Below, piece by piece: positions 1-64,000 of a stretch of DNA of 64,000 nucleotides (positions are counted from its first letter, which is position 1; the number at the start of each line of letters is the position of its first letter). The position numbers and the translations under genes are program-made. The stretch lies in assembly GCF_963675585.1 (NCBI RefSeq), contig NZ_OY776414.1, positions 3,017,001 through 3,081,000 of the forward strand. The letters run 5' to 3'. The notes under the pieces are model-generated. The model was given only the letters and a program-made list of their open reading frames with translations. It searched no databases and was not told where the DNA came from. The DNA comes from an uncultured Draconibacterium sp. Its GTDB lineage: Bacteria > Bacteroidota > Bacteroidia > Bacteroidales > Prolixibacteraceae.

Positions 1-1
1 G

Positions 2-346
2 ATGCGAAATTCGCGCCAGCACCAAAGCATGTCATCCACCGAAAGGCAAGTGCAGCAATTAACACGTCGTCCGTCGAGTTCACCAATAAAAACGAGCCAA
101 TCGCATAACATTTTTAATAAAAAACTCGTTTCGTTAAAAGAAACAGGTAAAACACAAGATGCATTTGCAGGTGACGATCCGGCAAAAATACAGTCGGGAA
201 TGGTGGTCGAACACCAGCGTTTTGGGAAAGGAAAAGTACTTCAGGTTGAAGGTGTAGCGCCGGATATAAAGGCAACAGTATACTTTCAAACCGGTGCACA
301 AAAACAATTATTGCTTAAATTTGCCAAGCTGAAAATTATTGGATAA
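2..346 (+). CDS. uvrD: UvrD/PcrA-type ATP-dependent DNA helicase, C-terminal fragment
   Basis: Only the last 114 codons are in the window; the gene starts upstream. The visible part has a low-complexity Ser/Gln-rich linker (residues 1-60) and then the small C-terminal domain typical of UvrD/PcrA superfamily 1 helicases, with the pattern G-x-V-V-x-H-x-x-F-G-x-G-x-V near residues 65-80 and a hydrophobic/basic end (KFAKLKIIG). Family members unwind DNA in nucleotide excision and mismatch repair; the C-terminal domain is thought to contact RNA polymerase. The helicase motifs themselves lie outside the window, so identification rests on this tail alone. It precedes DUF4290 and murA on the same strand. 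Confidence 0.75.
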   Translation: MRNSRQHQSMSSTERQVQQLTRRPSSSPIKTSQSHNIFNKKLVSLKETGKTQDAFAGDDPAKIQSGMVVEHQRFGKGKVLQVEGVAPDIKATVYFQTGAQKQLLLKFAKLKIIG

Positions 347-390
347 ATTGGGTTTAACGATAATTAATTCGTGATTTGTCGGGAATTCAT

Positions 391-398
391 TAGTTTTG
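391..398 (+). promoter_or_regulatory. Bacteroidota -7 element upstream of DUF4290/murA
   Basis: TAGTTTTG matches the Bacteroidota -7 consensus TAnnTTTG, 70 nt before the ATG at 468. No well-spaced TTTG -33 box was found, so this is a moderate call. Confidence 0.4.
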
Positions 399-467
399 CA
401 GTTCACTTCGGGAATAAATCCTACAAATTTACTTGAAGATTAGATTTATATCAAATACGATTTTTAG

Positions 468-1064
468 ATGGATTACAATTCAAACAGAAAAAAACTAGCT
501 CTTCCTGAGTACGGAAGAAATATACAAAATATGGTCGATTATTTAATGACCATTGAAGACCGTGACAAAAGAAACAAATCGGCACAAACGGTTATCGATG
601 TAATGGGAAATTTATATCCCTTTCTTCGTGATGTGGCCGAATTCAAGCACAAACTTTGGGATCACCTGGCCATCATGTCCGATTTTCAGTTAGACATTGA
701 TTACCCTTATGATTTACCATCGCGTGAAATTCTTACATCCAAACCAAATCAGGTTCCATACAACCAGCATTTTATCCGCTGGAAACACTATGGAAGAACG
801 ATGGAATTAATGATTGAGAAAGCATTGGAATACGAAGGCGAAGAACGTGAAATTATGATTGAACAATTGGCCAATCATATGAAAAAATCGTACCTGGCAT
901 GGAACAAAGATGCCGTTGAGGATCAGAAAATCTTTACCGACCTTGAAATTTTGTCGGAAGGCCGGCTTAAAGTAAATGAAGACCTTCAACTTGCTGATTC
1001 AAAAACGCTGATCGGTAAAAAGAAAAAACCTCAGCAAAACAAACAGAATAAAAAGAAAAAATAA
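468..1064 (+). CDS. DUF4290 domain-containing protein
   Basis: A 198-residue soluble protein without signal peptide or membrane segment. The body (residues 1-175) matches the Bacteroidota-restricted DUF4290 family, recognisable from the YGRNIQNMVDY and YPYDLP stretches. The C-terminus (about 180-198) is an almost pure Lys/Gln/Asn tail, which could bind nucleic acid (inference). It lies 27 nt upstream of murA on the same strand, an arrangement conserved in Bacteroidota, so co-transcription with peptidoglycan precursor synthesis is likely. Molecular function is unknown. Confidence 0.85.
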   Translation: MDYNSNRKKLALPEYGRNIQNMVDYLMTIEDRDKRNKSAQTVIDVMGNLYPFLRDVAEFKHKLWDHLAIMSDFQLDIDYPYDLPSREILTSKPNQVPYNQHFIRWKHYGRTMELMIEKALEYEGEEREIMIEQLANHMKKSYLAWNKDAVEDQKIFTDLEILSEGRLKVNEDLQLADSKTLIGKKKKPQQNKQNKKKK

Positions 1065-1091
1065 TTTTTCCCATTTCAAATTGAATCTCCA

Positions 1092-2396
1092 ATGTCAACT
1101 TTCAAAATAGAAGGTGGATACAAATTACAAGGTGACCTCGAACCTCAGGGAGCAAAAAACGAGGCGCTGCAAATAATTTGTGCTACTTTGTTAACCGCCG
1201 AAAAAACCGTTATCGAAAACATTCCTGAAATTCGTGATGTTCTGAAACTGATCGAAATTCTTAAGGGACTTGGTGTTCGTTCTGAACGAATAAAAAAAGG
1301 CCATTTTGTTTTTGATGCATCCAGTATAAACATCGATTTTCTGAAAAGCCCCGAATATGCAAAACAAGCCGGAGTTTTACGTGGGTCGATTATGATTATT
1401 GGCCCGCTTTTGGCCCGCTTTGGCAGAGGATTTATACCTCAGCCCGGCGGCGACAAAATTGGCCGGCGACGAGTTGACACACATTTTATAGGCCTGCAAA
1501 AACTGGGGGCCGAGTTTGAATACGATGCCGAAAATCATTGGTATTCCATTTCTGCAAAAAAACTTACAGGCGCCTATATGTTGCTCGATGAAGCTTCTGT
1601 TACCGGAACAGCAAACATTGTTATGGCTGCGGTTCTGGCCGAAGGAACCACTACAATATATAACGCCGCCTGCGAACCCTACTTACAACAGCTTTGTAAA
1701 ATGCTGGTTTCGATGGGAGCTAAAATCAATGGCATTGGATCGAATTTACTTACTATTGAAGGTGTTACATCGCTTAGTACCTGCTCGCACCGAATACTTC
1801 CCGACATGATTGAGGTAGGTAGTTTTATTGGTTTAGCTGCCATGACTGCTTCTGAAATAAACATAAAAAATGTGGGAATCGAACACCTTGGAATTATTCC
1901 AGAATCGTTCCGCAGGCTTGGGATAAATGTGAAACAGGTTGGCGACGATTTATTGGTACGCGAAACCGAGCATTACGAAATTGAATCATACATTGATGGT
2001 TCGATAATGACCATTGCCGATGCACCCTGGCCGGGTCTCACCCCCGATCTTTTGAGTGTATTTTTGGTAGTTGCCACACAGGCAAAAGGCAGCGTTCTCA
2101 TTCATCAGAAAATGTTTGAAAGCCGCCTGTTTTTTGTCGATAAACTAATTGACATGGGTGCTCAAATTATATTGTGCGATCCACACCGGGCCACTGTAAT
2201 CGGACTCGATCGTAAATTTAGTTTACGCGCAACCAAAATGGTTTCGCCCGATATTCGGGCCGGAATTGCACTGCTTATTGCAGCCATGTCGGCAAAAGGA
2301 ACAAGTACAATCGATAATATTGAACAAATAGACAGAGGTTATGAAGATATTGACGGGCGCTTAAATCGTTTGGGAGCCAGAATATCAAGGAGCTAA
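1092..2396 (+). CDS. murA: UDP-N-acetylglucosamine 1-carboxyvinyltransferase MurA
   Basis: Catalyses the first committed cytoplasmic step of peptidoglycan synthesis, transferring enolpyruvate from PEP to UDP-GlcNAc. The 434 residues are a normal full length and cover both EPSP-synthase-like lobes. The substrate-binding pair K22-N23 (AKNEA) and the general base region TPDLLS (D319, matching E. coli D305) are present. The mobile active-site loop reads [15 protein letters not shown]: residue 121 is Asp where E. coli has Cys115, the residue alkylated by fosfomycin. Such Asp variants are catalytically competent in other bacteria but fosfomycin-insensitive. It follows DUF4290 by 27 nt. Confidence 0.96.
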
Positions 2397-2450
2397 AATC
2401 CGTTCGGTTAAACAATCCTCTACCTTTTTCGTTTATTTGTAATTACCAAT

Positions 2451-2458
2451 TATATTTG
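2451..2458 (+). promoter_or_regulatory. Bacteroidota -7 element upstream of the thioredoxin-like gene
   Basis: TATATTTG fits TAnnTTTG exactly and lies 23 nt before the ATG at 2482, implying a short leader. The nearest TTTG (2436-2439) is only 11 nt upstream, closer than usual for a -33 box. Confidence 0.4.
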
Positions 2459-2481
2459 CGTACGAATAAGAAAAGTTAATT

Positions 2482-2994
2482 ATGAAGAAAATAGTTTTAT
2501 TACTTGCAATTGTTTTAATGGGAACCGGAGTTTCATTTGCCCAGAAAATTGGAATCAACATTGGAGACAAAGCCCCCGAATTAGTGGGAACTACTCCCGA
2601 TGGCCAAACAATTAAACTTTCGGATACCAAAGGAAAATTAGTATTGTTGGATTTCTGGGCATCATGGTGTGGTCCTTGCCGACGCGAAAATCCCAATGTA
2701 ATTAATACCTACAAAGAATACAATTCGAAAAAATTCACAAACGGCGATGGTTTCGTAATTTTTAATGTATCACTCGACAAAACAGCTGATGCATGGAAGA
2801 ACGGAATTACACAGGATAAATTAAACTGGCCGTATCATATCAGCGATTTAAAGGGATGGCAATCGAAACATGCTGCTGTGTATGGAGTTCGCAGTATTCC
2901 GTCAAATTTTTTAATTGATGAAAACGGAATAATTGTAGCCAAACAGCTTCGCGGACCTGCTTTGGGAGCAACCCTAAAAAAATACGTAAAATAA
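2482..2994 (+). CDS. Secreted TlpA/thioredoxin-fold thiol-disulfide oxidoreductase
   Basis: A 170-residue protein with a clear signal peptide (residues 1-20, MKKIVLLLAI then cleavage after SFA). The mature part is a TlpA/AhpC-TSA-like thioredoxin fold: an N-terminal GDKAPE strand, the catalytic WCGPC motif (C63 and C66) after LLDFWAS, and a cis-proline region at RSIPSNF. It is expected to act in the periplasm in reduction or isomerisation of disulfides or cytochrome c maturation; the sequence does not reveal the client. It is a single-domain version, shorter than the N-terminally extended TlpA proteins common in Bacteroidota. Confidence 0.88.
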   Translation: MKKIVLLLAIVLMGTGVSFAQKIGINIGDKAPELVGTTPDGQTIKLSDTKGKLVLLDFWASWCGPCRRENPNVINTYKEYNSKKFTNGDGFVIFNVSLDKTADAWKNGITQDKLNWPYHISDLKGWQSKHAAVYGVRSIPSNFLIDENGIIVAKQLRGPALGATLKKYVK

Positions 2995-3035
2995 ACTGAC
3001 ATAGCGTTTAGTTTAAATCTATTTCAATTCGATCA

Positions 3036-3070
3036 AATTGGCACTCAATATTCTATTTGGGTGCCAATTT
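3036..3070 (+). terminator. Possible terminator between the thioredoxin gene and grpE
   Basis: Perfect 10-bp stem AAATTGGCAC (3036-3045) / GTGCCAATTT (3061-3070) with a 15-nt loop, followed by GTCTTTTA. The T run is weak, and the hairpin overlaps the grpE promoter, so it could also be regulatory. Confidence 0.4.
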
Positions 3071-3084
3071 GTCTTTTATATTTG
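3056..3084 (+). promoter_or_regulatory. grpE-dnaJ promoter
   Basis: TTTG (3056-3059), 17-nt spacer, TATATTTG (3077-3084) fits the Bacteroidota vegetative consensus TTTG-N17-23-TAnnTTTG. It sits 40 nt before the grpE ATG. No CIRCE-type heat-shock operator is visible. Confidence 0.5.
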
Positions 3085-3123
3085 CATGGCAAAATTTTTG
3101 TTATCGAAGGGTAGCAAAATAAA

Positions 3124-3741
3124 ATGGTAAAAATGGCAGAAGAAAAAGTAAATAAAGGGGAAAATACAGAGGAAGAAGTATTGGAAAACACAAACAATAC
3201 AGACGAGGTAGAAACACAAACCCCGGATACAGAAACGGAGGAGATAGATTCTTCTTCGAAAAAGAAAAAATCGAAAAAAGATAAAAAGGAAGCAAAGATT
3301 GAAGAACTGGGTGAAAAACTTCAGGAGATTCAGGATAAACACTTGCGTTTGCAAGCCGAATTCGACAATTTTCGCCGACGTACAATAAAAGAAAAAGCTG
3401 ACCTGATTAAATCGGGTGGCGAAACAGTTCTTGTTAACATTCTTCCTGTAATCGACGATTTCGAGCGTGCAATTGATTCGTTAAAAGAAGTTGCTGATGA
3501 AGACGCGGGAAAGCAGGGAACCCTACTGATTTACAATAAGTTTCAGGAATTTCTGAAACAAAACAATGTAAAAGAGATTGAGGCTTTGCACCAGGATTTT
3601 GACGTGGACTTACACGAAGCATTGACAAAAATTCCTGCACCGGAAGACAAACTGAAGGGAAAAGTTGTCGATGTAATTTCGAAAGGATATTGTTTAAATG
3701 AAAAGGTAATCCGGTTTGCCAAAGTTGTAATCGGAGAATAA
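3124..3741 (+). CDS. grpE: GrpE nucleotide exchange factor
   Basis: Cochaperone that releases ADP from DnaK. The 205 residues have a highly acidic then Lys-rich disordered N-terminus (1-65), a long coiled-coil helix (about 65-125, with [11 protein letters not shown] typical of GrpE) and the C-terminal beta-wing domain ending in [17 protein letters not shown]. Two in-frame ATGs (3124 and 3133) are possible starts; the first is used, without a Shine-Dalgarno sequence to decide. It is followed 20 nt later by dnaJ, forming a chaperone operon that lacks dnaK in this window. Confidence 0.95.
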
Positions 3742-3760
3742 TTTTGACGCAGGAAAAACG

Positions 3761-4924
3761 ATGGCAAAAAGAGATTATTACGAAGTTTTAGAAGTTGGTA
3801 AAAACGCCACACCGGAGGAAATAAAAAAAGCCTACCGTAAAAAAGCGATCCAGTATCACCCCGATAAAAATCCGGGAGACAAACAAGCTGAAGAAAACTT
3901 TAAAGAAGCTGCAGAAGCCTACGAAGTATTAAGTAAGCCTGATAAAAAGCAAAGATACGATCAGTTTGGCCATGCCGGAGTGGGCGGAGCTGCCGGAGGT
4001 GGTTTCGGCGGTGGAGGATTCTCTGACATCGAAGATATTTTCTCGTCGTTTGGCGATATTTTTGGCGGCCATTTTGGCGGCTTTGGTGGTTTCGGCGGAG
4101 GTGGAAGCCGCGGCCGGGGCGGACGTCGTGTGAGTCGGGGATCCGACCTCCGGGTAAAAGTACGACTTAACCTGAGTGAAATTGTAAATGGCGTTGAGAA
4201 GAAAATTAAAGTAAAAAAATACGTTGCTTGTCAGCATTGCACTGGCACGGGTGCTAAAGATGGTTCGTCGTATTCTACTTGCGGAACTTGTGGAGGTGCC
4301 GGCCAGGTAACCCGCATTCAAAATACGCTGCTTGGACAAATGCAAACAACTTCGGCTTGTCCGACTTGCCAGGGAGAAGGTAAAATGATTACCGATAAAT
4401 GTAACCACTGTGCCGGAGAGGGTGTGGTTCGCGAAGAAGAAGTAATCAGCATAAAAATACCTGCAGGAGTTGGCGAAGGCATGCAGCTAAATGTTTCGGG
4501 AAAAGGAAATACCGGTCGACGTGGCGGAATTAATGGTGATTTACTGGTGGTAATTACCGAAGAAGATCACGAAGAATTGGTACGTGACGGCAACAACCTC
4601 ATATACAATTTATTCCTTTCGTTCCCTGAAATTACCTTGGGAACAACGGCTGAAATTCCAACCGTAGAAAGTAAAGTAAAAGTAAAAATTGAAGCAGGAA
4701 CACAACCTGAAAAAATACTTCGTTTACGAGGAAAAGGTATACCGGATGTAAATGGTTACGGGCGTGGCGATTTGCTGGTTCGTGTACATGTTTGGATTCC
4801 GAAACGTCTGAGCAACGATGAAAAACGAGCGCTTGAGAAACTGCAGGCATCGCCGGGATTTCAGGATGGACCATCGGCTTCTGAAAAATCATTCTTTCAG
4901 AAAATGAAAGACATGTTTGAGTAG
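3761..4924 (+). CDS. dnaJ: Chaperone protein DnaJ
   Basis: Full-length type I Hsp40 (387 residues) that stimulates DnaK ATPase and delivers unfolded clients. Domain order: J domain (1-70, HPD motif at 33-35), Gly/Phe-rich linker (about 72-125), four CxxCxGxG zinc-finger repeats ([32 protein letters not shown]) and C-terminal client-binding/dimerisation domains. It lies 20 nt after grpE and ends just before a strong terminator. Confidence 0.97.
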
Positions 4925-4950
4925 CGATTAAAAATTAAATACAAATAGTT

Positions 4951-4978
4951 AAAAGCCCGGTTTTTACCGGGCTTTTTT
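4951..4978 (+). terminator. Rho-independent terminator of grpE-dnaJ
   Basis: Stem AAAAGCCCGG / CCGGGCTTTT with a 6-nt TTTTTA loop and a run of T residues, 27 nt after the dnaJ stop codon. Confidence 0.9.
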
Positions 4979-5165
4979 ATTGTATCCGGCATTATTTACA
5001 GAACACTACTGATTTGCGATTGAGTTGAGCCTCATTTTCATTTCCTTTTTTAAGCCTTTCCAATTGTCTATCGGCATTAACCATTGTAATTTCATCATTT
5101 CGCTTAAGGCTTACTCTGAAAAACAACTGGTTTAATTTGGAAAACTCCTTTACTACATTAATTTT

Positions 5166-5179
5166 GTTACTTCTGTAAC
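5166..5179 (+). promoter_or_regulatory. Palindrome immediately upstream of the Crp/Fnr-family gene
   Basis: GTTAC-TTCT-GTAAC is a perfect 5-bp-arm palindrome ending 7 nt before the ATG at 5187. Position and symmetry suit an autoregulatory site for the dimeric Crp/Fnr protein (inference). Single half-sites of the same sequence recur downstream of the gene at 5856-5860 and 5895-5899. Confidence 0.35.
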
Positions 5180-5186
5180 TACTAAG

Positions 5187-5816
5187 ATGGAAAACTTCAA
5201 CCGACAATTTAACTTTCTTGAACCGGAACTTCAGGAAGAAATCCTAAAAGTGTCTGTTCACAAGACATTTGCACCCAAAGAAGCCTTAATACGTGAAGGG
5301 CAGTTTATTGCAAGCTTCCCGCTTGTTTTAAGTGGTCTTATCCGGGTATCGCGTACCAGCGACGATGGAAACGAATTATTACTTTATCATTTGCACAAAA
5401 ATGAAGTATGTGCCATGTCGCTAACCTGTTGCATGGCCCGCCAAATAAGCGATGTTAATGCTGTGGCAGAGGAAGACACCGAGGTTCTGCTCATTCCGGT
5501 AGAAATGCTCGATGCATGGATTAGTAAATATCCGCTTTGGAAACAATTTGTAATGATCACTTTTCAGCATCGATTTAAAGAGCTGATAGATACTTTGGAT
5601 GCAGTAGCATTTATGAAATTAGACGAACGACTGGTAAAATATTTTAAAGACCGATATAAAAAATCGGGGGTGACTACATTTTCAGGAACCCATCAGGATT
5701 TGGCTCTTCAACTTAATTCTTCACGCGAGGTAATTTCGCGACTACTAAAAAAATTAGAGATCGACAATAAAATTGAATTATCCCGAAATTTTATCGATTT
5801 TTCAGGACTTGTGTGA
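5187..5816 (+). CDS. Crp/Fnr-family transcriptional regulator
   Basis: A 209-residue one-component regulator. Residues about 15-125 form the cyclic-nucleotide-binding-like beta-roll, followed by a dimerisation helix and a C-terminal winged helix (about 150-209) whose recognition helix contains LNSSREVISRLLKKLE, a typical Crp/Fnr pattern. Three cysteines (C75, C81, C82) cluster in the sensor domain, but the N-terminal four-Cys iron-sulfur pattern of Fnr is absent, so the signal cannot be named. No enzyme gene is co-transcribed: the gene is monocistronic and followed by a terminator at 5945. A palindrome just upstream suggests autoregulation. Confidence 0.88.
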   Translation: MENFNRQFNFLEPELQEEILKVSVHKTFAPKEALIREGQFIASFPLVLSGLIRVSRTSDDGNELLLYHLHKNEVCAMSLTCCMARQISDVNAVAEEDTEVLLIPVEMLDAWISKYPLWKQFVMITFQHRFKELIDTLDAVAFMKLDERLVKYFKDRYKKSGVTTFSGTHQDLALQLNSSREVISRLLKKLEIDNKIELSRNFIDFSGLV

Positions 5817-5944
5817 CTTATATTACATCCCACATATGGAATCCTTATTTTCTTTGTAACGGTTAAAATATAATACAATTAGTTCATAACTATTGTTACA
5901 CAATTTTTTGGGTTATAAAATCGGTTAGTAGTTGAAGGTTGATG

Positions 5945-5976
5945 GCCATCTGTCGGTTGACAGATGGCTTTTTTTT
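5945..5976 (+). terminator. Rho-independent terminator after the Crp/Fnr gene
   Basis: Perfect 10-bp stem GCCATCTGTC / GACAGATGGC with a GGTT loop and eight T residues. It lies 128 nt after the stop codon, giving the regulator a long 3' untranslated region. The rest of the 5817-6165 gap is AT-rich, with no credible gene. Confidence 0.85.
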
Positions 5977-6165
5977 GCTCAAATTCCAGCCAATTAGTAT
6001 GTTATCCTGCCTTTTCACGATTCCATACATATCCTTTATTTGCAATTCGGGATTAATGTTAATTTCATATTGAAAACTAATCGGCCGTTTGGGTGACAAA
6101 TTATAGGAATAATGCTGATATTTGTCACCAATCAGCAACAGAGTAACAACTTAAAATTTAGCCAG

Positions 6166-7341
6166 ATGTTCAAAATTCAAACTTTGAATAAAATTGACCC
6201 GGAAGGGTTAAAACTTTTTCCATTAAACAATTACGAAATTGCCAGCGAGCTCCCAAATCCGGATGCAATTGTTTTGCGCAGTTTTAAAATGCACGACATG
6301 GAATTACCATCGTCGGTAAAAGCAATTGCCAGAGCAGGAGCAGGAGTGAATAACATTCCTATTGACAAATGCACTGAAAAAGGCGTTGTAGTTTTTAATA
6401 CTCCCGGCGCAAATGCCAATGGAGTAAAAGAGGCAGTAATTGCCGGTTTAATGCTTTCTTCGCGCGATATTATTGGCGGAGTAAACTGGGCTAAAACTTT
6501 AATTGGTGAAGGCGATGCAGTAGGTGCATTGGTTGAAAAAGGCAAAAGTAATTTTGCAGGAAATGAGATTAAAGGTAAAACACTTGCAGTAATTGGCCTG
6601 GGTGCCATTGGTGTATTGGTTGCCAATGCTGCTTCGGCACTTAGAATGAATGTAATTGGATACGATCCGTACATGTCGGTAAAACACGCCTTAAAACTTA
6701 GCCGCGAAGTGAGCTGGGTGGAAGGAATTCAGGTTTTATTGCAACAAGCCGATTACGTAACAATTAATATTCCGCTAACTGCCGACACCAAAGGTTACAT
6801 CAACAAAGACAAATTTGCCATGATGAAAGACGGTGTTAAAATTTTAAATTTTGCCCGTGGCGGATTGGTAGATCACGCTGATTTGAAAGACGCACTGGCA
6901 TCAGGTAAAGTAGCAAAATATGTTACCGATTTCCCTGATGAAGAATGCCTAAAAATGGACGGTGTAATTTCTATACCTCACCTGGGTGCTTCAACTGCCG
7001 AATCGGAAACCAACTGTGCAATTATGGCTGTTGAACAAATGCGTGAATACCTTGAAAATGGAAATATCATTAACTCGGTAAACTTTCCGGCAGCTGAAAT
7101 GGAAAGAAACGGTGGTAGCCGCATTTTAATTGCCAACAAAAACATTCCTAATATGGTAAGCCAGATTTCTTCGGTTCTTGCTGCAGAGCACCTTAACATC
7201 GATAACATGTTAAACAAAAAACGCGACGACATTGCTTACAATATCATTGACATTGATTCGAAAACTGTTTCGGATAGCGTAAAAGAAAAATTAATGGCAA
7301 TCGACGGAATCTTTATGGTTCGTATTATTGAAGCAAAATAG
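6166..7341 (+). CDS. serA: D-3-phosphoglycerate dehydrogenase
   Basis: Oxidises 3-phosphoglycerate to 3-phosphohydroxypyruvate in the first step of serine synthesis. The ATG at 6166 (MFKIQTLNKI) gives 391 residues and the conserved N-terminus of Bacteroidota homologues; an in-frame ATG at 6112 would add 18 atypical residues. Substrate- and NAD-binding domains are present, with Rossmann motif GLGAIG, the catalytic Arg in NFARGG and catalytic His in PHLGAS, and a C-terminal ACT domain (about the last 75 residues) expected to mediate serine feedback. Unlike the usual Bacteroidota arrangement, serC is not adjacent. Confidence 0.93.
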   Translation: MFKIQTLNKIDPEGLKLFPLNNYEIASELPNPDAIVLRSFKMHDMELPSSVKAIARAGAGVNNIPIDKCTEKGVVVFNTPGANANGVKEAVIAGLMLSSRDIIGGVNWAKTLIGEGDAVGALVEKGKSNFAGNEIKGKTLAVIGLGAIGVLVANAASALRMNVIGYDPYMSVKHALKLSREVSWVEGIQVLLQQADYVTINIPLTADTKGYINKDKFAMMKDGVKILNFARGGLVDHADLKDALASGKVAKYVTDFPDEECLKMDGVISIPHLGASTAESETNCAIMAVEQMREYLENGNIINSVNFPAAEMERNGGSRILIANKNIPNMVSQISSVLAAEHLNIDNMLNKKRDDIAYNIIDIDSKTVSDSVKEKLMAIDGIFMVRIIEAK

Positions 7342-7391
7342 TACCAACTGTATCAATTGATTTTATCCGTTTGATGGCCAATGGATATAAT

Positions 7392-7428
7392 AAAGGAGAA
7401 ATCTGTTTTAAACGGATTTCTCCTTTTT
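7392..7428 (+). terminator. Rho-independent terminator of serA
   Basis: Perfect 12-bp stem AAAGGAGAAATC / GATTTCTCCTTT with an 11-nt loop and T tract, 50 nt after the serA stop codon. Confidence 0.88.
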
Positions 7429-7541
7429 AATTTATGTGTGTAAAAACTTATACAATAATGAATTGAAGCAAACATTCCGCCAGTAATCCTAAATAATCAT
7501 TAACAACTGATCAGGGGTAATTTAAAGTCTTTCTTTTTTAC

Positions 7542-7549
7542 TATTTTTG
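7542..7549 (+). promoter_or_regulatory. Bacteroidota -7 element upstream of transketolase
   Basis: TATTTTTG matches TAnnTTTG and lies 43 nt before the ATG at 7592. A clear TTTG -33 box is not seen. Confidence 0.35.
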
Positions 7550-7591
7550 GAGTCCTGTCCTACCTAAAAATGTTGAATTAAAAGAACAAAC

Positions 7592-9607
7592 ATGAGTAAA
7601 AGTATTGAAGTTAGAGCGGCTGACAACGTAAGAATATTAGCTGCTGCAATGGTAGAAAAAGCAAAGTCGGGACACCCCGGAGGAGCAATGGGTGGTGCTG
7701 ATTTTGTAAACATCCTTTATTCCGAATTTTTGAATTACGACCCATCGGATATGTCATGGGCAAACCGCGACAGGTTTTTCCTTGATCCCGGTCACATGTC
7801 GCCCATGTTATATGGAATTCTTTCATTGGCCGGGTTCTACAGCATGGAAGACTTATCTAATTTCCGTCAGTGGGGCAGCGTAACTCCGGGTCACCCGGAA
7901 GTTGATGTGCTGCGTGGAGTTGAAAATACTTCGGGACCACTTGGACAGGGCCACGTTATGGCGATTGGAGCTGCCATTGCAGAACGCTTTTTGGTGGCAC
8001 GTTTTGGAGAGTGGATGGCACACAAAACCTACACTTTTATTTCGGATGGTGGTGTACAGGAAGAAATTTCGCAAGGTGCCGGTCGTATTGCAGGGCACCT
8101 TGGATTGAGTAACCTGATTATGTTCTACGATTCGAACGACATTCAGTTATCGACAGAAACCAACGAGGTTACAACCGAAAATACTGCAATGAAATACGAA
8201 GCATGGGGCTGGAAAGTAGTTACAATTGAAGGTAACGATCCGCTTGCCATTCGTAAAGCATTACAAGATGCACAAGCCGAAACAGAAAAACCAACACTGA
8301 TTATTGGTAAAACAATTATGGGTAAAGGTGCCGTTACCGAAAGTGGTGAAAACTACGAACGCAAATGTGCCACTCACGGTATGCCATTGGGAGAAGCTGG
8401 TGCTTCGTTTGCAAAATCGATTGCGAACTTAGGTGGCGATGCTGAGAATCCATTTGTTATTTTCGACGACGTTCAGGAATATTACAACAAACGTAAAGCT
8501 GAATTAATAGCCGGTGCTACCGAGAAAAAAGCAGAACAGGCAAAATGGGAAGCTGCAAATCCTGAATTAGCTGCAAAATTGAAGGCTTTTATCGCCAACG
8601 AAATTCCGGCCATTGACTATAGTAAAATTGAACAAAAAGCGGGTGTTGCCACACGTGCTGCTTCGGCTGCCGTTCTTTCGGTATATGCCAAAGAAGTTGA
8701 AAACATGGTGGTTTCATCTGCCGACCTTTCAAACTCGGACAAAACCGACGGTTTCTTAAAAAATACCACATCATTCAAAAAAGGCGATTTTAGCGGTCAG
8801 TTTTTACAAGCCGGCGTTTGCGAGCTTACCATGGCTTGTTTAATGAATGGTATGGCACTGCACGGTGGAATAATTCCTGCCTGCGGAACATTCTTTGTAT
8901 TTAGCGACTACATGAAACCGGCAGCCCGAATTGCCGCATTGCAGGAAATTCCGGTTAAATTTATCTGGACTCACGATGCATTCCGTGTTGGAGAAGACGG
9001 ACCTACTCACCAGCCGGTTGAGCACGAAGCTCAAATTCGTTTGATGGAGAAACTTCAAAACCACAGCCACAAAAATTCGATGTTGGTACTTCGTCCTGCT
9101 GATGCAAACGAAACTACCGTTGCATGGAAAATGGCTTTGGAAAACGTGGATACTCCAACTGCATTGATTTTATCGCGTCAGGGAATTAAAGACGTAACAA
9201 CATACGAAACTGCGCAAGGTGCTGCTAAAGGTGCATACGTTCTTCAGGACAGTGAAGGTACTCCTGACATTATTTTATTGGCCAGCGGATCGGAAGTAAG
9301 CACTTTGGTTGCCGGTGCCGAATTACTGGCAAAAGATGGCGTAAAATGTCGAATTGTATCTGTTCCTTCAGAAGGTTTATTCCGCGCGCAGAGCGCCGAC
9401 TACCAGAAAGAAGTATTGCCTGCCGGAGTTGCTAAATTTGGTTTAACAGCCGGATTGCCTGTAACACTTGAAGGATTGGTTGGTGCCGATGGTAAAGTAT
9501 TTGGTTTGGGATCGTTTGGATTCTCTGCTCCTGCCGGAGTATTGGATAACAAATTAGGTTACACAGGCGAAAATGTTTACAACCAGGTAAAAGATCTGTT
9601 AGCTTAG
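7592..9607 (+). CDS. tkt: Transketolase
   Basis: Thiamine-diphosphate enzyme of the non-oxidative pentose phosphate pathway, moving two-carbon units between sugar phosphates. A single 671-residue chain with the ThDP/pyrophosphate domain (KSGHPGGAMGGADF near residue 30), the pyrimidine-binding domain (conserved FxxHDAFRVGEDGPTHQPVE, about 455-475) and the C-terminal domain. The metal/ThDP motif reads SDGGVQEE rather than the common GDG form; it occurs in an otherwise intact enzyme and is probably a lineage variant (inference). Monocistronic, flanked by terminators. Confidence 0.96.
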   Translation: MSKSIEVRAADNVRILAAAMVEKAKSGHPGGAMGGADFVNILYSEFLNYDPSDMSWANRDRFFLDPGHMSPMLYGILSLAGFYSMEDLSNFRQWGSVTPGHPEVDVLRGVENTSGPLGQGHVMAIGAAIAERFLVARFGEWMAHKTYTFISDGGVQEEISQGAGRIAGHLGLSNLIMFYDSNDIQLSTETNEVTTENTAMKYEAWGWKVVTIEGNDPLAIRKALQDAQAETEKPTLIIGKTIMGKGAVTESGENYERKCATHGMPLGEAGASFAKSIANLGGDAENPFVIFDDVQEYYNKRKAELIAGATEKKAEQAKWEAANPELAAKLKAFIANEIPAIDYSKIEQKAGVATRAASAAVLSVYAKEVENMVVSSADLSNSDKTDGFLKNTTSFKKGDFSGQFLQAGVCELTMACLMNGMALHGGIIPACGTFFVFSDYMKPAARIAALQEIPVKFIWTHDAFRVGEDGPTHQPVEHEAQIRLMEKLQNHSHKNSMLVLRPADANETTVAWKMALENVDTPTALILSRQGIKDVTTYETAQGAAKGAYVLQDSEGTPDIILLASGSEVSTLVAGAELLAKDGVKCRIVSVPSEGLFRAQSADYQKEVLPAGVAKFGLTAGLPVTLEGLVGADGKVFGLGSFGFSAPAGVLDNKLGYTGENVYNQVKDLLA

Positions 9608-9634
9608 TACTAAGCAACAAAATAAATTCATAAA

Positions 9635-9664
9635 AAAGGTGTTCCGTTTGGGGCACCTTTTTTT
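9635..9664 (+). terminator. Rho-independent terminator of transketolase
   Basis: Stem AAAGGTGTTCC / GGGGCACCTTT (two G-T wobbles), GTTT loop and seven T residues, 28 nt after the stop codon. Confidence 0.9.
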
Positions 9665-9779
9665 GTTTACATCAGAACATTTATGACAACTATTCTATTG
9701 ATATCAGTAGTATTGGATCACATGAAATTTCAGGTGGAGTAATTTTTCGAAGTTTGTATAATCCTGCAACAATAGATAT

Positions 9780-10165
9780 TATAATGCGCCTTTGCCTTAT
9801 CAGGCCGATTCTACTCTTTGGTTTGGCCCAAAGAGTAGACAGAAAACCCAAGGCTGCGCCCGCTTCACTCGGAAAAGCTACGCGATGCCGGCTAAAATTC
9901 CTGAAACTCGTCGTACCTCCTCAAACAGCAGTAATTTTTTAACGCCGACACCACTTGTTTTCCGGCTCACCGAACGAGGCCGAAGCTTCGAATAAGGTCT
10001 TTGGTTTGACATCCCCAGATCAGAGGATCGGCCTCTTTTGGCCTTTATGATAACGGAAGGTAAGGATCAAAAGCAGCCTGGATTTTTCTGCTTCGTCCCG
10101 ATTGAATCGGGATGAAGGCCTGAGGCAGCAATTTTAAAATCGACTAAAGGTCAAATTGACTTTTA
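9780..10165. repeat. GC-richer hairpin-rich intergenic block, probable dispersed repeat
   Basis: The 697-bp gap between tkt and the isochorismatase gene holds a block clearly richer in G+C than its AT-rich surroundings. It contains a perfect 12-bp hairpin (9810-9821 / 9828-9839, arms TCTACTCTTTGG and its complement) and a 12-bp hairpin with one wobble (10091-10102 / 10106-10117, core TCCCGAT). Short overlapping reading frames cross it without signal peptide or domain. The look is that of dispersed non-coding repeats found between genes in Bacteroidota genomes; only one copy is in this window, so the repeat status is inferred. No transposase is present. Confidence 0.4.
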
Positions 10166-10304
10166 GTGTGCCCATGTACTTTTGATATATAAATATTCAA
10201 ATCCACCTGATTTTACGGCCGAGCCTTAGTATTAAGCCGGTAGTTTTTTTGCAAAAAACGTATCTTCTGTATTCTATTTTATATTTTTATACAAAATCAC
10301 CTTT

Positions 10305-10880
10305 ATGAAAAAAACTTTATTTTTTATTGCTATTACCCTGATTTCTTTAAACGCATTTGCTCAGAAAACCGATTCTACTGCCTTGATTCTTATCGATATT
10401 CAATATTTTTATTTTACGGGAGGTGCGGTTGAGTTGGTAGAACCCGAACAGGCTGCACAACAAGCGAAACAACTTCTCTCCTATTTTAGAGAAAACAATG
10501 CATTGGTGGTACATGTCAGGCATGATTTCCAACCTGGTGGAAATATCCATGAACTTGTAAAACCTTGTGACGGAGAGAAAGTAATCACGAAAAAAGACGT
10601 AAATAGCTTCTTAGGAACTGACTTAAACAATTATCTGAAAAACAACAATATTAAATATGTAGTACTGGCCGGAATGCAAACTCATATGTGCCTTGAAGCA
10701 GGGACCCGCGCTGCACACGATTTGGGTTACAACTGCACTGTAATTGCAGATGCCTGTGCCACACGTGATATAAAATATGAAGATCGTATTGTACCCGCAG
10801 CCGACGTACACACTTCAACATTAGCAACATTACAAAGCTATGCAAGAGTAATTCCCCTTGAACGGTACTTCAAGCACTAA
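10305..10880 (+). CDS. Exported isochorismatase-family cysteine hydrolase
   Basis: A 191-residue protein with a clear signal peptide (1-19, cleavage after AFA). The mature domain is an isochorismatase/nicotinamidase fold with the catalytic triad in place: D31 (LILIDIQ), K97 (TKKDVNSF) and C129 (GMQTHMCLEAG). Family members hydrolyse isochorismate, nicotinamide, ureidoacrylate and similar substrates; the substrate here cannot be assigned. Export is unusual because most relatives are cytoplasmic. It is a single gene facing a convergent pair of secreted proteins, with no siderophore or NAD genes nearby. Confidence 0.85.
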   Translation: MKKTLFFIAITLISLNAFAQKTDSTALILIDIQYFYFTGGAVELVEPEQAAQQAKQLLSYFRENNALVVHVRHDFQPGGNIHELVKPCDGEKVITKKDVNSFLGTDLNNYLKNNNIKYVVLAGMQTHMCLEAGTRAAHDLGYNCTVIADACATRDIKYEDRIVPAADVHTSTLATLQSYARVIPLERYFKH

Positions 10881-10946
10881 TCTAAATTGTTCTTCATAAT
10901 ATCACTACTCACTAAAGAGCACTGCGAAAGATGTTTCAGTTTATTA

Positions 10947-11447
10947 TTACTCCGGAATGGTGTCGTTCTGTTCTTCTACAACATCAGATTTTAAACGTTT
11001 AAACAAATAACGCGTCACAAAAATTCCATTACTATCGTCGGTACCACCATAACTTTCAACACCTGTATTTACAAAGGCCAGGTCCCAACCGTCCATTAGC
11101 ATTTGGTTAATTTTTGAAGTAAGCAATGCATCGTTCGAGGCAATGTTCTGAAAACGAATTCCACCAACATTAAAAAAGTTCAGCAACTTGGTTTCATCGT
11201 AATCTTTAATTCTTATTTCCTGGCGGTCGCTTTTGTTCCTGTCACCACTTTCCTCAGTTTGTGTGGTCGTAAATTCGCGGTAATCCACATCCGAGTCGGT
11301 TGAAATTAAACGCGAACGCCCCAGCCCATTCGGAACAATGGATTCAATACTAGTTATAATTTTTACTTCATAAACAGGTTTTTCTTGTGCAGTTGTCATC
11401 ACCGACAGCAACAAAACAAGTACGGGTATAAATACAAATCTTTTCAT
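10947..11447 (-). CDS. Secreted protein of unknown function, paralogue of the adjacent gene
   Basis: 166 residues with a signal peptide (1-20, cleavage near TTAQ). The mature protein is closely related to the product of 11524-12063: both share SIVPNGLGRSR (or SLVPNGLGRSR), DRNKSDR, KLLN and GGIRFQN-ASNDAL segments, then a region with GWDL before SYGGTDDSNGIFVTRY. The segment around QMLMDGWDLAFVNTG resembles the GWE-type turn of DUF4177-like small proteins, a weak resemblance only. Probably periplasmic. It may form an operon with the upstream paralogue (76-nt gap). Confidence 0.7.
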   Translation of the reverse strand: MKRFVFIPVLVLLLSVMTTAQEKPVYEVKIITSIESIVPNGLGRSRLISTDSDVDYREFTTTQTEESGDRNKSDRQEIRIKDYDETKLLNFFNVGGIRFQNIASNDALLTSKINQMLMDGWDLAFVNTGVESYGGTDDSNGIFVTRYLFKRLKSDVVEEQNDTIPE

Positions 11448-11523
11448 TATTTAAGTGTTTTTTATTCTTGTATAAACTAATTTCTACTATTTATTTGTGT
11501 GCAGTAAGCCGGATAAGAACGAA

Positions 11524-12063
11524 TTAATCCAGCGTTTTTCTAAAATAATACCTTGTAAGGAATAAGCCGTTGGGATCGTCTTTGTTATCGTCTTTACTGT
11601 CATCGTCCAACAACAGTTTAATTCCCATTTTTAAAAGCTCTTTTTTAACCGATACACTAATCATTTTACTTTCAACTCCCGATTCGACAAAAAACAGCTC
11701 CCAGCCCTGACTTAGCATATCGTTTATTTTTGAGGTTACCAAAGCGTCGTTGCTTGCCACATTCTGAAAACGAATTCCACCTTCGTTATACAGGTTTAAC
11801 AACTTGGTTTCTTCGTAATCTTTTAAACGAATGTCTTTCCGGTCGCTTTTGTTTCTGTCCTTTTTATCGGCTGTTTGTTTCGATGTAAAATCGAGGTAAT
11901 TTACGTCCACTGTGGTCGAGAACATTCGCGAGCGACCCAAACCATTCGGGACCAACGATTCCACACAGGTTACTATTTCAATATCGTAGTTTGGTAGTTG
12001 AGCATTTGTGTATATACTCAGACTTAGAAATAAGAGAAACAGTGAGGCTAATTTTATATGCAT
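11524..12063 (-). CDS. Secreted protein of unknown function, first of a tandem pair
   Basis: 179 residues with a signal peptide (1-21, cleavage near TNAQ). Strongly similar along its length to the downstream paralogue at 10947-11447, but with an insert before the C-terminus containing an Asp/Lys-rich stretch (DDDSKDDNKDDP). The insert suggests divergence after duplication. The promoter must lie in the 472-bp divergent region before the hybrid kinase, where a 16-bp hairpin sits 28 nt upstream of this ATG. Function unknown. Confidence 0.7.
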   Translation of the reverse strand: MHIKLASLFLLFLSLSIYTNAQLPNYDIEIVTCVESLVPNGLGRSRMFSTTVDVNYLDFTSKQTADKKDRNKSDRKDIRLKDYEETKLLNLYNEGGIRFQNVASNDALVTSKINDMLSQGWELFFVESGVESKMISVSVKKELLKMGIKLLLDDDSKDDNKDDPNGLFLTRYYFRKTLD

Positions 12064-12091
12064 GTTAAATCAATTAGTAAAGTTGCTTTGT

Positions 12092-12131
12092 AAAATCAAA
12101 TACCATACCATAAGTTATGGTATTTGATTTT
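12092..12131. promoter_or_regulatory. Perfect 16-bp inverted repeat in a divergent intergenic region
   Basis: Arms AAAATCAAATACCATA (12092-12107) and its exact complement (12116-12131) flank CCATAAGT. A second palindrome, CCATAA-G-TTATGG (12108-12120), overlaps the inner arm, so two exclusive foldings exist. It lies 28 nt upstream of the - strand ATG at 12063 and 404 nt upstream of the kinase gene. It ends no convergent transcript, so an operator or leader structure is more likely than a terminator. Nothing else was recognised in 12064-12535. Confidence 0.5.
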
Positions 12132-12535
12132 AATCGAACAGCTATATTATCTGTTTGTTTACTTTCCTTTTGTATCTATCATAATGATAGCAGTTTATAA
12201 TTGAAATATTTCCTTAAAAAAATAACCTTTTACCACTTTTTCTGAATAAAGTTCTTTTTTACTACTCTTGATTTGGAAATTGTTTCGTCCTCTTCAACAA
12301 ATCCCAAAGAGCGTAAGGCTGATTTATGAATATATTATTCAACATAATACTAATTAATTTTCTCAGTATAAAAACCGACATTTCAGCCAATTATGCAAAA
12401 ATAACTTAGTATTTATCTGAAAATACCCCCGAATTATTCAGCATTTTTGCCTGCACGAATTCAATCTATTTTAGTATTTTAACAACTTCTATATTCGGGG
12501 CAAGAAAAACAATAGATAAAAAATAAACTAAAAAA

Positions 12536-15500
12536 ATGAATCGAATAGCTAAGTCCAAAACCGATCATTTTCATCGAATAATTGATACCCTAAAAGCCAT
12601 AAACAAAGTTTTGATACATACTGATGATTCCGATGCACTTATTCGGAATGTATGCGAAGTGCTTACAGATGTTAGGGGTCACTATTTTAGTTGGATCGTG
12701 CTATTTAACCGAAACGACGAGATGACCTCAATCGAAAGCTCAGGTGAAGCTATTGGATTTTCGGAGATGAAAAAAGAGGCCTTAAACGGAAAACTACATC
12801 CAAAAATAAAAGAGGTATTACATAAAAACGAATTTACAATAATTGAATCAGCTGATAGAGACTGTCCGATACAACTGAATGAAAAGGATTGGACTACATT
12901 TATTGCTCCACTTCAAGTGGACAATGAATTGCATGGTTTATTGTGTTCGGCCATTCCGGTATGGGAGGCCAAACATAAAAAAGAGGCCCAAACCTATATT
13001 GACATTGCCGAAAGTATTGGATACGCGTTAAGCAATTTAAAAGAAAAACAAGATATGAAAGGCTTTTTGGCATCGGCCAAAGAAGCTTATGCTACTTTCG
13101 ATAAAGACTATAATTATACTTCGGCAAATGCGGCGTTTTGCCAGATCTTTGAATGTAAAGCAGACTATGTTCTTGGAAAAAGTATTCTCACACTTATACA
13201 AAACCATTTTAGTGCAGATCAATCTAAAAAATTGATTGATGCACTCGAAAAGCTAAAAAAAGGACTTGACTTACTTGAGTTTGAAGTTAAATTCAATAAC
13301 AAAATACTTAAAATAAACACCCAGATAAACCAGCTTCAGAAATACAGGATCGTAAAAATAACCGACGTAACCAAAGAACGGGCAGAACAAGAAAAGCTTA
13401 TAAAAAGTGAGACAAAATACAGAAGTCTGGTTGACGGATTAAATGACGCGATGTTCATACTTCAGGATGGGGTTATTAAATTTGTAAATCCTTCGCTGTC
13501 TAAAATATCGGGGTATACCGAAGAAGAACTTTTAAACAGCCCCTTTACTCAGTTTATTGACGATGCGGAGGTTGAGAAAATTCTTGAGCTTTATAAAAAA
13601 AGGTTAAGCGGTAAAAGAGTTGACCGCATTTACGAATCGGTAGCTAAAAGTAAATCTGGAGCTAAAATTCCGGTTGAAGTCACAGTAATTCCTGTTCAGT
13701 TTGAAGAAAAGCCGGCTTTTCAAATCATATTACATGATATTTCGCTTCGACAAGAAACATTGCAGCAACTAAAGGAAAGCGAGGAGCGCTATCGCTTTTT
13801 ATCCAATTCGGCCTTCGAAGGTATTCTTATTCATCATGAAGGAACCATTCAAGATGTTAATAATGCTATGCTCACATTTTCAGGTTACACAAGAGAAGAA
13901 TTGATGGGCAGAAATATTTATGATTTTCTTCATTCTTCTGATGATGCAGATTTAATCGCAAAAAATTCTTTTAAAGAGACGAATGATCCCTATTTGGCCC
14001 GGGCAATTACCAAATCGGGTAAAGTTGTGTTAATGGAGATACAGAGCAGGGAGATCATCTACAATGGGAAAAGTGCACGAATTGCAGGAATAAGAGACAT
14101 TACCGAACGTCATCAGCTTTCACAGAAGGTATTCGAAACCACAAACCAGTTAAACAACCTGCTTAACAACCTGCCCGGAATGGCTTACACCTGTTTAAAC
14201 AACAAGGACTGGGAAATGGTATTTATGAGCAAAGGCTGCATTGAACTTACCGGATACACTCCGGATAATTTTACAGAGGCAGATGGAATTGCATACAACG
14301 ATATCATTCATCCTGATTTTACCGCTTACGTATGGAATACAGTGCAAGATGCGCTGGATAAAGAACAAGCCTTTGAACTGGAATATAAAATCAAATGTAA
14401 AAACGGACAAGAGAAATGGGTATGGGAAAGAGGAAATAAAATTTTAAGAAACAACAAGGTATTAATCGAAGGATTTATATCCGATATCAGTCAAGGTAAA
14501 ATAGCCCAGGAAAATCTTTCCGACTCGGAACACCTGCTGGATACAATTTTGCAAAGTATGCCAAGTGGCTTTGTAATGATTGATAAAGAGTACAAAATCA
14601 GACGGGTAAACGAACAAACCTGCAAAATTACCGGCTACCGGAGCGAAGAGCTTGAAGGACAAAGCTGTGATATTATCTGCCCGAAAGGGCAACACTCAAA
14701 CCGATGTCCTGTTTGGGCAAACGGGAAAGACTCATTCACAGGAATGGACACCTTTATAAAATGTAAGGGGAACTCAAACACGGCAGTGTTAAAAAATGCA
14801 CAAACAATATCCATCAACGGCGAACGATTTATTCTTGAAAGTTTTCAGGACATTACCGAATGGAAACAGGCCGAAAAACTGCTAATCGAAGCAAAAAACG
14901 AGGCACAGGAAAGTGAACAGAAATTTACAGCATTTATGAATTTTATGCCGGGAATGGCATTTATCAAGGATCGTAATCTGAACTTTATTTATGTCAACCA
15001 ATTTATGGCAAAAAATATGGATGCCGCTAACTGGGTTGGTAAAAACACCAGGGAAGTAACGCATACACCTTTACTTAAGGAGGTAATTAAAGACGATGAA
15101 ATAACATTTATACAAGGAAGACATAAATACGAAGAACAATTCCCTGTAAAAGGAAGAGGGCCCCGTGATTTCCTCACGCACAAATTTACCATCGGAGAGG
15201 ATAAATCTCTTTTGGGCGGTATTTCAATTGATATTACAGAACGGAAAAAATTGGAGAGTAGAAATACAATGCTTTCAAAAGCAATTGAAGCCAGCCCTGC
15301 AAGTGTTGTTATTACCGATACCGAAGGAAATATTCAATATGTCAATCCGTTCTTTGAAGATAAAACCGGCTACACTTTGCAAGAAGTGATCGGGAAAAAT
15401 CCCAGAATTCTCAAATCCGGAAAACAGTCGGAAGAATTCTACAAAAATATGTGGGGTACGGTTTTAAATGGTCAAATATGGCGCGGTGAATTTCATAATA

Positions 15501-17335
15501 AAAAGAAAAACGGACAACTCTACTGGGAAAAAGGAAGTATTTCTCCGGTAACCAATGGCGATGGAAAAATTGTACAATTTATTGCCATTAAAGAGGATAT
15601 TACACAGCAAAAAAAGATTCTGGCCGAACTAAATAAAGCGAAAGAAGAAGCAGAAAAAAATGCCAGTGAAGTAATTATGCAGAAAGAAGCTGTGATCTTT
15701 CACAATGAGCGTTTGGAGAGTTTGTTTCGAATATCTCAGTTGAATCCCAAGTCGACGCAAGAACTTTTGGATTATGCTTTAAATGAAGCAGTAAACCTTA
15801 CTGCAAGTAAAATAGGCTACATTTATTTTTACAACGAAACCACCCGGCAGTTTACTCTAAATACCTGGTCGAGAGAAGTTATGAAAGAATGTAAGGTTCA
15901 AAATCCGGAAACGGTATATGATTTGGATAGCACAGGCTGTTGGGGAGAAGCCGTTCGCCAGCGTAAACCAGTTATAATAAACGATTATAGCGCAGAAAAT
16001 GAATTTAAAAAGGGAACACCTGAAGGACACATTAAACTTCAGCGTTTTTTAACAGTACCTGTATTCTCAGACAATCAGATAGTTGCTGTAGCCGGAGTTG
16101 CAAACAAAAGTAATGACTACATTCAGGCAGACATCAGGCAGTTATCATTACTGATGGATAATGTTTGGAAAATATCAGAGCGTATTAAACTCATTGAAGA
16201 TCTGCAGATAGAAAAAGAAAGAGCAGAGGAGAGTGACAAACTCAAATCGGCATTTTTGGCAAATATGAGTCATGAAATCCGGACTCCTATGAATGGAATT
16301 CTTGGTTTTACCGAATTACTAAAAGACCCAAATTTGAGCGGAGAACAGCAAAATGAATTTATTTCGATTATTCAAAAAAGCGGCGACCGAATGTTGTCAA
16401 CAATTAATGACATTATTGATATTTCAAAAATTGAATCCGGCTTGGTAACCTTAAACATGACGATCATTGATTTAAAATCGTTTATGACTGACATTCTCCT
16501 GTTTTTTGAACCGGAAACAGCAAAGAAAAAGCTGTTTCTTAAATTTCTTAATCAGAATGATTTCGAGTCGCCAATGCTTCAAACAGATCCGGAAAAACTA
16601 AATTCAATAATTACCAACCTGATTAAAAATGCGATTAAATTTACGTTTGAAGGAGGTATCTCCTTTGGCTACACTTTTTCAGAAGACTCGATACAATTTA
16701 TTATAAAAGATACCGGAATTGGTATTCCTCTGAAGCGACAGGAAGCCATATTTGATCGATTTGTACAGGCCGACATTGCAGATTCAAGAGTGTTTGAGGG
16801 ATCTGGACTGGGTTTGTCAATTAGCAGATCGTACAGCGAAATGCTGGGCGGAACAATTCGACTGGAATCGGAAGAAGGTTTTGGAACAACTTTTTATGTT
16901 TCAATTCCAACTACCAAAACAAAAGCAATTCAATCGTTGACCGAAGAGGGTGTTTCTGAAATTGGAACAGCGCCACAGAACCTTAAAATTCTGATTGCAG
17001 ATGACGATGCCGTTTCAGTTGACCTTTTAAAAATATTCATGAAAGATTATTGCAAATATTTCGTGGTTGCTGAAAATGGAGAAATAGCAATTGAAAAAGT
17101 AAAGGAACACACCGACATTGATTTAATTTTGATGGATGTTAAAATGCCTTTAATCGACGGATTCGATGCCACACAACAAATAAGAACATTTAATACTGAT
17201 GTAAAAATAATTGCCCAAACTGCATTTGCTCAAGAACAAGATATCGTTAAAGCCCTAAAGGCGGGTTGTAATAATTTTATTAGTAAACCCATTAACAAGC
17301 ATAAATTACTGGAACTGGTTCAAAGCATGTTCTAA
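12536..17335 (+). CDS. Soluble hybrid histidine kinase with two GAF, seven PAS and a receiver domain
   Basis: A 1599-residue multi-sensor kinase with no transmembrane segment or signal peptide, so cytoplasmic. Approximate order: GAF-like (15-170), PAS x7 (175-275, 292-400, 415-520, 535-648, 663-772, 792-902, 912-1025), second GAF (1060-1215), HisKA with phospho-acceptor H1246 (MSHEIRTP), HATPase with N box (N1365), DTGIGIP (D1392) and GSGLGLS, then a receiver (D1489-D1491, acceptor D1534, K1584). PAS domains end in typical DIT/DIS motifs. The fifth PAS carries a Cys-containing insert (CDIICPKGQHSNRCPVW), possibly redox- or metal-sensing (inference). It has no output domain, so a separate phosphotransfer partner is needed; none is adjacent. 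Confidence 0.95.
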   Translation: MNRIAKSKTDHFHRIIDTLKAINKVLIHTDDSDALIRNVCEVLTDVRGHYFSWIVLFNRNDEMTSIESSGEAIGFSEMKKEALNGKLHPKIKEVLHKNEFTIIESADRDCPIQLNEKDWTTFIAPLQVDNELHGLLCSAIPVWEAKHKKEAQTYIDIAESIGYALSNLKEKQDMKGFLASAKEAYATFDKDYNYTSANAAFCQIFECKADYVLGKSILTLIQNHFSADQSKKLIDALEKLKKGLDLLEFEVKFNNKILKINTQINQLQKYRIVKITDVTKERAEQEKLIKSETKYRSLVDGLNDAMFILQDGVIKFVNPSLSKISGYTEEELLNSPFTQFIDDAEVEKILELYKKRLSGKRVDRIYESVAKSKSGAKIPVEVTVIPVQFEEKPAFQIILHDISLRQETLQQLKESEERYRFLSNSAFEGILIHHEGTIQDVNNAMLTFSGYTREELMGRNIYDFLHSSDDADLIAKNSFKETNDPYLARAITKSGKVVLMEIQSREIIYNGKSARIAGIRDITERHQLSQKVFETTNQLNNLLNNLPGMAYTCLNNKDWEMVFMSKGCIELTGYTPDNFTEADGIAYNDIIHPDFTAYVWNTVQDALDKEQAFELEYKIKCKNGQEKWVWERGNKILRNNKVLIEGFISDISQGKIAQENLSDSEHLLDTILQSMPSGFVMIDKEYKIRRVNEQTCKITGYRSEELEGQSCDIICPKGQHSNRCPVWANGKDSFTGMDTFIKCKGNSNTAVLKNAQTISINGERFILESFQDITEWKQAEKLLIEAKNEAQESEQKFTAFMNFMPGMAFIKDRNLNFIYVNQFMAKNMDAANWVGKNTREVTHTPLLKEVIKDDEITFIQGRHKYEEQFPVKGRGPRDFLTHKFTIGEDKSLLGGISIDITERKKLESRNTMLSKAIEASPASVVITDTEGNIQYVNPFFEDKTGYTLQEVIGKNPRILKSGKQSEEFYKNMWGTVLNGQIWRGEFHNKKKNGQLYWEKGSISPVTNGDGKIVQFIAIKEDITQQKKILAELNKAKEEAEKNASEVIMQKEAVIFHNERLESLFRISQLNPKSTQELLDYALNEAVNLTASKIGYIYFYNETTRQFTLNTWSREVMKECKVQNPETVYDLDSTGCWGEAVRQRKPVIINDYSAENEFKKGTPEGHIKLQRFLTVPVFSDNQIVAVAGVANKSNDYIQADIRQLSLLMDNVWKISERIKLIEDLQIEKERAEESDKLKSAFLANMSHEIRTPMNGILGFTELLKDPNLSGEQQNEFISIIQKSGDRMLSTINDIIDISKIESGLVTLNMTIIDLKSFMTDILLFFEPETAKKKLFLKFLNQNDFESPMLQTDPEKLNSIITNLIKNAIKFTFEGGISFGYTFSEDSIQFIIKDTGIGIPLKRQEAIFDRFVQADIADSRVFEGSGLGLSISRSYSEMLGGTIRLESEEGFGTTFYVSIPTTKTKAIQSLTEEGVSEIGTAPQNLKILIADDDAVSVDLLKIFMKDYCKYFVVAENGEIAIEKVKEHTDIDLILMDVKMPLIDGFDATQQIRTFNTDVKIIAQTAFAQEQDIVKALKAGCNNFISKPINKHKLLELVQSMF

Positions 17336-17355
17336 CTCATTTGCCCGATTTATGT

Positions 17356-17400
17356 AACAAAAACAGGCGCACCCGATAATCAGATGCGCCTGTTTTTGTT
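17356..17400. terminator. Bidirectional terminator between the hybrid kinase and ackA
   Basis: Perfect 16-bp stem AACAAAAACAGGCGCA / TGCGCCTGTTTTTGTT with a 13-nt loop. A- and T-rich arms on both sides allow it to end the + strand kinase and the - strand ackA transcripts. Confidence 0.88.
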
Positions 17401-17413
17401 CAAAACCTAATTC

Positions 17414-18610
17414 TTATTTAATTAGCTCCAACGATTGTTTGGCAATTTCCAATTCCTCGTTTGTAGGAATGATTAACACTTTCGTTTTTGCATTATCCGT
17501 ATTAATCTCATTTACGTCTTTGTCGCGTATTTTGTCTTTTTCAGCATCCCACTCAATACCTAAATACGACATATTTTCGCATACCATTTTTCGAATGGAA
17601 GTATCGTTTTCGCCAATACCGGCAGTAAACACAATGGCATCAACACCATTCATTGCAGCAGCATAACTTCCTATAAAATGTTTTACACGGTAAGCATACA
17701 TCTCGAGTGCCAAAATCGATGCTTTGTCCCCTTCACGCTCTGCTTTTTCCACATCGCGCATATCGGTTAAACCGGTAAGTCCTTTTACACCGCTCTCTTT
17801 GTTTAACAAATCTGAAATTTCTTGTACCGAGAAACCTTTTTGTTCGGCCAGGTAAAAAACAATTGCAGGATCAATGTCTCCCGAACGAGTACCCATAATT
17901 AAACCACTAAGTGGTCCCATGCCCATTGTAGTATCAACACAAACACCTCCGTTAACAGCTGCCATTGATGCACCGTTACCCAAGTGGATAGTAATTATTT
18001 TCGCATCCTTATTTCCTAAATATTCGATGGCTTTTTCAGAAATAAACTTGTGCGAAGTTCCGTGGAAACCGTATTTACGGATACGCATTTCGCTGTAAAA
18101 TTTCTCAGGCAACGCATAACGGAAAGCTTTTTCAGGAATTGTTTGATGAAAAGCAGTATCAAAAACACCAACTTGTGTTGCGTTAGGGAATACTTTTTCG
18201 GCCACTTCAACACCTACCAAATTTGCAGGATTATGGAGCGGAGCCAATGGGAACAATTCTTTTACTTTTGCTTTTACCTCATCAGTAATAACTACGGTTT
18301 TGGTAAAACTTTCAGCACCATGTACCAAACGGTGGCCAACAGCTTTAATTTCTGAAGGATCGCTGATTACACCCACTTTTTCGTCGGTAAGCAATTCGGC
18401 AACACGCTTTAATCCAACCGCATGATCCGGTATCGGAAAAGTTTCAGTCAGTTTCTTTTCTTCACCATTTACAAAAGTTTTGTACTTAACAACACCTTCT
18501 TCCAAGCCAATTCGTTCTACAATTCCACTCGCCAGTGGCAACTCGGTATTCATATCAATTAACTGATATTTAATTGATGAACTACCTGCATTAATTACTA
18601 AAATATTCAT
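17414..18610 (-). CDS. ackA: Acetate kinase
   Basis: Converts acetyl phosphate and ADP to acetate and ATP. The 398 residues match the normal length of the ASKHA-fold enzyme, with the N-terminal NAGSSSIKYQ phosphate-binding stretch, HGTSHKF, HLGNGAS, GTRSGDIDP and the C-terminal TAGIGEN adenosine motif. It is downstream of pta by 95 nt, giving the classical Pta-AckA route from acetyl-CoA to acetate in overflow or fermentative metabolism. A 14-bp hairpin occupies the gap between the two genes. Confidence 0.97.
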   Translation of the reverse strand: MNILVINAGSSSIKYQLIDMNTELPLASGIVERIGLEEGVVKYKTFVNGEEKKLTETFPIPDHAVGLKRVAELLTDEKVGVISDPSEIKAVGHRLVHGAESFTKTVVITDEVKAKVKELFPLAPLHNPANLVGVEVAEKVFPNATQVGVFDTAFHQTIPEKAFRYALPEKFYSEMRIRKYGFHGTSHKFISEKAIEYLGNKDAKIITIHLGNGASMAAVNGGVCVDTTMGMGPLSGLIMGTRSGDIDPAIVFYLAEQKGFSVQEISDLLNKESGVKGLTGLTDMRDVEKAEREGDKASILALEMYAYRVKHFIGSYAAAMNGVDAIVFTAGIGENDTSIRKMVCENMSYLGIEWDAEKDKIRDKDVNEINTDNAKTKVLIIPTNEELEIAKQSLELIK

Positions 18611-18631
18611 TTGTCAATATGTTTGAATTTG

Positions 18632-18666
18632 AGGTTGATGCTATTTTTAAAGAATAGCATCAACCT
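18632..18666 (-). promoter_or_regulatory. Perfect 14-bp hairpin between pta and ackA
   Basis: AGGTTGATGCTATT (18632-18645) and its exact complement (18653-18666) with a 7-nt loop, 22-56 nt upstream of the ackA ATG. On the mRNA strand no T tract follows, so it looks like an intercistronic RNA-stability or partial-termination structure rather than a full terminator. Confidence 0.5.
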
Positions 18667-18705
18667 AATTATTTAATCTGCTGATTAAATTTTTTGGAAG
18701 AATTA

Positions 18706-20799
18706 CTAAAAATCTTCCTGAGCCTGAATGGCTGTAATTACCACTGTGTTAAAAATATCTTCCACAGTACAACCACGGCTTAAATCGTTAACCGGTTTGT
18801 TTAAACCCTGCAACATTGGCCCAATTGCCAATGCGCCTGTTTCGCGCTGAATGGCTTTGTAAGTATTGTTACCTGTATTTAAATCGGGGAAAATAAGCAC
18901 TGATGCCTGCCCTGCAACTTCTGAATTTGGCATTTTACTTTTACCAACTTTCGGATCTACCGCAGCATCGTATTGAATTGGTCCTTCAATTTTTAAATCA
19001 GGACGCAATGAAATTGCTTTTTCTGTGGCTGCTTTAACTTTATCAACTTCTACCCCACTTCCTGATGTACCTGATGAATAAGACAACAATGCAACTTTTG
19101 GATCAATTCCAAATGCTTTTGCCGATTCGGCCGAAGAGATTGCAATTTCAGCCAACTGATCAGCATTAGGACTTACATTCACTGCACAGTCTCCCATTAC
19201 CGAAACATGATCATCAAGGCACATAAAGAAACAAGATGAAACGGTAGAAACTCCCGGACGGGTTTTAATAAACTGCAATGCAGGAATAATGGTGTGAGCG
19301 GTGGTATGAGCAGCGCCCGAAACCATTCCGTCGGCATGTCCCTTGTATACCATCATCGTTCCAAAGTACGACACATCCAACAAGGCCTCTTTTGCCATTT
19401 CTTCCGGAATATTTTTGTGTTTACGAAGCTCATGGTAAGTTTTCCAGTAGTCTTCGTAATTTTCCGATTTTGCAGGATCAATAATTTTTATATTTCCGTT
19501 GATTTTTACACCAACTTTTGAGGCTTGAATCAAAATATCTTCGCGTTTACCCAACAAAGTAACATCAACTACATTCTGATCGACAAGGCTTGTAGCTGCC
19601 AAAAGAACTCTTGGATCGGTTCCCTCGGGCAATACAACATGTTTCTTTTTGGCTTTGGCTTTGGCAACCAAGTTATACTGAAACATATGTGGGGTTACCA
19701 CATCGGTTTTAAAACTTCTAAACTTGTCGATAAGATGTTCAGCATCTACATATTTTTCGAAAGTCGAAATACTCAAATCGAGTTTGCGTGTAATTCCCGG
19801 TCTTATTTGAGGCTTTACATTAGATATTTTTTGTGCAGTAATAAAGGTGGCATCCTCAACCATGATTATAGGAACAATACTCGACAAACCATCTATCAGT
19901 TTCAATATCTGTTCTTCCGGTCGCATTCCACCTGTAACAATAATACCTGCTATTGAAGGATAGTTTGTTGACACATTGGCTTGTAAAGCTCCAAGAATAA
20001 TTTCAGAACGGTCACCAGGGGTAATAACCAGTGTATTTTCAGTTAAGCGATCGAGAAAATTACGAAGTTGCATGGCTCCTACACTATATCTGTCAACCTG
20101 TCTGCAAAGCAATTTCTCACCATACAATACCACGCCATCCAGTTCTTCAACAATTTCGCGAACAGTAGGACTTCCCAGCCCTTTTACTTCAGGTATAATC
20201 TCAATATAAGTTTCTTTAGGAATTACTTGTAGCAGTTCCTTTCTCATTTCGTCCATATCGTTTTCAGGAACCCGATTCATAAAAACTGCCTGAATAAGAA
20301 CATCGTTTTCGGCATAGGTTTTTACGGCTAAATCAAGATTGGCAACCGCATCCTTCATCTCCTTGTCGTGAGAAGAACTTATAAGAATTGTTGGAATTGA
20401 AAGGTTTTTAGCAATCTCAACATTCAGGTCAAACTCGATGGCAACACCTTTACCATCAAAATCAGAACCTTCGACCAAAACAACATCAAAGCGTTCTTCA
20501 AGTTCTTTGTACTTACCAATAATCTGATCGATTAAACGAGCTTCCTGTCCCAGGTTTTTATATTTCACCACTTGCGACATGGTAAAACCGTAGGCATCCT
20601 TGTACTCCATATCGAGATTGAAATACGACAACATGGTTTCAATGTGATTATCACGTTTTCCCATTGGATAATCGTTGATAATTGGTCTGAAATAACCCAC
20701 CTTGCTCACTTTTGAGAGCAATAATTTTAGAATACCTAAAGAAACAATTGACCTGCCAGTACTCCTTTCTGTATTGGTAATGTAAATACCTGTTTTCAT
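18706..20799 (-). CDS. pta: Phosphate acetyltransferase, long three-domain form
   Basis: Interconverts acetyl-CoA plus phosphate and acetyl phosphate plus CoA. The 697-residue form has an N-terminal P-loop BioD/CobQ-like domain (about 1-215, starting GIYITNTERSTGRS), a DRTGG regulatory domain (about 215-335) and the catalytic PTA_PTB domain (about 370-690, with AGAAHTTAHTI, SYSSGTSG and LNTGNNTYKA). The regulatory N-terminal part is a feature of long Pta proteins such as that of E. coli. Upstream gap 20800-21292 is AT-rich and should hold its promoter. Confidence 0.96.
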   Translation of the reverse strand: MKTGIYITNTERSTGRSIVSLGILKLLLSKVSKVGYFRPIINDYPMGKRDNHIETMLSYFNLDMEYKDAYGFTMSQVVKYKNLGQEARLIDQIIGKYKELEERFDVVLVEGSDFDGKGVAIEFDLNVEIAKNLSIPTILISSSHDKEMKDAVANLDLAVKTYAENDVLIQAVFMNRVPENDMDEMRKELLQVIPKETYIEIIPEVKGLGSPTVREIVEELDGVVLYGEKLLCRQVDRYSVGAMQLRNFLDRLTENTLVITPGDRSEIILGALQANVSTNYPSIAGIIVTGGMRPEEQILKLIDGLSSIVPIIMVEDATFITAQKISNVKPQIRPGITRKLDLSISTFEKYVDAEHLIDKFRSFKTDVVTPHMFQYNLVAKAKAKKKHVVLPEGTDPRVLLAATSLVDQNVVDVTLLGKREDILIQASKVGVKINGNIKIIDPAKSENYEDYWKTYHELRKHKNIPEEMAKEALLDVSYFGTMMVYKGHADGMVSGAAHTTAHTIIPALQFIKTRPGVSTVSSCFFMCLDDHVSVMGDCAVNVSPNADQLAEIAISSAESAKAFGIDPKVALLSYSSGTSGSGVEVDKVKAATEKAISLRPDLKIEGPIQYDAAVDPKVGKSKMPNSEVAGQASVLIFPDLNTGNNTYKAIQRETGALAIGPMLQGLNKPVNDLSRGCTVEDIFNTVVITAIQAQEDF

Positions 20800-21176
20800 T
20801 TTATTTAATTTACTAACTTATAATGATTGCAAAAAACGAATTGTCATTTCTTATTGCAGGCAAAAATCACAATTAATCAAAAGTCAACTATCCTTGTGTG
20901 TCTGCCTTTGGCAAATCAGAAAAATCGATCAGAACGTTTTTTGTGTACTATTTTTCAAAAGGTTTAACGGTAATTTCACCAATTAAGGTTCAATATCTAT
21001 AAACATCCACTTTTAAAGCAGCTGATTTTCCAGTTTTTTCGGTAATTCCTTTTTGAAATGTCGTGCAAAATTAAAAAAGTAATTTAGTTGATATGATATT
21101 GCAATCGTAATAAGTAATTATTAAGTGCAAATTTCACATTTAGTACAAAAATGCAATGTACAAGTAGCAATTTATT

Positions 21177-21218
21177 AAAAAACCAGCTTAAATACAGACT
21201 TTTTAGTCCTTATTTAAG
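21177..21218 (-). terminator. Possible terminator of the VOC-protein gene
   Basis: Interrupted stem CTTAAATA / TATTTAAG (21187-21194 / 21211-21218) enclosing GACT-TTTT-AGTC, followed on the - strand by CTGG and six T residues. It lies 75 nt after the VOC stop codon. Apart from this, the 493-bp gap 20800-21292 shows nothing recognisable. Confidence 0.4.
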
Positions 21219-21292
21219 GGTTTTATACCAAAAACAGGTTTAAACACAAATTTGATCTAAGAGCCACTAAAAAGATAAATTTTGGTTATTAA

Positions 21293-21730
21293 TTATTGTA
21301 TATTTTCATCGAAACTTACCATCCAGTTAATCCCAAACTTATCCGTTAAAGTTCCAAAGTAGCTTCCCCAGAAAGTATCGCTCATCGGCATCGTAATTTG
21401 TCCATTTTCTGAAAGTTGTTCATAAAAACGAAGTGCTTCTTCCCGGGAATCAGCTGAAATAGTAATCGAGAAATTATTTCCAACGGTGAGTGGCGGTCCC
21501 CATTCGCCACCTGTATCGCTTCCCATTAATACCGTTTCCTTACTCACCGGCAAGCCAATGTGCATAATCCTTTCGCCTGCTTCTCCTGACATTGGAGGCA
21601 TTCCTTCCATAGGTGGCATATCTTTAAACCTTCCAACATACGCAAAATCGTTTCCAAAAACCGATTTATAAAAGTTAAAGGCCTCTTCGCAGTTCCCGTT
21701 AAAAGTGAGATAAACGTTTACTTTAGTCAT
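21293..21730 (-). CDS. VOC-family (PhnB-like glyoxalase-fold) protein
   Basis: A 145-residue cytoplasmic protein of the vicinal oxygen chelate superfamily, PhnB/3-demethylubiquinone-methyltransferase-like type. The start VNVYLTFNGNCEEAFNFYKSVF is diagnostic, followed by MPPMEGMPPMSGEAGERIMHI, a MGSDTGGEWGPP loop and a C-terminal GTLTDKFGINWMVSF. Family members are often uncharacterised or involved in resistance or metabolite binding. The repeated Pro-Met loop (MPPMEGMPPM) is a small peculiarity. Single gene, no functional neighbours. Confidence 0.85.
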   Translation of the reverse strand: MTKVNVYLTFNGNCEEAFNFYKSVFGNDFAYVGRFKDMPPMEGMPPMSGEAGERIMHIGLPVSKETVLMGSDTGGEWGPPLTVGNNFSITISADSREEALRFYEQLSENGQITMPMSDTFWGSYFGTLTDKFGINWMVSFDENIQ

Positions 21731-21855
21731 ACTATTTGCTATTGGTTATACTCCAATAAAACAATCAAAAACTAAATTTAGTTTACATTGAGCGTTGTAA
21801 AAAAACTGCTGATTAAAATCAACCTGTGCGATTGGCTTTTTGACAAAATGACGAA

Positions 21856-23280
21856 TTAAAACTCATAATAAACACCGGTATAAACGCCAATCCGGTAAGG
21901 TCGGTAGGTAACATCTGGATTTGAATTGATGGAACTTAGATAATAATTCAGGCGAGGTTCCAGTGCCAGTGAAATATGTTTCCCAAGCCGGTAATTCATT
22001 CCCACTCCAACCAATCCTGAAAAGTTGAGGGTTGAAATATCTGCAGTGCTTCCAATATTCTGGGTGCCGGAATCGTTATTTATATAGGCATTGTTGCCGA
22101 CAACAAAACCTGCATTTAATCCACCAACCAACTCAATTCCAAACCGTTTATTCAGCACTTCGTACCGCAACAGTAGCGGAATCTCAACAAATTCAAAAAC
22201 CTGAGAAAAATCCCCATCAGTAACCAATGCGTTTGTCGATTTCGAATTGGCTAATTCTGCTTCGGTAGCAATCAATGCACCTTCAGGAGTATTTTGCATT
22301 ACAATAACACCAGCAGTACTGTTCATGGCAATGCCTTCGCTACTTAAACTCACAGCATTCGAAAAAACGCCATCAACAATACCCACAAAACCCGGATCGG
22401 CAGGCATGGGATCGGCATACAATAAATCCATATCCGATTTTCCTCCAAAGTTGAAAAGCCCCCGGGAAGAGTTGCTGGATTTTTGTCCGTTTTGCGAATA
22501 GTACACGCCACTTTCAACATGCAAGCGTTTACCGGTTTTGTATTGCACCGAAAAACCACCTCCCATATTTCCGTTACCATCGTTGCCCGAGTAGGTCATA
22601 CTTTGTGCATATTGTTCGCCATGACTTGCTGAGTAAGACGAATAACCGGGAGCCAGATGTGCCCCTACAATCCAACCGGTTTCTTTGGTCGCGTTGTTTT
22701 TAAAGTCCTTAATATTTTCAGCAATTAACAGCTCGTCTGAAGCAGTCATTTGCAAATCATCAGTTTTCTCCTGATGATACTCAGCTAAAATAACATCCTG
22801 TTTTTTTATTGTAAAAAGCGCTTCCAGGCTTTCCATTAAATTATAGATTGTTTTTTCTTTTGTTGCAACCGTGCCGGAATTGGCTGCTACCAAATTTTCA
22901 TTTTCAGTAAGGAGTTCCTTTATCGCTACTTCAGGCTTAGCTATTTCAGCATTCTCCGCAAAACTCAACTCATCTTCCTCCTGGTCTGCCATTGGAGTTG
23001 GTGTCTCAATTTCCAACAAATGGGTTTCGGGTTCAGTTAATTGTTGCTCTGCCACAGGCAACACCATTTCGCTACTTTGCTCGTTAAAGTACCAACCGGC
23101 CACAAAAGCAAAAACCACAACTGCTGCTGCCGAAATCCAGGCAATGTAAGCCATACGCTTTTTCCGCTTTTGTGCAGCCATCTGCATTTGTATGGAATTC
23201 CATACATGAGCGGGTGGCGCCACCGAAAAACCATCCAATTTTTCGCGGATTGTATTATCCATATTTAACTTATCATTCAT
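21856..23280 (-). CDS. Membrane-anchored protein with C-terminal beta-barrel, coupled to an ECF sigma factor
   Basis: 474 residues. The N-terminus (1-40) is cytoplasmic-looking and carries the DGFSVAPPAHVWNSI motif seen in Bacteroidota proteins encoded after ECF sigma genes; a single hydrophobic helix follows (about 43-65), then an acidic linker and a C-terminal outer-membrane beta-barrel-like region (about 220-474, ending VYTGVYYEF). Start codon ATG overlaps the stop of the upstream sigma gene by one base (TAATG), implying translational coupling. The position and topology suggest an anti-sigma or envelope-sensing role (inference), but no canonical anti-sigma domain was recognised. Confidence 0.7.
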   Translation of the reverse strand: MNDKLNMDNTIREKLDGFSVAPPAHVWNSIQMQMAAQKRKKRMAYIAWISAAAVVVFAFVAGWYFNEQSSEMVLPVAEQQLTEPETHLLEIETPTPMADQEEDELSFAENAEIAKPEVAIKELLTENENLVAANSGTVATKEKTIYNLMESLEALFTIKKQDVILAEYHQEKTDDLQMTASDELLIAENIKDFKNNATKETGWIVGAHLAPGYSSYSASHGEQYAQSMTYSGNDGNGNMGGGFSVQYKTGKRLHVESGVYYSQNGQKSSNSSRGLFNFGGKSDMDLLYADPMPADPGFVGIVDGVFSNAVSLSSEGIAMNSTAGVIVMQNTPEGALIATEAELANSKSTNALVTDGDFSQVFEFVEIPLLLRYEVLNKRFGIELVGGLNAGFVVGNNAYINNDSGTQNIGSTADISTLNFSGLVGVGMNYRLGKHISLALEPRLNYYLSSINSNPDVTYRPYRIGVYTGVYYEF

Positions 23281-23837
23281 TAAGCCGTATAATTACTTTT
23301 TCCAACTTCACGGTAAAGTTCTTTCACTTTCCGTTTTAAAATATCTCTTGCCCGTGCAAGGTTCGATTTCGAAGTTCCCTCCGATATTTTCATTTCCTCA
23401 CCAATTTCCTTGTGGTTCATTCCTTCCATTACATAAAGGTTAAAAACCATACGATAACGGGGAGGTAATTGCTGAATCAGCTCCAACAACTCTTTGGCCG
23501 AAATTTCTGCCAGAATATCCTCCGAAATTTGCTGCCCTTCCAATACTGAAACGTCTTCAACCGGATGCATTAAATGTTGTTTTCTGTATTTCTCGAGCGA
23601 CACATTTACCATAATTCGTCTTACCCAACCTTCAAAAGAACCTTCGTGCCTAAAGCGGCCAATATTCTGAAAAACTTTGATAAAGCCATCCTGTAAGTTA
23701 TCTTCCGCCTCGGTTGAATCTTTGGCATACCTCAGACATACCCCAAACATTGTTGGCGCAAATCTATGGTATAGCTTTTCTTGTGCACGCACATTTCCAA
23801 AAGCACACTCATTTATTATATTTTTCAGCTCTTCCAA
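23280..23837 (-). CDS. RNA polymerase ECF-type sigma factor
   Basis: A 185-residue sigma-70 family protein. Region 2 (about 10-90) includes FAPTMFGVCLRYAKDSTEAEDNLQDGFIKVFQ, matching the -10-recognising and core-binding segment; region 4 (about 120-175) includes ELIQQLPPRYRMVFNLYVMEG and the HKEIGEEMKISEGTSKSNLARAR helix-turn-helix. It directs RNA polymerase to an unknown regulon. It overlaps the downstream TM/beta-barrel gene by one base and lies next to a gap containing a divergent serpin gene. Confidence 0.93.
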   Translation of the reverse strand: MEELKNIINECAFGNVRAQEKLYHRFAPTMFGVCLRYAKDSTEAEDNLQDGFIKVFQNIGRFRHEGSFEGWVRRIMVNVSLEKYRKQHLMHPVEDVSVLEGQQISEDILAEISAKELLELIQQLPPRYRMVFNLYVMEGMNHKEIGEEMKISEGTSKSNLARARDILKRKVKELYREVGKSNYTA

Positions 23838-23968
23838 AATCTATCGCAAATGTGCTGTAAAAGTAAGGTTTTAAACTGGGTTACCACATCCCCTTTTTTC
23901 ACATTTGCTTTCTTTCTTACCGGTTTTCAGTTCAGTATTCGGGGATAAGACGAACCTTGCCTTGAAAG

Positions 23969-24044
23969 GGTTGCGTGAAAGGGAAAAACAAAATTCCTAA
24001 GTTGCCTGTACAAGCAAATAGAAAATGGGGCACGCAACCTTTTT
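23969..24044 (+). promoter_or_regulatory. Long-range inverted repeat upstream of the serpin gene
   Basis: GGTTGCGTG (23969-23977) and CACGCAACC (24031-24039) form a 9-bp stem around a 53-nt loop, followed by TTTTTG. It lies just before the serpin promoter, so it might end a small upstream RNA or act as an operator. No homologous copy was noticed. Confidence 0.25.
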
Positions 24045-24047
24045 GAG

Positions 24048-24076
24048 TTTGTTCACATCTAAAAATTATACATTTA
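24048..24076 (+). promoter_or_regulatory. Putative serpin promoter
   Basis: TTTG (24048-24051), 17-nt spacer, TACATTTA (24069-24076) is close to TTTG-N17-TAnnTTTG (last base differs), 22 nt upstream of the ATG. Confidence 0.4.
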
Positions 24077-24098
24077 CACTAATTAGAAAAATGAAAAA

Positions 24099-25337
24099 AT
24101 GAAATCTTTTACCACCCTGCTTTTTGCACTCCTATTAATTGTGCTGAACTCCTGCAATACAATTGAAGATCCCGTTATTCCAAAAACAATCAAATTGGAT
24201 GAAAAATCGGCACAACTGGTTGAAGCAGGAAATGAATTTGGCCTTGACCTTTTTAGACGAATCTACGCCGGCGAAATGAAATATGATAACATTATGGTTT
24301 CACCGTTAAGTGTAAGTGTAGCTCTTGCCATGACTTACAACGGGGCAAACAACGAGACAAAAACAGCCATGGAACAAACATTAAAAGTGTATGGTTTAAC
24401 ACCTGATGATATCAACAAATCGTATAGTAATTTAATAGCTGCTCTTCAGTCGCTCGACCCAAAAGTAGTTCTTGAAATTGCCAATGCCATTTTCTACAGA
24501 GAAGGATTTTCGGTTGAAAAAGATTTTGTAACCATCAACCAAGAGTTTTATGATGCAAAAGTTGAAGCACTCGATTTTGGCTCCTCCAAAGCTTTAAATA
24601 CCATTAACAATTGGGTAGCTGATAAAACATTCGATAAAATTGATAAGATTATTGACCAGATAAGTGGCGACCAGGTTATGTTTTTACTAAACGCTATTTA
24701 TTTTAATGGAATATGGCAAAACGAATTTGATAAAAACGACACACAAGACCTGCCTTTCCATTTAGAAAACGGAACAACTTTAAATGTGCCTACCATGCAA
24801 AAATCAGATGCAGTACCCTATGTCTCAAATTCATTATTTAGTGCAGTTAAACTTCCTTACGGAGCCGGCAATTATAATATGTATGTATTTCTGCCTACTG
24901 AAGACAAGTCTGTTGAGAACATTGTGGATGAACTTGACGAAACAACCTGGACAAGCTGGATGGAAAGTTTTACCGACACTTTAAACATCGATTTAAAACT
25001 ACCGAAGCTAAAATATGAATACGAGTTGAAGTTAAATGATGTACTAAGCGACATGGGAATGGACATTGCTTTTACCGGGGCTGCTGATTTTACAGGCATA
25101 AACAAAGGAGGTAATTTAAAAATCGACTATGTAAAACACAAAACATTTATCGATGTAAACGAAAAAGGAACCGAAGCTGCTGCTGTTACTGTTGTTGCCA
25201 TTGAACTAACTTCAGTTATGCCATCTCAAAATATCCAGTTTGATGTTAACCGACCTTTCTTTTATGTCATAACCGAAAAAGATACCGGTGCTATTTTATT
25301 TCTGGGAACAGTAAAGAAACCAGAATACGAATCGTAA
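24099..25337 (+). CDS. Serpin-family protease inhibitor, lipoprotein
   Basis: 412 residues with a type II signal peptide (lipobox LNSC, C19) followed by a complete serpin fold: NIMVSPLSVSVALAMTYNGA near the N-terminus, FLLNAIYFNGIW and the C-terminal RPFFYVITEKDTGAILFLG. The reactive-centre hinge EKGTEAAAV (355-363) has the small residues needed for loop insertion, so the protein looks inhibitory. Counting 17 residues from E355 puts the scissile bond at T371-S372 (ELT/SVM). It is probably surface- or periplasm-anchored and would neutralise host, rival or self serine/cysteine proteases (inference). Monocistronic. Confidence 0.93.
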   Translation: MKSFTTLLFALLLIVLNSCNTIEDPVIPKTIKLDEKSAQLVEAGNEFGLDLFRRIYAGEMKYDNIMVSPLSVSVALAMTYNGANNETKTAMEQTLKVYGLTPDDINKSYSNLIAALQSLDPKVVLEIANAIFYREGFSVEKDFVTINQEFYDAKVEALDFGSSKALNTINNWVADKTFDKIDKIIDQISGDQVMFLLNAIYFNGIWQNEFDKNDTQDLPFHLENGTTLNVPTMQKSDAVPYVSNSLFSAVKLPYGAGNYNMYVFLPTEDKSVENIVDELDETTWTSWMESFTDTLNIDLKLPKLKYEYELKLNDVLSDMGMDIAFTGAADFTGINKGGNLKIDYVKHKTFIDVNEKGTEAAAVTVVAIELTSVMPSQNIQFDVNRPFFYVITEKDTGAILFLGTVKKPEYES

Positions 25338-25408
25338 AATAATGTTAAAAGTCAGTAGGTAAACAGACTAAAACAAAACTACTTTCGTTCTTTAATAAAC
25401 AAAAAGCC

Positions 25409-26065
25409 ATGAAACGATTATTCGTATTACTATCGTTATTTTTTGTTGTATTGTCGGCTTGCCAGGACGATACAGAACCCATTCTGCAACAAGAAGCGGG
25501 TACTGTTATTGACTATGCCGGAGCAGGCGACTGTGGTTTTGTTATTGAACTGGACAACGGAAACCGCATTCAACCTTTGTATTATCCCGAAGATTTTACT
25601 TTTACAAACGGACAACGTGTTTTGGTAGAGTATGCCGAGCTGGATAACATTATTAACAGTTGTAAACGTGGCGTTGCATGCAAAATAACGTATGCAGAAG
25701 AATTAAGCTGCACCCCATATGTTGATTTGTATTTCGAAAACTACGACAGTCTGGCACGCGATCCTGTTTATTTACATGAGGCGTATGTTGATGGCAACTG
25801 TCTTTACTTTCGGATTTCGTACAGTGGAGGTTGCCAGGAGCACACCATCGATTTGGCCCGCATGCACCCTTGGACAGCCAGTAGTTCTACCGTTCCAACT
25901 TTTGAAATACGCCACAACTCAAACGACGATTTGTGTGAAGCATATTTTACAAAAGAGTTTCGTTACGATTTAACACCACTGCTTCTTGAAGGCAAAAAAG
26001 AATTCGTGCTAACTGCAAAATTGGTAAACGACGAGATTTACAACGAAATATTTGATTTGAATTAA
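25409..26065 (+). CDS. Lipoprotein of unknown function
   Basis: 218 residues with a signal peptide and lipobox LSAC (C18). The mature domain starts with GTVIDYAGAGDCGFVIELDNGN, a pattern seen in small Bacteroidota lipoproteins with an OB-like N-terminal strand (resemblance only), and contains several cysteines (GDC, NSCKRGVAC, ELSC, GNC, GGC, DLC) that may form disulfides. It lies 71 nt after the serpin gene on the same strand and ends at its own terminator. No family is confidently assigned. Confidence 0.7.
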   Translation: MKRLFVLLSLFFVVLSACQDDTEPILQQEAGTVIDYAGAGDCGFVIELDNGNRIQPLYYPEDFTFTNGQRVLVEYAELDNIINSCKRGVACKITYAEELSCTPYVDLYFENYDSLARDPVYLHEAYVDGNCLYFRISYSGGCQEHTIDLARMHPWTASSSTVPTFEIRHNSNDDLCEAYFTKEFRYDLTPLLLEGKKEFVLTAKLVNDEIYNEIFDLN

Positions 26066-26104
26066 GACTGTTAATTGAAAAATTACAGCACAAGATGTTA
26101 ACAC

Positions 26105-26136
26105 AAGGATTGTTTCGAAAGAGGCAATCCTTTTTT
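26105..26136 (+). terminator. Rho-independent terminator after the 218-residue lipoprotein gene
   Basis: Stem AAGGATTG / CAATCCTT with a 12-nt loop and six T residues, 39 nt after the stop codon. Confidence 0.8.
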
Positions 26137-26216
26137 ATTTAGATTCGTTCGAAATAATATTGATTGGCAAATGTTTTAGCCGTATATTGTCGTTTTAAAT
26201 CTTAAAACAAAAAATT

Positions 26217-26753
26217 ATGAAACGTTTTACCCTTTCACTGTTTGTATTATCCCTGTTCCTTTTTTCGTGCGATAAAATCGAAGAAGCCAACACAATTGAT
26301 TTTGACACCTCTCTTTCGATGGACATTCCGGTTGCTGTAGTTGCCCCTACTGCCAAGGCGCAAAAATCTACTGAAGCGGAATACGAATTTGTACAATCGA
26401 AAACAGCAAGACTAAGTGACATAAGTGAAATCAATGCTTATCTGGATAAAATAAAATCGATTGATTTGAACAATATCGTAGTAAATTTCACCAATCTGCA
26501 GGCTGGACAGGAAATTAAATCAATTGAAATATCGGTTATCGGAGTTGGAGTTTTAGCTTCATTTCAGAGTGTTACTCAAATTAATGCGACTCATACGCCA
26601 ACCATCGATCAGGCCAAATTAACTCAAGTAGCCACAATTCTGAATTCAACAAAAGAATTAAATGTTAAAGTGGAAGGTGTCACTAACGAAGCTCCCATGG
26701 ATTTTACCGTAAATATGGATTTTGATGTACACATTGAAGCCGAGGTTTTGTAA
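26217..26753 (+). CDS. Small lipoprotein of unknown function, first tandem paralogue
   Basis: 178 residues with a type II signal peptide (lipobox FLFSC, C18). The mature protein begins DKIEEANTIDFDT and is predicted to be mostly beta strands, alternating hydrophobic and polar residues, with a conserved centre LDKIKSIDLNNIVV. It is clearly paralogous to the product of 26922-27455, with matching signal peptide, DKIE-ANTIDFDT segment and IKSI core. The two have separate terminators, so they are probably transcribed independently. No domain recognised. Confidence 0.7.
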   Translation: MKRFTLSLFVLSLFLFSCDKIEEANTIDFDTSLSMDIPVAVVAPTAKAQKSTEAEYEFVQSKTARLSDISEINAYLDKIKSIDLNNIVVNFTNLQAGQEIKSIEISVIGVGVLASFQSVTQINATHTPTIDQAKLTQVATILNSTKELNVKVEGVTNEAPMDFTVNMDFDVHIEAEVL

Positions 26754-26774
26754 GAAACAAATTTTGAATAATCC

Positions 26775-26809
26775 AAAAGCTGCTTTCAAACCAGAAAGCA
26801 GCTTTTTTT
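26775..26809 (+). terminator. Rho-independent terminator of the first paralogous lipoprotein gene
   Basis: Perfect 13-bp stem AAAAGCTGCTTTC / GAAAGCAGCTTTT with a 6-nt loop and T tract. Confidence 0.9.
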
Positions 26810-26921
26810 ATGTTGAATCCCTGACTACAATGGGTCTACCATCGCTTCGTTGGTTACTGCTCGGTATTGACATAAATTCGATTTTTCCGTAACTTTAGTT
26901 TTACACCATAAAATTACAGCT

Positions 26922-27455
26922 ATGAAAAGATTTATGTCACTCTTGCTACTTGTTCCCTTACTTCTTTTTTCGTGTGATAAAATTGAAGATGCGAACACCA
27001 TTGATTTCGACACCAACATGGATATGTATATTGATGTTGGAGTTGAAGGCAACACTGCCGTTCTGGTAAAATCTGCTGCTGACTACACATTTTCAGAATC
27101 AGGTTATGCTTCTCTGTATGACAATTCCGATTTATGGGACTATTTGGATCATATAAAATCAATTGAGGTAGACAACCTGGAAATCATGTTCTATGGTCTT
27201 GAAAGTGGAGCACAAATTAACTCAATTACTTTGTCGGTAAGTGGTGTTGGAGATATCGTAACCCTCCAAAATATTACCAGCGCTAACTCAACGCAACATC
27301 CTACCATTTCCAGTTCAGTACTAACTCAGCTGGCAAATCATCTTATCAATAACCTAGAAATAACAGCAACTGTGTCGGGGACCACCGATACAGGCCCAAT
27401 GTGGTTTGGTATTAATATCTCGTACGACCTACTTGTAAAGGTGAAGGCTGTTTAG
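26922..27455 (+). CDS. Small lipoprotein of unknown function, second tandem paralogue
   Basis: 177 residues, lipobox LLFSC (C18), mature start DKIEDANTIDFDTNMDM. Same length, layout and core (LDHIKSIEVDNLEIMF, then SVSGVGDIVTLQNI) as the upstream gene at 26217-26753, so a tandem duplication with substantial divergence. Mature protein rich in beta propensity, anchored in the membrane facing the periplasm or surface. Function unknown; no enzyme motif is visible. Confidence 0.7.
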   Translation: MKRFMSLLLLVPLLLFSCDKIEDANTIDFDTNMDMYIDVGVEGNTAVLVKSAADYTFSESGYASLYDNSDLWDYLDHIKSIEVDNLEIMFYGLESGAQINSITLSVSGVGDIVTLQNITSANSTQHPTISSSVLTQLANHLINNLEITATVSGTTDTGPMWFGINISYDLLVKVKAV

Positions 27456-27480
27456 TGTAATATTCCATTTTACTAAGGAG

Positions 27481-27512
27481 AGCTGCTTAGTTCCTCTCTG
27501 AGCAGCTTTTTT
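27481..27512 (+). terminator. Rho-independent terminator of the second paralogous lipoprotein gene
   Basis: Stem AGCTGCTTAG / CTGAGCAGCT (one G-T wobble) with a 7-nt loop and six T residues. Confidence 0.85.
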
Positions 27513-27552
27513 ACTCCCCATACATCCTACTCATTGAACTTATTGTTATAAC

Positions 27553-27581
27553 AAAAAAAAAGGTGTAGAAAACTCTACACC
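27553..27581 (-). terminator. Rho-independent terminator of the FadL-like gene
   Basis: On the - strand: GGTGTAG / CTACACC stem, six-nt loop, then about nine T residues. It lies 29 nt after the stop codon of the gene at 27610. Confidence 0.88.
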
Positions 27582-27609
27582 CCTTTTGAACTTATAATAA
27601 GTTATTGGT

Positions 27610-29277
27610 TTAAAAAATGCTATATGAAAGTCCCGCAGCAACATCAAATGTTGTTTTTGCGTAATGCTCTTTGTATTTACCAACATCAGGATCTGTAAAT
27701 TCAACGGTATCGTCGATATAGAAAGTATTCAGTACTCCGAAATCGAAGGTAAGTCTGTCGGTAATTTTCCACATAAAACCTCCGGCAAGTGTTTTCGAAG
27801 AATTTGAATAACTAAAATCACTCTGATATTCCGGTGATACGCCATTCTCTGAAATCAATCCTCCAACACTAAGAGCAAAATTGTCGGTAATATTGTATTG
27901 AATTCCTAATCCAAGTTCAAAGTAGTTTTTATCAATATCGCGGTGTACTTGCTGTCCAACTGAGCTATATCTTACATTGTAACCGTAATCCACTCCTTTA
28001 TCGAAATAAATATTGTAAGATAATTGCAACTCTAACTTGTCAATTCCACGGTATCCAACACCAGCGGTAAAAATACCAGGAACATCATAGCTACCTTCTG
28101 CTCCGTCAGGAAACAGGCCAAGATCATCAACTTTGGTTTCATTTTTTAAGGTCAACGATGTTTTGTGCTCGTATTTTAAACCGATATTCCAATCATCGTT
28201 TGGAGAAATATTAATACCAATTATTGGAGTAAAACCCAATCCTTTTTGTTTTGTATCCACTTCTCTGTCTTCCATTGCTCCCGAAGTAGCTTCCAGCGTT
28301 TGTGCAGTACCATTTAATATCGCCACAGTAGTTGTTAATTCGTCTCCTGCTGCATTATATGTACCTTGCACCTGGGATAAATTCATCATATCAATCTGTT
28401 CTGAAGGCACTCCAATATACAGCAGACCTCCTTCAACTTGAGCACGAGTAGCAGCATCAATATATCCTGCTCCTTCAAGTTGTGCTAAAGTAAAACCGCC
28501 TCCACCGGCATCAATAACCGGCTGCATTGTAGCTGCAGTACCATACATAATATTGGCGCCTTCACTTGCTTGACCAGCTATTCCACTTACTGTAGCCGAA
28601 GCACCTGTTAACCATGCCGGAGCAGGATTCATTTGACCCCCTGCTTCTAACATAACGTTGGTTATTGATCCTTTATAGGCATTGGTTGATGGCATAACAC
28701 GTACACCACCATAAACCGAAAATATTTCGTTAATAGCATATGTTGCTCCCACTTGAATTCCCCAATACGTTGAAGAACCATCAAAAGCCAGATCAGCACT
28801 GTAACCTGTAACACCAAGTGCAGGATTGATTTGGCTTAGGCCAGCCAAAGCAGGAACTGCCTTCGAAATTGGAATTTCGAATGATGGTAAACCACGATCG
28901 AAAGTAGAAGTTCCACCTCCACCTACAGGACCAAGTCCAAGAGAGAACGCCCATTTATCTTTTTTGTAAACGGCATAAAGATCGGGAAATACGGGAACTG
29001 TAGTCTCTCCTTTGTAGTATCCATCGTTTAACAATGGAAATTCAGTATTTACTTCACGGTTTTGAAAGATCGTTTGGCTGTAAAAAGCAAAATGCCATCC
29101 ATCTTCCATTTTTACCAAACCGGCAGGATTATAAAATACAGCATCAATTTCAAGGGCAGCATTACGCGATAACATCCTTACATATTGTGCACTTTGGTTG
29201 TAGTTAGTTAACAATCCGCCCGCAAAGGCCAATTGAAGCAGCATAGTAAATGCCACAAGAAGTGTCAGTTTCTTCAT
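27610..29277 (-). CDS. OmpP1/FadL/TodX-family outer membrane transport protein
   Basis: 555 residues with a signal peptide (1-19). The N-terminal region SRNAALEIDAVFYNPAGLVKM is the FadL-family hatch signature (NPAG), followed by a beta-barrel with many aromatic-bounded strands and a C-terminal DVAAGLSYSIF ending in Phe, as outer membrane proteins need for insertion. Family members let long-chain fatty acids or aromatic hydrocarbons through the outer membrane. It is longer than E. coli FadL (about 420 mature residues) because of an Ala/Gly-rich extracellular-looking insertion (about 190-335). Monocistronic. Confidence 0.88.
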   Translation of the reverse strand: MKKLTLLVAFTMLLQLAFAGGLLTNYNQSAQYVRMLSRNAALEIDAVFYNPAGLVKMEDGWHFAFYSQTIFQNREVNTEFPLLNDGYYKGETTVPVFPDLYAVYKKDKWAFSLGLGPVGGGGTSTFDRGLPSFEIPISKAVPALAGLSQINPALGVTGYSADLAFDGSSTYWGIQVGATYAINEIFSVYGGVRVMPSTNAYKGSITNVMLEAGGQMNPAPAWLTGASATVSGIAGQASEGANIMYGTAATMQPVIDAGGGGFTLAQLEGAGYIDAATRAQVEGGLLYIGVPSEQIDMMNLSQVQGTYNAAGDELTTTVAILNGTAQTLEATSGAMEDREVDTKQKGLGFTPIIGINISPNDDWNIGLKYEHKTSLTLKNETKVDDLGLFPDGAEGSYDVPGIFTAGVGYRGIDKLELQLSYNIYFDKGVDYGYNVRYSSVGQQVHRDIDKNYFELGLGIQYNITDNFALSVGGLISENGVSPEYQSDFSYSNSSKTLAGGFMWKITDRLTFDFGVLNTFYIDDTVEFTDPDVGKYKEHYAKTTFDVAAGLSYSIF

Positions 29278-29472
29278 ATAGTTTTTATTTTAATAAAAGA
29301 TAATTTACTCCCATTTAACAAAATCAATATTGGGAACTATTCCGGTTTTTTGTAGCTGATCATCGGAAAGCAAATTTAGAACTAATTTCTAATTACCAAA
29401 ACTTTCTTCTTGATTTTCAATGTTTTATATACTTTTCGAACAATAATGTCGCATGTTCGAAATAGGTACAAC

Positions 29473-29501
29473 AAAAAACCCGAAGACGTAATCTTCGGGT
29501 T
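29473..29501 (-). terminator. Rho-independent terminator of lpdA
   Basis: Perfect 10-bp stem AACCCGAAGA / TCTTCGGGTT with a 5-nt loop; six further T residues on the - strand. Starts 22 nt after the lpdA stop codon. Confidence 0.9.
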
Positions 29502-29523
29502 CTCAGTATTTAACAAAAATATT

Positions 29524-30915
29524 TTAGATGTGAATTACCTCGTCATAGGCAGCCGCAGCAGCTTCCATTACGGCTTCGCTCATTGTTGGGTGAGGATGAA
29601 TTGTTTTTAGCAATTCGTGTCCTGTGATTTCCAATTTTTTGGCAACAACCAATTCCGAAATCATTTCAGTAACATTTCCACCGATCATATGTGCACCAAG
29701 TAATTCGCCATATTTTGCATCAAAAATCAGTTTAACAAAACCATCTTTTTGTCCGGCAGCACTTGCTTTACCACTTGCCGAGTAAGGAAACTTACCCACT
29801 TTTATTTCGTATCCTGCCTCTTTTGCTTTCGCCTCGGTTAATCCAACAGACGAAACTTCAGGATTCGTATATGTACATCCCGGAATGTTTCCGTAGTCGA
29901 TAGGTTCCGGATTTAATCCTGCAATTTTTTCAATACAGGTAATTCCTTCAGCCGAAGCAACGTGTGCCAGGGCAGGCCCGGCAACAATATCACCAATGGC
30001 ATAAACTCCCTCAACATTGGTTTTGTAAAACTCGTCTACCTTTACACGTCCCTGCTCCAATACAATGCCCATTTCTTCCAATCCAATGCCTTCTGTATTT
30101 GGAGCAATTCCAACAGCTGAAAGTACAACATCGGCTTCCACCACTTCTTCTCCTTTTTTGGTTTTAATGGTCACTTTGCATTTGTCGCCCGAAGTATCAA
30201 CTTTCTCAACTGATGAGCTCGTCATTACCTTCATTTTCGACTTTTTAAAGTTGCGCTCCAGTTGTTTAGCCACTTCTTCATCCTCGTTTGGCACCAGGGT
30301 TGGCATAAATTCAACCAAAGTAACCTGAGTTCCAATTGAGTGATAGAAATAAGCAAACTCGCTGCCAATGGCACCTGAACCAACAACCACCATACTTTCT
30401 GGTTGTTTGTCAAGAGTTAATGCTTTACGGTAGCCAATAATTTTTTCACCGTCCTGTGGTAAATTTGGCAACTCACGCGAACGTGCACCTGTCGCCAAAA
30501 TAATGTGTTTTGCAGTATAAGATGTTTTTTTACCCGCGTCGTCGGTTACTTCCACCGTATTTTTTCCGGCCAGTTTTCCCCAACCAAAAATCGATTCAAC
30601 TTTATTCTTTTTAAACAAAAACTGAATTCCTTTACTCATGCCGTCAGCAACACCACGGCTACGTTTTACCATGGCTTCAAAGTCTGGTTTTACAGTTCCT
30701 TCAATTGAAACGCCGTAATCTGCCGCATGAACGGCATACTCATACGCCTGTGCGCTTTTCAACAGCGATTTTGTAGGAATACAACCCCAGTTTAAACAAA
30801 TTCCACCTAAGTTTTCTTTTTCAACAACAGCTACTTTAAAACCAAGTTGAGCCGCACGAATGGCAGTTACATATCCTCCGGGACCACTGCCAATAACTAT
30901 AACATCGTAATTCAT
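29524..30915 (-). CDS. lpdA: Dihydrolipoyl dehydrogenase
   Basis: Flavoprotein E3 subunit that reoxidises dihydrolipoamide in 2-oxoacid dehydrogenase or glycine cleavage complexes. 463 residues, normal length: FAD-binding GSGPGGYVTAIRAA (10-22), redox disulfide C40/C45 in GGICLNWGCIPTKS, NAD-binding GSGAIGSEFAYFY, second FAD motif YAIGDI, and the active-site His-Glu of the C-terminus in HPHPTMSEAVMEA. E1 and E2 genes are not in the window, so the complex it serves is undetermined. Confidence 0.96.
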   Translation of the reverse strand: MNYDVIVIGSGPGGYVTAIRAAQLGFKVAVVEKENLGGICLNWGCIPTKSLLKSAQAYEYAVHAADYGVSIEGTVKPDFEAMVKRSRGVADGMSKGIQFLFKKNKVESIFGWGKLAGKNTVEVTDDAGKKTSYTAKHIILATGARSRELPNLPQDGEKIIGYRKALTLDKQPESMVVVGSGAIGSEFAYFYHSIGTQVTLVEFMPTLVPNEDEEVAKQLERNFKKSKMKVMTSSSVEKVDTSGDKCKVTIKTKKGEEVVEADVVLSAVGIAPNTEGIGLEEMGIVLEQGRVKVDEFYKTNVEGVYAIGDIVAGPALAHVASAEGITCIEKIAGLNPEPIDYGNIPGCTYTNPEVSSVGLTEAKAKEAGYEIKVGKFPYSASGKASAAGQKDGFVKLIFDAKYGELLGAHMIGGNVTEMISELVVAKKLEITGHELLKTIHPHPTMSEAVMEAAAAAYDEVIHI

Positions 30916-31096
30916 TATTGTTGTTTTTTTGAATTTTATTTTACCATACTAACACCTCTAACTCCGAAAGGTTTTACAAAATTATTTCTTTTCTATGAAA
31001 TAGAATCCTGTTGTATGTGGTATCTCTTTACTCGTTCTTTCGAACTTCAATATTCTTTGTTCTCCCCGGCCTGTCAAACCTGCTTAAAATGACAAG

Positions 31097-32209
31097 TTAT
31101 TTTAAGTTGGAATACATTTTTAAAAGTTCGCCTGCAGCAATAAAAGAGCTCATTCTATCGTTTAAAACATAGTTTTCCAGCACTTTTAACTTCTCCTTTA
31201 TTTCAGGATGATCATAAAAATTCCGTTTCAAATGTTCTTCAATCGTTTCGTGCATCCAGTAAGTAGATTGCTCGTTTCGTTTTTTAAAGAAATAGCCGTT
31301 ATCGACAGTTTGTTTCTTATACTTTTCTACCTGCTGCCAAATCGTATCTATTCCCATTTTATGAAAAGCAGAACACGTTAATACTCCCGGTTCCCAATCC
31401 GACTCCTTTTTCGGAAATAAATGAATTGCATTTTTATATTGAACCTGCGCCATTTGCGCCTTTTCAACATTATTTCCATCAGCCTTGTTTATGGCAATTA
31501 AATCTGCCATTTCCATAATTCCCCGCTTAATTCCCTGGAGTTCATCGCCGGCACCTGCCAACATCAGTAATAAAAAGAAATCGGTCATGGAATGCACTGC
31601 GGTTTCGCTCTGCCCTACTCCAACCGTTTCGATTAATATATGACTAAATCCGGCAGCTTCGCAAAGGATGATTGTTTCCCGGGTTTTACGTGCGACACCT
31701 CCCAGCGATCCGGCTGACGGGCTGGGCCGTATGTAAGCCTTATTATCTCCGGCAAGTTCTTCCATCCGGGTTTTATCACCCAATATGCTTCCTTTTGTAC
31801 GTTCACTGCTCGGATCAATTGCCAATACAGCCAATCTCTCCCCTCGGTTGGTAATGTATTTTCCAAGTGCTTCAATAAAAGTACTTTTCCCAACTCCGGG
31901 AACACCGGTAATACCAATTCGCACAGACTTCCCGCTGTGAGGCAGACACTGTGTAATAATTTCCTGAGCAAGTTGCTGATGTTCGCTTTTTGAGCTCTCA
32001 ACCAATGTTACTGCTTTACTTAACAAGGTAATATCGCCTTTTAAAATTCCGGCAACGTATTCGTTGGCAGTCAGTAAATTCCTTTTCTTTTTTAAAAATC
32101 GTTTCACCGAATCGTTACTCACAGATTCAGGCTGCTCAATCCCCTGATTCACTTTTAGTCCCTCATACTCAGGGCTGTTTTCTATATGATGATTATCGTT
32201 TTCTGACAT
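31097..32209 (-). CDS. meaB: Methylmalonyl-CoA mutase-associated GTPase MeaB
   Basis: G-protein chaperone that protects and reactivates B12-dependent methylmalonyl-CoA mutase. With start ATG at 32209 (MSENDNHH) the protein has 370 residues: helical N-terminus, P-loop GVPGVGKST (102-110), and later the ETVGVGQSE switch and NKAD base-recognition motif. An upstream in-frame ATG at 32275 is rejected because the added residues are hydrophobic and atypical and would overlap the terminator at 32241-32279. The mutase genes are not in the window. Presence implies propionate/succinate metabolism via methylmalonyl-CoA. Confidence 0.93.
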   Translation of the reverse strand: MSENDNHHIENSPEYEGLKVNQGIEQPESVSNDSVKRFLKKKRNLLTANEYVAGILKGDITLLSKAVTLVESSKSEHQQLAQEIITQCLPHSGKSVRIGITGVPGVGKSTFIEALGKYITNRGERLAVLAIDPSSERTKGSILGDKTRMEELAGDNKAYIRPSPSAGSLGGVARKTRETIILCEAAGFSHILIETVGVGQSETAVHSMTDFFLLLMLAGAGDELQGIKRGIMEMADLIAINKADGNNVEKAQMAQVQYKNAIHLFPKKESDWEPGVLTCSAFHKMGIDTIWQQVEKYKKQTVDNGYFFKKRNEQSTYWMHETIEEHLKRNFYDHPEIKEKLKVLENYVLNDRMSSFIAAGELLKMYSNLK

Positions 32210-32240
32210 TTGAAATAAATTAACGCAATAAAAGTACACA

Positions 32241-32279
32241 AAAAAGAAGGTGCTGCAAATATACATTTGCAACACCTTC
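32241..32279 (-). terminator. Rho-independent terminator of the DUF1573 gene
   Basis: On the - strand: GAAGGTG-T-TGCAAAT / ATTTGCA-G-CACCTTC (one mismatch), GTAT loop, then CTTTTTT. It separates the DUF1573 gene from meaB. Confidence 0.85.
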
Positions 32280-32305
32280 GTATATTATTGACCTTAAATA
32301 AACGT

Positions 32306-33400
32306 TTAACTTTGAGGTACCAGTACATTGCTCGAAATACGCAATGTTGAAGTTGGAGTATTTGGATCGTTGGTAATTACAGTAATTGATTTACTCTGAC
32401 GTCCACGTTTGCCGCGAGAGTCGAAAGTAACTTTAATTGGAGCAGTTTCGCCCGGTGCAATTACTTTAGTTGATGGTGCTACTGCAGTACATCCACATGA
32501 TGAACGAACTCTACGAATCAACAAATCAGTTTTACCATTATTGGTTAACGAAAAAGTATGTTCTTTTTTGTCGCCCTGATTCATGTCGCCAAAGTCGAAA
32601 GTTGTAGGCTCAAATGAGGCAACCGGTGCATTTGCACGTTCTTCGGCTGTTAAATGAGAGAAATCTTCTTCAATTGTTGCACTTACACCCAAAGAACTTT
32701 TGTAATCTTTACTTCCGTTTAATGATAAATAAATACGATTTGATGCAAAACCATAAGTATTGGCCGCTTTTGTGTCGTATGTTACAATTACCTTACCTCG
32801 TTCGTGAGCCGGAATAGTAGTCGGTTCAGCAACTGCAGTTAAAAAATCAGGAACGGTTCTGAAACCAACTTCAACAGGCTCGTCTGAATCATTAACCAAC
32901 TCCAACTCTTTGGTTGCTACTTCACCCTGAGTTAATTTAGCAAACGAAAGATAATTAGATTTTACGCGTAAAGTTCCAATCTGACGTGGATACTCTTCGG
33001 CTAGTGTTTTTTCGCGAGCTGCAACAGTACCATTAATTCGCAATATAACATTACTTACGGCAGCATTCGAAGTTACAGTTACCGATTTATTAAATGTACC
33101 CGGACGGTTTTTAGGATTATAACTTACCTGAATATCGCCACTGGCACCGGGAGCAACAGGTTCACGCGTCCATTTTGGGGTAGTACAACCACAGGAAGCA
33201 CGTACGTTCGAAAGGATCAAAGGAGCATCTCCTTCATTTTTAAAACTAAAAGTTGTTGTTTGGACTCCATCCGATTCTTTAAACGATCCAAAATCGTGAG
33301 ATTGTTTTTCAAAAACAATTTTGGCAGTTCCCTGTGCCATTACCGAGCTAACTGTAACAACCAAAGAAAAAACCATTAATACTTGTAAAATTCGCTTCAT
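32306..33400 (-). CDS. DUF1573 domain-containing secreted protein
   Basis: 364 residues with a signal peptide (1-22, cleavage after VMAQ). Two DUF1573 Ig-like domains flank the protein: residues about 28-125 (HDFGSFKE, then NVRASCGCTTPKW) and about 265-360 (FDFGDMNQGDKKEHTFSLTN, then RVRSSCGCTAVAPS). The middle (about 130-255) is a related beta-sandwich without the Cys-Gly-Cys. The SCGCT signature is diagnostic of the family, which is abundant in Bacteroidota. It is presumably periplasmic or surface-exposed and adhesive or structural; the exact role is unknown. Monocistronic. Confidence 0.9.
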   Translation of the reverse strand: MKRILQVLMVFSLVVTVSSVMAQGTAKIVFEKQSHDFGSFKESDGVQTTTFSFKNEGDAPLILSNVRASCGCTTPKWTREPVAPGASGDIQVSYNPKNRPGTFNKSVTVTSNAAVSNVILRINGTVAAREKTLAEEYPRQIGTLRVKSNYLSFAKLTQGEVATKELELVNDSDEPVEVGFRTVPDFLTAVAEPTTIPAHERGKVIVTYDTKAANTYGFASNRIYLSLNGSKDYKSSLGVSATIEEDFSHLTAEERANAPVASFEPTTFDFGDMNQGDKKEHTFSLTNNGKTDLLIRRVRSSCGCTAVAPSTKVIAPGETAPIKVTFDSRGKRGRQSKSITVITNDPNTPTSTLRISSNVLVPQS

Positions 33401-33563
33401 CTTATTTATATTTTAATTTTGTGAGTTAGATGCAATATCGAAAACAAATGTAAGCATGCTTTTTTATTCCGGGTGTTAATCTAATTCAATATTTTGTTAA
33501 TGAGTTGTTAAACGCGGCTATCAACTAAAAAAATGTGTAGTTTCGTTGTAATCAAAAGCGTAT

Positions 33564-34829
33564 ATGAAAGGTAAAGCATTAAAATACATCATTTTACTGG
33601 CTACAGTTTCCATTGCAGGTGTTTTTTTGATCCAGTTTTCGTTTATACGTAGTTCATATAATATATCCGACGAGCAATTTAAAGAAAGTGCAAGTGTGGC
33701 TTTAAAAGAGGTAGCCTGGCAGGTAATGCTTGCAACCGGAAGTACCGCTAACTTCGACAGTATTACGCCTGTTGAGATTTTATCGAGTAGCAACTATTTA
33801 GTGAATGTTGGTTCGGCAATCGACAAGGATTTGTTAAAGTCGAATTTAATTCGCGAACTAAAAAAGCACGAAATTTATTACGATTTCGAGTTTGCAATTT
33901 TCAATCCGGGAGAAGAACAAATGGACGAAGGAATCCTTGTGATGCAGAATTCGGAAGAAAAACCATCGTTTTATGAATTCCCGCTAAATGATTCTTACGT
34001 CAATTATTTTGGAGTTCATTTCCCCGATCGGTCATCGTATTTTAATTCACGACTTTCCATTTGGTATTTTTTAACCGGCCTGCTTGTGTTGGTAGTTTTC
34101 TTTTTTGGCTACACACTGGTAGTTATTATGAGGCAACGACAACTTTCGGAGGTTCAGAAAAACTTCATCAACAATTTAACGCACGAACTAAAAACTCCCA
34201 TTTCAGCAATCGCGCTATCGGCAAATGTTATAAACGACCAAAAAATACTTGAAAATCCAAAACGTTTATTCGAATACACCAAAATAATCAAGGAACAAAA
34301 TACACGCTTGTCAAAAAACGTGGAAAAAGTTCTAAACCTGGCTTCCATCGAAAAAAGCAGGATAAGACTTAACCTCGACAAACTAAATGTGGAAACCTTT
34401 TTATTGGAAACTCTTGAAGTATTTAAACATTCAACTTCGGGGCAAAAGGCAACAATAACAACCAAGCTCAGTAAAAAACCTCAGCTTATACTGGCCGACA
34501 AATTTCATTTTGCCAATTTACTTACCAATATTCTTGAAAATGCCGTAAAATATTGCGAACAAGATCCGGAAATACTGATTAAATGCAAGCAACGCAAAAA
34601 CACTTTTGTACTAAGTTTTACCGACAATGGTATTGGTATTCCCCGCGAGTATCGAAAAAAAATATTTAAGAAGTTTTACCGGGTTCCTACCGGCAATGTG
34701 CATAATGTAAAAGGTTTTGGCCTTGGCCTCGATTACGTGCATAAAATTGTAAAAGCCCACAAATGGAAAATTAAAGTAGAGGAAAATCCAAATGGAGGAA
34801 GTATTTTTACACTTACCATTCCAAATTAA
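33564..34829 (+). CDS. Sensor histidine kinase
   Basis: 421 residues. Two transmembrane helices (about 8-26 and 166-189) enclose a periplasmic sensor of about 140 residues without a recognisable domain. The cytoplasmic part has HisKA with phospho-acceptor H207 (NNLTHELKTP), and HATPase with N box NILENAVKY, DNGIGIP and GFGLGL. No HAMP domain separates TM2 from the kinase core, as in Bacteroides RprX-like kinases. The response-regulator gene starts 3 nt after its stop, so the pair is one system. Confidence 0.92.
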   Translation: MKGKALKYIILLATVSIAGVFLIQFSFIRSSYNISDEQFKESASVALKEVAWQVMLATGSTANFDSITPVEILSSSNYLVNVGSAIDKDLLKSNLIRELKKHEIYYDFEFAIFNPGEEQMDEGILVMQNSEEKPSFYEFPLNDSYVNYFGVHFPDRSSYFNSRLSIWYFLTGLLVLVVFFFGYTLVVIMRQRQLSEVQKNFINNLTHELKTPISAIALSANVINDQKILENPKRLFEYTKIIKEQNTRLSKNVEKVLNLASIEKSRIRLNLDKLNVETFLLETLEVFKHSTSGQKATITTKLSKKPQLILADKFHFANLLTNILENAVKYCEQDPEILIKCKQRKNTFVLSFTDNGIGIPREYRKKIFKKFYRVPTGNVHNVKGFGLGLDYVHKIVKAHKWKIKVEENPNGGSIFTLTIPN

Positions 34830-34832
34830 CAT

Positions 34833-35543
34833 ATGAACGATAGCGAATTTAAAATATTACTGGTTGAAGACGATGAAGCTTTACGTTTTATTGTAAAAGA
34901 CAACCTGGAGCAAAACGGATACAATGTAATGGTGGCCGAAGACGGCGCCATTGCGCTTAATTTATTTTCGGCCAACAGCTTTGATTTAATTGTTTTAGAT
35001 GTAATGCTCCCAAAAATTGATGGTTTTCAGGTGGCTGAAAAAATAAGAAAAACCAATCTGCAAATTCCAATCATTTTTCTGACCGCCCGAAGTATGACGG
35101 AAGATAAAATTCTGGGACTTACCATTGGTGGCGACGATTACATTCCGAAGCCATTTAGTATGGAAGAATTATTGTTGAAAATTAAGATATTTCTGCGACG
35201 AAGTCAGTCGCAACCGGTTACCAACGGTGCGGCGTCGGTAAAAATCAGCATCGGGAATTTTGATTTTCATCCCGACGATTTATCTCTTTCTATTGATGGT
35301 CAGCTGCGCAGTTTAACTTTAAAAGAAGCCGAACTAATTCGTTTTTTTGCCGAAAACGCCAACAAAGTTTTAAGCCGGAATGAAATTCTGCAAAAAGTAT
35401 GGGGTTCCGACGATTATTTTTTGGGACGCAGCCTCGATGTTTTTATTTCGCGCTTACGTAAATATTTTAAAGCCGATCCTGCAGTAAAAATTACCAACCT
35501 GCATGGAATCGGATTTCGCTTTTCCGTAAAAAACGATAATTAA
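34833..35543 (+). CDS. OmpR/PhoB-family response regulator
   Basis: 236 residues: receiver domain (1-125) with acidic pair D13/D14, phospho-acceptor D56 (IVLDVMLP), FLTAR switch and K in YIPKPFS; then a winged-helix DNA-binding domain (about 135-236) with LTLKEAELIRFF and SLDVFISRLRKYF. Partner of the kinase immediately upstream, resembling Bacteroides RprY-type regulators. Regulon unknown. A TauE-family gene follows 20 nt later and may be co-transcribed. Confidence 0.94.
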   Translation: MNDSEFKILLVEDDEALRFIVKDNLEQNGYNVMVAEDGAIALNLFSANSFDLIVLDVMLPKIDGFQVAEKIRKTNLQIPIIFLTARSMTEDKILGLTIGGDDYIPKPFSMEELLLKIKIFLRRSQSQPVTNGAASVKISIGNFDFHPDDLSLSIDGQLRSLTLKEAELIRFFAENANKVLSRNEILQKVWGSDDYFLGRSLDVFISRLRKYFKADPAVKITNLHGIGFRFSVKNDN

Positions 35544-35563
35544 CGGTAAAAAAACACTACAAA

Positions 35564-35932
35564 ATGACAACAGCACAACTACTCATATTAATTGTAATCG
35601 GAATTTTATCGGGAATATTGGCAGGTGTTTTTGGTGTTGGTGGAGCCATCATTGTAATTCCTGCACTGGTCTTTATTCTGGGGCTTTCTCAACACGAAGC
35701 ACAGGGTACCAGTTTAGCGTTTATGCTTCCTCCGGTTGGTATACTTGCCACCTGGAACTATTGGAAAGCCGGGCAGGTAAACTGGAAAATAGCCCTGGTA
35801 CTTTCCGTCACCTTTGTATTGGGAGCTTATCTGGGGTCTCATTTTTCGTTAAACATATCAGACAAAACACTTCGCAAAGCCTTTGGAGTGTTAATGATAG
35901 TACTGGCTTTGAAAATGATATTCTCAAAATAG
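35564..35932 (+). CDS. Half-size TauE/SafE-family membrane protein
   Basis: 122 residues with four hydrophobic helices: about 4-28, 31-50, 75-95 and 100-119. The motif GVFGVGGAIIVIPALVFILG followed by HEAQGTSLAF is the single TauE/SafE repeat; typical family members are about 250 residues with two such repeats. A half-size protein must dimerise to build a full channel (inference). Family members export sulfite, sulfoacetate or related anions. It follows the response regulator by 20 nt on the same strand. Confidence 0.8.
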   Translation: MTTAQLLILIVIGILSGILAGVFGVGGAIIVIPALVFILGLSQHEAQGTSLAFMLPPVGILATWNYWKAGQVNWKIALVLSVTFVLGAYLGSHFSLNISDKTLRKAFGVLMIVLALKMIFSK

Positions 35933-35997
35933 CTAAACATTTGGTTTTGAGTTTAAAATAACTAATTTCGCTTTTCTGAGAAAAAAGTGTTCAACTT

Positions 35998-36028
35998 TTT
36001 GGAAGAATTAAAAAAAGCACTATTTTTG
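35998..36028 (+). promoter_or_regulatory. rpmH promoter
   Basis: TTTG (35998-36001), 19-nt spacer, TATTTTTG (36021-36028): an excellent match to the Bacteroidota consensus TTTG-N19-TAnnTTTG, 41 nt before the rpmH ATG. Confidence 0.65.
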
Positions 36029-36069
36029 CAGTCCGAAAATTAATAGATAACAAGTAAAACTTTATAGAA

Positions 36070-36231
36070 ATGAGTAAAAGAACATTTCAACCATCGAATA
36101 GAAAAAGAAAGAACAAACACGGGTTCAGAGATAGAATGTCGACTATTAGTGGGCAAAAAGTAATTAAAGCCCGTAGAGCAAAAGGTAGAAAAAAATTGAC
36201 CGTTTCAGACGAGCCAAGACATAAAAGATAA
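36070..36231 (+). CDS. rpmH: 50S ribosomal protein L34
   Basis: A 53-residue, very basic protein beginning [20 protein letters not shown], the invariant L34 N-terminus, followed by [20 protein letters not shown] with a short C-terminal extension ([13 protein letters not shown]) usual in Bacteroidota. Structural component of the large ribosomal subunit. It has its own strong promoter and terminator. rnpA and dnaA, its partners in many phyla, are not adjacent; instead the PASTA-rluD-ddl genes follow. Confidence 0.97.
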
Positions 36232-36258
36232 GTAATATCTTTCAAGACTTTTTGCGGG

Positions 36259-36287
36259 AAGGTAAAGAATTTAATTCTTTACCTTTT
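36259..36287 (+). terminator. Rho-independent terminator of rpmH
   Basis: Perfect 11-bp stem AAGGTAAAGAA / TTCTTTACCTT with a TTTAA loop, ending in a short T run, 27 nt after the stop codon. The rest of the 316-bp gap to 36547 is AT-rich, with only the next promoter recognisable. Confidence 0.75.
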
Positions 36288-36513
36288 CGTGTTTATAGAC
36301 ATTTGTACCGGCCTGTTTTTCTACAATAGAAGCAAACAATATGGGTAAAACGAACCAGAATTACACAAGCACAAAATTGAAATTCAATAGTTTGTAAGCT
36401 TGCCGGTAATTTCAAAAAACGCTTTAGCAAAAAGATTTTTTACGAATTGCCATTTATTTCAATTTTACCCATTGATTATTGGTTCTTTTTCTTTCAACAT
36501 ACTTTTTTTGATT

Positions 36514-36521
36514 TATTTTTG
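36514..36521 (+). promoter_or_regulatory. Bacteroidota -7 element before the PASTA-rluD-ddl genes
   Basis: TATTTTTG matches TAnnTTTG, 27 nt before the ATG at 36548; no well-spaced TTTG -33 box. Confidence 0.35.
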
Positions 36522-36547
36522 TTCACTTAATAAAGATCCAGAAAGAA

Positions 36548-37348
36548 ATGAGTTTAGGTAAATTTATAGTTAGTCGAACTTTCCTGATAAATCTGTCGAT
36601 TGCCATTGTTCTTGTCGTAGTGATTGTATTCGGAATTCTAAAAGGATTAAACCGATACACACACCACGGAGAAGCATATCCTGTTCCGAATTTAACCGGA
36701 TTAACAATAGAAGAGGCAACAACCAGCGCAGCGTTGAATCACGTAAAAATTGAAATCATCGATTCGGTTTACAACAAAAAATACGAACCCGGAACAGTTG
36801 TCGATCAACAACCCATTGCCAATTCAATGGTAAAAGAAAACCGGTTAATTTTCATTACAATTAATTCGATAGAACCTGAAAAAGTAGTTTTGCCAAAACT
36901 TACCGATATTTCATTTCGCCAGGCACAGGTACTCGTCGAAAATTGCGGACTTTTATTGGGTACTATTTCTTATCAGCCGTCGGAATACAACGATCTGGTA
37001 CTTGATGTAAAACTCGATTCGGTAAGTATTCAGGCAGGAGAAAACGTTATTAAAGGAAGTACAATTGAGTTGGTTGTTGGCCGAAGCAAAGGAAACATTA
37101 AAACACCGCTTCCGAATTTAACCGGATTTACACTGGATGAAGCAACTGTTATTTTAAACGATGCCCGCTTAAATCAGGGAGTACTTATTTACGACAACTC
37201 AATGAAAACAAAACAAGATTCGCTAAACGCACAGGTGTGGAAACAATTGCCAAATCCAAAATTTGTTCCATCGGTCGACCTTGGTTCATCGGTTGATATT
37301 TGGCTCACCGTTGATACAGCAAAAATAAACGAAGCTTACGAAAAATAA
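36548..37348 (+). CDS. PASTA domain-containing membrane protein
   Basis: 266 residues: one N-terminal transmembrane helix (about 13-32, IN to periplasm), then three PASTA repeats (about 43-108, 110-185, 188-262), each with the VPNLTGLTIEEA-type start. PASTA domains bind muropeptides or beta-lactams in Ser/Thr kinases and penicillin-binding proteins; here there is no kinase or transpeptidase domain. Located directly upstream of rluD and ddl (10-nt gap), a conserved Bacteroidota trio, so a cell-wall-linked role is likely (inference). Confidence 0.9.
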   Translation: MSLGKFIVSRTFLINLSIAIVLVVVIVFGILKGLNRYTHHGEAYPVPNLTGLTIEEATTSAALNHVKIEIIDSVYNKKYEPGTVVDQQPIANSMVKENRLIFITINSIEPEKVVLPKLTDISFRQAQVLVENCGLLLGTISYQPSEYNDLVLDVKLDSVSIQAGENVIKGSTIELVVGRSKGNIKTPLPNLTGFTLDEATVILNDARLNQGVLIYDNSMKTKQDSLNAQVWKQLPNPKFVPSVDLGSSVDIWLTVDTAKINEAYEK

Positions 37349-37358
37349 TTTAGAAGAA

Positions 37359-38399
37359 ATGGAAGAATTTGAAAACGACAACGAAGAGCTGGAAGAAGGT
37401 GTTTTATACGAACATTTCAAATTCACTGTGGATGCCGGTCAGTCTTCCCTTCGCATAGATAAGTTTCTGTCGAACCGGATGGAAAATGCATCAAGAAGCC
37501 GCTTGCAGGCAGCTGCCGATGCAGGAAATATTTTGGTCGATGGCAAATCGGTAAGATCGAATTACAAGGTAAAACCCAATCAGGAGATTGTAATTGTTAT
37601 GGATTATCCGCGTCGCGAACTAAAAATAATTGCCGAGGATATTCCTTTAAACATTGTGTACGAAGACGACGATTTGATGGTAATCAACAAACCTCCCGGG
37701 TTGGTAGTACACCCCGGGCATGGCAATTACTCCGGGACCCTGGTAAACGCTCTGGCCTGGTATTTTAAAGATCTTCCTTTATTTAACAGCCAGGACCCGC
37801 GGCCGGGACTTGTTCACCGCATTGATAAAGACACATCGGGTTTAATGGTAGTGGCCAAAACCGAGCAGGCAAAAAATAATCTTGCACTTCAGTTTTTCGA
37901 AAAAACAACCGAACGCCGCTATCAGGCTTTGGTGTGGGGAAGCGTAAAGGAAGACGAAGGAACAGTTACCGGAAACGTTGGCCGCAGTTTAAAAAACAGA
38001 CAGGTTTTTACTGTTTTCCCTGACGGCGATTATGGCAAACATGCAGTAACCCATTACAAAGTTTTACGCCGCATTGGTTATGTTACTTTGGTTGAATGCC
38101 GACTGGAAACGGGACGCACACACCAGATCAGGGTGCACATGAAACACATTAACCACACCCTTTTTAACGACTCGAATTATGGTGGCGACCAAATTTTAAG
38201 AGGGACCACTTTTAGCAAATACAAACAGTTTGTACAAAACTGTTTTACCATATTGCCGCGACAGGCATTACACGCAAAAACACTGGGTTTTACCCATCCT
38301 AGCACAGGAGAAAAAATGTTATTTAATTCGGAGTTGCCCGAAGACATGGCAACGGCCATTGAAAAATGGGAAAATTACATAGCCACCAGAAATGAATAA
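37359..38399 (+). CDS. rluD: RluA/RluD-family 23S rRNA pseudouridine synthase
   Basis: 346 residues: N-terminal S4 RNA-binding domain (about 20-85, LRIDKFLSNRM), then the RluA catalytic domain with the motif GLVHRIDKDTSGLMVVAKT holding the catalytic Asp, and RTHQIRVHMKHINH. Isomerises uridine to pseudouridine in 23S rRNA, probably in helix 69 if truly RluD; the exact target within the family is inferred. It overlaps the start of ddl by 8 nt, implying translational coupling. Confidence 0.9.
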   Translation: MEEFENDNEELEEGVLYEHFKFTVDAGQSSLRIDKFLSNRMENASRSRLQAAADAGNILVDGKSVRSNYKVKPNQEIVIVMDYPRRELKIIAEDIPLNIVYEDDDLMVINKPPGLVVHPGHGNYSGTLVNALAWYFKDLPLFNSQDPRPGLVHRIDKDTSGLMVVAKTEQAKNNLALQFFEKTTERRYQALVWGSVKEDEGTVTGNVGRSLKNRQVFTVFPDGDYGKHAVTHYKVLRRIGYVTLVECRLETGRTHQIRVHMKHINHTLFNDSNYGGDQILRGTTFSKYKQFVQNCFTILPRQALHAKTLGFTHPSTGEKMLFNSELPEDMATAIEKWENYIATRNE

Positions 38400-39381
38400 A
38401 ACAAACAAACCCAATATTGCAGTAATTGCAGGAGGAGATTCTTCCGAATTTATTGTGTCTGTTAAAAGCGGAGCAAACGTTTTAAAAGCAGTTGATTCAG
38501 CCAAATTCAGTCCCTGGCTGGTACAGATGCAAGGTAAAAACTGGGAAGTTTTTAAGGAAGGAAAAAAAGTGGCCGACATCGACAAATCGGATTTTAGCTT
38601 TCAGTTGAACAACGAAAAAATAGCTTTCGATTTTGCATACATCACCATTCATGGTACACCGGGCGAAGACGGCATTTTACAAGCCTATTTCGAGTTAATG
38701 CAAATTCCTTATTCAACTTGCAATGTGCACTCTTCGTCGCTAACGTTTAACAAATGGATTTGCAACAATTACCTGCGCAACCTGGGTGTTGTAATGGCCA
38801 ATTCAATAAAACTGAACAAAGGAACTGGCGTCGATGTACATAAAATTGTCGAAAAACTGGGACTTCCGTTGTTTGTAAAACCCAATGCCGGTGGATCGAG
38901 CTTTGGAGTAAGCAAAGTAAAAGAACTTTCCCAGCTTGAAGAAGCCATTGAAAAAGCTTGGATTGAAAGCGATGAAGCGCTAATTGAACAGTTTATTGAT
39001 GGCAAAGAATTTACCTGCGGAGTTGTACGACTTCAGGGTGAAAAAGTAGTATTCCCAATTACTGAAGTGCTTCCTAAAAACGAATTCTTTGATTTTGAAG
39101 CAAAATATACTCCGGGAGCCACCGAAGAAATTACACCGGCTCGTTTGCCTAAACATCTGTTCGAAAAATGCCAGCAATTAACTTCTGAAATTTACGACAT
39201 GTGTGAATGCTCGGGTATTGTTCGGATCGACTTTATTTTAAAAAACGAAACGTTCTATTTTCTGGAAGTAAATACTACCCCGGGAATGACAGCCACCAGT
39301 TTTATTCCCCAGCAAATTGCTGCCATGGGAAAAACTTTACAAGAAATAATTACGCAAATTATTGAAGATAAGCTGAATTAA
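38392..39381 (+). CDS. ddl: D-alanine--D-alanine ligase
   Basis: ATP-grasp enzyme joining two D-alanines for the peptidoglycan stem peptide. 329 residues with the N-terminal domain (IAVIAGGDSSEFIVS, HGTPGEDGILQAYFE), ATP-grasp lysine loop LPLFVKPNAGGSSFGVSKV, catalytic EQFIDGKEFTCGV and the C-terminal RIDFILKN and LEVNTTPGMTATS metal-binding motifs. It overlaps rluD by 8 nt and closes the PASTA-rluD-ddl operon. Together with murA it shows peptidoglycan synthesis genes spread over this window. Confidence 0.95.
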   Translation: MNKTNKPNIAVIAGGDSSEFIVSVKSGANVLKAVDSAKFSPWLVQMQGKNWEVFKEGKKVADIDKSDFSFQLNNEKIAFDFAYITIHGTPGEDGILQAYFELMQIPYSTCNVHSSSLTFNKWICNNYLRNLGVVMANSIKLNKGTGVDVHKIVEKLGLPLFVKPNAGGSSFGVSKVKELSQLEEAIEKAWIESDEALIEQFIDGKEFTCGVVRLQGEKVVFPITEVLPKNEFFDFEAKYTPGATEEITPARLPKHLFEKCQQLTSEIYDMCECSGIVRIDFILKNETFYFLEVNTTPGMTATSFIPQQIAAMGKTLQEIITQIIEDKLN

Positions 39382-39446
39382 CAATTGTGAATAACCCCGG
39401 TTAAAAATACTTGCAATTTTAACTTGTGACCGGAAGTGTAATTGTA

Positions 39447-39454
39447 TACTTTTG
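39447..39454 (+). promoter_or_regulatory. Bacteroidota -7 element upstream of dnaB
   Basis: TACTTTTG matches TAnnTTTG, 55 nt before the ATG; a CTTG about 20 nt upstream is a weak -33 candidate. Confidence 0.4.
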
Positions 39455-39509
39455 AAGCGAAACAATGTCAAAATTCTAAACATTTTTTTGATTCTTGATA
39501 AAGTAAAAT

Positions 39510-41045
39510 ATGGCAGAACGTAGAAAATCGAACCAGCAGAAACAGCAGTCGACAATTGATCAGATTAACGCACAATACGGGAAATTACCACCGCAGGCAA
39601 TTGAAGTAGAAGAAGCCGTATTGGGTGCTCTGATGCTTGAACGTGACGCCTACATTACAGTTGCCGATACCATCGACACCAACAGTTTTTACAAAGAAGA
39701 ACACCGCAAAATATTTGATGCCATTAAAACCTTGTCGGGGAAAGAAAAACCCGTTGACCTTTTAATGGTAACACAGGAATTAAAAGACCGCGAACAACTG
39801 GATGAAGTTGGTGGTCCGGGTTTTATTACACAATTAACACGCCGTGTGGCTTCTGCGGCCCACATCGAATTCCACGCACGAATAATTGCACAAAAATACA
39901 TGCAGCGCGAGTTGATTCGCGTTTCATCTGAAATTCAGGCAAAATCATACGACGACACGGTTGATGTGGATGATTTGCTCGATTTTTCGGAAGCTGCACT
40001 TTTCCAGGTTTCTGAAGGAAATATAAAAAAGGAAACCATTCCGATTAAACCCATTTTGAACCAGGCAGTACTTCAAATTGAGGCTGCACGAAGCAAACCT
40101 GACGGTTTAAGTGGTGTCCCTTCCGGATTCTCTGCTGTAGACCGTATAACATCGGGTTGGGAACGTTCTGCTCTGATTATTTTGGCTGCACGTCCAGCAA
40201 TGGGGAAAACCGCCTTTGTACTTTCTATGGCCCGAAACATGGCTGTTGAACACAGACAGGCAGTGGCAATATTTTCGCTTGAGATGTCATCCTTACAATT
40301 GGTAAACCGTTTAATATCGGCTGAAACGGAATTGGGTGGTGAAAAAATTAAAACCGGTAAACTGGAAGATTACGAGTGGACACAACTCAACCAGCGTATA
40401 AAAGCGCTCGATACCGCTCCCATATTCATTGATGATACACCGGCACTTTCAATTTTTGAATTCAGGGCAAAATGCCGTCGCCTGAAAATGCAGCACAAAA
40501 TTGACATTATCATCGTCGATTATCTTCAGTTGATGACCGCCGGTTCCGACAATCGAGGAAGCCGTGAACAGGAAGTGAGTATGATTTCGCGGTCGTTAAA
40601 GGCAATTGCAAAGGAACTTGATGTTCCAATTATTGCGCTATCGCAGCTGAGTCGTGCCGTTGAATCGCGCGAAGGAAAACGTCCGCAGCTTTCCGACTTA
40701 CGTGAATCGGGAGCAATTGAGCAGGATGCAGATATTGTTTGTTTTATCCACCGCCCGGAATACTTTGGTATTACTGAAGATGAATCGGGAAACTCGTTAC
40801 TGGGTGTGGCCGAGCTGATTATTGCAAAACACCGTAATGGAGCCACCGCCGATGTTCACCTGCGTTTCCAGAAGCACATGGCGAAATTCTCGGATATGGA
40901 TCCGCAATTCAGCAACGATTACCAGGGAAATGTACAAACGCTTCCATCGGCTATGAATGCTGATGACGATTCGATGAGTGCCGGCATGCAAACCAACCAT
41001 AGTTTCGACTCGCAGAACATTTCTACCAGCGATGCACCTTTTTAA
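39510..41045 (+). CDS. dnaB: Replicative DNA helicase DnaB
   Basis: Hexameric 5'-3' helicase of the replication fork. 511 residues: N-terminal DnaB_N helical domain (about 20-125, LPPQAIEVEEAVLGALML), linker, and RecA-like C-terminal domain with Walker A ARPAMGKTAF (about 230), Walker B IIIVDYLQLM, LSQLSRAVESRE and an arginine finger region. The C-terminal tail (about 465-511) is Ser/Met/Asp-rich and disordered. No intein is present. Placed after ddl and before the secreted protein at 41200. Confidence 0.97.
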   Translation: MAERRKSNQQKQQSTIDQINAQYGKLPPQAIEVEEAVLGALMLERDAYITVADTIDTNSFYKEEHRKIFDAIKTLSGKEKPVDLLMVTQELKDREQLDEVGGPGFITQLTRRVASAAHIEFHARIIAQKYMQRELIRVSSEIQAKSYDDTVDVDDLLDFSEAALFQVSEGNIKKETIPIKPILNQAVLQIEAARSKPDGLSGVPSGFSAVDRITSGWERSALIILAARPAMGKTAFVLSMARNMAVEHRQAVAIFSLEMSSLQLVNRLISAETELGGEKIKTGKLEDYEWTQLNQRIKALDTAPIFIDDTPALSIFEFRAKCRRLKMQHKIDIIIVDYLQLMTAGSDNRGSREQEVSMISRSLKAIAKELDVPIIALSQLSRAVESREGKRPQLSDLRESGAIEQDADIVCFIHRPEYFGITEDESGNSLLGVAELIIAKHRNGATADVHLRFQKHMAKFSDMDPQFSNDYQGNVQTLPSAMNADDDSMSAGMQTNHSFDSQNISTSDAPF

Positions 41046-41199
41046 CGTGAACCAAAGCAGGAATTAGTTGTATCTCTTTCAGGTGGTTTATAAATGATTT
41101 ATAATTTTTAACATCTGCAGATAATACTTGCTTGGCCTGTTCAGGATTAAGTTATTATCTTGCGACTGAATCAATTAGTTTGATTGCAATTTGAAAGAA

Positions 41200-42459
41200 A
41201 TGAAACTACGAATAGTACTACTCTCCCTACTTGTTATTTTTGCGGTGCAGGCAAAAGCCGTTCATTTGCTCATACCAATGGACGATGCACAAAAAGACCA
41301 TTTAAAATCGTACGGTATTACGTATTGGGCGCTGGGTAAAAACATTGAAGTTAAATGGTTACTGAATTACAGAGGCGGTAGCTTTTTAATGCAATATTAT
41401 CCCGAAATCGAAAACGAATGTGTGGTTCGAGGTGTTTCTGTTGAATCGATTACCGATGCACAGGCTTCCGCCATTTTAAACGAAATTGCACAACCCGATG
41501 TGAATCAGGACGCGGTGGCCATGAACAAAGCTCCTAAAATTGCAGTTTATTCGCCCCCCAACAAACAGCCCTGGGACGATGCAGTAACCCTGGTTCTTAC
41601 CTATGCCGAAATTGATTACGACATTATTTACGACGAGGAAATAATCAATGGCGAGCTGGCCGATTACGACTGGCTACACCTTCACCACGAAGATTTTACC
41701 GGACAATTTGGGAAGTTCTGGCGTTCGTATCAACACATGCCATGGTACCAGCAGGAAGTAAGTATTAATAAAAAACTAGCCGAACAAATGGGTTTTATGA
41801 AGGTTTCGGAAATGAAATCGTTTGTAACCCGCGAAATTCAGAAATATGTAAAAAACGGAGGCTTTTTATTTGCCATGTGCGCTGCCACCGATACCTACGA
41901 CATTTCGCTGGCAGCTGTTGGGGTCGACATTTGCGAAACCATGTTTGATGGCGACCCGATGGAAGCGAATGTAGATGAGAAACTGGATTTTAAAAACACC
42001 TTTGCCTTTGAAAATTTCAAACTCGAGAAAAATCCGTATCAATACGAGTTTTCGAATATTGATGCTACCGACCACCGTCATGTAGCGCGCGAAAACGACT
42101 ATTTCACCTTGTTTGATTTTTCGGCAAAATGGGATCCGATTCCAACCATGCTATGTCAAAACCACCGCAACCTGATAAAAGGATTTATGGGGCAAACCAC
42201 AGCCTATCGTAAGGAAGTATTAAAATCGAATGTGCTGGTAATGGGAGAAAATAAACCGGCCCGCGAAGCACGTTACATTCATGGAGAACAAGGAAAAGGA
42301 TTCTGGACTTTTTATGGAGGCCACGATCCGGAAGATTACCGCCATTTGGTTGGTGATGCTCCAACCGATTTGAGTTTGCATCCCAATTCACCGGGTTATC
42401 GTTTAATACTGAATAACGTTTTGTTTCCGGCTGCCAAAAAGAAAAAGCGGAAAACCTAA
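41200..42459 (+). CDS. Conserved secreted Bacteroidota protein (often mis-named asparagine synthetase B)
   Basis: 419 residues from the ATG at 41200, with a signal peptide (about 1-20, cleavage after AKA); a TTG nine bases upstream is a less likely start. The family is highly conserved in Bacteroidota: HLLIPMDDAQKDHLKSYGI, APKIAVYSPPNKQPWDDAV, YDWLHLHHEDFTG, FLFAMCAATDT and WTFYGGHDPEDY are near-invariant as recalled. None of the glutaminase or ATP-pyrophosphatase motifs of AsnB is present, so the common database name is misleading. Layout (GG-FLFAMC, GGHDPEDY) hints at a glutamine-amidotransferase-like fold (inference). Exported; function unknown. Confidence 0.85.
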   Translation: MKLRIVLLSLLVIFAVQAKAVHLLIPMDDAQKDHLKSYGITYWALGKNIEVKWLLNYRGGSFLMQYYPEIENECVVRGVSVESITDAQASAILNEIAQPDVNQDAVAMNKAPKIAVYSPPNKQPWDDAVTLVLTYAEIDYDIIYDEEIINGELADYDWLHLHHEDFTGQFGKFWRSYQHMPWYQQEVSINKKLAEQMGFMKVSEMKSFVTREIQKYVKNGGFLFAMCAATDTYDISLAAVGVDICETMFDGDPMEANVDEKLDFKNTFAFENFKLEKNPYQYEFSNIDATDHRHVARENDYFTLFDFSAKWDPIPTMLCQNHRNLIKGFMGQTTAYRKEVLKSNVLVMGENKPAREARYIHGEQGKGFWTFYGGHDPEDYRHLVGDAPTDLSLHPNSPGYRLILNNVLFPAAKKKKRKT

Positions 42460-42466
42460 ACAGGCT

Positions 42467-44155
42467 TTACTCCTTTTCTGTTTTAACGCGAAGAGTAGTC
42501 TCACCGGTCAAAACTTCACCCAACTTTGTTACAGCAGTTATTGTAATCGTATAGGCACCGTCTATGTCGCTGGTAAAAAACGTTACGTTTTGTATCTTTT
42601 CCCCGGTATTCCAGTCAGCCGTGCTCCAGTGCAACAAACGTCTTAAATCGGGAATACGATTATCTTTTATTAATTTTTCAACCTTAAAATCGTTATACGA
42701 ATCGGTTAAAGGATAAATCAAACGATTCATGGTTTCCAGCTGGCTTGCGTCGCTAAAGTTCTTTTTGTAAGTAAAAACCGACACAATACCGTTAAACACC
42801 TGGTCTTTATAAAAATAATTCTGCGGTATTACATTTATTTGCTCAACAACATTGTAATCGAGCAAGGCCAGTTCTGTGTTGTCGGGATAATATACACCAT
42901 CGACAAAAACGGCCGGATTATCGCCCAATTGGAAATTGGTTTCCGGATTGGTAAGAAACAAAAGTTGCTCACCTTTTCGTTTTTGAAAATGTACGGTCGG
43001 TGTTAACTCATAAAAATACTCGGCAATCGAATCGAGGCGGGTAAAATCCTTTAAAAATACCTTCTGATATACATCACCAAAAAAGTCGGGTTCTACATTT
43101 TTCGAATCCATATTATGCAGAGCAATATTGCTCTGACCAAATTTCTTCTGCAACTGACTAAAAACATACATCCGTTTACATTCATCCCATGTGCGCTCAT
43201 CCAACTCAAGTTTTATTTTCTCCGGCATTTGTTTAAATCCGTTTACAAAACTTTCGTCAAAACGAATAACAGCTTCTTCGCCCGGCAAATTAAAAACAAT
43301 ATCTTTTTCGCCTTGTTCAGGTTTTAACAAAAAGCGAAAGGCCCCGTTTTTGTCCGTTTTTGCATAGTCAATCTGAACTGTCTCTCCGGGAAACGACATC
43401 ACAATTTCTTTATCCGGGATGAACTGATTGTTGTACTTATTTATCAAGGTTCCTGAAAGTAAGAAGCCATTGTAATCGGGGTAATACTTAATTTCGTTTA
43501 CTGTTTGCGAATTTGTATTGTATGTAACCTGCTGCAGATATCCTTTAAGTTTAGGGCTGAGTTTTGGTGCTACTGAAACGCTGTATACAAGTGATTCGTC
43601 AAATGTTTTGTCGGTGTAAAAAGCCAACTCAACTTTCTCGCGACAGTTATATTCGCTTTTATTCAGATCAATCCGAATCTGTCCTTCCAGATTTTCAGAA
43701 ACCATCTCGGCAGATGAATCCGGAGTTTTATTAAGGCCGTTGTTTTGCGAGGGATTAACAACCATTATTTTAGAGCTGGCAAAGGCGTTTTCTCCAAAAT
43801 TTTTGGCCCAATTTGTATACACAAGTAAGTGGTATATTCCGGTTGAAAGTGTATCGGGAATTGTTATTGAGCTTGTCCCAACACCAGCTTCAAGCAAAAT
43901 CTTCTTTCGAACCAAAGACTGATTTTTATCCGAAACAAACTCCACAAAAGCCAGATTACTAATTGTTTTTCCGGGCAAATCCTTTTGATTGCTCACATAA
44001 ACTGTCAGCCACATTTCATCACCCGGCAATACACACTTCTCGCTAACATGAATGTTTATTTCCTCTTTTGGCAATCCGGTATTTTGAGCCCGCGACACCG
44101 AAACAAACAGAACCAGGGCATATGCGATATATACTATTTTTTTCATTTGTTTCAT
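42467..44155 (-). CDS. Secreted protein with MG2-like and carboxypeptidase-regulatory-like domains
   Basis: 562 residues, signal peptide 1-23. An N-terminal MG2-like (alpha-2-macroglobulin-type) beta-sandwich (about 28-145, CVLPGDEMWLTVYVSN, GIYHLLVYTNW), a carboxypeptidase-regulatory-like sandwich (about 225-300, LLSGTLINKYNN, TDKNGAFRF), and a plug-like segment (about 425-470, NPAVFVDGVYY, VEQINVIPQN, FNGIVSVFTYK) resembling TonB-receptor plugs. Last gene of a four-gene operon; its ATG immediately follows the stop codon of the DUF4249 gene. Likely an accessory exported partner of the TonB-dependent receptor. It converges with the gene ending at 42459, 7 nt away. Confidence 0.75.
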   Translation of the reverse strand: MKQMKKIVYIAYALVLFVSVSRAQNTGLPKEEINIHVSEKCVLPGDEMWLTVYVSNQKDLPGKTISNLAFVEFVSDKNQSLVRKKILLEAGVGTSSITIPDTLSTGIYHLLVYTNWAKNFGENAFASSKIMVVNPSQNNGLNKTPDSSAEMVSENLEGQIRIDLNKSEYNCREKVELAFYTDKTFDESLVYSVSVAPKLSPKLKGYLQQVTYNTNSQTVNEIKYYPDYNGFLLSGTLINKYNNQFIPDKEIVMSFPGETVQIDYAKTDKNGAFRFLLKPEQGEKDIVFNLPGEEAVIRFDESFVNGFKQMPEKIKLELDERTWDECKRMYVFSQLQKKFGQSNIALHNMDSKNVEPDFFGDVYQKVFLKDFTRLDSIAEYFYELTPTVHFQKRKGEQLLFLTNPETNFQLGDNPAVFVDGVYYPDNTELALLDYNVVEQINVIPQNYFYKDQVFNGIVSVFTYKKNFSDASQLETMNRLIYPLTDSYNDFKVEKLIKDNRIPDLRRLLHWSTADWNTGEKIQNVTFFTSDIDGAYTITITAVTKLGEVLTGETTLRVKTEKE

Positions 44156-45292
44156 CTACCAGAAATCGGGTTTTTCATTACTTCCATAATTCCTGCAATC
44201 GGCACAAAATGCACTTCGAGCATAAAAATAATTTACAAAATGATAGCCGCCCGGATCAGATACATAAAGACAGTCTTCGTAAAAATTAGCTGCAGGAACC
44301 GAATGATCGTACTTTTCAATAAAAATTCGTTTGCTTTTTGCATCAACGGCATTAAAATACCCCAGAGCCTGCCCTTCTCCGTCGGAGCTACTTATATTCC
44401 CGTAAACTGAACTTGGCACCTGATCGTACAACGAACCGGCACTTTCATTTATGTCTTTCAGCTTGTTCCAAAAGGTATACATTTCTTTACTAATGCTATA
44501 CTGACGTACCTTTATCGAATAGCGGAAAAATAAACGATCATCGTATTCACCAATCCGAAGTATCGTAAATTTACTTACGGTGCTTTCAGTTTGATTGGCA
44601 ACTGTTTTTACCAGAATATTTGACTGAGGACGTGACACCCAGCAATATTTTTTCTCGTCGGGAACTTTAACAGTTGTTTCGTAAGGCATTCCATAACCGT
44701 CGAGTGCCGTGATGGTATTGGGCATCATAACCTCAAAAGTTTCTACAAAATCCCACTGATAATAATTTGTATTGCCACTTGCATCATCGGAATTCACAAA
44801 AATATCGAGTGCCTTTTTTGTTATGGCTTCATTTTCTTCGAAAACGACTGTCTCGGCCTCTTCAAAATCCAAATCGCCAATCTCGGGTGATTGCTGCACT
44901 AAAACCGGCGACGATTCATAATTCACTCCGGCAGCATCAGTAATAAACAATTGATATGTAACTCCTATTTCTGCTTTGGCATTGTCATCGTTTGCTCTGT
45001 ATATTCCCGGTTCAGCTTCCCAAAGATCATAACGCTGGTTCCGGTCGTCGAGGATGTAAACACTGGCACCGGTTTCGCTTGTAAAATTTGGCATTGTATC
45101 GAGTGGCACCGACCTGCGTAATTCAACGTTAAACGATCCGGGCTCAGTTGTTATCAAACCATCGACAACAAGGATGGTCTGTGCATCTTCTTCGTTCAAT
45201 TTTGGTCGATAAGGATCAACACAGTTTTCTAATAATAAGCCTAACAAGAAGCAAAGAAGAAAAATTTGATATGTAAACTTTTTTACTTTCAT
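44156..45292 (-). CDS. DUF4249 domain-containing lipoprotein
   Basis: 378 residues with an N-terminal hydrophobic segment and a Cys at 24 (LLENC), a weak lipobox followed by VDPYRPKLNEEDAQTILVVDGLITTEPG, the DUF4249 signature. The Bacteroidota-restricted family is usually encoded directly after a TonB-dependent receptor, as here: its ATG overlaps the receptor's stop codon by one base (TAATG). Probably a surface substrate-binding partner, functionally analogous to SusD (inference). The substrate is unknown. Confidence 0.87.
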   Translation of the reverse strand: MKVKKFTYQIFLLCFLLGLLLENCVDPYRPKLNEEDAQTILVVDGLITTEPGSFNVELRRSVPLDTMPNFTSETGASVYILDDRNQRYDLWEAEPGIYRANDDNAKAEIGVTYQLFITDAAGVNYESSPVLVQQSPEIGDLDFEEAETVVFEENEAITKKALDIFVNSDDASGNTNYYQWDFVETFEVMMPNTITALDGYGMPYETTVKVPDEKKYCWVSRPQSNILVKTVANQTESTVSKFTILRIGEYDDRLFFRYSIKVRQYSISKEMYTFWNKLKDINESAGSLYDQVPSSVYGNISSSDGEGQALGYFNAVDAKSKRIFIEKYDHSVPAANFYEDCLYVSDPGGYHFVNYFYARSAFCADCRNYGSNEKPDFW

Positions 45293-48027
45293 TAGAATTT
45301 AAAATTATAAGAGATGGTTGGAATGGCGGTTGCAAATATCGATAACTGGTATCCGGCAAAGGTATCTCCCTCGCTTCTGAAGAATACAGAATACGCATTT
45401 TTACGGGCCGTAATGTTGTAAATGGCAAACGTAAGCGAACTGTCTATTTTTTTGTTTGCTTTCAAATTGCCTTCAAAGGTTACTGAAACATCCATTCTAA
45501 AATAATCAGGAATACGGTACTGATTGTATTTTGAATAGTGCAGAATTACCTGATCGCCCAATTGATATTTGGCCACAGGATAAGTTATCGGACGTCCTGT
45601 TGAATAATTGATTGTAGACGACAACAGCAGCTTTCGAGAGGCTTTTACATTTACCAGCATATTCAAATTATGTGGTTTATCGTAGTTTGCCGGAAAATAC
45701 TCACCATCGTTTACCTGCTCCGATTCATACGGTGAGTCGGACTTAATTAAAGTGCGTAAATAAGCATAACTTAGTACCCCGTTTATTCGTCCGGTATTCT
45801 TTTTTAACGCAAATTCAAGACCGTATGATTTTCCTAAACCATTTAATATTTCCGTTTCAATATGATCGTTCAGCAGTAAGCTTGCACCGGGTTTGTATTC
45901 TTTCAGGTTTTCAATTCGTTTGTAGAATCCCTCAAGCGATGTTTCCACATCATTATTCCCGAAACTCTTAAAAAATCCAAGCGACACTTGATGACCAAGT
46001 TGTGGCGGAATATACTCGTCGCTAAGTTTCCAGGTATCGGTTGGCGAAATTGCCGTTGAGTTGGTTAAAATATGAATGTATTGAACCGTGCGGTTGTAAC
46101 TAAACTTTAGCGAAGTAGAATGTCGTAGCATATAGTTTGCAGACAAACGGAATTCGGGATAAAAATAGCGGGCTTTAACAGAATTCTCACCTCTGATTGT
46201 ATCAACAATATTGTCAATATCCAAAGGTTCGTTTTCGGCATACACATAACGGTAGCCATCATCGAACGATAAAAATCCCGACAAACGAACACCGGCTTCC
46301 ATCGACAACCTGCTCGACACCGGGAATTCCAATCCCACAAAGCCACCATACTCCAAAGCCTTTTCGTCGTTACTCGAAAATGGTTGCAAATTGGCCCCCT
46401 CGGGAATTACCTTTTCTCCGGGATTAACGATGTAAGCATTTAACTGGGCACCAAAATTTAGTTTTAGCTCCTGGTTTATTTCAAATGTATTGCTGTTTTT
46501 AAATCCAGCATTTAAAACATCGTGAGTCATTGTATACGCCGACGCCGCATCCTTATCGCTCGAAATATTGTAGCCAAACATACTGTTGGTAAATAAAAAA
46601 TCGGACTGCCACTGGTCGTTGTATCTTAAATGATAATCGGCAGAAAGTATGGCATTTTTGTATTTGTACAATGTATCGCTGTGTAATTTGTACCGATCGT
46701 TACTGGTGTAGGCACTTAATTTCAATTGCGACTTATCGCTTAAATGCAGATTCACTTTTGCATGAATATCGCCAAAAGACACCGTACTATTGTACAAATC
46801 GGGTACGTTTATCATGTTCAGTACATAATCGGAATAGGTACTTCGGGCACTAAATGCAAATGTCGATTTCTTATAAATTGGACCATCAACTGCAATTTTT
46901 GCCGAGAGTGGGCTGATACCTCCATTTCCTCCAATTTCTTTTGTGCTGCCATCCTGCGTAATAATTTCGTACACCGACGAAATTCGGCCTCCAAACTGAG
47001 AAGGAATACTTCCTTTGTATAAAATGGCCTCTTTTACCATGTCGGAATTAACGGCTGAAAAGTTTCCAAAAAAGTGCGAAGGATAATACAAGGGTGCACC
47101 GTCCACCAAAATCAGGTTCTGATCGGTTTTTCCTCCTCGCACATTAAATCCCTGCGAACTTTCGCCAACGGTTTGAACACCCGGAATAAGCAGTGTGGTT
47201 TTCATTATATCGGGCTCACCCAAAAGTGCAGGAATTGACTTTATCATTTCTTCACTTATACGCTCCACTCCGGAACGTACATCACTCACTGTTTCTTTCT
47301 TATCTCCAAAAATTTCGATATCTCCAATTAAAGTAATTTTGGTTTCCAGTTCAACGTTCAAACTTCCATCGGAATAAATGTTGATTACCCTTTGTGTTGG
47401 TACGCGCCCCACGCTGCTAAATTGTAAGGTGTGGTTTCCTTTTTCAAGACGAAGTTCAAAGTTTCCTTTTTTATCGGTAGAAACACCTTTTGTGGTACCA
47501 GCAACAATTACGTTCCCGCTAACTATTGGCGATTTATCGTCGAAGGCCCGCAAATTTCCACGGAGTGTTACATATTTACTATTTGTTTGACCGGGTACAC
47601 CAATGTTTCGTATAATAAATTCCTGTTTGTGTAATTCGTCCAAATCTCTGTCGGCCAGTTCCGGAGTCTTATTTTCCTCCTCTAGAGGAACTGCAATATT
47701 GTAATCTTCGAGTACCGGCGTGCCCACATATACATAAATTTTGTTGTCAACACGTGTAAAATTGATTAGTAACTTCCTCCCTATTTCCTGCAAACAAACA
47801 TCTAAAAGTTCATTGCTAAACTGTGCATCAAACGTTCTTTCCGCTATTGATTTGCCAGAATAAAAGAAGGTAAAAGGATAGTTACGTTCCACTTCATTTA
47901 TAAAATCGCCTAAAGCAGTTTTCGAATAATTGCCTGTAATTTTAGGCAAATCGTTTTGGGCATGTACGGTTACCACAAGTAACAGAAAAACAAACAGTAA
48001 ACTTATATTTTTGATGGTCGACTTCAT
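45292..48027 (-). CDS. TonB-dependent outer membrane receptor with STN domain
   Basis: 911 residues: signal peptide (1-23), a secretin/TonB N-terminal (STN) domain (about 30-105, ISGNYS-like start, DVCLQEIGRKLLI), a carboxypeptidase-regulatory-like domain (about 155-235), plug (about 255-350, GGKTDQNLILVDGAPLYYPSH) and a beta-barrel ending in YNFKF. It imports a ligand through the outer membrane using TonB energy. STN domains normally signal to a FecR anti-sigma, yet no sigma/anti-sigma pair is adjacent. Four nt after the upstream gene and overlapping DUF4249. Confidence 0.9.
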   Translation of the reverse strand: MKSTIKNISLLFVFLLLVVTVHAQNDLPKITGNYSKTALGDFINEVERNYPFTFFYSGKSIAERTFDAQFSNELLDVCLQEIGRKLLINFTRVDNKIYVYVGTPVLEDYNIAVPLEEENKTPELADRDLDELHKQEFIIRNIGVPGQTNSKYVTLRGNLRAFDDKSPIVSGNVIVAGTTKGVSTDKKGNFELRLEKGNHTLQFSSVGRVPTQRVINIYSDGSLNVELETKITLIGDIEIFGDKKETVSDVRSGVERISEEMIKSIPALLGEPDIMKTTLLIPGVQTVGESSQGFNVRGGKTDQNLILVDGAPLYYPSHFFGNFSAVNSDMVKEAILYKGSIPSQFGGRISSVYEIITQDGSTKEIGGNGGISPLSAKIAVDGPIYKKSTFAFSARSTYSDYVLNMINVPDLYNSTVSFGDIHAKVNLHLSDKSQLKLSAYTSNDRYKLHSDTLYKYKNAILSADYHLRYNDQWQSDFLFTNSMFGYNISSDKDAASAYTMTHDVLNAGFKNSNTFEINQELKLNFGAQLNAYIVNPGEKVIPEGANLQPFSSNDEKALEYGGFVGLEFPVSSRLSMEAGVRLSGFLSFDDGYRYVYAENEPLDIDNIVDTIRGENSVKARYFYPEFRLSANYMLRHSTSLKFSYNRTVQYIHILTNSTAISPTDTWKLSDEYIPPQLGHQVSLGFFKSFGNNDVETSLEGFYKRIENLKEYKPGASLLLNDHIETEILNGLGKSYGLEFALKKNTGRINGVLSYAYLRTLIKSDSPYESEQVNDGEYFPANYDKPHNLNMLVNVKASRKLLLSSTINYSTGRPITYPVAKYQLGDQVILHYSKYNQYRIPDYFRMDVSVTFEGNLKANKKIDSSLTFAIYNITARKNAYSVFFRSEGDTFAGYQLSIFATAIPTISYNFKF

Positions 48028-48031
48028 TTAA

Positions 48032-48754
48032 CTAGTGTGCAGGGATAATTAATGAATCGGTAAACCGGATTACATCAGTAAATATTTCCGGATTTTTTCG
48101 ATCAAACTTTATGTGGTTCTTCCGCATGTACTTTTTAATCTCATTCTTTTCATTTTCAAAAAGAGCATAAAAGTCATTCCGGGTTTGGAGCTCATACAGT
48201 TTATCGTCTATTTTTAAAAACATTTGCGCCCGTTCCAGGTATTCGCCTGTATAATTACCACTCACTTTACTGTTTATGTATTTTTGATAACGAATAAAAT
48301 ACTCAAGTTTTCCTTCGAACGCTTTTGTGTATATAAATTTGGGCTCATCCTTTTTTAAGGATGAATATTCAAAAGCTATTTTATTTTTCGATACCGGATG
48401 ATAAAAAACGAATGAATTAAGAAACTGTTTGTTGAGTTTAAAAGTTAATGCTCTGTCGTTTTCTTTCATAAAAACAACAAGTTCATCCGTTTCGATATTG
48501 TATTTTACACTTACTCCATTGTACTGATTTCCGTTGTACGAAACATCAGCAATGTTCCAGCTATCGTTAATAAAGAAGGGGTGTCCTACATTTTTTTTAA
48601 TGTAGCTCCATTCTTCTCCGTTAATGATATCCGAAGATGGTGAATAAAGTGAAAGTGAATCAAAAGGTAGAAATTGTTCCTGTCCTGATGTGTGAATGGC
48701 GCTTGTCAATAAAGTGACTATAGCAATCAAAATATATTTGGCGTTATCGGTCAA
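48032..48754 (-). CDS. Exported protein of unknown function, first gene of a TonB-receptor operon
   Basis: 240 residues with an N-terminal hydrophobic signal (about 1-24, cleavage near TSGQ). The mature part is beta-rich with charged, Lys/Tyr-rich segments (GKLEYFIRYQKYINSKVSGNYTGEY) and a C-terminal KKYMRKNHIKFDRKN-PEIFTDVIRFTD stretch. No domain recognised. It precedes the STN-type receptor by 4 nt, so it is probably a periplasmic or surface accessory of that system. Confidence 0.7.
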   Translation of the reverse strand: MTDNAKYILIAIVTLLTSAIHTSGQEQFLPFDSLSLYSPSSDIINGEEWSYIKKNVGHPFFINDSWNIADVSYNGNQYNGVSVKYNIETDELVVFMKENDRALTFKLNKQFLNSFVFYHPVSKNKIAFEYSSLKKDEPKFIYTKAFEGKLEYFIRYQKYINSKVSGNYTGEYLERAQMFLKIDDKLYELQTRNDFYALFENEKNEIKKYMRKNHIKFDRKNPEIFTDVIRFTDSLIIPAH

Positions 48755-48807
48755 TGTGGTTTAAATTAAGAACAAATGTGGTCTACTGTGTACCTGGAAA
48801 TTTTGAA

Positions 48808-48839
48808 AAAAATAGGGAGTGAAAACACTCCCTATTTTT
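48808..48839 (-). terminator. Rho-independent terminator of susC1-susD1
   Basis: Perfect 14-bp stem AAAAATAGGGAGTG / CACTCCCTATTTTT with a 4-nt loop, 14 nt after the susD1 stop codon on the - strand; it separates this operon from the TonB-receptor operon. Confidence 0.92.
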
Positions 48840-48853
48840 AAGCTTATATAGGA

Positions 48854-50284
48854 TTAAAATTTATCCCAGAATAATTTAATATTCATTTCGTCACCACCCA
48901 TGGCAGCTACTGCAGCAGCATAACCTTCAGGGTTAAGTTCTTCCTCATCATAAGGATAAGGTAAACGAACAGGAATATCACCGTAAGTCATTCCTTCAGG
49001 AATATTCAGAACAGGGAAGTCTAACCTTCTCCATTCTGCCCATGCTTCAACACCCTGGTTGTACAATGCAATCCATTTCTGGGTTCCAATGCTTTCTTTC
49101 CAGTTTGCTGCATCATAAGGATTAGCTGCAAGGTATGCATCTACTTCTTCCTGAGTTCCATCCCAGTAAAGGATACTGGCTGTTACACCGGCGTTGTACC
49201 ACTCTTCAGCAGTTCCGCCAACACTCCAACCTCTTTGAGCAGCTTCTGCAAGCGTAAAAGCAACTTCAGGGAAACTTAACAAATCAGCTTCGAAAGTAGA
49301 AGACATAAAACGATCGGTAAAGTTTGAGAAATTGTTGTACGACTGAGCTCCGTTCAAGCCGTAAACTGCACCAATATATTCATCGTTATACATGGTAAAG
49401 TAATCGTTGATACGAGGATCGCCAAGCTCTTTCATTTTGTCAACAATAGTATTCGATGGTAACCAGTCCTTTCTGGCATCAACTGAGAAGTGGTTATAAA
49501 TTGTATTTACATGAGGAACTACTCCTACATAATAAAACAAAGCACCTTCGCCGGCTTCAAAAGCCATTCCGGCAGCTGATTCAACTGCTGATTTAGCAGC
49601 ACCTGCATCGGCGTCAGCCAAACGGATACCAATACGTACTTTTAAAGACGCAGCGAATTTTTTCCAGCTGGCAACATCACCACCGAAAAGAATATCAGCA
49701 CTTCCAAAACTTCCGTAAGATGCATCCATAGTAGTAATGGCTGCAGAAATTCTGGTTAATAAATCGCCATAGATAGCTGCAGCATCATCGTATTTGGGAG
49801 ACGAATTTTCAGATCCCATTAATGCTTCAGTATATGGTACATTACCAAAACCATCAACCAAACACTGGAAAGAATATACTTGAATTACTTCCATAATCGC
49901 TATTTTGTTCGCATTTTCTTTTGCTAACGAACCTGTAGCTTCAATGGCAGAAATAATAGTACTTGCTTCTTTCAAGTCCATAATTACATCCTTGTAGAAT
50001 GCTGAAGAATAACTATCCGAAATACCACGGTCCTGGAAATTGTAACGTGCTTCATCGAAATAAGTAGTTTCCTGCCAGTACTGAGCCAGTAACCTTGATG
50101 GGTTAGAGTTTACACTTGAACTATTCACGTGATTTGCAAAAGCAATTAGCGCATTTGTGTAAAGCGTATTCACTGGTACCTCCGTAGCGGCCTTCGGATC
50201 TTTATTATCCGGTAAATCGCATGATGTGATTGCAACTGTAAAAATCAGCATCAATGCTATTGATATATATTTTATATTTTTCAT
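48854..50284 (-). CDS. susD: SusD/RagB-family nutrient-binding outer membrane lipoprotein (SusD_2 type)
   Basis: 476 residues with lipobox TSC (C22) followed by DLPDNKDPKAATEVPVNTLYTNALI, the start of the SusD_2 subfamily. TPR-like helical body with YWQETTYFDEARYNF and a C-terminal region typical of glycan- or peptide-binding SusD lids. Sits on the cell surface over SusC1 as the ligand-capturing lid. Follows susC1 after 27 nt on the same transcript. The ligand cannot be inferred because no degradative enzymes are encoded beside it. Confidence 0.94.
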   Translation of the reverse strand: MKNIKYISIALMLIFTVAITSCDLPDNKDPKAATEVPVNTLYTNALIAFANHVNSSSVNSNPSRLLAQYWQETTYFDEARYNFQDRGISDSYSSAFYKDVIMDLKEASTIISAIEATGSLAKENANKIAIMEVIQVYSFQCLVDGFGNVPYTEALMGSENSSPKYDDAAAIYGDLLTRISAAITTMDASYGSFGSADILFGGDVASWKKFAASLKVRIGIRLADADAGAAKSAVESAAGMAFEAGEGALFYYVGVVPHVNTIYNHFSVDARKDWLPSNTIVDKMKELGDPRINDYFTMYNDEYIGAVYGLNGAQSYNNFSNFTDRFMSSTFEADLLSFPEVAFTLAEAAQRGWSVGGTAEEWYNAGVTASILYWDGTQEEVDAYLAANPYDAANWKESIGTQKWIALYNQGVEAWAEWRRLDFPVLNIPEGMTYGDIPVRLPYPYDEEELNPEGYAAAVAAMGGDEMNIKLFWDKF

Positions 50285-50311
50285 TGAATTACTTTTTTGA
50301 ATTAAACTTTA

Positions 50312-53300
50312 TTAAAAGCCAATTTTAACATTGAAACCAAATGTTCTTGCTGTAGGATATGCACCACTCTCAATACCTTGCTTGTTACCAGAACTTAAAC
50401 CTGATTCAGGATCGAAATGTTCTGTATTTTTACTAATAATCCATAAGTTTCTACCCACTGCTGACAATGTAAGATTCTGAATTGGAGTATTGTTAAACCA
50501 AGCTTTTGGTAAAGTATACGCCAACGATACTTCACGTAATTTCAAATACGAAGCATCGAATACGTAACGTGCAGTTGGAGAATTGTTGTAGTAGAAAGCG
50601 CGTCCCCAACGACCTGAGTTGATCAAAATATCGTTTGGAGTTCCGTCAGCTTTTACACCAGGAAGAATGGTACCACCCGAGTTTGCTGCTGCATCGCTTA
50701 ATGCAACACCACCACTAAAGTTAGAGCCCATATCGCCGTCAGTTGCCGATACAACGTTATCACGCATTGGATTTCCCAAAACATTGTCTAAAGCAGTTTC
50801 AGCAAACACCCCAGTTGCCTGACCGTATTTTGTATTAACTGAGTAGATATCACCACCATGCTGCATGTCAAGCAAAATGTTCAGCGTTAAACTTTTGTAC
50901 GAGATTTTGTTAATTAAACCTGCATTCCAGTCAGGATTTACGTTACCAATCATTTCATCTTCTTTATCAGAAATCATGTAGTAACCATTTTCGTTAACTG
51001 TTGGTTGTCCGTTTGTATAAACAAAGTCGGTACCACGAATTACACCTGCGGCTTGTCCAACTGTATTGTTAATGGTAACATCCCATGCCGAGGTAAGTAG
51101 TAAGTTAGTTACTCCTTCGTATAAGCTGATAACTTCGTTTTTATTTTTAAACCAGTTTAAAGTTACGTCCCAAGAGAAATCGCTTGTTTTAACAGGAACA
51201 ACATTAACACTTAGCTCAATACCTTTGTTCTGAATTTCACCAGAGTTAACATATCTGCTGGTATAACCCGATGAACGAGAAACCAAAACAGGCATAATCT
51301 GATCGAATGAATTTGATTTATAAACTGCAAGGTCAAAACCTAATCTGTCGTTAAATAAACGAGCTTCCAAACCTGCTTCAACTGATTTTGTTCTTTCAGG
51401 TTTTAAATCAGGATTTTGTAATGTACTGTTTACAGAGAACAATGCCAGGTCGCCCCAGTTTGTACCTTGTGAGTAAGTTGATGTAGTACTGTAAATAGGA
51501 GCATCGTTACCAACTTCAGCATAGTTTAATCTGAACTTAGCAAAGTTCATCCAGCTTAAGTCTTTCATTCCACCCAGTTCTGATAAAATTAAACTACCAG
51601 AAATTGAAGGATAGAAATAAGCATTATTACCTGAAGGAAGAGTTGAAGAAACATCGTAACGACCGGTTACGTCAACATAAATAAAGTTGTTGTAACCAAC
51701 AGAACCTTGTGCATAAGCACTGTTCATTCCTTTTTCGTATAAGTCCTCGCTGATTGACACAGGAGAAACAGAGTTACTAATTGTATATAAGTCAGGAACA
51801 ATTAAACCACCCACAGTAGAACCTGTAGTTGACTCAATGTAACTTTGTCTGAAGTTACCCCCAACAACACCGTTCAAAGAGAAAGCATCGATAGTTTTGT
51901 TGAATTTCAACATGATATCTGTGTTACGCTCCATGAAAGTACGTGTACGTTTTGTAAAATCTGAGGTTCCGTTACTACCAACTGCTACACGCTCGTTCTG
52001 AATCTGAGTGTAGTAATCCAATGAAGTACGACCTGTGAAAGTCATCCAGTCGGTAAGTTTGTAGTTTAATGCCATGTAACCATAAAAACGGTCACGACCA
52101 TCATCCTGGAAGTTTTTGTAACGCACCCAATATGGGTTATCGAAATAAATTGGAACCAATTCATCGTAGTATGCGTAGTTCCATGTTCTTTGTCTTCCGT
52201 CAGGAGAAATATAATCTTCTTTCAGTCTCTTGAAATCAACGTTTGTTTCAATCCACTGACCGAAAGATTGCATAACGTTACCTTCGTCATAACCTGTTCC
52301 GTAACGACCAACAGCATCAGTTTTTACATAAGTAAGACTTGCGTCAACCGAAAGTTTATCAGTAAAGTTATGAAGCGCAGAAAAAGTAATTGTATTTTTC
52401 TTGATTTCAGAATTTGGAAGAATACCTTGTTCGTTTACATTAGTATACGAAAGTCTGAAACTTCCTTTGTCGTGTGCACCTTCGAAAGATACGTTGTTTG
52501 ATGTTTTAACACCAGTTTCGAAGAAATAAGTATAATCGTTTTCAGGAGCTACCCAAGGTCTTTTCTCACCAAATTTTGGAGAGGTTGGATCTAAAGCATC
52601 CCAGTGAACAACCATTAAGTTCGGATCGAAAGCAGCACCCCACGAAGCATCTTCAGAAGTTGGAGTGATTAAATCATCTGTTCCGTCACCATCAATATCA
52701 GCATAGAAGAAATAGCCGGTTGGGTCTTCGTAGAAAGCACCATAACCTGCACCATATCTTTTCTGATGTTTTGGCATTGTTGATTTGTCGGCAGTAGAAA
52801 TCTGAACCTGAGAATTAATAGTAACACCTAAACCTTTTTTGTGTTTACCTTTTTTGGTTGTAACAAGAACAACACCGTTTGCAGCACGAGAACCATAAAG
52901 AGCTGATGCAGCAGCACCTTTCAATACAGTAATCGACTCAATGTCATCAGGGTTAATATCCATAGCAGCGTTACCATAGTCATATCCACCCCAACCAGAA
53001 GTCTGGTCGTTGGTGTTGGTGTTCGAGTTATCAATTGGCACACCGTCAACTACGAATAAAGCCTGGTTGTTACCAGTTAACGAGGTAGTACCACGAATAA
53101 GGATATTTGACGAACCACCCATGGTATTTGACTGACGGATATTAACACCGGCCACTTTACCTGAAAGTGAATTCACAAAGTTGGTTTCCTTAACTTCACT
53201 AACAGCGTCTCCGCTTAACTCAGTGTTGGCAAAACCCAGTGATTTCTTTTCACGTTGAATACCTAATGCCGTAACTACCACCTCATCCACAGTGATGTCA

Positions 53301-53596
53301 GCATTTTCCATTTCAACATTAATGCTTGATCTACCATCAATCTCAATTTCTTGAGTAGCCATACCAACAAATGAATACAACAAAGTTGTAGCATCTTCTG
53401 GAGCTTTTAATGTGTAGTTTCCATCAATGTCAGTTACGGTACCTAGCGTAGTACCTTTCACAGAAACCGAAACCCCGGGAATAGATGAACCATCCTCAGC
53501 AGAAGTAACCGTACCGGTTAATGTCTTCGTTTGAGCATTAGCTACCATATTACCCATGAAAAGGAGAATCGATAAAAAAATCGCAATTTTTTTCAT
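50312..53596 (-). CDS. susC: SusC/RagA-family TonB-linked outer membrane protein
   Basis: 1094 residues: signal peptide (1-22), carboxypeptidase-regulatory-like domain (about 25-110, LTGTVTSAEDGSSIPGVSVSVKG), TonB plug (about 115-230, with ALFVVDGVPIDN and AASALYGSRAANGVVLVTTKKG) and a 22-strand-type barrel ending in FNVKIGF. Forms the transport barrel for the oligomer captured by SusD1. It has its own leader (53597-53750) carrying a G-rich-loop hairpin, and upstream of that a second, orphan susC-type leader. Confidence 0.96.
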   Translation of the reverse strand: MKKIAIFLSILLFMGNMVANAQTKTLTGTVTSAEDGSSIPGVSVSVKGTTLGTVTDIDGNYTLKAPEDATTLLYSFVGMATQEIEIDGRSSINVEMENADITVDEVVVTALGIQREKKSLGFANTELSGDAVSEVKETNFVNSLSGKVAGVNIRQSNTMGGSSNILIRGTTSLTGNNQALFVVDGVPIDNSNTNTNDQTSGWGGYDYGNAAMDINPDDIESITVLKGAAASALYGSRAANGVVLVTTKKGKHKKGLGVTINSQVQISTADKSTMPKHQKRYGAGYGAFYEDPTGYFFYADIDGDGTDDLITPTSEDASWGAAFDPNLMVVHWDALDPTSPKFGEKRPWVAPENDYTYFFETGVKTSNNVSFEGAHDKGSFRLSYTNVNEQGILPNSEIKKNTITFSALHNFTDKLSVDASLTYVKTDAVGRYGTGYDEGNVMQSFGQWIETNVDFKRLKEDYISPDGRQRTWNYAYYDELVPIYFDNPYWVRYKNFQDDGRDRFYGYMALNYKLTDWMTFTGRTSLDYYTQIQNERVAVGSNGTSDFTKRTRTFMERNTDIMLKFNKTIDAFSLNGVVGGNFRQSYIESTTGSTVGGLIVPDLYTISNSVSPVSISEDLYEKGMNSAYAQGSVGYNNFIYVDVTGRYDVSSTLPSGNNAYFYPSISGSLILSELGGMKDLSWMNFAKFRLNYAEVGNDAPIYSTTSTYSQGTNWGDLALFSVNSTLQNPDLKPERTKSVEAGLEARLFNDRLGFDLAVYKSNSFDQIMPVLVSRSSGYTSRYVNSGEIQNKGIELSVNVVPVKTSDFSWDVTLNWFKNKNEVISLYEGVTNLLLTSAWDVTINNTVGQAAGVIRGTDFVYTNGQPTVNENGYYMISDKEDEMIGNVNPDWNAGLINKISYKSLTLNILLDMQHGGDIYSVNTKYGQATGVFAETALDNVLGNPMRDNVVSATDGDMGSNFSGGVALSDAAANSGGTILPGVKADGTPNDILINSGRWGRAFYYNNSPTARYVFDASYLKLREVSLAYTLPKAWFNNTPIQNLTLSAVGRNLWIISKNTEHFDPESGLSSGNKQGIESGAYPTARTFGFNVKIGF

Positions 53597-53668
53597 AGAA
53601 ATAATTTTAAGTTATTAATAAACAGCTATAAAAAATATATATAGTTTTTTGTTTAACAGACCCGAACC

Positions 53669-53684
53669 CTACTCCCCCAAGTAG
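53669..53684 (-). promoter_or_regulatory. Leader hairpin with TGGGGG loop upstream of susC1
   Basis: On the - strand CTACT-TGGGGG-AGTAG: 5-bp stem and 6-nt loop, ending 72 nt before the susC1 ATG. The same geometry with a different stem occurs at 54059-54074 and in looser form at 62370-62388. It lies downstream of the promoter-like block near 53721-53750. Confidence 0.5.
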
Positions 53685-53720
53685 TTATGTCCGGTTCATT
53701 TTTTCTCACATTCCCTTCAA

Positions 53721-53754
53721 TTCGCAAGTGTTAAAAAACCTTAATGATGACAAA
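53721..53754 (-). promoter_or_regulatory. Promoter-like block of susC1
   Basis: On the - strand TTTG-N17-TAACACTTG, with the GTTAA half at 53730-53734 about 134 nt before the ATG. The TAACrCTTG segment is shared with the orphan leader block at 54121-54150. It probably contains the -33/-7 region or an operator; the assignment is inference. Confidence 0.4.
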
Positions 53755-53852
53755 CTTACAAAAAGAATTGAATTATTAAAATTTTTGTCTTGCATGCATC
53801 CCATTTTGCTATCATTTTGACAACGATTCGTTTTAAAATTAAAATAAAGAAA

Positions 53853-53917
53853 GCCAGGAGGATTTAAAATTCTACGAAGGGTAATTGTGAGTAAATGTAG
53901 AGTGATTACCTCCTGGC
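53853..53917 (-). ncRNA. Repeated structured element, copy 1
   Basis: A perfect 9-bp outer stem GCCAGGAGG (53853-53861) / CCTCCTGGC (53909-53917) encloses a 47-nt loop that contains the 18-nt block AATTCTACGAAGGGTAAT, then Y-GTG-R-GTAA, also found in copy 2 (54679-54748). An inner helix TCTAC/GTAGA (53871-53875 / 53897-53901) is possible. The strand is uncertain; the - strand is favoured because both copies are followed there by CTTTCTTT-like tracts, as in a terminator. It sits 256 nt upstream of susC1 and 79 nt downstream of an orphan susC-like ATG. No known RNA family was recognised. Confidence 0.5.
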
Positions 53918-54058
53918 CATACTTTATAAAAAAATGTTTTTTGAATATTTTCAGATTACGAATAAATCTTAAAATAGATTCTACATCCCCCTTCATAGAA
54001 ACAGTTTTAATAAACAATTAAACAGCGTATAAAAATGTATTGACTCTAAATGAAACCT

Positions 54059-54074
54059 GGATTCCCCCAAATCC
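54059..54074 (-). promoter_or_regulatory. Leader hairpin with TGGGGG loop in the orphan susC-type leader
   Basis: On the - strand GGATT-TGGGGG-AATCC: same 5-bp stem and identical loop as the hairpin before susC1 but with four of five stem pairs changed, consistent with a selected RNA structure. It ends 62 nt before the orphan ATG. Confidence 0.5.
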
Positions 54075-54125
54075 GGTACTCACAATTACCTTAATTCTTT
54101 CAATCGTTATTTTAAAATAACAAGC

Positions 54126-54150
54126 GTTAATTTTTTTAACAATTGCAAAT
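54126..54150 (-). promoter_or_regulatory. susC-type promoter/operator block shared with susC2
   Basis: GTTAATTTTTTTAACAAT (+ strand) plus CAAAT two bases later; 23 of 25 bases are identical to 62448-62472. Read on the - strand it gives TTTG-N16-TAACGCTTG, compatible with a Bacteroidota -33/-7 region containing a GTTAA-N5-TTAAC palindrome. It ends 130 nt before the orphan ATG. The stretch 54151-54678 is AT-rich with no gene or further element recognised. Confidence 0.5.
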
Positions 54151-54678
54151 ATTGAAAAAAAATCGTAATCAGAAAACATTTGTAAGTTTTTTTTCATTTT
54201 CGCTTACAATTTGAAAGTTACAACCAAAAAAAAACACATCGTATTATTTACATATGTTTATTTGTGAATCCAACAAATTAGAATGTGAATTGTTTACAAC
54301 AACAACTAAACTTTATCAAAACCCTCTATTTTAGCCACTTTATAAAACGCAGGCTAATTTCAAAAAAACTTTAGCGTTTATAAAACATATTCTTGCTGGA
54401 ACATTTTTTTATTAATTATGATTATTGTCATTTATTTACAATTTAACAATATCATAAACACTTTTATTACTTTGGTAAGGTAACAGTAACACTTGGTTGG
54501 TTCTCTCTCGTTTGCAGCATCAAAACCGATAGAAATCTAATTGAACTCTTACTTCTTAATCGATCTATTCAGAATTGTACAAAACAGAATCAGGCGACAC
54601 CTCTTTTAACGTGTCAAACCGTAACTGACAAGTATTAAGTGACTGGAGAAGAAAAAAAAAGGCTTTAAACCTAAAAGA

Positions 54679-54748
54679 AACCGGGAGGTCTAAATTCTAC
54701 GAAGGGTAATCGTGGGTAATATAGAGAGTGAGTAATTTCCTCCCGGTT
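54679..54748 (-). ncRNA. Repeated structured element, copy 2
   Basis: 10-bp stem AACCGGGAGG (54679-54688) / CCTCCCGGTT (54739-54748) around a 50-nt loop with the same 18-nt block AATTCTACGAAGGGTAAT as copy 1. The stem differs from copy 1 at two paired positions with compensation on both sides (A-T to G-C, G-C to A-T). On the - strand it overlaps the first bases of the arylsulfotransferase stop codon and is followed by TTTCTTTT, so it could work as the 3' end of that operon. No known RNA family was recognised. Confidence 0.5.
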
Positions 54749-56789
54749 AATATTTTACAATTTTTTTTGCATAGCTATTATTTGTGGTGTGCGCAATAAA
54801 TAAATATATGCCGCCTGGTAATTTCGACAAATCGATTTCTGCATAACGCATCGCTCCATAAACAGAATCGTTTATTACAACTGCCCCGTTTCCGTTAATT
54901 ATCTGATACGTAAATCCATCAGATTCGTTTGATACTGTCACCATTAATCTGTCTTTAACAGGATTAGGATAAACTTCTAATCCAGCATTATTTTTATTGC
55001 TCCCGGCAGATGTTATTGTTGTTGAGAACTGGGCGGTAAACACACTTAATTCATTCCCCGCGAAATCGCTCAGTCCGCTTTTAAGCTGTACAAAGTAAAC
55101 GGTCCCTATTTTTAATTCCTCATCCGGAACAATGGTAACCAATGTTTTGTCGGCACTTATTACAGCGTTACACGGTATTAATTCTCCGGCAATATTGTTT
55201 TTGCGTACTTCAACAAAGGCATCAATTGACTCGTAATTGAGTTCGCCACCATTTATCAACTGTATTTTTTCACTTAGCTGAATTCGTATTTTCTCGTTCA
55301 AAGCCACATTCGATTGTCCTGAAACCAGCTGTGCCACGGGAGAAATATTATCTGATTTTCGACCATTTACTTTTACCTGACGTGCAATACGTTGCTCTTC
55401 CGTGTCGCAGGCAATTGTCAGCACATCATCAAAATATCCCGTTTCCGAATTTCCCGGATTAAACCAGAAATCAAGTTTTACCGAATCACCACTCACTAGC
55501 AAAACTGGAAGCATAGTATTAATTCCAAAATTTTCAGTTCGCGATTCAACTGTTGTTATCTGAATGCTGTCGGGTGAATTATTTTTAAACCACAAACTTT
55601 GAGTTAAAGTATCGCTTTCCCAAGTTCCAAATGTAATCGAGTCGGAACTGCTTGAAAAAACCTTTGTTTCCCAAATGTATTTCTCAATTCTGGGACAAAA
55701 ACTGTGTTTTGTAAAATCCCACTCAAGGGCAGGCGAGCCATCGGGATTAAACTCGGTTAACGATGGCCAATATGGTCCCCAGTTAATGATTGTATTTCCG
55801 TTATGAATACGTTGCGTAGTACCTTGATGATTGCTGTAAACAGTGGGATTTCGGTAAAATCGTTTAACCAGAGTTGCTGTTTTATCCATTTCATCGATTT
55901 CGTATTCTACAGCACTCGATATCTTTTCAGCATGCAAATTTCCATTGTCGAACAGCAAAATATGGCCATTCGGCAGTGCACGTACACTATGTTGATGCGA
56001 GAATCCGAGCTCGTCGTTTACAAATTCAAATTGATTGTTTTTACCGCCAAGTCGCCAAATGAGTTCACCCGTACGTCTGTCAATCTTTGTTATCTCATCC
56101 ATGTGTCGGCACGAAATAAGATAACTTGTATCCGTATCAATTGAAATGGCATTGGCATGAACATAATCCAGCTGTTCTTCGGTGTAATCCAAATATGGTG
56201 AGTTATCATTTCCGTCAAACAGGTCAAAATGATCGGCACTGCTCCAGTTGTGTAACAAATTGAAATCCCTATCAAACTCCTGAACTACAAGATCAAGAAT
56301 TTCAGCCTGTACATTACCACCTTCAATCAATTGACTCATGTCTTTAACAGAACTAATTTCACCCATTAAAACTACATTCCCTTTAATGTCAACATCCCAA
56401 TCGTGTCCGTTGGGTTTTACCTCCTCTATCGAAAGTGTTTCAACCGGCGTCAGCCAGTCGTTTAAAATAAAAAGCTTTCGCGGCACACCATTCAAATAGG
56501 CAATTCGTCCGTCGGGTAACAAACACACCGAGCTGGTTGCCTTTTTCATTTTTCTAAAAAAGACGGGAGTGCCGTAATTATCAATAATTGCAATATAATG
56601 TGAAGCACCTGTTGCAGTGAGCCCTTTTGATCCCATAAAATAATAACCTTCGGCAGCGCCGTTCGATTCCAAATGCTCGATGGTTGGGAAAAAACTGACA
56701 ATGGAATTTTGCTGAGCAAATGCTTTCAGAGAACTACACACTACGCCCAAAGCAACTAATACAATTATGCCAATACTTCTACATTTCAT
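54747..56789 (-). CDS. Arylsulfotransferase (ASST)-like secreted protein with T9SS sorting domain
   Basis: 680 residues: signal peptide (1-25); ASST-type beta-propeller (about 35-375) with HDWDVD, YVHANAI, FSHQHSVRALPNGHILLFDNGN and SNHQGTTQRIHNGNTI, the His-containing motifs of PAPS-independent aryl sulfate sulfotransferases; an Ig-like choice-of-anchor domain (about 385-480); a Big_5-type Ig domain (about 490-595); and a type A T9SS C-terminal signal (about 605-680, LEVYPNPVKDRLMV ending KKIVKY). Expected to be exported by the type IX system and surface-bound. It lies 77 nt after the lipoprotein gene, beyond a terminator, so it may have its own promoter. Confidence 0.85.
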   Translation of the reverse strand: MKCRSIGIIVLVALGVVCSSLKAFAQQNSIVSFFPTIEHLESNGAAEGYYFMGSKGLTATGASHYIAIIDNYGTPVFFRKMKKATSSVCLLPDGRIAYLNGVPRKLFILNDWLTPVETLSIEEVKPNGHDWDVDIKGNVVLMGEISSVKDMSQLIEGGNVQAEILDLVVQEFDRDFNLLHNWSSADHFDLFDGNDNSPYLDYTEEQLDYVHANAISIDTDTSYLISCRHMDEITKIDRRTGELIWRLGGKNNQFEFVNDELGFSHQHSVRALPNGHILLFDNGNLHAEKISSAVEYEIDEMDKTATLVKRFYRNPTVYSNHQGTTQRIHNGNTIINWGPYWPSLTEFNPDGSPALEWDFTKHSFCPRIEKYIWETKVFSSSSDSITFGTWESDTLTQSLWFKNNSPDSIQITTVESRTENFGINTMLPVLLVSGDSVKLDFWFNPGNSETGYFDDVLTIACDTEEQRIARQVKVNGRKSDNISPVAQLVSGQSNVALNEKIRIQLSEKIQLINGGELNYESIDAFVEVRKNNIAGELIPCNAVISADKTLVTIVPDEELKIGTVYFVQLKSGLSDFAGNELSVFTAQFSTTITSAGSNKNNAGLEVYPNPVKDRLMVTVSNESDGFTYQIINGNGAVVINDSVYGAMRYAEIDLSKLPGGIYLFIAHTTNNSYAKKIVKY

Positions 56790-56824
56790 TCCAACTAAAA
56801 TGAATAGAGTTTTAAAAAAAAGAG

Positions 56825-56858
56825 AAAAAAACCGCTCCTCGAAAAAGAGCGGTTTTTT
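56825..56858 (-). terminator. Rho-independent terminator of susC2-susD2-lipoprotein
   Basis: Stem AAAAAACCGCTC / GAGCGGTTTTTT with a 9-nt loop; T tract on the - strand, 8 nt after the lipoprotein stop codon. It lies before the arylsulfotransferase gene. Confidence 0.9.
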
Positions 56859-56865
56859 GTATGAA

Positions 56866-57687
56866 TTATAATTTTGTAAGAACCATTACTGATGCTGTCC
56901 AGCTATCAGAATAGGAATCATCCCAGTCAATTCCGTAAGAAAGAGTCATGGTTTGATTGATACCTTCCCAATTACCATCTCCATGGATCCAGTAATCATA
57001 TGGACCAGGCAATGTTTGACCCCAGTACTGGCCATTAATAGCAACAGCACCTGAAGCAAGATTAGGAGTGATATAAACAGCACCGTCGTTTCCATGTCCA
57101 GCCTGGAAAGATTCTCCCCAACCAAGGAAAATGTGCGACATTAAAGTAGGAATACCATCAACAGCAGGCAGTTTTAATGTACCACCACCACCATCAGTAA
57201 TAGTAACAGTGCCTGTAGCAACCTCTTCTCCGTCAACCGTTTCAACAAACGACCAGTCTCCTAAAAATTGATCAAAACTCATTGGTTTGAATTTCTTAAG
57301 ATCAACCAGCACAACAAACGGATCAGAAGATACTCCTCCCATTGTTGTTTCTACACATGTTACCTGTACATCGTCAACATCCACATCCGACTGATCGAAT
57401 AAAATATCGATAGCAAATGCATCGCCTTCAACGGCAGTGATAGTTGCACCGTGGCCAGTAACTGTCCAGGTTAAAGTAGAACCACCTCTGCGGGTAGAAG
57501 TAACATACCTTACAGGAGCTAAACCTGATGCAGCTGTTTGAGTTGGTCCGTCTACTGCAAATATTTTTGGAATAATTGCATCATAGTCATAAGCCTCTTG
57601 CGCGGCTTCCATAGGTGGCGTAGTACATGAATTTAACATGCTTACCACCGCTAATATTACGATTGTAAAAAATATACTTTTTTTCAT
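56866..57687 (-). CDS. Lipoprotein with PKD/Ig-like domain, SusE-position
   Basis: 273 residues with lipobox LNSC (C21). Residues about 38-125 form a PKD-like Ig fold (PKIFAVDGPTQTAASG, STLTWTVTGHGATI, DVQVTCVETT). The remainder (about 135-273) is a beta-rich domain with FLGDWSFVETVDGEEVATGTVTI, a lipocalin-like or YceI-like start for a binding domain (resemblance only), ending DSWTASVMVLTKL. It follows susD2 by 10 nt, the place where SusE/F-type surface glycan-binding lipoproteins sit, so surface ligand binding is likely. Confidence 0.78.
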   Translation of the reverse strand: MKKSIFFTIVILAVVSMLNSCTTPPMEAAQEAYDYDAIIPKIFAVDGPTQTAASGLAPVRYVTSTRRGGSTLTWTVTGHGATITAVEGDAFAIDILFDQSDVDVDDVQVTCVETTMGGVSSDPFVVLVDLKKFKPMSFDQFLGDWSFVETVDGEEVATGTVTITDGGGGTLKLPAVDGIPTLMSHIFLGWGESFQAGHGNDGAVYITPNLASGAVAINGQYWGQTLPGPYDYWIHGDGNWEGINQTMTLSYGIDWDDSYSDSWTASVMVLTKL

Positions 57688-57697
57688 GTTTTATAAA

Positions 57698-59173
57698 TTA
57701 TTTGTTCCAACCACCGTTACTGTAATCTTCTCCGGCTACACCAGTACCTGCACCGAAAGTATAATAATCCATTTGCATTACGTCAAGCTGAGATCCAGGA
57801 ATCGGGAAATGCAATATAGTACCTGATTGTAATAAATCTTCTTTACGCATTTCGAAAAACTGAACTCCCATTCCTGAAAGCATTAATTCTACCATTCTTT
57901 CGTAATGAATTGCTTCATAGATTTTATTTGCATCAGCAGCAACTTCAGGCAAATTACCACGAAGTACGCGGGCAGAAGCATTTAAAACAGCGGCAGCTTC
58001 AGTCAGGTTTCCATTATGAGCAGCAGCTTCGGCGATAAAATAATCGTTTTCTGCTTTATAGAAAATTGGCATTGGCTCTGTCCATGTTTCCAGGTAAGTA
58101 TCAAGTCGCGCGTAACGGTATGATGAAAAATGGTAATAACCACGTTCAGCACGGAATGGACAAGAACTCAAATATTCGAAGTCAGTTTCCAAACGTGCAT
58201 CAACAGAAGTAGCCATTCCATCATTTGGAAGATCTGTAAATAATCCGCTGGTTGGGAAAGTAGCAGGCATGTTAGGATCCATTAAATTGATTACATACAT
58301 ATCAACTTGTCCCCATCCACCATAAACACTATATGTTTGATACAGTGAATACCATGTAATGTCATCGGCAAGAGGAGCAAAATCTTTCTGAATACCATTT
58401 TTAGCGTAATTATACACTTTACCCCAATCGGTAGCGTTATTTTCTGACTTGTTACGTGCACCATACACTAAAAAACGTGCGGCATACGAATTGGCCAACT
58501 GAGCAAATTCTGCGCTAGTCCATGCTTCGCCAGGTAACCAATCGCTTGGAATGGTAAAAGAAGCTGAATTGCTTAGGGCAATACTTTTGTCTAGACTGGC
58601 GATAGCAGCTGCTAAAACATCCTGATAAGGAGATGCAGGTATTTCTACAGTTAAATCAGTTTCATGAGTAATAATAAATGCCTGATCGTAAATTAAACCA
58701 AGATAACCTAAGGTTAAACCTTGCATAAAATAAGCCATTGCATTTACCATATCAGTAGTACCATCTTCCATTTCAACACCATTATTAATGGTTTGCGCCA
58801 AAACATCGTTCGACTGCGAAAGAATAGAGTACAATGTGTTGTAATAATCTTCAGTAATTACTGCGTTTGAATACGAAGGTTTGTTATCGAACTCCTTACG
58901 AGGCTCATTACCGAAATCGCGCATACCCACGTTACCCCATGAGCAAGTTCCTGCATCACTAGCAGTCCACAATGCCAATCCTGGACCATCATATTCCTGG
59001 TTAATCTGGAACCAACGATTTAATAAACCACCAGTTACCCCTTTAATATCATTCGGATTCGAGAAGGCGGTATCAAAATCCGGATCATTCAGGTTTTCTA
59101 CCACCAAATCTTCACATGCTGTCATCGATATTACAGTGATCAGCACAATTAAAATATATCTTAAACTTTTCAT
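57698..59173 (-). CDS. susD: SusD/RagB-family nutrient-binding outer membrane lipoprotein
   Basis: 491 residues, lipobox MTAC (C20) followed by EDLVVENLNDPDFDTAFSNPNDI, a common SusD start. The helical body has TPR-like repeats, and the C-terminus contains YNAIHYERMVELMLSG-type SusD sequence (here IYEAIHYERMVELML and RKEDLLQSG). Surface lid of the SusC2 transporter. 19 nt after susC2 and 10 nt before the PKD-like lipoprotein gene, so the three form one unit. Substrate unknown. Confidence 0.93.
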   Translation of the reverse strand: MKSLRYILIVLITVISMTACEDLVVENLNDPDFDTAFSNPNDIKGVTGGLLNRWFQINQEYDGPGLALWTASDAGTCSWGNVGMRDFGNEPRKEFDNKPSYSNAVITEDYYNTLYSILSQSNDVLAQTINNGVEMEDGTTDMVNAMAYFMQGLTLGYLGLIYDQAFIITHETDLTVEIPASPYQDVLAAAIASLDKSIALSNSASFTIPSDWLPGEAWTSAEFAQLANSYAARFLVYGARNKSENNATDWGKVYNYAKNGIQKDFAPLADDITWYSLYQTYSVYGGWGQVDMYVINLMDPNMPATFPTSGLFTDLPNDGMATSVDARLETDFEYLSSCPFRAERGYYHFSSYRYARLDTYLETWTEPMPIFYKAENDYFIAEAAAHNGNLTEAAAVLNASARVLRGNLPEVAADANKIYEAIHYERMVELMLSGMGVQFFEMRKEDLLQSGTILHFPIPGSQLDVMQMDYYTFGAGTGVAGEDYSNGGWNK

Positions 59174-59192
59174 TATTAATTTCTTTTAATGT

Positions 59193-62100
59193 TTAAAATT
59201 TTAATTCAAGAGATGCCGAGAAAGACCTAAAGTTAGGATACCCCATAAAATCGTAAGCATAAATTTGCGTACCGTTTGTAGTACCAACCTCAGGATCGAA
59301 ACCTGTGTAATTGGTAAAAGTTAATAAGTTACGTCCAATTACCGACAATTTTGCACCTTTCAAAAATCCCAGAGCTACTTTACTTAATGTTTTTTGAGTG
59401 GCATTGTAAGACAACGACAATTCACGTAGTTTTACGTAAGTTCCATCTTCAATCCAAAAATCATTAAAGTCGTTTACATCATAAAACGCTTTATAGTAAT
59501 CAATAGTTTTCTTTTCATTTTCAGGTTTTCCTGCCTGATCCATCATTCCATGACGGTCGTCGCGGGTTAACCACTGAGCTGTTTTATTATAGATATCACC
59601 GCCCTGTTTCCAATCGAACAAGAAGTAAAGAGAGAAATCTTTGTACGTTAATGTAGAAGAGAATCCCATTTTAAAATCAGGATTTGAATCACCAATTTTT
59701 GTAAATGCCATTTTTCCTTCTTCGTCAAGTAATTTAATTGGCGCTTCCATGGTAGTACCTTCGGTACCAGCTAAAATTACAAAACCATCAGCATTTACAG
59801 TATAATCTGCAACAGTTCCCGACATAAAATCTATTTGATTCGCTAATTCATCCATTGAGGTAAGGAAATGTGCACCATACATTACACCAAATGTTTCATT
59901 TTCGCGGATATAGAAACACTTATTTGCTTCTTGTCCTTCAGGTCCTGTTTGATAGGGAGGAATATTTAATTCAGTAATTTTATTCCTGTTTCTGTCGAAT
60001 ACAATATTTGCAGTCCACGAGAAATCACTACTTTTTACTATTTGTGCACTTAACGAAGCTTCAATAGTTTGCGATTCCATTGTACCTGCATTTACCCACT
60101 GAGTTCTCCAACCATTGGCAAACGATGCCTGAGGAGCTTGTAAGAATTGGTCTTCCGTAATTCCTTTTGCGTAAATCGCTTCAAAACTAAATCGGTTTAA
60201 GAAATCGATATTCAAACCAACTTCAACTTCACTTGTCCGTGATGGTTTTAGGTCTTTATTTCCTTTGTAGTTTTTAGAAGCCACACCATTACTAACCGAC
60301 ATTACTTCGTATTGAGCCGAGAACGGAGGTCTTTGTCCGGCAGTACCATAAGCAGCACGCAACTTCATTTCCTGTACATTGTTAATTTTGAAATCTTCAG
60401 AAATCCTCCAGGCTCCAGATACACGATAGTATGACTGCCATCTTTCGTTTTCTCCAAATAATGAAGAACCATCATAACGGTACATACCATCAAAAATGTA
60501 TTTGTCTTTGTAGTCCATATAAAGAATACCAAAAACATTGTTGGCAACAACTTGATTTTGGTACGATGTTGAAGAAATGTTACCTTTTATAGCATCGAAA
60601 CTAGGTACTTTTTGAACTCCAAAATCGTTACCTGTTGAAGAAAAACTTTGGAATTCTTCGTTTTCGTATAAATAACTGGCTTTAGCCCTTAGGTTAATGT
60701 CACCAATATTTTTTGAATAGAACAGGTTGGCCTGTGCTCTTTCAGAAAAACGTTTTGAAGAATATTTATAATACTGACCTTCCGAATAAATTGGAGATCC
60801 ACTACTTGTAGTATAAGTATCATAAGGTGCAAAATAGGTATTTATCTCTGTTGTATTTTCAAAAGAATATTCTCCCTTAAATTTTAAATCAGTAATAATT
60901 TCCCAGTTTAAAGCATAACTACCTAAGAATCTGTCTCTCTCAAGATTGTCTTCTTGTTTCCAAAGGTTATACAATGGGTTAGTTGTTGTTGCCTGCCATG
61001 GATCCGGAATATACTGATAAGGTTGTCCGTCAGGATTTTCGGCCATTAAATCAACATCAGGTGCAGTTAATAAGAGGTTAAAAAATACTCCACCATTCGA
61101 TTTGTTGTCTCCACCCGGATAATTTTGTGTTGCTTTTACAAACAAGTTACTTGCCGAAACAGAAACTTTGTCTGAGATCCGGTGATCGATATTCATCCTG
61201 TAACTGTTCCTTGAATAACCGTCAGTGTCAAAAAGAATACCTCCGTGTTTGTAATTTTCAAACGAAGCAAGGAAATTTGTATTTCCGGTATTGTTCTGAA
61301 CACTCACATAATTAGTGTAAAACTCACTACCCGAGAACATTTCATCCTGGTGATCGATATACATCCCATAAGGATTATCCATGTAATGATTAGCTTTCAA
61401 TACTGGCGATCCTGAAATATCAGCACTGTAACCTCCGGTATATCCTGCGGGATAAGTTACACCGGCATACTTTGTATAAGTACTTACACTTTGCCAATCG
61501 TCAGCAAGATTAAAAGCATGCGATTGAGAAAGGTCGTAGCTGTTTGCCACACGGTTTACACCATATTCGTTACGAACAGTAACTATAGTTTCGCCACTTG
61601 CCAAACCTTTACCACGTTTAGTAGTTACAACAACTACACCATTACCTGCCTGCGAACCATAAAGAGCCGATGCAGAAGCACCTTTTACAACCTCAATTGA
61701 TTCAATATCATCAACGTTAATATCAGCCAGGGTACCCGACATCATAACACCGTCAACAATAATAAGTGGGCTTTGACTACCCGAAATCTGTGTAGCACCA
61801 CGAACCAGAATAGTAGAACTAGAACCAGGTTCACCGGTTGAACTTGTTACAGTAACACCGGCCATTTTTCCCTGAAGCGCTCCGGCTGCAGAAGAAGCTG
61901 GAACTTCTTTAAGTTCGCTTTCGCCAACTTTACCTACTGAAACTGACAGTTTCTTTCTTGGTGTATCGGCTGATACCCCAGAAACAATTACCTCGTCAAT
62001 CCCAAAAACGTCAGGTTGTAAGGTTACATTGAAAGTTGATTGGTTTCCAATGGCTACCTCAACTGTTTTCATCCCAACGAATGAAATCATCAACATTTTT

Positions 62101-62306
62101 GCATCCGCAGGAACTTTCAAATTAAAGTTACCATCAATATCGGTAACTGTTCCCAATGTAGTTCCCTTAACCATAATTGATGCGCCCGGAATTGTAGAAC
62201 CATCTTCAGAGCTTGTTATCACTCCTGAAAGATCCTTCGTTTGCGCATAAAGCGATTGTACTCCAATAAAAAGCACAACTGCAATCAACAGCATGATTTT
62301 TTTCAT
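59193..62306 (-). CDS. susC: SusC/RagA-family TonB-linked outer membrane protein
   Basis: 1037 residues: signal peptide (1-21), carboxypeptidase-regulatory-like domain (about 25-108, DLSGVITSSEDGSTIPGASIMVKG), plug (about 115-225, PLIIVDGVMMSG, ASALYGSQAGNGVVVVTTKRG) and a large beta-barrel ending in SASLELKF. Transport partner of SusD2. Its first 110 residues are very close to SusC1, but the barrels diverge, so different ligands are expected. Upstream region holds a G-rich-loop leader hairpin, a promoter/operator block and direct repeats. Confidence 0.96.
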   Translation of the reverse strand: MKKIMLLIAVVLFIGVQSLYAQTKDLSGVITSSEDGSTIPGASIMVKGTTLGTVTDIDGNFNLKVPADAKMLMISFVGMKTVEVAIGNQSTFNVTLQPDVFGIDEVIVSGVSADTPRKKLSVSVGKVGESELKEVPASSAAGALQGKMAGVTVTSSTGEPGSSSTILVRGATQISGSQSPLIIVDGVMMSGTLADINVDDIESIEVVKGASASALYGSQAGNGVVVVTTKRGKGLASGETIVTVRNEYGVNRVANSYDLSQSHAFNLADDWQSVSTYTKYAGVTYPAGYTGGYSADISGSPVLKANHYMDNPYGMYIDHQDEMFSGSEFYTNYVSVQNNTGNTNFLASFENYKHGGILFDTDGYSRNSYRMNIDHRISDKVSVSASNLFVKATQNYPGGDNKSNGGVFFNLLLTAPDVDLMAENPDGQPYQYIPDPWQATTTNPLYNLWKQEDNLERDRFLGSYALNWEIITDLKFKGEYSFENTTEINTYFAPYDTYTTSSGSPIYSEGQYYKYSSKRFSERAQANLFYSKNIGDINLRAKASYLYENEEFQSFSSTGNDFGVQKVPSFDAIKGNISSTSYQNQVVANNVFGILYMDYKDKYIFDGMYRYDGSSLFGENERWQSYYRVSGAWRISEDFKINNVQEMKLRAAYGTAGQRPPFSAQYEVMSVSNGVASKNYKGNKDLKPSRTSEVEVGLNIDFLNRFSFEAIYAKGITEDQFLQAPQASFANGWRTQWVNAGTMESQTIEASLSAQIVKSSDFSWTANIVFDRNRNKITELNIPPYQTGPEGQEANKCFYIRENETFGVMYGAHFLTSMDELANQIDFMSGTVADYTVNADGFVILAGTEGTTMEAPIKLLDEEGKMAFTKIGDSNPDFKMGFSSTLTYKDFSLYFLFDWKQGGDIYNKTAQWLTRDDRHGMMDQAGKPENEKKTIDYYKAFYDVNDFNDFWIEDGTYVKLRELSLSYNATQKTLSKVALGFLKGAKLSVIGRNLLTFTNYTGFDPEVGTTNGTQIYAYDFMGYPNFRSFSASLELKF

Positions 62307-62369
62307 AGAAATAGTTTTAAATTAAAATTAAACAGCGTTTATTTTTCAAATAAATCTTCACAATTATTC

Positions 62370-62388
62370 GGAATTCCCCTTCAATTCC
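62370..62388 (-). promoter_or_regulatory. Leader hairpin with G-rich loop upstream of susC2
   Basis: On the - strand GGAATT-GAAGGGG-AATTCC: 6-bp stem with a G-rich loop, ending 63 nt before the susC2 ATG. It resembles the two TGGGGG-loop hairpins at 53669 and 54059 in place and shape. Confidence 0.4.
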
Positions 62389-62447
62389 TATTACATAGCT
62401 TCAGAAATATTACCCCCTTACAATTATTTGCGTTTATATAAATAATT

Positions 62448-62472
62448 GTTAATTTTTTTAACAATCTCAAAT
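62448..62472 (-). promoter_or_regulatory. susC2 promoter/operator block
   Basis: 23 of 25 bases match 54126-54150. An 8-bp-arm palindrome ATTGTTAA-N5-TTAACAAT lies inside (62445-62465). On the - strand a TTTG is followed 16 nt later by TAACAATTA. It ends 142 nt before the susC2 ATG. Confidence 0.5.
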
Positions 62473-62522
62473 TTATAAAAAAATTAATTTTAAAAAAACA
62501 ATTCGCAAAGAATATGACAGAG

Positions 62523-62659
62523 CAAAACATACATTTGTGCAAAACATACAATTTATCAATATATTTTTACATCAAAACATACAATTGAATCGACATTTGG
62601 CTTTACAATTAGCTTTTTACAGAACTGGCAACGTATCCAGAATGTAAGAACAAAACATA
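62523..62659. repeat. Direct repeats CAAAACATACA upstream of susC2
   Basis: Three exact 11-nt copies start at 62523, 62540 and 62573; a partial copy (CAAAACATA) starts at 62651. They lie upstream of the susC2 promoter block and could be binding sites for the operon's regulator (inference). The rest of the 394-bp gap is AT-rich. Confidence 0.45.
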
Positions 62660-62700
62660 TTGTATAACATATAAGGAACAAAAAAACACTTAAATCTCTT

Positions 62701-63417
62701 TTAAAGTATCGTTTTTAGTTCAAGCAAATGAGTAAAACAATACAAGGTATTTTTGTATTTATTTGAACGTGGATTCATAATCCCTCTTTTTTCGGCCGAA
62801 TAATACACCGAATCGATCCCAAATTTTAGTGCACCAATGATATCAACGTCCCAATCGTCTCCTATCATTAAACTCCTGCCCTTTTTTGCATTGCTTGATT
62901 TAATTGCATGCTCAAAGATTAAATGTCCGGGTTTTGGGCATTTTAGCTCTTCCGAAATAAAAACCTTCTCGAAAAAGGGAGCTAAACCTGAACTATGTAG
63001 TTTTTTATGTTGAACTTCAGAAAACCCGTTTGTAATTATGAATAATTTGTATCGCTCTTTTTTAAGGTATTCCAGCACATCTATAGTACCCGGTACCAAT
63101 ACCTTTTGTTTGGGCATTTCAGCCAGGTAAGCCGAATTCATTTCATCTGAATCGATGCCGGTAATTTGAAGCTGATCGAAAGTTAACTGAAAACGTTTCC
63201 GGGTGAGTTCTTTTTTAGAAATCTCTTTCTTCCGGTATGCTGCCCAAAGCAAATGGTTGATTTCTGAATACACATCAAAGAATTCGTCGAAAGTCCGATT
63301 CTGATTACCAATACCAAAAGCATGAAAAGTAATTTCCATGGTTAATTTTGAATTTTGCTTAAAATCCCATAAAGTATTGTCCAGATCGAAAAATAGATGC
63401 GTGTATTTCTTATTCAC
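62701..63417 (-). CDS. yjjG: YjjG-family HAD hydrolase (noncanonical pyrimidine nucleotidase)
   Basis: 238 residues of HAD subfamily I. Motif I DLDNTLWDF (nucleophile D11, acid D13), motif II ITNGFSE, motif III lysine in CPKPGHLIFE and motif IV MIGDDWDVDI are all present, with a helical cap between motifs I and II. Family members dephosphorylate pyrimidine and noncanonical nucleotides in the cytoplasm. The YjjG assignment rests on overall pattern and length; another HAD phosphatase cannot be fully excluded. 33 nt after the SGNH hydrolase gene on the same strand. Confidence 0.82.
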   Translation of the reverse strand: MNKKYTHLFFDLDNTLWDFKQNSKLTMEITFHAFGIGNQNRTFDEFFDVYSEINHLLWAAYRKKEISKKELTRKRFQLTFDQLQITGIDSDEMNSAYLAEMPKQKVLVPGTIDVLEYLKKERYKLFIITNGFSEVQHKKLHSSGLAPFFEKVFISEELKCPKPGHLIFEHAIKSSNAKKGRSLMIGDDWDVDIIGALKFGIDSVYYSAEKRGIMNPRSNKYKNTLYCFTHLLELKTIL

Positions 63418-63449
63418 CAGCTTTCAGTTTTGTTGAAACTCTAAAAGTA

Positions 63450-64000
63450 TTATTCTGAATAAGTATTTCCAACAAAAGAGTTAATATTTACGGTTTGAAT
63501 GTTTGCATTAAAATCGGAGTTAATCTGCTGAATTAAAAGATTGGCGACATAAGCATTTCCGCGCTGATTAAAATGCAGACCGTCAAGTGAAAAGATTCCA
63601 TTAATTCCAACATTACCTTCAACAGGCACGCCGTCGAAATAAAAAAGTTCATCCGAAATGAGCTCTCCCCATGCATCGGTTTTACCTGTTTCTGCAATTT
63701 TCCCAATCTCTGTATTTAAATCGAGCAGTTTAATACGCATTGGGTAATCGGCCACAAGACCAGTTATTACTTCGTTAAATTCATCAATACTGGTTTCAAT
63801 CTGCTGAATTTGATCTTGCTTTAAATACCCTGTTTCGTCAATGGGTACCAAAATTCCGATTCCGTTATCAATATCTTCTCTTGTAAGGCTGTATAAAAGC
63901 ATCTCATTTTCATTCAGCTGCCGGTATTTTTCCAAAGGTTCTCCATCGGGATAATAAGCTTCAGGCAAATCATTATCGATGATTATAAAACTTTGAGGAG
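63450..64000 (-). CDS. SGNH/GDSL-family hydrolase, C-terminal part
   Basis: The reading frame is open to the window edge, so the N-terminus, including any GDSL nucleophile and signal peptide, is missing. The 183 visible residues contain the block V catalytic pair in SLDGLHFNQRGNAYVANLLIQQIN (Asp and His) preceded by IFS. Proteins of this type in Bacteroidota are often lipoproteins acting as esterases on carbohydrates or lipids; the substrate is unknown. It may be co-transcribed with the HAD gene that follows by 33 nt. Confidence 0.82.
   Translation of the reverse strand, partial: PQSFIIIDNDLPEAYYPDGEPLEKYRQLNENEMLLYSLTREDIDNGIGILVPIDETGYLKQDQIQQIETSIDEFNEVITGLVADYPMRIKLLDLNTEIGKIAETGKTDAWGELISDELFYFDGVPVEGNVGINGIFSLDGLHFNQRGNAYVANLLIQQINSDFNANIQTVNINSFVGNTYSE

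Follow-up and report, generated by a model that had tools for sequence, protein, structure and literature searches.

A hairpin with the form of an intrinsic terminator, which occurs twice in the 64-kb window (the whole stretch of DNA analysed here), is probably the 3'-terminal domain of a regulatory antisense RNA that is linked to susC genes and carries its seed in the terminator loop. An antisense RNA acting on susC translation is the best single reading because of the specificity of the loop for linked susC starts and because of the linkage itself. In its fullest form, this best single reading would make the terminator both the 3' end and the seed carrier of the antisense RNA, as well as an attenuator where it lies in a susC leader.

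Copy 1 (53853-53917, minus strand) lies upstream of SusCa (50312-53596, minus strand), a TonB-dependent receptor with CarbopepD_reg_2 and plug domains, and copy 2 (54679-54748, minus strand) lies at the 3' end of the arylsulfotransferase-like gene that closes the operon of the SusCb type, SusCb being the second linked susC (59193-62306, minus strand). The closing stems pair 53853-53861 with 53909-53917 (9 bp) and 54679-54688 with 54739-54748 (10 bp); on the minus strand their arms read GCCAGGAGG/CCTCCTGGC and AACCGGGAGG/CCTCCCGGTT, each followed by a T-rich run. Both loops contain the 18-mer AATTCTACGAAGGGTAAT, at 53868-53885 and 54693-54710, followed in each by Y-GTG-R-GTAA; these are the conserved loop stretches of the minus-strand element, that of copy 1 including ATTACCCTTCGTAGAA. 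An earlier note on this DNA had described two copies with perfect closing stems and a shared loop, the first upstream of a susC gene and the second at the stop codon of the last PUL gene, and its description is accurate: copy 2 shares two bases with the stop codon of the ORF at 54747-56789, and the two both-sided stem differences that it pointed out are real and keep the pairing (G-C versus A-T at the outermost pair, A-T versus G-C at the fourth). The protein encoded at 54747-56789, which ends the SusCb-type operon, has, besides its arylsulfotransferase-like part, an Ig-like domain and a C-terminal sorting tail of the secretion-system type. The same PUL contains a TonB-dependent receptor with a FecR C-terminal domain (45292-48027) next to a DUF4249 gene, and 62701-63417 encodes a HAD-type hydrolase, relatives of which are found upstream of the susC array in most of the fetched loci.

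With up to three mismatches, the 18-mer has two sites in the window versus 0.11 expected, and none of 100 shuffles gave two. The window's genome holds six such places, including both copies, versus nine for the reversed control, so that no copies are recognised in this genome beyond the two in the window. Folding is uninformative on the strand, since all four strands of the two copies exceed shuffles in folding stability (z -3.0 to -5.0). U-rich tails, the relatives and the direction in which the neighbouring genes run lead us to assign the element RNA to the minus strand, an assignment absent from the earlier note; the flanking susC, susD and arylsulfotransferase-like genes are likewise on the minus strand.

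A covariance-model search, which the earlier note had proposed, recovered further copies in relatives: 29 of 140 Prolixibacteraceae genomes matched at E <=0.01, and the 34 strong matches (E <1e-8) are distributed over 24 of the 140 genomes in three genera (20 of the 37 genomes of the genus, three in genus g16 and one in genus g22). A 27-nt loop pattern, searched with up to three mismatches, was present in 18 of the 37 genomes of the genus, with zero for the reversed control, and the named records containing the core belong to Draconibacterium and Maribellus, family Prolixibacteraceae; Draconibacterium orientale FH5T carries one copy. The stretches fetched for weak model matches (E 0.001-0.01) in G002, G006, G015, G022 and G110, and for a third, weak match in G013 (E 0.001-0.01), contained no core at up to two mismatches. 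In the order-level sample outside Prolixibacteraceae, the core with one mismatch was found in two of 392 other genomes (G280 and G344), and a search of viral contigs for the 18-mer returned none. Rfam, the other comparison that had been proposed, yielded no relevant match, whether gathering scores were applied to the window or an E limit of 5 to 53550-54800.

The 34 strong matches represent 32 distinct sequences, each with a GC-rich closing stem of 9-12 bp and a U-rich tail around a loop of about 50 nt. The loop core ACNATTACCCTTC(G/A)TAG is identical in 32/32 distinct copies, its N being A, G or T, and the base that follows it is A in 28 and G in 4. In all 32 the core sits inside the loop of a terminator-form hairpin, with 3-7 T in the 8 nt past the stem end of the alignment; the element is a terminator in form, with termination itself being predicted. 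The closing stem is paired in 96.3% of cells, versus 43.1-69.4% when it is slid. One stem pair is G-C in 25 copies, A-U in 5 and G-U in 2, and a second shows a single both-sided change, with row L037:9795 being off by one alignment column in these pair counts. Cells with a both-sided change exceed shuffles, only 1/500 of which reach the observed number, and the number of covarying stem pairs (2) does not, being reached by 204/500. Stem covariation is real but modest, and the conservation of the loop is the stronger signal. The view of the earlier note that this is a selected RNA, with a pairing-preserving stem and a conserved loop, is borne out. Its reliance on covariation as the signal of selection holds for the five both-sided changes and two G-U pairs at one position, but not for the number of pairs, which is as in shuffles. 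Its contention that this is not a plain terminator likewise stands in part: the form is that of a terminator, but the invariant antisense loop is unusual.

Of the copies that could be placed (33), 28 precede a susC start by 103-303 nt, all 28 on the strand of susC, and five lie at the 3' end of a SusCb-type operon (copy 2 and one each in loci L033, L035, L037 and L038); their orientation towards the operon is identical in all placed copies. Between copy 1 and SusCa, the sequence TAAGTTTG (53751-53758, minus strand) fits TANNTTTG, which we take to be the -7 promoter motif of Bacteroidota. Where the gap between hairpin and susC measures 274-303 nt, TANNTTTG is found 157-170 nt before the ATG in six of seven cases, including the window; where it measures 103-189 nt, the motif is found in none of 21. 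Altogether, 21 of the 28 upstream copies have no TANNTTTG between hairpin and susC. Because the presence of the motif splits with gap length, we distinguish two layouts. In the first, to which the window belongs, the motifs predict a separate upstream RNA followed by a susC with its own promoter-like motif; in the second, the hairpin seems to lie in a leader, from which susC would be reachable by readthrough only. A strict TANNTTTG within 600 nt upstream was present for a few copies only, so that any promoter of the element RNA is hypothetical. Locus L036, which overlaps L035, and locus L042, whose element is the same as that of L041, were excluded from the gap-motif counts, as well as from the start-pairing, ORF, second-arm and mRNA-fold counts below.

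The loop sequence UUCGUAGAA is complementary to the susC start UUCUAUGAA across the start codon, with one G-U pair that becomes Watson-Crick in the L127 copy, which has CAUAGA. In SusCa the predicted target is the start region TTCTATGAA (53592-53600, minus strand), and SusCb also has the TTCTATGAA start. Using one consensus loop and allowing G-U, at least nine contiguous pairs are formed with 38 of 40 susC starts versus 3 of 222 other starts in 23 loci; of the two exceptions among the 40, one is a gene truncated by the stretch end (L035) and the other has its start assigned too far upstream (L125). Pairing energies also differ between susC and other starts in these loci (Mann-Whitney 2.7e-16, for sequences that are related and not independent). 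For the window's genome, the susC-type set comprised 79 of 105 matches, with 24 dropped for having no start codon 15-60 codons before the domain. At least nine pairs are reached there by 4 of 53 unlinked susC-type genes, and by 6 of 55 callable ones: SusCa, SusCb, a third susC (C4:1080934) with a TTCTATGAAAAAAATTGCG start, and three weaker ones. Five places in this genome match ATTTCTATGAAAAAAATTG with up to two mismatches, two of which are not gene starts.

The duplexes between loop and susC start are AU-rich and moderate, ranging from -10.9 to -14.3 kcal/mol in the eight pairs tested. Equally good duplexes arise when the loop is shuffled (0-3% of draws) and when the target is (2-14%). A 20-kb scan ranked the susC start among the top five pairing sites in 0/22 loci. 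One non-susC start in the 23 loci reaches -20.3, and two unlinked susC-type genes reach -16.2 and -14.4, versus -13.0 for SusCa. The pairing of the loop with a stretch of the SusCa 5'-UTR, GAAGGGAATGTGAG, at -22.1, is at chance level, with 8.7% of shuffles as good. For the invariant ACCC of the loop, no convincing partner was found in g16 and g22, the other two genera, so part of the loop conservation is unexplained.

The start of the susC mRNA shows a predicted fold of its own. The AUG is predicted to pair with the CAU of codons 13-14 (UUCUAUGAAAA with UUUUCAUGGG) in 27 of 28 linked susC and in none of 11 unlinked susC of the same loci. Furthermore, in 19 of the 28 linked genes, and in none of the 11 unlinked ones, the second arm extends into GGGTAAT, the complement of the loop sequence ATTACCC, so that two adjacent loop segments match both arms. 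When loop and mRNA are cofolded, the gain is 3.9-9.5 kcal/mol for 27 of the 28 linked genes and 0.0 for L130. The stability of the fold is weak evidence, because 0.5-42% of synonymous recodings of linked susC are as stable. The first 45 nt or so of linked susC, although they lie in the signal-peptide region, are highly conserved, with an average DNA identity of 0.95-0.97 across 26 sequences and of 0.80-0.88 in the next 100 nt. The hairpin at the susC start may itself be the actual regulator, with the loop pairing being secondary. Six of the 11 unlinked susC fold more stably than nearly all recodings, through another structure that leaves the AUG free. Five susC genes with no element nearby (L033:7517, L040:4260, L043:4320, L044:4378 and L048:4347), with first codons far stabler than recodings and a free AUG, possibly carry another mRNA start structure.

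In the mechanism we propose for the antisense RNA, transcription would end at the U tract of the hairpin, and the released RNA, a short leader RNA in the case of copy 1 and a 3'-UTR-derived RNA in that of copy 2, would present the loop. UUCGUAGAA would then pair over the susC start UUCUAUGAA, and AUUACCC with GGGUAAU some 40 nt further in, where present. Ribosome entry would be blocked and the adjacent susC repressed, with the effect possibly reaching across tandem susCD units; repression appears appreciably likelier than activation. In the 21 of 28 upstream copies with no promoter motif between hairpin and susC, the hairpin would also be expected to serve as a conditional terminator in the susC leader. 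In Draconibacterium and Maribellus, ribosomes translating a short ORF, mostly with a susC-like start, could melt this terminator, and pairing of the loop to the short-ORF start could restore it. The earlier note had left the choice between a 3'-end element, a cis-acting switch and a small RNA; the evidence fits a small RNA, and it also fits a 3'-end element for copy 2 and a cis attenuator in many relatives.

In the window, the short leader ORF (53706-53996, minus strand) runs through copy 1 from an ATG at 53996-53994 in a susC-like context. The leader also contains the hairpin GGATTTGGGGGAATCC with a TTGGGGG loop (54059-54074, minus strand) and, just before it, GGTAATTGTGAGTA (54077-54090, minus strand), a perfect complement to 14 nt of the copy 1 loop; in Draconibacterium and Maribellus, most leader-type copies are preceded by such a susC-5'-like stretch, consisting of hairpin GGATTTGGGGGAATCC and then GCTGTTTAATTATTACTTAAAACTGTTTCTATGAAGGGGG. 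The copy 1 loop pairs with the leader start of the window at -26.0 (as good in 0/300 target and 1/300 loop shuffles) and with GGTAATTGTGAGTA at -26.7 (1/300 of each shuffle as good). The leader start ranked in the top five of the 20-kb scan for 14 of 22 loci with a pattern-defined element, and outside it for L032, L036, L038, L041, L042, L047, L048 and L130. Of 23 leader copies of the genus, 20 have an ORF that begins with ATG or GTG 107-123 nt upstream of the core and stays open across the hairpin; immediately before its start stands TTTCT (12 copies), TTCTGA or a close variant (7) or AATCT (1). No such ORF was found in the five operon-end copies or in the five copies from other genera. When the variable middle is shuffled, the frame stays open in 4-26% of draws for the 20 copies, and seven of eight groups drawn by eye are open (P 2.6e-7 if the groups are independent, with L045, which has no start, excluded). 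Since the ORF peptides differ among copies and the L038 copy is open in another frame, translation through the hairpin, and not its product, would be what matters. A conserved TTGGGGG-loop hairpin like that at 54059-54074 lies in the SusCa 5' region (53669-53684, minus strand), and further ones lie before other susC genes of these loci; the antisense reading leaves the TTTGGGGGAA hairpin unexplained. At the leader start (54126-54140, minus strand) there is a GTTAAAAAAATTAAC palindrome, which recurs near the leader starts of many relatives.

A more ambitious and tentative reading, which we consider possible though doubtful as a whole, would give one RNA two jobs: the leader terminator would be an attenuator read by ribosomes on the decoy ORF, and the terminated leader or operon 3' end would be antisense to the decoy start and to the start hairpins of the susC genes in the array, so that each stop would silence the neighbours. 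We consider it unlikely that the element is a purely cis-acting attenuator with no RNA acting in trans, in which translation of the upstream ORF, together with loop-leader pairing (GGTAATTGTGAGTA, GTTTCTATGAAGGG), would set the readthrough. Such an attenuator would account for the 21 of 28 upstream copies with no TANNTTTG in the gap, for a hairpin-spanning open frame in 20 of 23 genus copies when 4-26% is expected for each, and for leader pairings of -26.0 and -26.7 kcal/mol that at most 1/300 shuffles equal, but not for the promoter-like motif after the hairpin in the window's own susC, nor for the five operon-end copies, which have the same loop core without such a leader (ORF in 0/5 there and 0/5 in other genera). 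Leader-ORF attenuators in general place a short ORF and a terminator before the regulated gene, as the element does before susC. Unlike them, the element has an ORF that crosses the terminator, a peptide that is not conserved and a loop that is antisense to the start region; the open ORF, seen in 20/23 genus copies, is seen in 0/10 others, and the gap promoter motif that is absent from 21/28 is present in the window.

It is improbable that the loop serves as the site of an RNA-binding protein, for instance an RRM protein, instead of as an antisense seed: the core is invariant and single-stranded, its ACCC part is unexplained by pairing and the genome has two RRM_1 proteins, but the complementarity to linked susC (38/40 versus 3/222) would then be a coincidence. 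Far less credible is a DNA-level recombination site that swaps susC cassettes and leaves the conserved susC 5' ends as recombination tracts. Although DNA conservation is higher in these 5' ends than in the next codons and the susCD arrays are tandem, there is no recombinase among the 14 window proteins scanned, all placed copies are oriented alike towards the operon, and the compensatory stem and T-rich tail fit RNA. The very remote idea that the hairpin is part of the coding sequence of a conserved small protein, LTLHLLTITLRR, would explain the open frame of many copies, but was rejected because the synonymous sites of the core are invariant but for one, L038 is open in another frame and the ORF is lacking from 5/5 operon-end and 5/5 other-genus copies. 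An RNA-guided dCas12f-sigma system was also considered as a lead, and no such protein was found among the 14 window proteins scanned in Pfam.

The antisense RNA that we favour can be compared with several known regulators. OxyS and RNAIII are small RNAs with a seed in the terminator or apical loop; as in their usual descriptions, a 3' hairpin loop is here predicted to contact a start region, in another phylum and with other targets. In the FopS study (PMC11697453), the FopS small RNAs of B. thetaiotaomicron are described as a multi-copy family, deposited in Rfam, that pairs with susC translation starts and represses the susC mRNAs, with the seed in the single-stranded 5' part before the terminator, one 3'-UTR-derived member and antagonism by the RRM protein RbpB. 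Against that account, the element is similar in its predicted complementarity to susC translation initiation regions (38/40 versus 3/222) and, like the 3'-UTR-derived member, in the location of copy 2 at an operon 3' end. It differs in having its seed in the terminator loop (32/32 copies), in copies that adjoin their susC and in its Prolixibacteraceae host, and it has no Rfam match, which sets it apart from the FopS family provided that the Rfam searched includes the FopS model. By analogy, the element may work like FopS, without a family match. DonS-type RNAs are described in PMC7366714 as divergently encoded cis-antisense RNAs that are PUL-linked and act on susC homologues. Like DonS and DonS-like RNAs so described, the element is a PUL-linked RNA predicted to act on susC homologues; unlike them, it is on the same strand as susC in 28/28 upstream copies.

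Nutrition in Bacteroidota centres on SusC-like importers, whose control by RNA is known mainly from gut Bacteroides. If the proposed regulation is true, Prolixibacteraceae would have a separate solution, combining a seed in the terminator loop with a decoy start and, in the target, a hairpin at the start codon. Should the two jobs also be true of one RNA, the outcome would be an RNA-based hierarchical or exclusive expression of tandem SusCD importers. The element would offer a concrete case in which to ask how tandem SusCD paralogues avoid joint production.
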